37,447 bases of DNA, from the NCBI GenBank assembly GCA_002733125.1, contig NVUM01000002.1:160156-197602 (forward strand). The letters run 5' to 3'. The notes beneath the pieces were generated by a model. That model worked only from the letters and a program-made list of their open reading frames with translations. It was not told where the DNA came from and did no database searches. Below, piece after piece: positions 1 through 37,447 of the stretch. The translations under genes were made by a program, and so were the position numbers. Position 1 is the stretch's first letter. Each line of letters starts with the position of its first letter. This DNA comes from Porticoccus sp. (GTDB lineage Bacteria; Pseudomonadota; Gammaproteobacteria; Pseudomonadales; Porticoccaceae).

Positions 1-506
1 GGAAATATGTCATAAAAGAAAATAACGAATGTATCGCTAACAGTGGCGCCAGCATCGCGCAAAGCCTGGCAGAATTTGATCTTGCTGCCGCCGTCCGTTG
101 TGAGATCCTCAACCAATAGAACTCTCGAACCTTCTTTTAAATCACCTTCGATCTGCGCATCGCGGCCAAACCCCTTGGGTTTTTTTCGAACGTACTGCAT
201 GGGTAGGGATAAACGCTCTGCAAGCCAGGCTGCAAAAGGAATCCCAGCTGTTTCGCCGCCAGCAATGCCGTCAATAGATTCAAAGCCTATATTGCGGAGA
301 ATCGTCGAGGCACCAAAATCCATCAATGTCGATCTCACTCGCGGAAATGAAATAATTTTTCTGCAATCAATATATACAGGGCTAATTTTTCCTGACGTTA
401 ACTGAAAGGGGTCATTTGGGCGAAAATTTATTGCACCAATTTCAATCAGCATTTTTGCAGATAACTGAGCAATCAATTTGGGGTCAGGAAAGCTATTGAA
501 CGACAT
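1..506 (-). CDS. pyrE: Orotate phosphoribosyltransferase, 3' end cut by window edge
   Basis: Joins orotate to PRPP to make orotidine 5'-phosphate in the fifth step of pyrimidine synthesis; cytosolic. About 168 residues are visible and the C-terminus lies off the window; family members are roughly 210-230 aa. Seen: the PRPP-binding loop [14 protein letters not shown] near residues 129-142, the [17 protein letters not shown] stretch near 105-121, and an early [12 protein letters not shown] segment. Two ATGs are adjacent (509 and 506). An AGGTG stretch sits 5 nt before the second one, so 506 is preferred. The wording of the PRPP loop and the KPKGFG segment reminds me of alphaproteobacterial-style PyrE more than the rph-linked enteric PyrE; that is an impression, not a computed result. 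No rph or other pyrimidine gene is next to it. Confidence 0.93.
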
Positions 507-704
507 CATTGCACCTGTATAACGAATCGCGAGGAGAGAAGGGAAAAATACGGTTCTCAGTGGTTAGACTTGCCAAAAAACAAGCTGCGGAAATTTTGCC
601 AGAACATCAGCTGATATTCCATTCAATCAGGTGTATTGCGGGCAGGTTATTCCCAACAACAAATAAGAAAAGGGACCAAACGTCTACCCAGTTATTATAT
701 TTAA

Positions 705-720
705 CATAATATACATTATG
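705..720. promoter_or_regulatory. Perfect dyad CATAAT-N4-ATTATG, possible operator
   Basis: CATAAT (705-710) and ATTATG (715-720) are exact reverse complements with a 4-base ATAC spacer. The site is 75 bp upstream of the start codon of the 795-1388 gene, in an AT-rich promoter-like stretch. A small DNA-binding protein with an autoregulatory site would give this layout; that role is inference. Confidence 0.35.
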
Positions 721-725
721 CGCAT

Positions 726-735
726 ATCTATAGAT
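726..735. promoter_or_regulatory. 10-bp palindrome ATCTATAGAT
   Basis: A perfect 10-base palindrome lies 6 bp after the CATAAT-N4-ATTATG dyad and 60 bp before the next start codon. It may be a second half of the same regulatory region. Palindromes this short arise by chance in AT-rich DNA, so the call is weak. Confidence 0.22.
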
Positions 736-794
736 CGGGATTTTATAAACAATCGCCCTTATACGCGTGAATTAGACATAAGGAAAAATCAGAT

Positions 795-1388
795 ATGAAG
801 GCACAGAAAAAAATACCCTTTGAATATATTGATGAAAGCCGCCAATCAGCAGGTTTTTTTGTACGTGATGTCTGCACACAACTAGGCATAACCGAGCATA
901 GCTATTACCGATGGAAAGCGTCGGGATACGGGCCAAAGTGGGTTTACAAGGGTTTACAAATCCTGTCAGGCAAGCTAGATTTTTTTGGCTGGAAAGGCTG
1001 GTACATTTGCAACGGTGTACTATACAGAGACGACTTTAATCCGAAATATTATAATAAAACGCCCGGTGAACTCGCAGCAGATTGGTATATGTCAGCACAA
1101 CCGGCGATAAAATCACGATTAAAGCGAAACAAGGAAGATCCGATGCTGGTATACAAGGTAATAAGTGCGACAAAAGGCTTCAAGGAACTGGAAAAGGAAG
1201 TTTCATTGCTATTGAACAAGGGCTGGAAACCCGTAGGCGGCGTGGCGTTCAACAACGGATACGCCTACCAGGCGATGGTCGGAAAACCAGTAACAGACAA
1301 CAAGAACGTTGAAAAATCAGAATCGGACACAACCACCCTTCCCCGTGGCGCAGTCGATGCCATGAAAAAGATAGATTCACTCACATAA
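795..1388 (+). CDS. Phage-like HTH/DUF3653-like plus DUF1737-like protein
   Basis: Encodes 197 aa of unknown function. Seen: residues about 22-45 (VRDVCTQLGITEHSYYRW) read like a helix-turn-helix. Residues about 63-75 (FFGWKGWYICNGVLY) resemble the W-G-W...G-L core of the DUF3653 phage-protein family. Residues about 117-163 (LVYKVISATKGF, LLLNKGWKPVGGVAF, NGYAYQAM) match the pattern of the short DUF1737 domain. The tail is polar and low in complexity. The start follows AAGGAAAAATCAGAT, a usable but long-spaced ribosome site. The gene looks AT-richer than its neighbours and belongs to no recognisable operon. A DNA-binding accessory or former phage regulator is plausible. Family names are from memory of motif shape and need an HMM search. 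Confidence 0.72.
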   Translation: MKAQKKIPFEYIDESRQSAGFFVRDVCTQLGITEHSYYRWKASGYGPKWVYKGLQILSGKLDFFGWKGWYICNGVLYRDDFNPKYYNKTPGELAADWYMSAQPAIKSRLKRNKEDPMLVYKVISATKGFKELEKEVSLLLNKGWKPVGGVAFNNGYAYQAMVGKPVTDNKNVEKSESDTTTLPRGAVDAMKKIDSLT

Positions 1389-1463
1389 AGAACGCCGGGA
1401 TGGAAGATTAAGTGCCTAAGCGGCGCCTGCACGGGGCCAAGGGCCAACAGCTTTCTACAGTGG

Positions 1464-1487
1464 TTGTGGCAAGAATTGTGGCAAGAA
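1464..1487. repeat. Perfect 12-bp tandem duplication (TTGTGGCAAGAA x2)
   Basis: Two abutting identical copies, 1464-1475 and 1476-1487, lie in the 132-bp gap between two convergent genes. The gap has no other clear content. A replication-slippage duplication is the simplest reading. A recombination scar near the phage-like gene is possible, but no integrase or matching distant copy is seen in the window. Confidence 0.6.
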
Positions 1488-1520
1488 GGGTAAGTGAAAA
1501 GCGATTACACAGCGAATTAA

Positions 1521-1859
1521 TCACTTGCAGGCGGTGCCCATCATGGTTTTATCGTATGATTTACGGGTTTTGGCGTACTGATCACGCCAGAAGGTGCAGG
1601 TTCTTTGCCGCTGGGCGTTAGCTGCATTCAGCTTGGCTCTGGCTTTGTTTTGCTCTGTTTGACGTGCGCTATTTTTTCGCTGGGCCACTAGCGCCTGATA
1701 TTCGAAATCTTTCGCTACTGCTGTTACTTCGGCTTCCAGTTGTGCGGCCAAGCCCCGGGCGTCGTGTTCGAGCCAGAGCTTGAAGGTTATGCCGACCGTT
1801 AGCGATGACAGCGTTAGTGCGAGATAGATTGTTAAACCGAGCTTTCCATAACTGAACAT
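1521..1859 (-). CDS. Small membrane-anchored coiled-coil protein, unknown function
   Basis: Encodes 112 aa. Seen: one hydrophobic N-terminal helix (about residues 8-27, LGLTIYLALTLSSLTVGITF), then a long charged and alanine/glutamine-rich region (about 33-88) likely to form a coiled coil. The conserved-looking tail (about 88-112) has CTFWRDQYAKT and a final AC pair, giving two cysteines (C88 and C111). The start is well supported: AAAGGAGGGTGATCA directly precedes the ATG and almost fully matches the anti-Shine-Dalgarno sequence. A TATAAT (1923-1918) lies about 59 bp upstream. The anchor-plus-coil layout recalls spanin-like or envelope proteins, but there are no lysis genes nearby, so the function is left open. 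It converges with the DUF1737-like gene. Confidence 0.75.
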   Translation of the reverse strand: MFSYGKLGLTIYLALTLSSLTVGITFKLWLEHDARGLAAQLEAEVTAVAKDFEYQALVAQRKNSARQTEQNKARAKLNAANAQRQRTCTFWRDQYAKTRKSYDKTMMGTACK

Positions 1860-2125
1860 TGATCACCCTCCTTTGGCAAGCATCAGATAATAAATGAAGT
1901 TTTGGGGCCTAGAAACAATTATAAAGATAGCTTGCGCAGCCAATGGTTGTATCTGCCAACGTCTTTTGTCCTTTCACCACCAGACGACAGCAGAAGGGAT
2001 TAGGGCTCGATTTATCCGTGCTGTGCCTCGATAGTCGAGACACCCCTATCCCTCTGAAAAAATGATCCTGTTGAATAAAACGGTAATTTAAAAGTGTTTT
2101 AAACAGCTACAGAACATTTCTCTTT
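1860..2125. other. Intergenic region downstream of gor, with two weak hairpins
   Basis: This 266-base gap lies between the gor stop and the small membrane protein start, both on the minus strand. It contains an AT-only dyad TTTAAAA-GTG-TTTTAAA (2087-2103) just past the gor stop, and an imperfect hairpin (2023-2043) with a CTCGA/TCGAG core and a GTG/CAC base. Neither has a following T-run on the gor strand that would make a textbook terminator. No further gene is seen. Confidence 0.4.
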
Positions 2126-3481
2126 CTAGGTCGTATCACGCATGGTCACAAATTCTTCAGCTGCAGTTGGATGAATACCTATCGTGGCATCAAAATCCGC
2201 TTTGGTAGCACCCATTTTTACAGCAATCGCGATTCCCTGGATGATTTCACCGGCACCCTCACCCACCATGTGGCAACCAACAACCCTGTCGTTGTCATTG
2301 ACAACTATCAGCTTCATAAAGACTTTCCCTTCTCCGCCGCCCAGTGTCTCTCTCATCGCTCTGAATCTACTACGATAAATGCGAATGTTATCGCCGTATT
2401 GCCCTCTGGCCTGCTCTTCAGTCATTCCGACAGATGCCGTATTGGGTTGACTGAATACGGCTGTGGGGATGTTTGTATAATCAATCGTCGTGGGGACACC
2501 GGTGACAAGGGTTTTGGTCAGTGCCATACCCTCGTTAATGGCGACGGGCGTTAATTCAACTCGACCAATGACATCACCAATGGCATAGATTGACGGTTCT
2601 GCGGTTTGGAAATAATCATCTACAACGATCGCACCATTTGAGCGGGTTTCAATGGTTGTATTCTCAAGGCCAAGTCCGTCAATGTTTGGGTGGCGACCTG
2701 TCGCATACATCACAAGGCCCGCTTCAATGCTGTCGCCATTATTGAGGGCTGCCCTGAAAAGACCACTATCCATTTTCTCTATAGTCTCGATATCAGTTGA
2801 GAAATGAATGTTAACCCCTTGTTTTTCTATCTCTTCTTTTAGAACTTCACGCACGTCTTGATCGAAACCACGAAGAAACAGGCCGCCGCGATACAACAAG
2901 TGGGTCTCAACGCCGAGCCCATTGAATATCCCGGCAAATTCGATGGCGATATAGCCGCCACCAACGATCACTATACGGTCCGGGAGGCTATCCAGATAAA
3001 AAGCTTCGTTAGATGTAATGGCGTATTCTTTACCGGGAAAGTCCGGCACAAAGGGCGTACCCCCCGTGGCAATCAATATTTTTTTGCATCGGTAAATCTG
3101 GTCATTTACTTCAACAGTATCTGGACCGAGGATTTTGGCCCAACCCTCAACCAGTTCCACACCGGCCTTATCAAGTAAGTTACCGTAGATATCATTAAGC
3201 CGCTGGATTTCACGATTTTTATTATCCCGAAGGGTGGGCCAGTCAAAACTTGACTCACCCACATGCCAACCGAAACCCTTGGCAGTGCGAAATTCCTCGC
3301 GGAACGAAGATGCATACACGAAAAGTTTTTTGGGAACACAGCCGACATTGACACAGGTTCCACCAAGATACTGGGATTCGGCTATCACGACTCGCAGCCC
3401 TTGCTGCGCACACATACGTGCTGTTCTTACTCCGCCAGAACCAGCACCAATCACAAACAGGTCAACATCATGGTCAGCCAT
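2126..3481 (-). CDS. gor: Glutathione-disulfide reductase
   Basis: NADPH-dependent flavoenzyme that reduces glutathione disulfide in the cytosol. The protein is 451 aa, the usual family length. Seen: the FAD-binding [10 protein letters not shown] near residues 12-21, the redox pair in [13 protein letters not shown] (C43 and C48), an NADPH-binding [13 protein letters not shown] near 172-184, the second FAD motif YAIGDV, and the C-terminal GIHPTAAEE bringing His437 and Glu442 to the partner active site. The start is supported by AAGGAG 7 nt before the ATG. It begins 21 bp after cysG and looks like the last gene of the long minus-strand run. The GIHPTAAEE ending and the GSGGVRTAR turn favour Gor over lipoamide or mercuric reductase. 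Confidence 0.97.
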
Positions 3482-3502
3482 GATTTCTCCTTAATTTCAG
3501 GT

Positions 3503-4882
3503 TTATTGCTTAAACCAGGACAACTTCTCGTGAAGTTTGACCACATCACCCACAATGATCAAGGTGGGGGCTTTGGCATTGGCTTCACGAACTTTATCTG
3601 GCAAAGTTCTTAAGTCGCCAATAAACACCCGCTGATTGACAGTTGTACCCTTCTCTATCAACGCTGCCGGTGTCTCCGGTGCTTTTCCGCGTCGAATCAA
3701 CTCGCGGCAAATACTCTCCAGTCCACTGAGCCCCATATAAAACACCAGGGTCTGATTGGGTGAAACAAGATCCTGCCAGTTCAAATCTAGTGAATTGTCT
3801 TTCAGATGGCCTGTTATAAAACGGACCGACTGTGCATAGTCCCGGTGAGTCAGGGGGATGCCCGCATAGCTGGCACAGCCTGAAGCGGCCGTTATACCCG
3901 GTACAACCTGAAAAGGAATTCCACGTTCCGCAAGGTGTGAAATTTCTTCACCACCACGGCCAAAAATAAAAGGGTCGCCTCCCTTTAGACGTAAAACGCG
4001 CTTGCCCTGCAGGGCATATTCAGCAAGCTTCTCATTGATATTATCCTGGGTGACAGGATGGTCGCCGGCGGTTTTTCCCACATAAATCAACTCAGCATCA
4101 CGACGCACCAATGCCAACACTTCCTTTGAAACCAACCGGTCATAAAGGACGATATCCGCCTTCTGCATCAAGCGCAGCGCGCGGAAGGTCAGGAGATCGG
4201 GGTCACCCGGTCCACCGCCTACCAGATAAACCTCTCCGAGTTTTTTTGAAGCGGGGTTAGCTAATTTCTGCTGAATGCGGCTTTCCGCTTCATCCAGTTT
4301 TTCTGCGTAAACCAATTCCGCAATATCGCCCTCAAAAACTTCTTCCCAGAAAGCTTTACGGGAAAGTCCGTCATTGATCTTGCGCTTAACATGATCACGA
4401 TATTTCCCGGCCATTGCTGCAAGCTTGCCATAACCGGCAGGGATTGATGATTCCAGCCGGGTACGAAGCATTCTCGCTAATACCGGCGCGGTACCGGCAC
4501 TACTGATGGCTATCTGCACTGGGGATCGATCAACGATAGAGGGAAAAATGACGCTGCACAGTTCAGGGCTATCTACCACGTTGACAGGAATATTCCTGGT
4601 CTGGGCGAGCTTTGAGACACGCCGGTTAACCGCTGTGTCATTCGTGGCCGCAACCACCAGGACCGCTCCGTCGAGGTCAGCATCATCAAACTCACGGTTT
4701 ACAAGTGTCAGGCCAGATTCATGAGCCAGTTTTTGAATGGATGAATTAATCTCTGGAGCAATTACCTCAATAGCGGCACCAACAGCAATTAGCTGGCGGA
4801 GTTTTCGCAGGGCTATTTCACCGCCGCCAACCATGACGCAGCGTCTATCGCGAAGGTTATGAAATAAGGGTAACAGATCCAT
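3503..4882 (-). CDS. cysG: Siroheme synthase (trifunctional)
   Basis: Makes siroheme from uroporphyrinogen III for sulfite and nitrite reductases. At 459 aa it is close to E. coli CysG (457). The N-terminal dehydrogenase/ferrochelatase part has [10 protein letters not shown] (19-28), Asp104 in VVDSPELC and Ser128 in ISSAGTAP. The C-terminal SAM methyltransferase part has [15 protein letters not shown] from about 218, then [13 protein letters not shown] and [11 protein letters not shown] longer open frame reaches 5086, but its extra residues overlap serS out of frame and look unrelated. The start at 4882 gives the family N-terminus MDLLPLF. It sits 29 bp after serS and 21 bp before gor. With cysH and cysB further along it serves sulfate assimilation. 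Confidence 0.97.
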
Positions 4883-4911
4883 CGTTAAACTCTGACTCAA
4901 TAGGCACTTTC

Positions 4912-6583
<1,672 letters not shown>

Positions 6584-6584
<1 letters not shown>

Positions 6585-7918
6585 TAATCATTCCCCTGAT
6601 AACGTTTGACCGTGCTCGCTTCATCCAGATTACGGAGATGGCGTAGTTTTTCGGCGATCTGTTTCTCTAATCCCCGATCTGAGGGGAAGTAGTACTGCTT
6701 GTTTTTGAGTGCCTCGGGAAAATAATTTTCTCCGGGTGAGTAGGCCCCCGGCTCATTGTGTGAATAACGATATTCTGCGCCATAATCAAGGGATTTCATC
6801 AGCGCAGTGGGTGCATTTCGCAAATGCAGGGGAACATCATGGCTTGGCATACTGTGCACATCAGCTTTGGCCTGATTAAAGGCCTGATAAACGGCATTAC
6901 TCTTGGGCGCTGCCGCGAGATAGAGAACAGCCTGGGCAATAGTCAACTCACCCTCCGGACTACCCAAACGCTCCTGGGTTTGCCAGGCATCGAGAGCAAC
7001 ACTCAAAGCTCGCGGATCGGCATTGCCAATATCCTCACTGGCCATTCTTACCACACGGCGGGCGATGTAAAGAGGATCACAGCCGCCATCCAGCATGCGC
7101 GTATACCAATAGAGCGCAGCATCCGGTGAAGAGCCTCTCACCGCCTTGTGGAGTGCGGAAATCTGGTCGTAAAAGTATTCCCCGCCCTTGTCATAGCGAC
7201 GGGTATCACCCAGCAGTACTTCTTCCGCCACATCCCGGGTGATCTGTCCGTTGTTCGCGAGATCACTGGCGATTTCCAGAAGGTTGAGGGCTTTTCTGGC
7301 ATCGCCATCAGCGGCAGCCACTAATAACTGTACCGCATCCTCTGCCATATCGAGCTTTCGTGTACCCAGGCCTCTTTCAGTATCACTCAGGGCCTGCTGA
7401 ATGATACGTGTCAGCTGCGCAGTATCGAGACTGCGCAAAACGTATACCCGGCAACGCGAAAGCAATGCATTGTTCAGCTCAAAAGACGGGTTTTCTGTGG
7501 TCGCACCGATCAACACGATAGTGCCATCTTCCACATAGGGTAAAAATGCATCCTGTTGCGATTTATTGAAACGGTGTACTTCGTCAACGAAAAGGATTGT
7601 TCGGCGCGACTGCTGATCGCGAATCGCTTGGGCCTGGGCAATCGCAGCCCTGATCTCTTTTACTCCGACCAAAACAGCAGAGACCGCTTCCAGATGGGCA
7701 TCCACAGAGTTGGCCACCAGACGAGCCAGGGTGGTTTTACCCACCCCTGGCGGGCCCCAAAAGACCATTGAATGTAGTTGACCAGACTGGATTGCCTCAC
7801 GGAGAGACCGCCCTTCACCAATCAAATGCGCTTGCCCGGCAAATTCGTCCAGCGAACGCGGACGCATTCGGGCTGCCAGCGGCTGGGCGATATTCTGAGC
7901 GAACAGATCACTATTCAT
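6584..7918 (-). CDS. rarA: Replication-associated recombination protein A (AAA+ ATPase)
   Basis: RarA/MgsA is a clamp-loader-like AAA+ ATPase acting at stalled forks and single-strand/double-strand junctions. At 444 aa it is close to E. coli RarA (447). Seen: [15 protein letters not shown] near the N-terminus, Walker [14 protein letters not shown] (about 55-67), Walker [12 protein letters not shown], sensor 1 [10 protein letters not shown], an arginine finger in LLSRCRVY, and the C-terminal tetramerisation region with NYFPEAL. The ATG at 7918 gives [13 protein letters not shown] at 7933 is in frame but less likely. The ATG start overlaps the end of lolA by 8 bp and the stop overlaps the crcB start, so the three genes look tightly coupled. 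Confidence 0.97.
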
Positions 7919-8558
7919 CGCGGAGAATATCAACCCCCTCCGGTGGGATGAACGTGAACAGCTCGGGGGATAGCGGACAATTCAATTTGGCATTTGAAAA
8001 CTCTATTTCAGTGCGTTGACCCAGACCATCCCAGAGTTTCATGCCAGTGGGTTTCTTGCCAGCAAAGCTGAGTGTCAGCTTTTCATAAAGATTGTCATCA
8101 GTCAGTGGAATCAAGGTGAAAACTGTCAGCTGACCATGCTCCACAGACACCTGATAAGCCTGTTCAAGCGCAGCCAGATCACCAACAAAAAGGACGGCTG
8201 GCGTTCTGCTGAGATCATCGCTAAAGGGTCGAACAGTTACCTGCTCAAGATCGGGATCAAACAGCCAGAGCGTTGTGCCATCAGAAACAATCAATTGCTC
8301 CATGGGTGGGGATGCTTCCCATCTCACCTGGCCTGGCCTGGCAGCCTGAAGGTGGCCAGAGGTTTGCTGCAGGAGATCACCTTCAGTGGCATAAACGGTC
8401 TGAACAAACGCTGTATCCAGCGTATTCAGATCAATCAGTTGTGCGCGCAGTTTTTGGGCGGCATCTGCCGCACCTTCAGCAAAAAGCAACGTGCTGATCG
8501 ACGCCATGAAAAGCAGAAGAAGCGACTGCCAAACTCTATTCAACTGTGCCTGCCTCAC
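7911..8558 (-). CDS. lolA: Outer-membrane lipoprotein carrier protein (periplasmic chaperone)
   Basis: LolA takes lipoproteins from the LolCDE complex across the periplasm to LolB. At 215 aa it starts with a signal peptide of about 27 residues (hydrophobic QSLLLLFMASISTLLFA, then small residues). Seen in the mature part: LRAQLIDLNTLDTAFVQ, SGHLQAARPGQVRWE and IVSDGTTLWLFDPDLEQVTVRP, the typical LolA beta-barrel stretches. The gene follows ftsK by 12 bp and overlaps rarA by 8 bp, the conserved ftsK-lolA-rarA order. Confidence 0.96.
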   Translation of the reverse strand: MRQAQLNRVWQSLLLLFMASISTLLFAEGAADAAQKLRAQLIDLNTLDTAFVQTVYATEGDLLQQTSGHLQAARPGQVRWEASPPMEQLIVSDGTTLWLFDPDLEQVTVRPFSDDLSRTPAVLFVGDLAALEQAYQVSVEHGQLTVFTLIPLTDDNLYEKLTLSFAGKKPTGMKLWDGLGQRTEIEFSNAKLNCPLSPELFTFIPPEGVDILRDE

Positions 8559-8570
8559 TAATGATGCCCA

Positions 8571-10946
8571 CTAGTCTCTTCCCGCCCCGGGTGCCAGAAC
8601 CTCACGATTACCGTTGGTCCCCATTTCACTCACCACACCCGAAACCTCCATTTGCTCTATCAGTCGTGCAGCGCGATTATAGCCGATGCGCAATTTTCTC
8701 TGCACAGATGAAATGGACGCCTTGCGTGTTTTCAGAACGATGGCTACCGCCTCGTCATACAGTGGATCTGACTCGCCGTCACTATCTGCATCGCCACCCT
8801 CTGAAGAAAATCCGGGAACCATAATTGAGCTGGTCGCCCCTTCGTCAGTGATCTCATCAAGATACTGGGGCTCCCCCCTGCGCTTCCAGTCGGCAACCAC
8901 TTTGTGAACTTCATGGTCATCCACAAAAGCACCATGCACTCGAATTGGCACACTGGTGCCTGGAGGTAGATATAACATATCCCCATGCCCGAGCAGCTGT
9001 TCTGCACCACCCTGGTCGAGGATAGTCCTTGAATCAATTTTGGAAGAGACCTGGAATGCTATACGAGTCGGTATATTAGCCTTGATCAACCCTGTTATCA
9101 CATCGACTGATGGACGTTGCGTGGCAAGAATCAAGTGAATCCCTGCTGCCCTCGCCTTCTGCGCAATACGGGCGATCAACTGTTCTACTTTCTTGCCGAC
9201 AATCATCATCATGTCGGCAAATTCGTCAATGACCACCACGATATAGGGCAGTTTCTCGAGATCCGGCGGTGTCTGACCGCCCTCTTCCGAAAACAAACTG
9301 GCATTTTCATCGGGGCGCCACAATGGGTCAGGAATGGGTTTTCCTGCTGCAGCGGCGTCAGCGACCTTTCGGTTAAACCCGGCCAGGTTCCGCACACCCA
9401 TGGCAGACATCAATTTATAGCGGCGTTCCATTTCTCCAACGCACCAGCGCAGGCCACTGGCAGCATCCTTCATGTCGGTGATCACCGGCGTCAGCAAATG
9501 GGGGATCCCCTCGTATACCGATAGCTCCAGCATTTTGGGATCCACCAGAATCAACCGCACATCTTCCGGACCAGCCTTGTAGAGGAGACTCAACAGCATC
9601 ACATTAATGCCAACCGACTTACCTGAACCCGTGGTACCCGCCACCAGCAAATGAGGCATTTTCCCCAGATCGGCGACGACGGGAAAACCTGAAATATCAT
9701 TTCCCAAAGCCAGTGTCAGCGGAGATTTGGCGTGCTCGTAGGTCTCCGAGGACAACACTTCTGCAAGACGGACAATTTCGCGGTGCTCGTTGGGTATCTC
9801 AATACCGACTACCGATTTGCCGGGAATCACCTCCACAACCCTGACGCTGACAACCGCCAGAGAACGGGCTAAATCTCTTGCCAAATTGCTGATTCTACTG
9901 GCTTTTACACCGGCTGCAGGCTGCAGCTCAAAACGGGTGACTACCGGCCCCGGCAAGACCTCAACCACTTCGGCACTGATACCAAAGTCCTGGAGTTTTA
10001 CCTCCAGTTGTCGAGACATCGCTTCAAGGGATTCTCTCGAGTAGCCCTTATCGCCACTTTTATCTACTTTATCCAACAGATTGATAGGGGGTAAGCTGCC
10101 GCTGACTGGCTCATCAAAAAGCGGACTTTGCCGCTCTTTTTGCACGCGGACACTAACGGACTCCTGCTTTATCGGTGTCTGAATAGTGGGCGGAATACGC
10201 GTTGCCTCTTTCTCCGCCCTTTTGGCTTTTACCTCGCGCCGATGAGATTGAGCGACTTCAGCATGCCGGGCTTCTTCCCGGCGAGCCCTGTAATCGGCAA
10301 TGCTGTGACGCACCAACTCAAGTCCTCGCAGGGTGAGCCGCCCCGCACCATCTATTAATGCCATCCATGACAAATCCGTAAATACCGTAAGACCGAATAG
10401 AAAAATCGCCAGAAGGATTAATGTGCTGCCAACAAAACTGAAGGCTGTAGACGCCGCCGCAGAAACGGATGCGCCCAATATGCCGCCGACCCCAAAGGGT
10501 AGCGAAGTTGGCACACTGCCATAGTGCAAGGCAACGAGCGAGGTGGCACAGGACATCACGAGGATCAGCCCCAGAATACGCAATGCAAAGACGACGCCGT
10601 CAAAACCGCCCCGCTGCTGACGATAGGCACGGAATACACCCCATGCCCGCACGGCCAGCAAAATCGGAAAAAGATAGGAAATATAGCCAAACAGGGAAAA
10701 AAATACATCCGACAGCCAGGCTCCCATTGGCCCTGCAGCATTTTCGACCCGGTTCTCAACACCGGTATGCGACCAACCAGGATCGCTCGGTGTATAACTG
10801 ATAAACGCCAGCAATAGATACGCACAGACAGCCAGCCAACCAATCAGCGCACCCTCTCTGAGAATAAGTTGTCCCCTGGAGGGCGATTGCTCACCATTAT
10901 CATCACGGGTTTTTGATTGCTGCTTCTCTCTACTCAACTGGGCCAT
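8571..10946 (-). CDS. ftsK: DNA translocase FtsK
   Basis: Septum-anchored motor that pumps DNA towards dif and activates XerCD during division. At 791 aa it is much shorter than E. coli FtsK (1329) but normal for Pseudomonas-like relatives with a short linker. Seen: four to five N-terminal membrane helices (within about 30-205), a charged linker (about 215-300), a RecA-like motor with Walker [10 protein letters not shown] near residue 437, Walker [13 protein letters not shown] near 575, and [17 protein letters not shown]-terminal winged-helix gamma domain follows (about 725-790, [22 protein letters not shown]). It is the first gene of the minus-strand run. A TACAAT (10976-10971) is a possible -10 box. 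Confidence 0.97.
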
Positions 10947-11017
10947 CCAGGTTTTTCATTGCTGTTCGCTATTGTAATGGCAGTAAGTTGAAATACCAGC
11001 AGTGCCAGGCCGCATAA

Positions 11018-12085
<1,068 letters not shown>

Positions 12086-12087
12086 TA

Positions 12088-12804
12088 ATGCAAGAAAAGT
12101 TAACCCCGCTTGATAACAAGAACCCGGTTTTTCCAAATCCTGAGAAGGCTTTGAAAGAACCAGCAGGGCTACTGGCTATTGGCGGGAACCTTACAACAAC
12201 GACCCTTTTGTCTGCCTATCGACTGGGTATTTTCCCTTGGTACGAGCATGGGCAACCCATATTGTGGTGGTCTCCCGATCCCCGGGCAGTTATTTACCCG
12301 GAACAGATACATATTTCACGATCATTAAAGAAGTCGATAAAACGCAGTAATTACCAAGTACGCACTAACACGGCTTTTTCGTCAGTCATTGAGCTCTGTG
12401 CTGCCCTCAGGTCTAACAGCCTCAGGGGAACCTGGATTACCCACGAAATGAAGCACGCCTACAATGCACTTCATCGAGAAGGTCATGCACATTCGGTCGA
12501 AATCTGGCAAAACAACATACTTATCGGTGGATTATATGGTGTCCTGATAGGACGTGTGTTTTGCGGTGAGTCGATGTTCAGCCTGATTAAGGACACTTCC
12601 AAAATGGCCCTTGTGACATTAGCTGAAATGATGTGCCGTCAAGGGGGAACTTCTTTGATCGATTGCCAGATCAGTAATGACCACCTGCGTTCGATGGGTG
12701 CAACAAGCATTCCGCGAGCAGCCTTCCTCAATCAGCTGCAAATATTGAAGGACAAACCTTTCGATGGAAATTTTGGGCATAACGCCCCTGTGGGTTTAAA
12801 CTGA
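12088..12804 (+). CDS. aat: Leucyl/phenylalanyl-tRNA--protein transferase
   Basis: Transfers Leu or Phe from tRNA to proteins with N-terminal Arg or Lys, making them ClpS/ClpAP substrates. The ATG at 12088 gives 238 aa, the normal length. Seen: FPNPEKALKEPAGLLAIGG near the start, AYRLGIFPWY, WWSPDPRAVI, TWITHEMKHAYNALH, GLYGVLIGRVFCGESMFS and a C-terminal SLIDCQISNDHLRSMGA. All are family hallmarks. A TTG two codons earlier (12082) overlaps the trxB stop and is possible but less likely. It lies 34 bp upstream of bpt in a four-gene plus-strand cluster. Confidence 0.97.
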   Translation: MQEKLTPLDNKNPVFPNPEKALKEPAGLLAIGGNLTTTTLLSAYRLGIFPWYEHGQPILWWSPDPRAVIYPEQIHISRSLKKSIKRSNYQVRTNTAFSSVIELCAALRSNSLRGTWITHEMKHAYNALHREGHAHSVEIWQNNILIGGLYGVLIGRVFCGESMFSLIKDTSKMALVTLAEMMCRQGGTSLIDCQISNDHLRSMGATSIPRAAFLNQLQILKDKPFDGNFGHNAPVGLN

Positions 12805-12838
12805 CAGGACAACACTCATCAAGTTAAGCAGTATTATT

Positions 12839-13561
12839 ATGTCCAGGGATATTTCGCCAGATGTTAAGGCCATCAGACTTTTCCTAACTGAGCCACATGC
12901 TTGTAGTTATCTCCAAAATCAACAAGCGACAACGGCGTTTGTCGATCCCGGTCTAAGGGTTGACCAAAATCTCTACAGTTATCTGTCTGGTATGGGTTTT
13001 CGTCGCAGTGGACGGTATATCTATGCTCCTCGCTGCAAGCATTGTAACGCCTGTATTCCTGCAAGAATCCCGGTGGCGCAATTTAAACCCAACCGCCAAC
13101 AGCGTCGGTGCCGTAAGCAGAATGGCGATCTCAGTATTTGGCTGACCCGTATGGTCAACGAAAGCGAACACTACCCTCTTTACCGACAGTACCTCAACAG
13201 CCGCCATGCCGACGGTGATATGTATCCGCCGACTATTGGTCAATATCGTGACTTCATCAGCAATATTCATGACTATAGCGCCATGATGGAGATTCGCTTA
13301 AAGGGTGAGCTGGTCGCGGCAGGTCTTGTGGACATTCTCAATGACGGCCTATCCGCCATCTACACTTACTACTCACCAAGGTTGTCGAAGCGCAGCCTTG
13401 GCACTTTCTCGATTTTGGCAGAGCTTATGTTGGCAAGAGAGTTGGGACTTCCCTACCTTTACTTGGGATACTGGATAAAGGACAGCCCAAAAATGGCTTA
13501 CAAGGACAGATATCAACCGTTAGAGTTGCTCAGGGATGGTGAATGGGCACCAATGAATTGA
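12839..13561 (+). CDS. bpt: Aspartate/glutamate leucyltransferase (Bpt, ATE family)
   Basis: Transfers leucine to proteins with N-terminal Asp or Glu, feeding the ClpS branch of N-degron degradation. At 240 aa it has the usual bacterial size. Seen: an N-terminal ATE region with [18 protein letters not shown] (about 47-64) and the cysteine cluster [14 protein letters not shown] (about 66-79), and a C-terminal GNAT-like part with [36 protein letters not shown] and [12 protein letters not shown]. Proteins of this type were long annotated as arginyl-tRNA--protein transferase; bacterial members studied transfer leucine. aat is immediately upstream and infA follows 67 bp later. Confidence 0.95.
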
Positions 13562-13628
13562 CATTACCCGATTTTCAGGCAGAATGCGCCACTTCCAGAA
13601 GAAACCGTTCGCGGAGAATACAGGCAGC

Positions 13629-13847
13629 ATGTCGAAAGAAGATCATATTGAGATGGAAGGTGAAGTGGTAGACACACTTCCCAACACGACCTTTCGCGTA
13701 AAACTGGAGAATGGGCACATTGTTACAGCACATATTTCCGGAAAAATGCGCAAAAATTACATACGCATCCTCACCGGAGACAAGGTCAAGGTCGAACTCA
13801 CACCCTATGACCTGAGCAAGGGTCGAATCACCTATCGTGCGCGCTAA
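13629..13847 (+). CDS. infA: Translation initiation factor IF-1
   Basis: Binds the 30S A site and assists IF-2 and IF-3. It is 72 aa, an S1-like OB fold. Seen: [19 protein letters not shown], the [20 protein letters not shown] core and [19 protein letters not shown], all nearly identical to known IF-1. The frame opens at 13584, but the ATG at 13629 gives the conserved start, with GGAG 12 nt upstream. It converges with clpA with a 22-bp gap and no visible terminator. Confidence 0.98.
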
Positions 13848-13869
13848 TTCGACCCTTTTGACATCATAA

Positions 13870-16134
13870 TCAAGCCTCTTCAACCTCTGTCTCAATCAGC
13901 AACTCACCATCTTCCGATACAGAAACGTGTACAACGCCTCCGGAAGATAAATTGCCGAACAACACTTCTTCTGCCAGTGGCTTCTTGATTTTTTCCTGTA
14001 TCAAACGAGCCATGGGGCGAGCACCCATTTTCTCATCATAGCCACGTTTCGCTAACCAGTCTCTCGCCTCGTCATCAACTTCGAGCAACACGCGTTTATC
14101 ATCCAGCTGTTGTTGCAACTGGCTGAGGAACTTGTCAACCACGGTATGAATCACGCTGCTGTCCAGCGACTTGAACTGAATAATTGCATCAAGGCGATTC
14201 CTGAACTCCGGTGTAAACAGTTTGGTAATCGCGGCCATGCCATCCGTTGTATGGTCCTGAGTGGTAAAACCAATCGAGCTGCGACTCATCTCTTCGGCAC
14301 CGGCGTTGGTCGTCATAATCAGAATGATATTTCTGAAATCGGCCTTTCGCCCATTGTTATCAGTAAGTGTTCCGTGATCCATCACTTGTAATAAAAGATT
14401 GAAAACCTCCGGGTGGGCCTTCTCAATTTCATCAAGCAAAACAACAGCATGGGGATTTTTAGTCACAGCGTCCGTTAACAGCCCGCCCTGGTCAAAACCC
14501 ACATAACCTGGGGGGGCACCTATCAGCCTGGAGACGGTATGCCGCTCCATATACTCCGACATATCAAAACGCAGCAATTCGATACCCAGCACTTCAGCCA
14601 GCTGCCGTGATACCTCGGTTTTACCCACCCCTGTCGGCCCGGAAAACAGGAAAGAGCCAATCGGCTTTTCACCTTCCCGAAGACCTGCACGGGCCAGCTT
14701 GATTGACGTAGAAAGTGCAGAAATCGCTTCATCCTGGCCAAAAACTACCATTTTCAGTTTGTCTGTGAGGCCTTTCAGTTGCTCCTTGTCAGAGGCAGAG
14801 ACACTTTTTGGCGGAATTCTTGCCATCTTCGCAACAATCGCCTCCACATCACCAACACCGACGACTTTTTTTCGTTTCGAAGGCGGCTGTAACTGCTGAT
14901 AGGCACCTGCTTCATCAATAATGTCTATTGCCTTGTCTGGCAAAAAACGATCATTAATGTAGCGCGCAGACAGTTCTGCTGCGGCTTTCAGAGCAGCCTG
15001 AGTAAACTTCAGCTTGTGATGCTCTTCAAAACGGGACTTGAGCCCCTTGAGGATGCCCACAGTCTCCTCAACAGTAGGTTCAGACACATCAATTTTCTGG
15101 AAGCGACGAGACAGCGCCCTGTCTTTTTCAAATATGCCACGATACTCCTGAAAAGTAGTCGAACCGATACAACGGATTTTCCCGGACGTCAAAAGGGGCT
15201 TTAACAAATTTGAGGCATCCATTACACCACCGGACGCAGCACCAGCACCAATGATGGTATGAATTTCGTCGATGAAGAGGATCGCACCCTCTTTCTCACG
15301 GAGTTCGGCAAGCACACCTTTGAAACGCTTCTCAAAGTCACCACGGTATTTGGTACCAGCTAACAAATCCCCAAGATCAAGGGCATAGACAACACTATTA
15401 CGAAGCGTATCTGCCACCTTCTCTTCGACGATCATTTTAGCTAGGCCTTCAGCGATAGCTGTTTTGCCCACACCGGCTTCACCGACCAGTAGCGGATTAT
15501 TCTTGCGGCGACGAGCCAGCACCTGGCAGACACGCTCCACCTCCTCAACACGCCCCACCAGGGGATCGATATAGCCTTTACTGGCCTGGGCATTTAAATT
15601 AGTGGTGAATTGCTCCAGCAGACTACTGCTGTTGTTTTCCGCATCAGCGGCACTTTCTTCCTGAGGAGACTCACCATCGTGCTGCTCCGACTGGTCTGCG
15701 TATTTGGAAATCCCGTGGGAAAGATAGTTAACCACATCGATTCTGGCTACATTTTGCAGACGGAGGAAGTACACGGCCTGACTTTCCTGCTCACTGAATA
15801 ACGCAACCAGTACATTATCACCCTCCACCTCACTTTTACCGGAGGATTGCACATGAAACACAGCGCGCTGAAGAACACGTTGAAAACCGAGTGTTGGCTG
15901 AGTGTCCCTTTCATCAAGTTCATCGGGGATTATCGGTGTTGTAGACTCAATAAACTCATCCAGGTCATGGCGAAGTACATTGATGTCGACGCCACAGGCT
16001 CTCAATACCTTGAGTGCTGACTCGTTGTCCAGCAACGCGAGCAGTAGATGTTCTACCGTCATGAATTCATGACGTTTGTGACGAGCCCCTTTAAAGGCCT
16101 TATTCAGACTGAGCTCAAGCTCTCTGCTTAACAT
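13870..16134 (-). CDS. clpA: ATP-dependent Clp protease ATP-binding subunit ClpA
   Basis: Hexameric unfoldase that feeds ClpP. At 754 aa it matches E. coli ClpA (758). Seen: the N domain (1-145, [17 protein letters not shown] and [12 protein letters not shown]) where ClpS docks, D1 with Walker A GEAGVGKT (218-225) and [16 protein letters not shown], and D2 with Walker [14 protein letters not shown] near 490 and [18 protein letters not shown] ClpP-contacting loop is expected around the IGFT motif ([10 protein letters not shown]), which is present. It starts 24 bp after clpS. ClpP itself is not in the window. Confidence 0.98.
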
Positions 16135-16158
16135 ATATCGATACCTTTAAACTCTACT

Positions 16159-16530
16159 TTAGAGATCATCATCTTCCGAGGGTTCTACTTCGCAAAGTAA
16201 TGGATGTTCATTCTTCCTGGCATACTCATTCACTTGTGCGACTTTGGTTTCTGCAACATCCTTTGTGTATACACCACATACGGCCTTGCCGTCCAAATGG
16301 ACCTTCAGCATTACCCGCGTCGCCACCTCACGATTCATGCCAAAGAAGATTTCCAGTAACCCTACAACAAACTCCATCGGAGTATAATCATCATTAAACA
16401 GAACCACCTTGTATCTCTTTGGGCGTTTGAGTTCAGGTGATGCTGCTTCGACAACAGCAGCGGTATTGTGTTGCCACTCCTGTTGCTCATCATCTTTGTG
16501 ACCAAAATAAATCTTCAAGCTCATTTTCAT
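16159..16530 (-). CDS. clpS: ClpS, N-degron adaptor of ClpAP
   Basis: Hands proteins with Leu, Phe, Tyr or Trp at the N-terminus to ClpAP. It is about 123 aa. Seen: [21 protein letters not shown] (the substrate-pocket stretch with NDD and the following Pro-Met) and a C-terminal [20 protein letters not shown] that carries the ClpA-facing His and the KDVAETK hallmark. Starts are possible at 16530 or 16524, and neither has a strong ribosome site. A TTG at 16548 also is in frame. It is followed by clpA 24 bp later and diverges from cspD, the standard arrangement. Confidence 0.95.
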
Positions 16531-16716
16531 AAATCTTGTCGGAATCAACAGCTTCTATCTTACATATTAATACGCTATTTGCGGCCCTATTCTAGTGTTA
16601 AGAATAAGTTTATGTCGATTTTTTGCGATTATGGGAGACTTGACTTGATCAGTTTTTCATTATAGAAAACGCCCTTGAGCAAAAAATAAACACTATAAAT
16701 CCTATTGAATTGGCAG

Positions 16717-16726
16717 GGTTATAACC
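16717..16726. promoter_or_regulatory. Palindrome GGTTATAACC in the clpS-cspD gap
   Basis: A perfect 10-bp palindrome lies 54 bp before the cspD start, followed by two further TATAA-containing words (16735-16740 and 16750-16755). It may be an operator or simply part of a stacked promoter region. No named regulator is assigned. Confidence 0.25.
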
Positions 16727-16749
16727 TGCGGTTGTATAACAGCCATGCT

Positions 16750-16755
16750 TATAAT
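16750..16755 (+). promoter_or_regulatory. Consensus -10 box TATAAT before cspD
   Basis: An exact TATAAT lies 24 bp before the cspD ATG, which predicts a leader of roughly 17-18 nt. No good -35 box is spaced correctly, so this is either an activated promoter or one relying on an extended -10. Confidence 0.4.
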
Positions 16756-16779
16756 AGAAAACCCGATGAGAGGTTGAGT

Positions 16780-17049
16780 ATGCCGTCAGGAACAGTCAAA
16801 TGGTTTAACAATGCTAAAGGCTACGGGTTTATTCTGTCGTCAGATGGCGTGAGTGATGTCTTTGCCCACTACTCAGCTATCAACATGGAAGGCTATAAAA
16901 CCTTAAAGGCTGGCCAAGAAGTGTCATTTGATCTCGCCGAGGGCCAAAAAGGCCTGCATGCTTCCAATATTATGCCTTTGATCAACGACCCAGAGGTTAC
17001 CCCGGCAGAACCTGAGTCCGGTGAACACTTCGAAAATGGAAATAATTAG
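16780..17049 (+). CDS. cspD: Cold-shock domain protein CspD
   Basis: Single-stranded nucleic-acid-binding protein; the E. coli homologue inhibits replication and is induced in stationary phase. It is 89 aa: a cold-shock domain (residues 1-67) and an acidic tail. Seen: GTVKWFNNAKGYGFI carrying RNP1 (KGYGFI) and DVFAHYSAI carrying RNP2, then MEGYKTLKAGQEVSFDL. The HYSAI and GYKTLKAGQ wording and the clpS neighbour favour CspD over CspA. The frame opens at 16705, but the ATG at 16780 has a GAGAGG ribosome site and the family start. It ends just before the terminator shared with icd. Confidence 0.95.
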   Translation: MPSGTVKWFNNAKGYGFILSSDGVSDVFAHYSAINMEGYKTLKAGQEVSFDLAEGQKGLHASNIMPLINDPEVTPAEPESGEHFENGNN

Positions 17050-17063
17050 TGCCTCTCTGGTCA

Positions 17064-17102
17064 TAAAAAAACCCCCGTCCCATTCCTGAGACGGGGGTTT
17101 TT
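17064..17102. terminator. Bidirectional rho-independent terminator between cspD and icd
   Basis: A-run plus ACCCCCGTC (17071-17079) pairs with GACGGGGGT (17090-17098), with an 11-base loop. It is flanked by A7 on the left and T5 on the right, so it can stop transcripts from both convergent genes. Confidence 0.93.
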
Positions 17103-17113
17103 AATAAAAAAGC

Positions 17114-18367
17114 TTACATTCTGGCGATCATCGCATCGCCAAATTGGGATGACGACAACAAGGTTGCGCCATCCATGAGACGCTCAAAGTCGTATGTGAC
17201 CTTTTTCTCGGAAATCGCGCCCTCGATCCCTTTGATTATTAAATCAGCGGCTTCATTCCAGCCCATGTGCCGAAGCATCATTTCAGCAGAGAGGATCAGT
17301 GAGCCGGGGTTAACCTTATCCTGGCCAGCGTATTTAGGTGCAGTACCATGGGTAGCCTCAAAAATCGCAATATTATCAGAGAGGTTGGCTCCCGGGGCTA
17401 TGCCGATACCGCCCACTTGGGCAGCAAGCGCATCCGACAGATAGTCACCATTCAAATTAAGCGTGGCTATGACATCATATTCAGCCGGACGCAAAAGAAC
17501 CTGTTGCAACATCGCATCTGCAATCACTTCCTTGATAACAATTTCTTTACCCGTGTTCGGGTTCTTCATGACCTGCCAAGGCCCACCATCTAGAGGTTTC
17601 GCGCCAAATTCATCTCTGGCCACTTCAAAGCCCCAATCACAAAAAGCACCTTCGGTGAATTTCATGATGTTACCCTTGTGAACCAGGGTAACAGAGGATT
17701 TGTCTTGATCAATCGCATATTGAATGGCTTTACTGACTAGGCGTTTGGTGCCCTGCTCTGAAACAGGTTTGACACCAATACCGCAATTTTCCGGGAAGCG
17801 GATTTTGGTCACGCCCATTTCATTGCGGAGGAAATTAATGACCTTCTTGGCTTCATCAGTGCCTGCACGCCACTCGATGCCTGCATAAATATCTTCCGAG
17901 TTTTCACGGAAAATGCACATGTCCACTTCTCCTGGCTTTTTGACCGGTGAAGGAACACCCTGAAACCAGCGAACCGGGCGCTGACAGACATACAAGTCGA
18001 GTTCCTGACGCAGAGCCACATTCAATGAACGAAAACCTCCGCCCACCGGCGTTGTCAATGGACCCTTGATTGAAACACTAAACTCTCTGATGGCATCCAG
18101 TGTCTCGGCGGGAAACCAGTCACCATCATAAATTTCTGCAGCTTTCTCGCCGCAATAAACTTCCATCCAGGAAATTTTCTTGCTGCCCTCGTAGGCTTTT
18201 TCAACGGCAGCATCGACAACCTTGATCATCACTGGCGTGATGTCTACACCGATACCGTCACCTTCGATGAACGGAATAATGGGGTTATTGGAAACATTGA
18301 GAGAATAATCGGAATTGACTGTAATTTTTTCACCATCAGTTGGTATCTGGATGTGCTGATATCCCAT
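17114..18367 (-). CDS. icd: Isocitrate dehydrogenase (NADP+)
   Basis: Oxidatively decarboxylates isocitrate to 2-oxoglutarate in the TCA cycle. At 417 aa it matches E. coli Icd (416). Seen: [16 protein letters not shown], the substrate loop [20 protein letters not shown] containing the serine that AceK phosphorylates in enteric bacteria, [19 protein letters not shown], and the C-terminal [24 protein letters not shown] lies 8 nt before the ATG at 18367, so this start is preferred to the one at 18379. A TACAAT (18410-18405) is a possible -10 box. aceK is not in the window. The enzyme competes with AceA at 30030-31622 for isocitrate. Confidence 0.98.
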
Positions 18368-18551
18368 TGTTGGCTCCATATGTTGGGTAGGTTACTAGTG
18401 CGTTATTGTAGGGTTTGAAACAAATAATTCTTGGTTTTATTGTTGTATAACTTTAGAAACGCATAAGATGTTATCACAAACACATGTGCTCTTGTAGTTG
18501 ATTTACATGGCTTCAGGGCATTTTAGCCTCAAAAAAATATGCTTCCAATCC

Positions 18552-19139
18552 ATGGCCAATCTCCTGCTCTTCAATAAACCCTATGGCGTTTTGAGCCAGT
18601 TCTCTGATTGTGCCGGGCACCCGGGTCTGGGGCATTACCTGAAGCAACCAGGCATTTATGCTGCTGGACGGTTGGACCATGACTCGGAAGGTCTGCTCCT
18701 GTTAACAGATGACGGAAAATTACAAGCAATCATCAGCAATCCGAGATACAAACTGAAAAAGACCTACTGGGTTCAAGTCGAAGGTGTAATAACGCAACCG
18801 GCATTAGCTCAACTGATACGAGGCGTGAAGCTGAGGGACGGCATCACTCAGCCCGCCTCAGCCAAACTGATCGAGCCACCCCAGCTCTGGACGCGAAATC
18901 CGCCCATAAGGCAACGACAGAACCAGCCTACCAGTTGGATAGAACTGCAAATTTCAGAAGGTAAAAACAGACAGGTACGCAGGATGACCGCGGCAACCGG
19001 CTTTCCCACACTGAGACTGATCCGGGTTGCCATTGGGAGCTGGACACTTGGGAACCTGCTGCCTGAGCAATATCGCTGGGAAACCATTCACATACCTGAC
19101 ACAAGCCACCACAGGTTTCGCCCAAAGAGGTCAAAATAG
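18552..19139 (+). CDS. rluE: 23S rRNA pseudouridine synthase RluE (RsuA family)
   Basis: Makes pseudouridine in 23S rRNA (U2457 in E. coli). It is 195 aa. Seen: LLLFNKPYGVLSQFSD at the N-terminus, the catalytic-aspartate motif AAGRLDHDSEGLLLLT, YKLKKTYWVQVEG, and LQISEGKNRQVRRMTAA with the family KNRQVRRM. There is no S4 domain, as expected for RluE. The open frame starts at 18498; the ATG at 18552 gives the family start. Its stop codon overlaps the GTG start of nudJ (TAGTG). It diverges from icd over about 184 bp. Confidence 0.94.
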   Translation: MANLLLFNKPYGVLSQFSDCAGHPGLGHYLKQPGIYAAGRLDHDSEGLLLLTDDGKLQAIISNPRYKLKKTYWVQVEGVITQPALAQLIRGVKLRDGITQPASAKLIEPPQLWTRNPPIRQRQNQPTSWIELQISEGKNRQVRRMTAATGFPTLRLIRVAIGSWTLGNLLPEQYRWETIHIPDTSHHRFRPKRSK

Positions 19140-19582
19140 TGAATCAAATTCATCTGACGGTGGCTGTCGTTGTTGAACGTAAGCGCCGTTTTCTCATGGT
19201 CAGGGAAATTCGCAATGGACTCGAGCTATACAATCAGCCCGCAGGGCATGTTGAACCCGGAGAGACACCCATTGAAGCCGCCATCAGAGAAACCTTGGAA
19301 GAAACCACCTGGCATGTTGTACCCTCTGCAATCATCAGTTTTACTACCTTTCGGGCGCCCGCAAACGGCACAACCTACTACCGTCTGGCTTTTGCGGCAG
19401 ACGCTGATCGGCCTGACCCGCTAAGGGTCATCGATCCGGATATTGAGGAAGCGATGTGGCTGACTTATGAAGAAATACTACAAAAACGACAACAGCTACG
19501 GAGCCCCATGGTTCTCGAAGCAATCGAAGATTATCAAAGAGGCTCCCTCTATTCATTGGATTTACTGAAAACTCACCGGTAA
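19139..19582 (+). CDS. nudJ: Nudix phosphatase NudJ
   Basis: Nudix hydrolase; the E. coli homologue cleaves thiamine pyrophosphate precursors and nucleoside tri- and diphosphates. It is 147 aa. The Nudix box is complete: [21 protein letters not shown] (about residues 37-57) with the REXXEE core. The start is GTG, sharing one base with the rluE stop. Position between rluE and mnmA, as in E. coli, supports NudJ over other Nudix enzymes. Confidence 0.93.
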
Positions 19583-19595
19583 AATCCGCTCCCCT

Positions 19596-20705
19596 ATGAA
19601 CTCACCCAAAAAAGTCATTGTCGGCATGTCCGGCGGCGTAGACTCCTCTGTCACTGCTTTGCTGTTGCAACAGCAGGGCTTTGATGTGGAAGGTCTATTC
19701 ATGAAGAACTGGGATGAGGATGATGGCACCGAGTACTGCACTGCCCGCCAAGATCTCACAGATGCCCAGGCCGTTGCAGATTCGCTGGGCATTCATCTGC
19801 ACACCGCCAATTTCGCTGCCGAATACTGGGACAACGTTTTTGAGTACTTTTTAGCCGAGTACAGAGCCGGTCGCACACCGAATCCCGATATCCTCTGTAA
19901 CCGGGAAATCAAGTTCAAGACATTTCTCGACTACGCCCGGATTCTTGGCGCCGAGGCTATCGCCACTGGCCACTACGCAAGACGTCTTGACCGCAATGGG
20001 CAAACCTTTCTGCTGAAAGGCCTGGACAACAACAAAGATCAGAGCTACTTCCTGCACGCTGTTGATGAGGCCGCTTTTTGCCAATCGTTGTTCCCCCTCG
20101 GCGAATTAGAAAAGCCGGCCGTGCGGGCTCTCGCGGAACAATATGGCCTGGCTACAGCAAGGAAACGGGACTCCACCGGTATCTGTTTTATCGGCGAACG
20201 TCGTTTCAAGGATTTTCTCGAGCAATACATACCGGCACAACCCGGCGATATCGAAAGTCCGGAGGGCGTTGTTGTCGGCATCCATCAGGGCTTGATGTAC
20301 CATACGCTGGGACAACGTCAGGGGTTGGGCATTGGCGGCCTTCGAGGCGCCACAGATGACCCCTGGTACGTGGTGGGCAAAGACCTCCCCAGAAACGTAC
20401 TGATTGTCGCCCAGGGTGCGGAGCACCCGCTCTTGTACAGTGACAGCTTGAGTACTGCTGAAGTCCACTGGATCAACGGATTACCCGCCCACAATGAATT
20501 CCGATGCAAAGCCAAGGTTCGCTACCGACAAGCTGATCAGGAGTGTACCGTCACGAAGAATGACGATGGTTATCAGGTCCTGTTTGATGAGCGACAGCGG
20601 GCTGTAACCCCCGGACAATCCGTGGTGTTTTACGATGGAGAGATTTGTATGGGTGGTGGGGTCATCAATCACACATGGAACTCAACTGAGTCGTTATGCT
20701 GCTAA
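19596..20705 (+). CDS. mnmA: tRNA-specific 2-thiouridylase MnmA
   Basis: Adds sulfur to C2 of wobble uridine 34 in tRNA for Lys, Glu and Gln, using sulfur relayed from IscS. At 369 aa it is the usual length. Seen: the PP-loop [10 protein letters not shown] (10-19), the catalytic Cys101 in [12 protein letters not shown] and Cys197 in [12 protein letters not shown], a GHYARR motif and [13 protein letters not shown]. The ATG has no visible Shine-Dalgarno. Instead a TAAAAT (19580-19585) lies 10 nt upstream, so a second, near-leaderless transcript is possible; otherwise translation may depend on nudJ, which ends 13 bp before. The end overlaps hflD by 10 bp. Confidence 0.98.
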
Positions 20706-21322
20706 AGAAACCCACAAAAGATCAGATTATTGCACTCAGCGGCGTGTTTCAGGCTTGCCAGCTCGTCGAGACGCTGGCAAAAACCGGATCAATCCCCGCA
20801 GATCGTTTTCAAGTCTGTATCGAGAGCCTGTTTCAGCAAAACCCGGACAACACCGAACAGGTATTCGGTTCAGTCGAGAACCTCCAGCTGGGCATAGAAA
20901 CCCTACAGGAGCTACTGACATTACAGACGACCGCCAAGCAGTCAGACACGCTACGTTACGCCGTGGGTGTCATCCACCTATCCAGAAAACTGCTGAACAA
21001 TAAAACCATGATTCACATGATCGGAGAGCGGCTGGAACAGGCTGACCGCCAGGCAACCCACTTCTCTTCTGTTAGTCATACCAATGTCATTGCGAATCTG
21101 GCGCAGATCTATCAGGACAGTATCAGCACATTCCGCTATCGCATTCAGGTAAATGGTTACGCGGGATACCTGCAGCAGGATTCCATTGCCCAACGAATAC
21201 GCTGCCTGCTTTTTGCCGGCATCAGAGCAGCCATCCTGTGGCATCAACTGGGCGGCAAACGCTATCACTTGATATTCAGTCGCAAACAGCTCCTCGCTCA
21301 ACTTCACACACTGCGCACCTAA
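20696..21322 (+). CDS. hflD: HflD-like protein
   Basis: Peripheral inner-membrane protein; in E. coli it binds phage lambda CII and affects lysogeny, while its cellular job is uncertain. It is 208 aa, close to E. coli HflD (213), and all helical. Seen: [20 protein letters not shown] near the N-terminus, [17 protein letters not shown] near 86-102, and a C-terminal INGY-like segment [32 protein letters not shown]. It overlaps mnmA by 10 bp and precedes purB by 88 bp, the conserved order mnmA-hflD-purB. Confidence 0.94.
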
Positions 21323-21350
21323 CCTTTAGACGCTCAGTAACTTTCCCTGA

Positions 21351-22778
<1,428 letters not shown>

Positions 22779-22842
22779 TTTTTATCCAGTTTCTCCAGGC
22801 AGACCAAATTTTGAATACCGCCAGGTTTTAGCGAGGACAGCC

Positions 22843-23781
22843 ATGACCATTCCATCCATTCTTGGAACCTTGTCGACTGAGGAGTTTCTCACTGAATACT
22901 GGCAGAAAAAACCGCTGCTGATCCGAAATGCCTTCCCCAATTTTGAGTCGCCACTAACGCCCGACGAACTGGCAGGTCTGTCTCTGGAAGAAGAGGTGGA
23001 ATCGCGAATTGTCTTCGAACAAGGTGAGTCCGGCCCCTGGGAGCTTCAGCATGGACCTTTTGATGAGAGCATCTTCGCTCAACTCCCTGAAAGCTGTTGG
23101 AGTCTTTTGGTCCAGGGCGCCGATCTGTGGGTACCGGAAGTCAAGGCTTTGCTGCCCCACTTCAATTTTCTGCCGCCCTGGCGAGTCGATGACGTCATGG
23201 TCAGTTATGCCCCGGTCGGCGGTAGCGTCGGACCCCACTTCGATTACTACGATGTGTTTCTTCTGCAGGGTCAGGGACAGCGTCGTTGGCAGGTTGGCCA
23301 TTTCTGCGATCAGCAATCACCGCTTGTAGCCGGGACACCACTCCGTATCCTGCAGGCCTTTGAGGTAGTGGATGAATGGGTCCTCCACCCAGGCGACATG
23401 CTTTATCTGCCGCCGGGGATTTCCCATTGGGGGGTCGCAGAAAATGATTGTCTCACCTACTCGATCGGTTTCAGGTCACCATCGCTCACCGACATGCTCG
23501 ACGACCTCACCACAGAACTGATGACCCAAGGAAATAGCTGCTATTACCGGGACCCATCCCTTACGCCTCACATGGCAACCGAAGCGATTGATCCTGCCTT
23601 TATCGAGCAGGTACAAGCCATGCTCAGGGAACTGGCAGAAGATAAAACGTTGTTGGGGGACTGGTTTGCCCGCTACATGACTGCACCGAAGTACCCGGAA
23701 TTGATCGATGAGGCGGACGTTGATCGACGCGCCACGATTGATGGCAAGCGTTATTTAAACGGCGAACAGGTCGATAAGTAG
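22843..23781 (+). CDS. roxA: Ribosomal protein uL16 3-hydroxylase (JmjC-type RoxA/YcfD)
   Basis: Fe(II)/2-oxoglutarate dioxygenase that hydroxylates an arginine of ribosomal protein L16. At 312 aa it is shorter than E. coli RoxA (373). Seen: TEYWQKKPLLIRNAFP (the cupin entry motif), then HFD (H132, D134) in VGPHFDYYDVFLLQ and the third ligand H195 in PPGISHWG, completing the iron triad. The C-terminus is a helical and winged-helix-like part. The ATG at 22843 follows a GAGGACA ribosome site; the longer frame to 22744 overlaps purB. It converges with ggt at a 36-bp gap. Confidence 0.94.
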   Translation: MTIPSILGTLSTEEFLTEYWQKKPLLIRNAFPNFESPLTPDELAGLSLEEEVESRIVFEQGESGPWELQHGPFDESIFAQLPESCWSLLVQGADLWVPEVKALLPHFNFLPPWRVDDVMVSYAPVGGSVGPHFDYYDVFLLQGQGQRRWQVGHFCDQQSPLVAGTPLRILQAFEVVDEWVLHPGDMLYLPPGISHWGVAENDCLTYSIGFRSPSLTDMLDDLTTELMTQGNSCYYRDPSLTPHMATEAIDPAFIEQVQAMLRELAEDKTLLGDWFARYMTAPKYPELIDEADVDRRATIDGKRYLNGEQVDK

Positions 23782-23817
23782 CTCACCACCTTCGGCTTGC
23801 TGACGATCACCTGTCAA

Positions 23818-25545
23818 TTACTTGTCGATAGCAACGCCACCGCCGGGCCAACGGGTATCGGTCACGCCCGAACGACGACCACCCTGTTCGGCAATAGCCT
23901 GAACTTTGCCCAGCACTCGGGTGTGAGGAGATGTTTCATGCCCCATTTCCTCGAGCATTCGGATAGTATCGGGGCTAATACCTCGCTCAAACACAACCTG
24001 GTCAGGCAACCATTGGTGATGAATGCGGGGCACCGCAGCAGCTTCGGCAACATTCATATCGAAATCGAGGTGATTGAGAATATGCTGCAGTACCACCGTA
24101 ATAATGGTGCTGCCCCCCGGGCTGCCCGTTGCCATAACCGGTTTTCCGTCCTGGAATACTATCGTCGGTGTCATTGAAGACAGGGGCCGTTTTCCCGGAC
24201 CGATAGCATTGGCGTCTTCACCGGTTAGCCCGTAGGCATTGGGAACCCCGGCCTTTGCCGAGAAATCATCCATTTCATTGTTGAGCAGAAACCCGCCGCC
24301 CGTCACAGCAATACCACTGCCGTATGAAAAATTCAGTGTATAGGTATTGCTCACCACATTACCCTGCTCGTCCCATACGGCAAAGTGGGTTGTTTGGGGA
24401 CTCTCCTCAGGCACAATCAGGTGTGGCTGGACATCCTCCGACCGACTGGCCCTGTTCAGGTCAATGCCCTTGCGCAACTGTGCTGCGTATTGCTTGTCAA
24501 TGAGCCGGTCTACCGGAACCGGGTAATAGTCCGGGTCACCAAGGTGCCTGCTGCGGTCAGCATAGGCGCGCCGCATGGACTCTATCAGGCGATGCAGGTA
24601 AGCGGCGCTGTTGTGGCCATGGGACACCAAATCCCAGCCCTCCAGTATATTGAGCATCTGAATGAGATGGACACCGCCGGAGGATGGCGGCGGCATGGAA
24701 TCAACTCGATAACCACGATAGATCCCAGATACGGGCCGGCGCTCAACGACCCGATATTTAACCAGATCACGGGTTGTGATCAGACCATTCCCCCTCGCCA
24801 TTTCATCGGTAATCAGTTTGGCAACCGGACCGCGATAGAATCCATCAGTACCTCTGGTGGCGATAAGCTCCAGCGTGATCGCCAGATCAGCCTGGCGCCA
24901 TAGGTTGCCAGCCTTTAGCGGCTTACCATCTGAGCGAAAAAAATAGTTGGCAGATGCCGGGTGGGACTGTAACCGGGGTGCAGCCTTATTGAGTGAGGCA
25001 GCCAGTTCATGGTTCACAACAAAGCCTTTTCTGGCCAGTGCGATAGCCGGCGCCATTACTTTTGACAGGCTCATCGTGCCGTAACGCTCAAGGGCGTGAA
25101 CCAGGCCGGCCACTGTCCCCGGGACACCGGCAGCCTGATGGCTAAATTGGGAAAGTGATTTATCAACTTCCCCATTGCGGTCAAGAAATTGATCCTGTCG
25201 GGCGGCAGCCGGAGCCATTTCACGGTAGTCGATAGCCAGTGTTTTATCTTTCTCGGCCAGATACACCATCATGAACCCGCCGCCACCCAAATTACCGGCC
25301 TGAGGCAGCGTAACAGCCAGCGCAAAACCAGTGGCGACAGCTGCATCCACCGCATTACCCCCCCGTTTCAAAATATCGGCGCCCACCTGACTGGCCAGAT
25401 ACTCCTGGGATACAACCATACCGCTATCAGAATAAACCGGATGAAAACGGTCGTCGTATTCAAAAATTACCGGTGCATCGTCGGCATAAAGCATCGCCGG
25501 CAATAACATCGCCACTAGTATCGACCTTAAGATTAAAACACCCAC
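23818..25545 (-). CDS. ggt: Gamma-glutamyltranspeptidase (periplasmic)
   Basis: Hydrolyses glutathione and other gamma-glutamyl compounds, letting the cell recover cysteinylglycine and glutamate. The precursor is 575 aa with a short N-terminal signal peptide (about 1-21, hydrophobic ILRSILVAMLLPAMLYA). Seen: GGNAVDAAVATGFALAVT, GNLGGGGFMM, PPPSSGGVHLIQMLNILE, the autocatalytic threonine in QTTHFAVWDEQGN near residue 385 that splits the large and small subunits, and GSPGGSTIIT. The start is GTG with AAGGAA 7 nt upstream. The upstream ATG two bases away is out of frame and closes after four codons. It diverges from the GNAT gene. Confidence 0.95.
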   Translation of the reverse strand: MGVLILRSILVAMLLPAMLYADDAPVIFEYDDRFHPVYSDSGMVVSQEYLASQVGADILKRGGNAVDAAVATGFALAVTLPQAGNLGGGGFMMVYLAEKDKTLAIDYREMAPAAARQDQFLDRNGEVDKSLSQFSHQAAGVPGTVAGLVHALERYGTMSLSKVMAPAIALARKGFVVNHELAASLNKAAPRLQSHPASANYFFRSDGKPLKAGNLWRQADLAITLELIATRGTDGFYRGPVAKLITDEMARGNGLITTRDLVKYRVVERRPVSGIYRGYRVDSMPPPSSGGVHLIQMLNILEGWDLVSHGHNSAAYLHRLIESMRRAYADRSRHLGDPDYYPVPVDRLIDKQYAAQLRKGIDLNRASRSEDVQPHLIVPEESPQTTHFAVWDEQGNVVSNTYTLNFSYGSGIAVTGGGFLLNNEMDDFSAKAGVPNAYGLTGEDANAIGPGKRPLSSMTPTIVFQDGKPVMATGSPGGSTIITVVLQHILNHLDFDMNVAEAAAVPRIHHQWLPDQVVFERGISPDTIRMLEEMGHETSPHTRVLGKVQAIAEQGGRRSGVTDTRWPGGGVAIDK

Positions 25546-25646
25546 ATTTATTCCTTGCTGTCTCCCATTATTGAGCTTAGCGTAACACCCACCACTGTTT
25601 ATATGGCCATCCCACAGCTAAGATAAGCAAAAAGAGGGGGTGCTCT

Positions 25647-26618
25647 GTGGAAACAGTTGATTTTTTTCCTATTGAGGTTGAACAAACCAGTTGGCAAAAC
25701 TCAAATGTGCAGCTCAAGGCGATACGTCATCAAGTGTTCGTCGATGAACAACATGTACCCATTGAAGAAGAGGTTGATGAACACGATCCAGTGGCCATGC
25801 ATTGGCTCGCGTATGGACCTGACGATATTCCTATGGCGACAGCCAGAATGCTACCAGATGGCCAGATTGGCAGGATGGCTGTATTAAAGGACTATCGGCA
25901 GTTGGGTGTCGGGTCGGCACTGATGCGCAAAATGATCAAATACGCCGTCCGTGAGGGGCACCAGGAGCTGACGCTGAATGCGCAAATCAAGGCATTACCT
26001 TTTTACGAGGGCTTCGGTTTTACTGCACAGGGCGAAACTTTTCTCGATGCAGGTATCCCACACAGAAAAATGGTACTAGATCTGCACCAATATACAGATC
26101 ACACACCAAAACCGGTTCTGAAAGAAATTGCCGAAGAAGATCGCCAGAGAATTTCCGTTGAAGGGCTGGATCAATTCCGTGATCAAGCCGTTTCACTGGT
26201 ACAGTTGGCCCATCGGGAGATTCGTATTTTTTCAGAGCGACTGGAAGCAGCTATTTACAGCAATACCGAGTTTTGCGATGCCATTTACACATTTGCCACC
26301 AGCCACCCGCTGGCCAGGGTGAACATACTGGTCAGGGATCTTTATCAGGTGATACATCAAACCAACCAGCTAAAGGAGCTCTGTCACCGTCTGCCCAGCC
26401 GAATCCAGATGCGAAAATTCAACTCAGTGGGACCCTGCCTGCACCGTGAATTTTTATTGATCGACAAGAGCGGCATACTCTACAAACAAGAGCCTGAACG
26501 GTTTATCGGTTATGCCGTATCATATACCCCACTGGAAGCAGTTGAGCTTGTAGAGGAATTTGATAACCATTGGGAGCAAGGGGAAGTGGACCCAGAGTTA
26601 CGACATCTGCACATCTAG
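25647..26618 (+). CDS. GNAT acetyltransferase fused to a degenerate phospholipase-D-like domain
   Basis: Encodes 323 aa. The N-terminal half (about 10-150) is a GNAT fold: VFVDEQHVPIEEEVDEHD, the acetyl-CoA pyrophosphate loop RQLGVGSALM (84-93) and ALPFYEGFGF. The C-terminal half (about 170-315) reads like one phospholipase-D unit: AHREIRIFSERLE, RVNILVRDLYQVIHQTN and then H266-x-E268-x4-D273, an HKD motif with lysine replaced by glutamate, so phosphodiesterase activity is doubtful. The start is GTG with a GAGGGGG ribosome site. Substrate unknown. It lies next to roxA/ggt and ends at the terminator shared with glcB. The fold reading of the C-terminal half is inference. Confidence 0.85.
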   Translation: METVDFFPIEVEQTSWQNSNVQLKAIRHQVFVDEQHVPIEEEVDEHDPVAMHWLAYGPDDIPMATARMLPDGQIGRMAVLKDYRQLGVGSALMRKMIKYAVREGHQELTLNAQIKALPFYEGFGFTAQGETFLDAGIPHRKMVLDLHQYTDHTPKPVLKEIAEEDRQRISVEGLDQFRDQAVSLVQLAHREIRIFSERLEAAIYSNTEFCDAIYTFATSHPLARVNILVRDLYQVIHQTNQLKELCHRLPSRIQMRKFNSVGPCLHREFLLIDKSGILYKQEPERFIGYAVSYTPLEAVELVEEFDNHWEQGEVDPELRHLHI

Positions 26619-26644
26619 GGGGCAACCACACTTAAACCAACGAC

Positions 26645-26676
26645 AAAAAAACGCCGTTCTCAGGAACGGCGTTTTT
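26645..26676. terminator. Bidirectional rho-independent terminator between GNAT gene and glcB
   Basis: AACGCCGTTC (26650-26659) and GAACGGCGTT (26664-26673) are perfect complements around a 4-base loop, extended by A-run on the left and T-run on the right. It serves two convergent genes. Confidence 0.95.
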
Positions 26677-26694
26677 CTCGAGCAATATCGACAA

Positions 26695-28860
26695 TTACTG
26701 TAACTTCGCCTTCTGACGATAGGCATGCAACAGGGGTTCAGTATAACCACTGGGCTGAGCACAACCCTTGAACACCAGATCACATGCCGCAGCAAACGCC
26801 ACACTGGCATCAAAGTTTGGCGCCATAGGACGATAATCGGGATCGTCAGCATTTTGGGTATCGACAATCTTAGCCATGCGCTTCATGGTTTCCATCACCT
26901 GATCTTCACCACAAATCCCATGGCGCAACCAGTTGGCTATGTGCTGACTGGAAATACGCAAAGTCGCGCGGTCTTCCATAAGGCCGACATTGTTGATGTC
27001 AGGTACCTTGGAGCAACCAATGCCCTGCTCCACCCACCGAACTACATAACCAAGAATGCCTTGAGCATTGTTGTCCAGTTCTTTCTGAATGTCCTCTGCG
27101 GTCAGCTCACCATCCAGCAGCGGGATGGTCAAAATATCATCCACACTGGCGGGAACCCGATTCGCCAGTTCATTTTGCAGGGCAAAAACGTCTACCTGGT
27201 GATAGTGAATCGCGTGCAATGTTGCCGCAGTGGGTGAAGGTACCCAGGCAGTATTGGCTCCTGCTTTCGGGTGACCTATCTTGGCCACCATCATGTCGGC
27301 CATATGGTCTGGAATCGGCCACATACCCTTGCCTATCTGGGCGCGGCCTTTCAGTCCACAGGCCAGTCCCACATCCACATTCTGGTCTTCGTAGGCGGTG
27401 ATCCACTTCAGGGTTTTCAACTGGCCTTTTGGTGCAAATGGACCCGCTTCCATACTGGTATGGATTTCGTCACCCGTGCGGTCGAGGAAACCTGTGTTAA
27501 TAAAGACCACACGCTCACTGGCAGCGCGAATACACTCTTTCAGGTTTACAGAGGTGCGACGTTCCTCATCCATAATGCCCACTTTCAGGGTATTTCTGGG
27601 CAGAGCAAGGGCATCTTCCACCGCATTGAACAGGTGGTTGGTAAATGCCACTTCTTCCGGACCGTGCATTTTCGGCTTTACGATATAAACACTGCCGGTT
27701 TTACTGTTTCGGACGGCGCTATTGCCTTTCAGGTCATGGATAGCGATCAGGCTGGTGATCATGGCATCCATAATCCCTTCCGGAATTTCATTACCCTCAG
27801 CGTCGAGGATCGCAGGATTGGTCATCAGGTGACCCACATTGCGGACAAACAGCAAGCTGCGGCCGGGTAATACCAGCGTGTCACCGGTAGGCGTGGTGTA
27901 TTCCCGATCGGGGTTCATACGACGCACAATGGTCTTGCCAGCTTTGTTGAGGGTTTCCTCAAGGTCGCCCTTCATCAGACCAAGCCAGTTGCGGTAGACC
28001 AGCGCCTTGTCTTCGGCATCGACAGCGGCTACGGAGTCTTCACAGTCCATGATGGTAGTCAGGGCCGCTTCCATCAGGATATCCTTTACGCCTGCCGCGT
28101 CTGAGGAGCCAATTTGAATGTTTCGATCAATTTGAACTTCCATGTGTATCTTGTTGTTTTCAAATAGAATAGCGCTGGGGTTTTCAGCTGTTCCCCGGTA
28201 CCCGACAAATTTGCCCGGATCGGCAAGACCAACCTGGCTACCGTCGTCCAGAGCAACCTGCAACTGGCCATCAACAACACGGTATTGAGCGGCCTCCTTG
28301 TGGGAGCGGCCGGCAAGCGAGACTGTGTCATCAAGAAGTTTTCGGGCATATGCGATAACCAGGGCACCGCGAACCGGGTTGTACTTCGCCGTCTTATCGG
28401 CGCCACCGGTTTCCGGGAGGACATCCGTTCCATACAGCGCATCGTAGAGGCTGCCCCAACGAGCATTGGCCGCATTCAAGGCAAAGCGGGCATTCATTAC
28501 GGGCACCACCAACTGCGGACCTGCCTGTTGGGCGATTTCGGGGTCAACATTCTCCGTCGTGATCGAGAAATCTTCACCCTCTGGAACCAGATAATCGATT
28601 TCTGTCAGGAAGGCCTTGTAGTCGCCAAAGTTGTGAACCCGACCGCTATGCTGCTGATGCCAGGCATCAATTTGTGCCTGTAGCTGATCACGTTTTTTAA
28701 GCAGTAGACGATTTTTGGGCGCAAATTCATCGATAATTGCGCTGAATGACTGCCAGAAAGCCTCCAGATCAATTCCGGTGCCGGGGATAATGTCGTGTTT
28801 GACGAGGTCGTGAATGGCTTCGGACACCTGAAGTCCACTCACTTGAATACGTTCAGTCAT
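26695..28860 (-). CDS. glcB: Malate synthase G
   Basis: Condenses glyoxylate with acetyl-CoA to malate, the second step of the glyoxylate shunt. At 721 aa it matches the G isoform (723 in E. coli), not the shorter AceB. Seen: [20 protein letters not shown] near residues 127-146, the metal/glyoxylate region [16 protein letters not shown] near 275-290, [33 protein letters not shown] and the catalytic-base region [21 protein letters not shown]. Its promoter region carries the 35-bp element shared with aceA. It is separated from lysR by 120 bp and ends at the terminator shared with the GNAT gene. Confidence 0.98.
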
Positions 28861-28899
28861 GATTGAGCCCTGTGGTTACGATAGGGAAGACGAGCGAGA

Positions 28900-28905
28900 A
28901 TTGTA
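28900..28905 (-). promoter_or_regulatory. Putative -10 box (TACAAT) of glcB
   Basis: TACAAT reads on the minus strand 39 bp before the glcB start codon. It lies 15 bp after the 35-bp shared element, whose TTGCTA or TGCTAA end falls where a -35 box should be. The aceA promoter has the same layout with TAGAAT. Confidence 0.45.
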
Positions 28906-28920
28906 GGGAACCGAGTGGGG

Positions 28921-28955
28921 ATTTAGCAATTTTATAGGTATTATTTTCGCTATTT
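28921..28955 (-). promoter_or_regulatory. 35-bp conserved element upstream of glcB (copy 1)
   Basis: Read on the minus strand, this matches the element at 29925-29959 at 30 of 35 positions without gaps. Shared blocks are AAATA, CGAAAATAATA, CTATA and GCTAAAT. In this copy ATAG and CTAT form a dyad with a 12-base spacer. It ends 60 bp before the glcB start. It is presumably the binding site of the LysR regulator encoded next door; binding is inference. Confidence 0.72.
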
Positions 28956-28980
28956 ACTCAACGAATGACGTTGACCGTTA

Positions 28981-29919
28981 TCAATCCAGTGTTTTCGCCA
29001 CGTCTGCAATGGTTCGCCGTATCCACTGATGTGCAGGATTGTGCTGCAACAGTGGGCTCCAGGCCATTTTCAGCTCAATTTCCGGAATATCAAAGGGTGG
29101 CTCGAGAATCGCCACATGCGGGTTATCCACCAGTAGCGAGGCAGCCTTGGTAGGCAAAGTAATCACCAGATCATGTAACTCAGCCAACCTCATGGCAGCC
29201 TGATAATGGCGGGTGAACACCCGAATACGACGCTTCTTGCCAATCCTGGTCAGGGCCTCATCGACCCAACCGAGGCGTTGCTCAGCCCCGGGCTCCATGC
29301 CAACCCCGACGCCCATCCCTGTTTTACTGACCCAGACATGGCCGCTATCCAGATAGTTGTCCAGGGTAAAGTCGTGAATAATCGGATTGTGAATACTCGC
29401 CACACAGGAAAACGTATCTCGCCAAATGGTCATCTGATGAAACGACTGCGGCAGGACATCGAAACGGTTAATCACCAAATCAATACTGCCCTGCTCGACA
29501 TCCTGATAACTGATATCGCTGGGCGTCAATACATCAAGTGTTATATTCGGCGCTTCAGAACGCAAACGTCGCATCAGATGCGGCAACAAGGTCGACTCGG
29601 TATAATCGCTGACCGAGATCCTAAAGACCCGGTCAGCCTCAGCTGCATTGAACTCGCGCCGGGGAACAACCGCTTTTTCAACCGACGCCAGTACTTCCCG
29701 GACTATGGGCTGTAGCTGTTCGGCCCGCTCAGTGGGTGTCATGCCATCACTGGTTCTCACCAGCAATGGATCATTGAATAAATCCCGAAGTCGCCTCAGA
29801 CCATTGCTCATGGCTGGCTGACTGATACCCATATTCTCCGCAGCTCTGGTAACATTGCGCTCTTTCAGCAGCACATCCAGATACACCAGCAGATTCAGAT
29901 CGACGTTTCTTATATTCAT
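28981..29919 (-). CDS. LysR-family regulator between glcB and aceA
   Basis: Encodes 312 aa. Seen: an N-terminal winged helix-turn-helix (about 6-65) with the LysR signature ERNVTRAAENMGISQPAMSNGLRRLRDLFNDPLLVR, then a substrate-binding-like effector domain (about 90-305). The wording is closest to the NodD/LeuO-like branch of LysR proteins. It lies upstream of glcB on the same strand and diverges from aceA over 110 bp. A copy of the 35-bp element begins 6 bp from its start codon, so autorepression is likely. Control of the glyoxylate shunt is inferred from position and the shared element; the inducer is unknown. Confidence 0.9.
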   Translation of the reverse strand: MNIRNVDLNLLVYLDVLLKERNVTRAAENMGISQPAMSNGLRRLRDLFNDPLLVRTSDGMTPTERAEQLQPIVREVLASVEKAVVPRREFNAAEADRVFRISVSDYTESTLLPHLMRRLRSEAPNITLDVLTPSDISYQDVEQGSIDLVINRFDVLPQSFHQMTIWRDTFSCVASIHNPIIHDFTLDNYLDSGHVWVSKTGMGVGVGMEPGAEQRLGWVDEALTRIGKKRRIRVFTRHYQAAMRLAELHDLVITLPTKAASLLVDNPHVAILEPPFDIPEIELKMAWSPLLQHNPAHQWIRRTIADVAKTLD

Positions 29920-29924
29920 TTTAA

Positions 29925-29959
29925 AAATACCGAAAATAATAACTATAGATTAGCTAAAT
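29925..29959 (+). promoter_or_regulatory. 35-bp conserved element in the lysR-aceA gap (copy 2)
   Basis: The plus-strand sequence matches the glcB copy at 30 of 35 positions, in the same orientation relative to the controlled gene. The end is 70 bp before the aceA ATG (60 bp in glcB), and the gap to the putative -10 is 14 bp (15 bp in glcB). It begins 6 bp upstream of the lysR start codon, so bound protein would cover the lysR ribosome site region. Confidence 0.74.
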
Positions 29960-29973
29960 TTTAGGTCGATGGC

Positions 29974-29979
29974 TAGAAT
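29974..29979 (+). promoter_or_regulatory. Putative -10 box (TAGAAT) of aceA
   Basis: TAGAAT matches 5 of 6 consensus bases and lies 50 bp before the aceA start. The natural -35 position falls in the TAGCTA end of the 35-bp element and is poor, as is common for activator-dependent promoters. Confidence 0.45.
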
Positions 29980-30029
29980 CCGTATCCACAAATTTTCCTT
30001 TTCTCTTATCCAAACTGGAAGGACACACC

Positions 30030-31622
30030 ATGTCAAACTACACCAAAGAGATTGATGCTGTAGCCAAAGTGCGCAATGCCAACAGCACCTGGAGCGCCAT
30101 CAACCCCGAGTCGGCAGCCCGCATGCGTATTCAGAACCGTTTCCGCACTGGTCTGGATATTGCCCGTTATACTGCCAAAATCATGCGTGATGATATGGCA
30201 GCTTATGATGCCGACAGCTCTCAATACACCCAATCCCTGGGTTGCTGGCATGGCTTTATCGGTCAGCAAAAACTGATCGCCATCAAAAAACACCTCAAAA
30301 CCACCAAGAAACGCTACCTGTACCTGTCCGGCTGGATGGTTGCCGCACTGCGTTCCGAGTTTGGCCCCCTGCCGGATCAGTCAATGCACGAAAAAACCTC
30401 TGTTTCTTCGCTGATCGAAGAGCTTTATACATTTCTTCGTCAGGCCGATGCCCGCGAGCTGGATCAGCTGTTCATGGAACTGGATGCTGCCCGCGAAGCC
30501 GGAGATAAAGCAAAAGAAGCCGACCTGTTAAACCAGATCGAGAATTTCGAGACCCACGTGGTACCGATCGTCGCCGATATCGATGCCGGCTTTGGCAACC
30601 CCGAAGCAACCTACCTGTTGGCGAAGAAGATGATCGAAGCGGGCGCGTGCTGTATCCAGATCGAGAACCAGGTATCGGACGAAAAGCAATGCGGCCACCA
30701 GGACGGTAAAGTCACCGTCCCCCACTCCGACTTCCTGGCCAAAATCAATGCCGTTCGCTACGCGTTCCTGGAACTGGGTGTCGACGACGGCGTTATCGTT
30801 GCACGTACCGACTCCCTCGGCGCTGGCCTGACCAAGCAGATTGCTGTGACCAACGAACCTGGCGATCTGGGTGACCAGTACAACAGCTTCCTCGATGGTG
30901 ACTACGTTCAGAGTGCAGAAGATATCCAGAACGGCGATGTGGTCATCAAGGCCAATGGCAAGCTACTCAAACCAAAACGTCTCGCCTCCGGCCTGTTCCA
31001 GTTCCGCAAGGACACCGGTATTGACCGCGTCGTTCTGGACTGTATCACCAGCCTGCAAAACGGCGCCGATCTGCTGTGGATCGAAACCGAAAAACCCCAC
31101 GTTGGCCAGATCGCTGAAATGGTTAACCGGATTCGCGAAGCAGTGCCCAATGCCAAGCTGGTCTACAACAACAGCCCTTCCTTCAACTGGACGTTGAACT
31201 TCCGCCAGCAGGTCTTTGATGCCATGCAGGCTGAAGGCAAAGATGTTTCTGCGTATGATCGCGAAAAACTGATGAGCGTAGACTACGATGAAACCGAGCT
31301 GGCGAAGCTGGCTGACGAGAAAATCCGTACCTTCCAGGCGGACGCGGCTCGCGAGGCGGGTATCTTCCACCACCTGATCACCCTGCCGACCTACCACACG
31401 GCTGCCCTGTCCACCGACAATCTGGCAAAAGGCTACTTTGCAGATCAGGGCATGCTGGCTTATGTGAAAGGCGTCCAACGTCAGGAAATCCGTCAGGGCA
31501 TTGCCTGCGTAAAACACCAGAACATGGCTGGTTCCGATATCGGTGACAACCACAAAGAGTATTTTGCTGGTGAAGCCGCTCTCAAGGCCGGCGGTAAAGA
31601 CAACACGATGAACCAGTTCTAA
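30030..31622 (+). CDS. aceA: Isocitrate lyase (long Pseudomonas-type)
   Basis: Splits isocitrate into succinate and glyoxylate, the first step of the glyoxylate shunt. At 530 aa it is longer than E. coli AceA (434) and matches the about 531-aa type of Pseudomonas. Seen: the catalytic signature KQCGH (219-223, Cys221), preceded by VADIDAGFGNPEATY, then VARTDSLGAGL, LLWIETEKP and the substrate loop VYNNSPSFNWTLNF. The start has AAGGA 7 nt upstream. It diverges from lysR and ends before a strong terminator. It shares a promoter element with glcB. Confidence 0.98.
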   Translation: MSNYTKEIDAVAKVRNANSTWSAINPESAARMRIQNRFRTGLDIARYTAKIMRDDMAAYDADSSQYTQSLGCWHGFIGQQKLIAIKKHLKTTKKRYLYLSGWMVAALRSEFGPLPDQSMHEKTSVSSLIEELYTFLRQADARELDQLFMELDAAREAGDKAKEADLLNQIENFETHVVPIVADIDAGFGNPEATYLLAKKMIEAGACCIQIENQVSDEKQCGHQDGKVTVPHSDFLAKINAVRYAFLELGVDDGVIVARTDSLGAGLTKQIAVTNEPGDLGDQYNSFLDGDYVQSAEDIQNGDVVIKANGKLLKPKRLASGLFQFRKDTGIDRVVLDCITSLQNGADLLWIETEKPHVGQIAEMVNRIREAVPNAKLVYNNSPSFNWTLNFRQQVFDAMQAEGKDVSAYDREKLMSVDYDETELAKLADEKIRTFQADAAREAGIFHHLITLPTYHTAALSTDNLAKGYFADQGMLAYVKGVQRQEIRQGIACVKHQNMAGSDIGDNHKEYFAGEAALKAGGKDNTMNQF

Positions 31623-31660
31623 GGTTCATTCGTCCCCTATTCCCCTAAGAGTAAAAGTTT

Positions 31661-31688
31661 GGGAGCTGCTTCGCAGCTCCTTTTTTTT
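31661..31688 (+). terminator. Rho-independent terminator of aceA
   Basis: GGAGCTGC (31662-31669) pairs with GCAGCTCC (31673-31680) around a 3-base loop and is followed by eight Ts. It lies 39 bp after the aceA stop codon. Confidence 0.95.
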
Positions 31689-32087
31689 GCCTTGCTCAAT
31701 GTGCTACTGTTTCAGCATCAGGCCATGTAACCAGTCAGTCAGCACGCGCTCGAACACTCCTTACTGGGAGGTTCTCAAATGATGGCATATCTCAATGCTG
31801 TGACTTTCCCTGAATGGATGCCATCGATACCTGTCGGAGTTCGTTTGAGGTAATCACCACGGCCCGTACTGGGGCACCAGACCGCCCAGCTTTTCTGAAA
31901 CAATGTAAACAACTTGCTGGATTTTCAAGCGCTTCCTGCCCTACGCTACAGCCAATGAACGACGATGCCAGCGTTGATGAAACAGAACTCTACTGTGATT
32001 TATTGGCAGGCCCATGCGGCGGGCTTTAGCCGCTATTTACAGGAAAATGACTTCAAGAAATCCAACAAAAACAAAGTATTATTAATG
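31689..32087. other. Gene-poor stretch between aceA and cytochrome b561
   Basis: About 400 bases without a recognised gene. A good ribosome site (TGGGAGGTTCTCAA) precedes a 24-codon frame at 31780-31854 (MMAYLNAVTFPEW...). A second frame at 31814-32029 (71 aa) has five cysteines and no known motif, and a third frame continues from 31965. The three overlap in different frames, which could be a decayed gene, but I recognise no family in any of them. No hairpin or tRNA-like structure was seen. Confidence 0.35.
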
Positions 32088-32639
32088 CTACTTAAACTTT
32101 TTTGGAGATATCCGAAGCAACGTGTTATCGCGCAAAATATAATGGTGAAACAGCCCTGCCAGAGCGTGAAGACCTATCAAAAAATACCCTACGCTGCCAA
32201 CCACCTCATGAACCTCTTTAATGGCTTTGGCCAGCGTTTCGTTTTCCGGCATTAATGGCGGAAAAGTCGTCCCAAAAAAAGGCACAGGCTTACCGCTGCC
32301 GCTGAGTACCAACCAACCCATCAGCGGCATGGCAATCATAAAAAGGTATAAAATGGCATGCATCGATCTTCCCGCCAGCACCTGCCAGCGGGGTGGCGCC
32401 GGCAAAATCTCCGGCCTCACTTGTAAAAGCTGGGCAACCAACCGGATCCAGACCAGAATAAAAACAGTCAACCCGAGCATAAAATGCCAGCTTTTGAAAG
32501 CTTCACGGGGGTCACTACCCTTTGGATAGAGTTCGCGCAGCTCAATACAACTGTAGACCGCAATCAACAACAGTAACATCAGCCAGTGTAAAGACACCGA
32601 CGCCCAACCATAATGCTCTCTGGTATTATGCCAATCCAC
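32088..32639 (-). CDS. Cytochrome b561 family protein
   Basis: Inner-membrane di-heme cytochrome b of the CybB family, thought to exchange electrons between quinones and other acceptors. It is 183 aa with four membrane helices (about 13-31, 51-71, 93-112, 145-166). Candidate heme ligands are His18 (SLHW), His52 (WHFMLG), His144 (KEVHEVVG) and His158 (GLHALAGLFHH). It stands alone on the minus strand, 90 bp downstream of the rraA stop codon. Its physiological partner is not shown by context. Confidence 0.92.
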   Translation of the reverse strand: MDWHNTREHYGWASVSLHWLMLLLLIAVYSCIELRELYPKGSDPREAFKSWHFMLGLTVFILVWIRLVAQLLQVRPEILPAPPRWQVLAGRSMHAILYLFMIAMPLMGWLVLSGSGKPVPFFGTTFPPLMPENETLAKAIKEVHEVVGSVGYFLIGLHALAGLFHHYILRDNTLLRISPKKFK

Positions 32640-32729
32640 GATAACTCCTGATAAAAAACTGTTATGCGTTAGAGCTTAACCTACTGCACCAATTGATTTC
32701 TGATATACATCAAGCTTAACAGCTCCAAC

Positions 32730-33218
32730 TCACCCCTCTCCAACCAATGGGCTGGTTGACACGATGACGCCATTGTTATCGGCATACACATACTCACCGG
32801 GACGAAAGGTAATACCGCCAAATGTCACCGCCACGTTCAGATCACCAATTCCGCGCTTGTCCGTTTTCAAAGGGATGGCGGCCAGTGCTTGCACACCCAG
32901 ATCCAGTTCTGCCAGCGCATCAACATCGCGGACACAACCGTAAATAATCAATCCCTCCCAGCCATTTCTGACTGCATTTTCAGCAATCATATCGCCCAGC
33001 AAGGCGCGCCTTAGGGAACCACCACCATCCACCACGAGCACCTTTCCATGACCGGGCTTACCGGCACTTTCTTTTACCAGCGAATTGTCCTCGTGACATT
33101 TGACGGTGACAATTTCACCACCAAACATGTCCCGCCCACCATAACTGGCCATCATTGGCTCCATTACCTGCACCAGCTCGGGATAATCGTCGCAAAGATC
33201 AGGGGTTGCAAAAAACAT
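32730..33218 (-). CDS. rraA: Ribonuclease E activity regulator RraA
   Basis: RraA binds and inhibits RNase E in enteric bacteria; homologues can act as 4-hydroxy-4-methyl-2-oxoglutarate aldolases. The product is 162 aa, like E. coli RraA (161). Seen: [69 protein letters not shown] and [15 protein letters not shown] sits 5 nt before the ATG at 33218 and only 2 nt before that at 33221, so 33218 is chosen. A TTG start at 33245 is less likely. The close match to RraA in the central core favours that name over a HMG-aldolase. Confidence 0.92.
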
Positions 33219-33536
33219 CATGACTCCAGCCTGTTGTTCATCCAATATTCATTCCCAGCTGCCCGGATTGATTGGGGTGACGCCGGCAATCGATACTCTC
33301 TCTGCGTGCATGTAAACAACCCCGTGCGCCAACCTGATTTTTGAGATCGGCAAAGTGTCGCCTGGTCAATGAACGCTTCTGGGCGCTGAGATTGCCATGA
33401 TCAGAGACATCGAGCAATAACAGAAATGCCGCGCTTCATGCACAAACCCAGAACAGTCCCTGAAGAATGCTGAAAAAGGGAATAGCAACGTCGAATTAGC
33501 CTGAAACATCCCCACTTCTACCGTAGACTATCGGCC
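33219..33536. other. Divergent intergenic region between rraA and pabB
   Basis: About 318 bases. The right end holds a candidate pabB promoter, given separately. The rest shows no open frame with a family match, no clear terminator and no long inverted repeat. Confidence 0.4.
33501..33529 (+). promoter_or_regulatory. Candidate pabB promoter, possibly leaderless
   Basis: CTGAAA (33501-33506) and TAGACT (33524-33529) have an ideal 17-bp spacer, each matching 4 of 6 consensus bases. The -10 box ends 7 bp before the pabB ATG, which has no Shine-Dalgarno, so transcription could begin at or next to the start codon. Confidence 0.35.
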
Positions 33537-34922
33537 ATGCCTAACGTGGATATCACCGACTTTCCCTACCGCCCCGATGCCGAGGCGCTCTTTGCTGCAA
33601 TACGGGATCTTGATGACCCCATCTGGATGGACAGTGGCAAGCCTCGGAGCCTCTCTGGCCGGTTTGACATCATTACAGCACAACCGGCCACTGTTCTCGA
33701 GACAGTGGGCAAGATCACACGAATCATAACCCCTAAGGCCACTCGTGAGTCCTGTGAAGACCCTTTCGCACTGGCACAGCAGCTTCTCGATACCCTTGAA
33801 CCAATCGATCACAGCTTGAGTCATTATCCTTTTTTGGGGGGGCTGGCCGGCTATTTTGGCTACGACCTTGGCCACCGTATCGAAGCGCTGCCGGACCTGC
33901 TGGACAAGGTAGACTCACTGCCAGATTTACGATTGGGACTTTATAGCTGGGCACTTGTGCTCAACCACTCATCGAGAAAAGCCTGGCTGATTTTTCGCAA
34001 CGATTGCCCGGCCGATCTTCGCGAAACTGTCTCGAAGCGACTCAAACAAGCCGACAAAGGACAAAGCCTTCCTGTGAATGGCGCAAGTACAACTCCGTTT
34101 GAGCCCTCAATGAGCAGGGAGGCTTACCTGAATGCTGTCAACCGCATCAAGGCGTATATTAGTGAAGGTGATTGCTATCAGGTCAATCTCGCCCGGCATT
34201 TTTCGGCGAAGTACCAAGGTGATAGCTGGCATCTCTACAGAATTCTCCGACGGATTTTGCCTTCACCCCACAGTTGCTATTACCAGTTCGGCAAGAGCAA
34301 TCAGGCAGTATTAAGCTTTTCCCCCGAGCGGTTCCTGAAGCTCTCTGCCGGGCAGGTGGAAACCAAGCCTATCAAGGGTACTGCCAGGCGGGGCAGAACG
34401 GTGGAGGAGGATCAACAAAATGCTATCGAGTTGATGAACAGTACCAAAAATCGGGCTGAAAACCTGATGATTGTCGATTTACTGCGCAATGATCTAGGGA
34501 AAACCTGTCAGCCAGGCTCGATTCGGGTACCGAAGCTCTTTGCGCTTGAAAGCTTTCCCAACGTACATCACCTGGTCAGCACGGTGACCGGCAAGCTCCG
34601 TGACGGGGAGTCGCCGCTATCACTGTTGCGGGGTTGTTTCCCCGGAGGCTCTATCACCGGGGCACCAAAAAAACGCGCCATGGAAATCATCGAAACACTG
34701 GAAACCTGTCGCCGCTCGGTGTATTGCGGCAGCATTGGCTATATCAGCAGTACAGGACGAATGGACACCAACATCGCCATCCGCACGATCCTGGCCGATG
34801 GCGACAGACTGCACTGCTGGGGAGGGGGCGGCATTGTGGCCGACTCAAGTGCCGAGAGTGAATTCCAGGAAATTCTGGACAAGATTCGAGTGCTTATCGA
34901 GCCAAATAGCCCCTCAGGGTAA
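33537..34922 (+). CDS. pabB: Aminodeoxychorismate synthase component I
   Basis: Converts chorismate to 4-amino-4-deoxychorismate for folate, using ammonia from PabA. It is 461 aa. Seen: an N-terminal anthranilate-synthase-like half with GGLAGYFGYDLGHRIE (101-116), then the chorismate-binding domain (about 190-455) with YISEGDCYQVNLAR, SFSPERFL, PIKGTARR (278-285) and GSITGAPKKRAMEIIE. The lysine in PIKGT (K280) separates PabB from TrpE, which has alanine there. The start matches related PabB N-termini (D-PYRPDAEALFA). It converges with thrH with only 5 bp between stop codons. Confidence 0.96.
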   Translation: MPNVDITDFPYRPDAEALFAAIRDLDDPIWMDSGKPRSLSGRFDIITAQPATVLETVGKITRIITPKATRESCEDPFALAQQLLDTLEPIDHSLSHYPFLGGLAGYFGYDLGHRIEALPDLLDKVDSLPDLRLGLYSWALVLNHSSRKAWLIFRNDCPADLRETVSKRLKQADKGQSLPVNGASTTPFEPSMSREAYLNAVNRIKAYISEGDCYQVNLARHFSAKYQGDSWHLYRILRRILPSPHSCYYQFGKSNQAVLSFSPERFLKLSAGQVETKPIKGTARRGRTVEEDQQNAIELMNSTKNRAENLMIVDLLRNDLGKTCQPGSIRVPKLFALESFPNVHHLVSTVTGKLRDGESPLSLLRGCFPGGSITGAPKKRAMEIIETLETCRRSVYCGSIGYISSTGRMDTNIAIRTILADGDRLHCWGGGGIVADSSAESEFQEILDKIRVLIEPNSPSG

Positions 34923-34927
34923 ATCGC

Positions 34928-35545
34928 CTACAAGCTAAGATCCCGTACACTGGCCTTGATAAATTCCTGTTTGAGCGCCTCAAATGTATGGACAGCCGGA
35001 AATTGCGGAAATTGCTCAATAACATTCTGAGGTGCATGAAACAGGATGCCGGCATCGGCCTCTGCCAGCATGGTCGTATCGTTATAGGAATCGCCGGCAG
35101 CAATAGTCCGGTAGTACATGCTTTTAAAGCCGACTACCGCCTGGCGCTTCGGGTTGGCCTGCCGCAAGTGGTAATTAACCACCCGGCCGTCCTGGTCTGT
35201 TTCAAGTTTGTGGCAGAGCAGCGCGGGAAATCCCAGCTGACGCATCAACGGCTGGGCGAACTCATAAAAAGTATCGGAGAGAATCACCACTTGGAAGCGT
35301 TCCCGCAGCCAGTCAACAAACTCTTTCGCTCCTTCAAGAGGTGATAGCGTAGCTATCACCTCTTGAATCTCCTTAAGCCCCAGACCGTGCCGGTCCAAAA
35401 TATCCAGACGGTAACGCATCAGCACATCGTAATCCGGTTCATCCCGGGTCGTACGCTTGAGCGCCTCAATACCGGTTTTCTCGGCAAAGGCAATCCATAT
35501 TTCAGGAATCAGTACGCCTTCAAGATCCAAACAAGCGATTTCCAC
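34928..35545 (-). CDS. thrH: ThrH, phosphoserine phosphatase / homoserine kinase-like HAD enzyme
   Basis: HAD-family enzyme; the Pseudomonas aeruginosa homologue has phosphoserine phosphatase and phosphoserine:homoserine phosphotransferase activity. The 205 aa match ThrH length. Seen: the nucleophile motif in CLDLEGVLIPEIW (Asp7, with Glu9 in the DxE form typical of ThrH), VVILSDTFYEFAQPL, KLETDQDGRVVNY, and the metal-binding AAGDSYNDTTMLAEAD. It diverges from cysH over 251 bp. The DLEGVL wording distinguishes it from SerB (DxDST). Confidence 0.95.
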   Translation of the reverse strand: MEIACLDLEGVLIPEIWIAFAEKTGIEALKRTTRDEPDYDVLMRYRLDILDRHGLGLKEIQEVIATLSPLEGAKEFVDWLRERFQVVILSDTFYEFAQPLMRQLGFPALLCHKLETDQDGRVVNYHLRQANPKRQAVVGFKSMYYRTIAAGDSYNDTTMLAEADAGILFHAPQNVIEQFPQFPAVHTFEALKQEFIKASVRDLSL

Positions 35546-35737
35546 AATGCCACCCTTAATCGTGCCAGACCAAAATAAGACCGGGCCACTCTAACGATTT
35601 CAGGGATATTGCGCAATAAAGTTGCGATGCTTTTGATAGCTCCACAGGCAGGGAAAACACCCTTTTTACAGATTTTTAATAGCCATATCGATGAAGGTTA
35701 TAGTTTCTGATTATTTTTGCTTTAGTGGTGGCTTTGG

Positions 35738-35743
35738 TATGAT
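35738..35743 (+). promoter_or_regulatory. Putative -10 box (TATGAT) of cysH
   Basis: TATGAT matches 5 of 6 consensus bases and lies 53 bp before the cysH start. The expected -35 position has only TTTTGC-like sequence. The preceding 60 bp are AT-rich, as is usual for CysB-activated promoters; CysB is encoded at the window end. CysB control is inference. Confidence 0.42.
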
Positions 35744-35796
35744 GCGCGACTTTGAGGACAACCCCTCTAACTTATTGAGAATATTGAGCAACTCCC

Positions 35797-36528
35797 ATGA
35801 CTGCAAACCTTCTGAACACTCTTGATCTCGATCGGGAATTATCCGATCAGTCTCCCCAGGAGATTATTGCCTACGCCCTTGAGCAATTTGACAATATTGC
35901 CATCTCATTTAGTGGTGCAGAGGATGTTGTACTGATTGATATGGCGCACAGGATAAACCCGGAGAAAGTACAGGTCTTTTCCCTCGACACAGGTCGCCTG
36001 CATGCTGAAACCTATCGCTTTATCGAAAAGGTCCGTGAGCATTATGGTATTCAGATCGACGTGGTATTTCCCGACGCCTACGCCGTCAATAATATGGTGC
36101 GGGAGAAAGGCCTTTTCAGTTTTTACCGCGACGGCCACAAAGAGTGCTGCAGTATCCGTAAGATTGGTCCCCTGCGCCGTAAATTGCTGACTGTAGACGC
36201 CTGGGTAACCGGTCAGCGTCGCGACCAGAGCCCCGGCACCCGCACAGCTATCCCTGTGATTCAGGACGACAAGGCCTTTGCCCGACCCGATGCCACCCTG
36301 ACCAAGTTCAACCCGCTGGCCAACTGGTCATCAAATCAGGTGTGGGAATATATTCGCTCCAATAACGTGCCCTATAACGAATTACATGACCGGGGCTATA
36401 TCAGTATTGGCTGCGAACCCTGTACACGTGCCACCGGCCCCGGCCAACATGAGCGCGAAGGCCGCTGGTGGTGGGAAGAAGCCACGATGAAGGAATGCGG
36501 GCTGCACTCCGTCAATACGCAAAAATAA
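35797..36528 (+). CDS. cysH: Adenylyl-sulfate (APS) reductase, iron-sulfur CysH type
   Basis: Reduces activated sulfate to sulfite in assimilation. It is 243 aa. Seen: PP-loop-like [15 protein letters not shown] (36-50), [13 protein letters not shown], two cysteine pairs in ECCSIRK (C117, C118) and GCEPCTRA (C206, C209), and the catalytic Cys234 in KECGLHS. The four cysteines are the [4Fe-4S] ligands of APS reductases, absent from the PAPS reductases of enteric bacteria, so APS is the predicted substrate. A thioredoxin-like gene follows after 14 bp. Confidence 0.95.
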
Positions 36529-36542
36529 ACCGGGAAAGACAC

Positions 36543-36878
36543 ATGAAAATCACGCTCGTCAAAAAGATCAAGCTGGACGGCAGCCTCTGCAGAAAGTGCG
36601 AAGACGTGCAGCAAAAAATGGAAGCAGCTGACCAGATGCCTCTAATAGACGAGGTTTTGCTGGCTGATGAGCGGGACACCAGCTCACCGGGAATGTTGCT
36701 GGCGAGACGTTACAATGTGGATCAGGCACCTTTTTTTGTGGTTGAACGGGAAGGCCGGCAACCGGAGATTTACACTGTCTATTTCAAGTTCGTCAAAGAG
36801 GTGCTTAACCAGAAAACCCACGAAGAGGACGAACTTAAGGAAATTCTTAACGATAACCCCGATCTCGACTTTCTATAA
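36543..36878 (+). CDS. Thioredoxin-fold protein with CxxC, partner candidate for APS reductase
   Basis: Encodes 111 aa. Seen: MKITLVKKIKLDGSLCRKCEDVQ with C16-R-K-C19, then a hydrophobic strand IDEVLLADER, a Pro-containing strand ARRYNVDQAPFFVVER like the cis-Pro loop of thioredoxins (QAPFF), and an acidic C-terminal helix (THEEDELKEILNDNPDLDFL). The start has a GGGAAAG site 7 nt upstream. It follows cysH after 14 bp and is probably co-transcribed. I do not recognise a named gene. Thioredoxin-dependent reduction of APS reductase makes a redox role plausible but unproven. Confidence 0.85.
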   Translation: MKITLVKKIKLDGSLCRKCEDVQQKMEAADQMPLIDEVLLADERDTSSPGMLLARRYNVDQAPFFVVEREGRQPEIYTVYFKFVKEVLNQKTHEEDELKEILNDNPDLDFL

Positions 36879-36947
36879 GGTTCGAAGCCATTCCTTGGTT
36901 CACCCTTGTTCAGCCCCGGGTGTCGGATTGACGGCAAACCAAATCGA

Positions 36948-37447
<500 letters not shown>

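Follow-up and report, generated by a model that had tools for sequence, protein, structure and literature searches.

The locus described here raises the question of whether two near-identical 35-bp elements, one before each of two glyoxylate-shunt genes, are the operators of the regulator encoded between these genes. The window, by which we mean the whole 37,447-nucleotide stretch of Porticoccus sp. DNA that was analyzed, carries glcB (26695-28860, minus strand), encoding a malate synthase G of 721 amino acids that scores above the cut-offs of NCBIfam PRK02999 and TIGR01345, and aceA (30030-31622, plus strand), encoding an isocitrate lyase of the PRK06498 type (530 amino acids; 1064 bits against a cut-off of 446). 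Between them lies lysR (28981-29919, minus strand), whose product of 312 amino acids is the likely cognate regulator: it exceeds the Pfam cut-offs for an N-terminal HTH_1 domain (PF00126, 60 bits, cut-off 26.6) and a C-terminal LysR_substrate domain (PF03466, 64.4 bits, cut-off 28), i.e., the domain pair that defines it as a LysR-type protein. Among the 25 NCBIfam families shown for this protein, none was above its own cut-off; the best was the BsrA equivalog model (NF050187), for which the regulator reached 169.7 of the 480 bits required. The solved chains nearest to it in sequence, 1uth and 2uye, are labelled LysR-type regulatory protein and are presumably DntR. The nearest named lysR is 99% identical to that of the window, which is Porticoccus-like. 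The gene past aceA (32730-33245, minus strand) appeared RraA-like by eye, and RraA-like genes also occur near the lysR locus in relatives (confirmed by Pfam at 2899-3393 of locus L233, with similar N-termini in L078 and L104).

The first-pass annotation of this DNA had described the two elements, at 28921-28955 on the minus strand (glcB promoter) and at 29925-29959 on the plus strand (aceA promoter), as a gapless match of 30 in 35 bases amid otherwise unrelated surroundings. It had placed them 60 bp (glcB) and 70 bp (aceA) from the start codon, with a -10 box 15 bp (TACAAT, glcB) or 14 bp (TAGAAT, aceA) further on, and overlapping the -35 position. We reproduced these particulars: the coordinates, orientation and identity were exact, a gapless alignment found the surroundings unrelated, a hand count on the sequence returned the same distances to the ATG, the -10 spacings agreed, and the -35 falls within the element at both promoters. 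The runner-up 35-mer in the window for either copy matched at 21 of 35 positions, and when both intergenic gaps were dinucleotide-shuffled 3000 times, the top 35-mer match was 24, versus the 30 observed.

In the organism's own 2.26-Mb assembly, a 29-base pattern allowing up to 3 mismatches matched exactly the two known elements, and the same pattern reversed, at the same tolerance, matched nothing. A sequence model of 62 sites, both window elements included, also returned only these two at E<=10 in this genome, with 150 of the 652 first-look candidates scored and an assembly that is 86.8% complete. A scan for further sites, such as at icd, aceK and fatty-acid genes, had been proposed earlier; the model recovered no such site at E<=10 in this 86.8% complete assembly, and a wider regulon in the organism's own genome was rejected for want of any extra site at that threshold.

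The earlier proposal had been staked on the element's presence in the same gaps of related genomes, and when we ran this comparison, the element was there, conserved before both glcB and aceA. Orthologues of lysR commonly adjoin aceA, glcB or both (80 named loci together with the family loci), and an iterated matrix detected sites scoring above 12 in all 49 aceA regions and in 67 of 71 glcB regions (66 of these 67 glcB sites facing the gene), as against 10 of 120 sequences in the reversed control. The matrix was trained on these same 120 de-duplicated upstream regions (49 of 61 for aceA and 71 of 84 for glcB), kept after removal of L004 to L016 and of one identical glcB upstream; 12 of the removed loci are the same contigs as named loci, and L004 (from G071) belongs to a relative nearly identical to the window. 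Cross-training was added: a matrix trained on aceA sites recognized 66 of 72 glcB regions, and one trained on glcB sites recognized 46 of 49 aceA regions (45 facing the gene), both beyond the 99% level obtained with block-shuffled controls; as the training sites had been chosen with the joint matrix, this check is not fully independent. The pattern with 3 mismatches matched in 15 of 97 relatives, 12 of those in the genus, and its backwards control gave one match (G078). In 15 named genomes, the 28 matches at E<=1 comprised 12 before glcB, 8 before aceA and 2 in gaps separating lysR from an acyl-CoA dehydrogenase-like gene, the other 6 lying elsewhere (L173, L175, L182, L184, L187 and L188); among the named genomes scanned, G151 had no match at E<=1. 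No shunt gene was present at the matches of L196 to L200 and L203, and the match in G003 (L034, L199), which sits inside a gene, was taken as chance.

The presence of the site went together with that of lysR. In the family, 69 of the 85 lysR-bearing genomes had the site at E<=0.01 versus 1 of the 27 that lack lysR, and in this exception (G061) the match, at E 0.0024, adjoins an unrelated gene. The sample of the order gave a similar picture, with lysR (E<=1e-70) in 192 of 293 genomes and the site (E<=0.01) in 77, of which 76 carry lysR; put as rates, the site occurred in 76 of 192 genomes with lysR versus 1 of 101 without it (Fisher p 6e-16, a significance that kinship inflates). The one exception, G334, has sites with lysR undetected, in an assembly of 660 contigs. 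Family matches at E<=0.5, found in 101 of 112 genomes including 18 of the 27 without lysR, were too loose to count. Both aceA and glcB are missing as well from 19 of the 27 family genomes without lysR, so that the co-absence partly reflects the disappearance of the entire pathway. Three genomes (G069, G070 and G096) possess a complete glcB, lack lysR and have no site before glcB, a control that is weak because each of these glcB genes lies close behind a same-strand gene. Of two of these loci (L221 and L222, of G069 and G070), the same-strand neighbor in L222 looked glcF-like by eye, and glcB may be part of a glycolate operon there. Incomplete genes were left out, namely aceA fragments lacking their 5' end (G049, G073, G084 and G109) and glcB fragments of lysR-less genomes (G074 and G111).

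Across the order, 116 of the 192 lysR genomes yielded no model match at E<=0.01, in a search that scored 23 candidates per genome, which makes absence there weak evidence. We inspected 14 genomes, 11 of them lysR-bearing and without a model match. Seven of these 11 had a weaker aceA site (G386, G329, G299, G322, G117, G180 and G115; matrix 17 to 29, the threshold of 17 having been set afterwards), and none of the 11 had a convincing glcB site (best 6.0, on the wrong strand). G118 and G305 scored 11.2 at aceA, and 18.2 and 16.3, respectively, at a second isocitrate lyase gene adjoining lysR, while G407 and G190 had a site at neither aceA nor glcB. Of the three inspected genomes with a model match, G112 had sites at both genes, G191 scored 32.3 at aceA and a weak 13.0 at glcB, and G296 had no site within 300 bp of either gene. 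Given that 7 of the 11 match-less genomes keep a weaker aceA site and none a convincing glcB site, we take the aceA site to be the more widespread feature and the twin arrangement to be a lineage-specific trait. The genomes G305 and G118 (loci L303 and L304) thus have two genes resembling isocitrate lyase, of which the lysR neighbor is of the more distant type and carries the weak element. Another genome, G095 (locus L224), retains a lysR orthologue, lacks aceA and glcB, and has no element, including none before lysR.

Moreover, the site accompanied aceA when this gene was placed away from lysR, being kept in 11 of 11 family genomes examined, all of which carry lysR. Five genomes of one genus (G087, G090, G091, G092 and G093) had model matches away from lysR, 142-143 bp upstream of the separate aceA, at E 0.015 to 0.081 (G090 with one additional stray match of similar E), and six separate aceA genes picked by the position of aceA (G006, G007, G009, G011, G063 and G088) all had the site, with matrix scores of 24 to 33. 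For five aceA genes far from lysR in named genomes, E ranged from 0.07 to 0.70, and the support comes from position rather than score. Divergent aceA/glcB pairs with one site for each gene, and with lysR 2.6-7.4 kb off, were seen at all four fetched loci of family f24 (L274, L281, L283 and L285). Isocitrate lyase genes less like the window's, standing beside lysR, also had the site (G008, G010, G062, G065, G097 and G145); the other isocitrate lyase subfamily (PRK15063) was confirmed in G010 and G145, the assignment in the remaining four being by weak similarity. Where aceA does not adjoin lysR, 28 of 49 lysR upstreams scored at least 12.

In the Halieaceae variant, lysR is divergent from an acyl-CoA dehydrogenase gene instead of aceA, and a degenerate element lies in the gap (L115, 3058-4827; L104, 3069-4976); these are the two such loci that were scanned with Pfam, and in both the divergent gene encodes an acyl-CoA dehydrogenase. 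This arrangement suggests that fat oxidation entered the regulon in this variant.

The element itself has the build of a LysR-type site. Its most conserved columns are A3 T4, A12 T13, A21 T22, A25, T27 and A34 T35, and they include the ends of two overlapping T-N11-A boxes, T13-N11-A25 and T22-N11-A34, offset by 9 bp. Mean information per position is 1.1-1.2 bits in the element versus 0.24-0.62 in the flanks. The best -10 hexamer followed the element at 14 bp for aceA (44 of 48 regions) and at 14 or 15 bp for glcB (64 of 67 regions); in the numbering of a sigma-70-type promoter, the element covers roughly -61 to -27, including the -35, and the -35 hexamers within it are poor (TTGCTA and TAGCTA). 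In the window, a promoter scan placed the probable glcB -10 hexamer, TACAAT, at 28900-28905 (minus strand) and the weak -35, TTGCTA, at 28924-28929 (minus strand), inside the glcB element. The probable aceA -10 hexamer, TAGAAT, at 29974-29979 (plus strand), was read from the sequence and was absent among the matches of the scan.

The aceA-side copy also bears on lysR. The scan called a possible lysR -10 hexamer, TATAGT, at 29942-29947 (minus strand), inside this copy, paired with a possible -35, TCGACC, at 29964-29969 (minus strand); as the scan returned 3 sites versus 1.5 expected from shuffles, the lysR -10 call is weak alone. Position 20 of the element, which makes TATAGT, is T in 30 of 49 aceA-side sites versus 10 of 66 glcB-side sites. 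In the window, 5 bp separate the lysR start codon from the aceA-side element upstream of it, and exactly this distance recurs in 21 of 45 aceA-adjacent loci. The site is thus situated between the regulator and its divergent target, at the regulator's own start, as is typical of LysR-type systems.

Taken together, the co-occurrence with lysR, the persistence of the site at displaced aceA genes and the LysR-type box geometry, together with the overlap with the lysR promoter region, support the earlier claim of a likely LysR-controlled, twin-site regulon of both shunt enzymes. On these grounds, the two 35-bp elements are very probably operators, as predicted from their sequence, at which the LysR-type product of the gene lying between glcB and aceA would act. 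In the mechanism that we propose, a LysR tetramer would sit on each element, and its grip on the site would change in response to an effector connected with acetyl-CoA or shunt metabolism, upon which RNA polymerase would be recruited to aceA and glcB jointly. LysR would probably also hold down its own gene through the aceA-side copy, which lies over the lysR start region and whose closeness to the start codon suggests autoregulation. The binding of LysR, activation rather than repression, and autorepression are what we infer from this arrangement. As for the effector, RipR, likewise of the LysR type, binds isocitrate (PMC9637912), which makes a shunt metabolite plausible in this role; that it might be isocitrate itself is a guess by analogy.

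These observations could be accounted for in other ways. LysR could bind the elements as a repressor, keeping the -35 regions of both shunt genes blocked for as long as no signal makes it let go, a reading that draws on the element covering the -35 of both promoters and on the sign of regulation being unreadable from sequence. However, the poor -35 hexamers within the element resemble those of activator-dependent promoters, and divergent targets of LysR-type proteins are, as a rule, activated by them; we therefore consider repression unlikely. Alternatively, the element could be the operator of an unlinked regulator of acetate metabolism, e.g., an RpiR-type protein like RccR, with lysR merely a third target. 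Such a scheme exists in Pseudomonas, where RccR governs aceA, glcB and itself (PMC5489143), and the joint loss of both shunt genes from 19 of the 27 lysR-less family genomes weakens the argument from co-occurrence. Yet 76 of the 77 site-bearing genomes of the order sample carry this lysR orthologue, LysR-type proteins typically recognize T-N11-A boxes, and a spacing of exactly 5 bp to the lysR start recurs (21 of 45 aceA-adjacent loci); we hold an unlinked regulator to be quite improbable. The pair might also stem from a recent duplication, or be a small mobile repeat, and have no regulatory role, given that the copies lie 1 kb apart with 30/35 identity. Neither pattern nor model scans found a third copy in the genome, however, and both positions are conserved among relatives, where the orientation and the -10 spacing are fixed; we rejected this explanation, assigning it next to no probability.

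A broader scenario can be drawn, which we regard as evenly poised between right and wrong: an undescribed LysR-type switch, present across much of the order, would control the glyoxylate shunt in place of IclR or RccR in many marine gammaproteobacteria, and its regulon would have grown stepwise, from aceA (of two isocitrate lyase subfamilies) to lysR and glcB, and then to the acyl-CoA dehydrogenase of Halieaceae, linking fat oxidation to the shunt. Growth on acetate, fatty acids or alkanes hinges on the glyoxylate shunt, and a LysR-type protein with a fixed 35-bp predicted operator at both shunt genes directly names a candidate regulator along with its targets. The element motif could be used in annotating how uncultured marine bacteria metabolize acetate and fat.

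A literature search over titles and the beginnings of abstracts found no LysR-type regulator of a glcB-lysR-aceA arrangement, and the shunt regulators in the papers cited here either belong to another family (RccR) or govern many genes (GvmR, BsrA). RccR of Pseudomonas resembles the present system in having sites at aceA, glcB and its own promoter, but it is described as an RpiR-type repressor that senses KDPG and has a larger regulon (aceE, gap, pckA and pntAA), whereas here the regulator is LysR-type and two sites were found in the genome (PMC5489143). BsrA (PA2121) of Pseudomonas aeruginosa, the best NCBIfam match of the window regulator, is LysR-type, has a T-N11-A motif and represses TCA-cycle genes; it differs in its 765 bound regions and in that the window LysR scores far below the cut-off of its equivalog model (169.7 versus 480 bits), and the words aceA and glcB are absent from the main text of the BsrA paper (PMC8407307). 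GvmR of Burkholderia pseudomallei is likewise LysR-type, and its mutant shows lower aceA expression; however, 331 genes are altered in that mutant, and the word "motif" is absent from the main text of the report (PMC5964159). With LysR-type regulators that have a divergent target, the window protein shares the HTH_1 and LysR_substrate domains, T-N11-A boxes upstream of and over the -35, and a site at the regulator's start; what sets it apart is that its predicted targets are the two glyoxylate-shunt genes flanking the regulator gene. The system is, in short, a predicted new regulon of a known kind.
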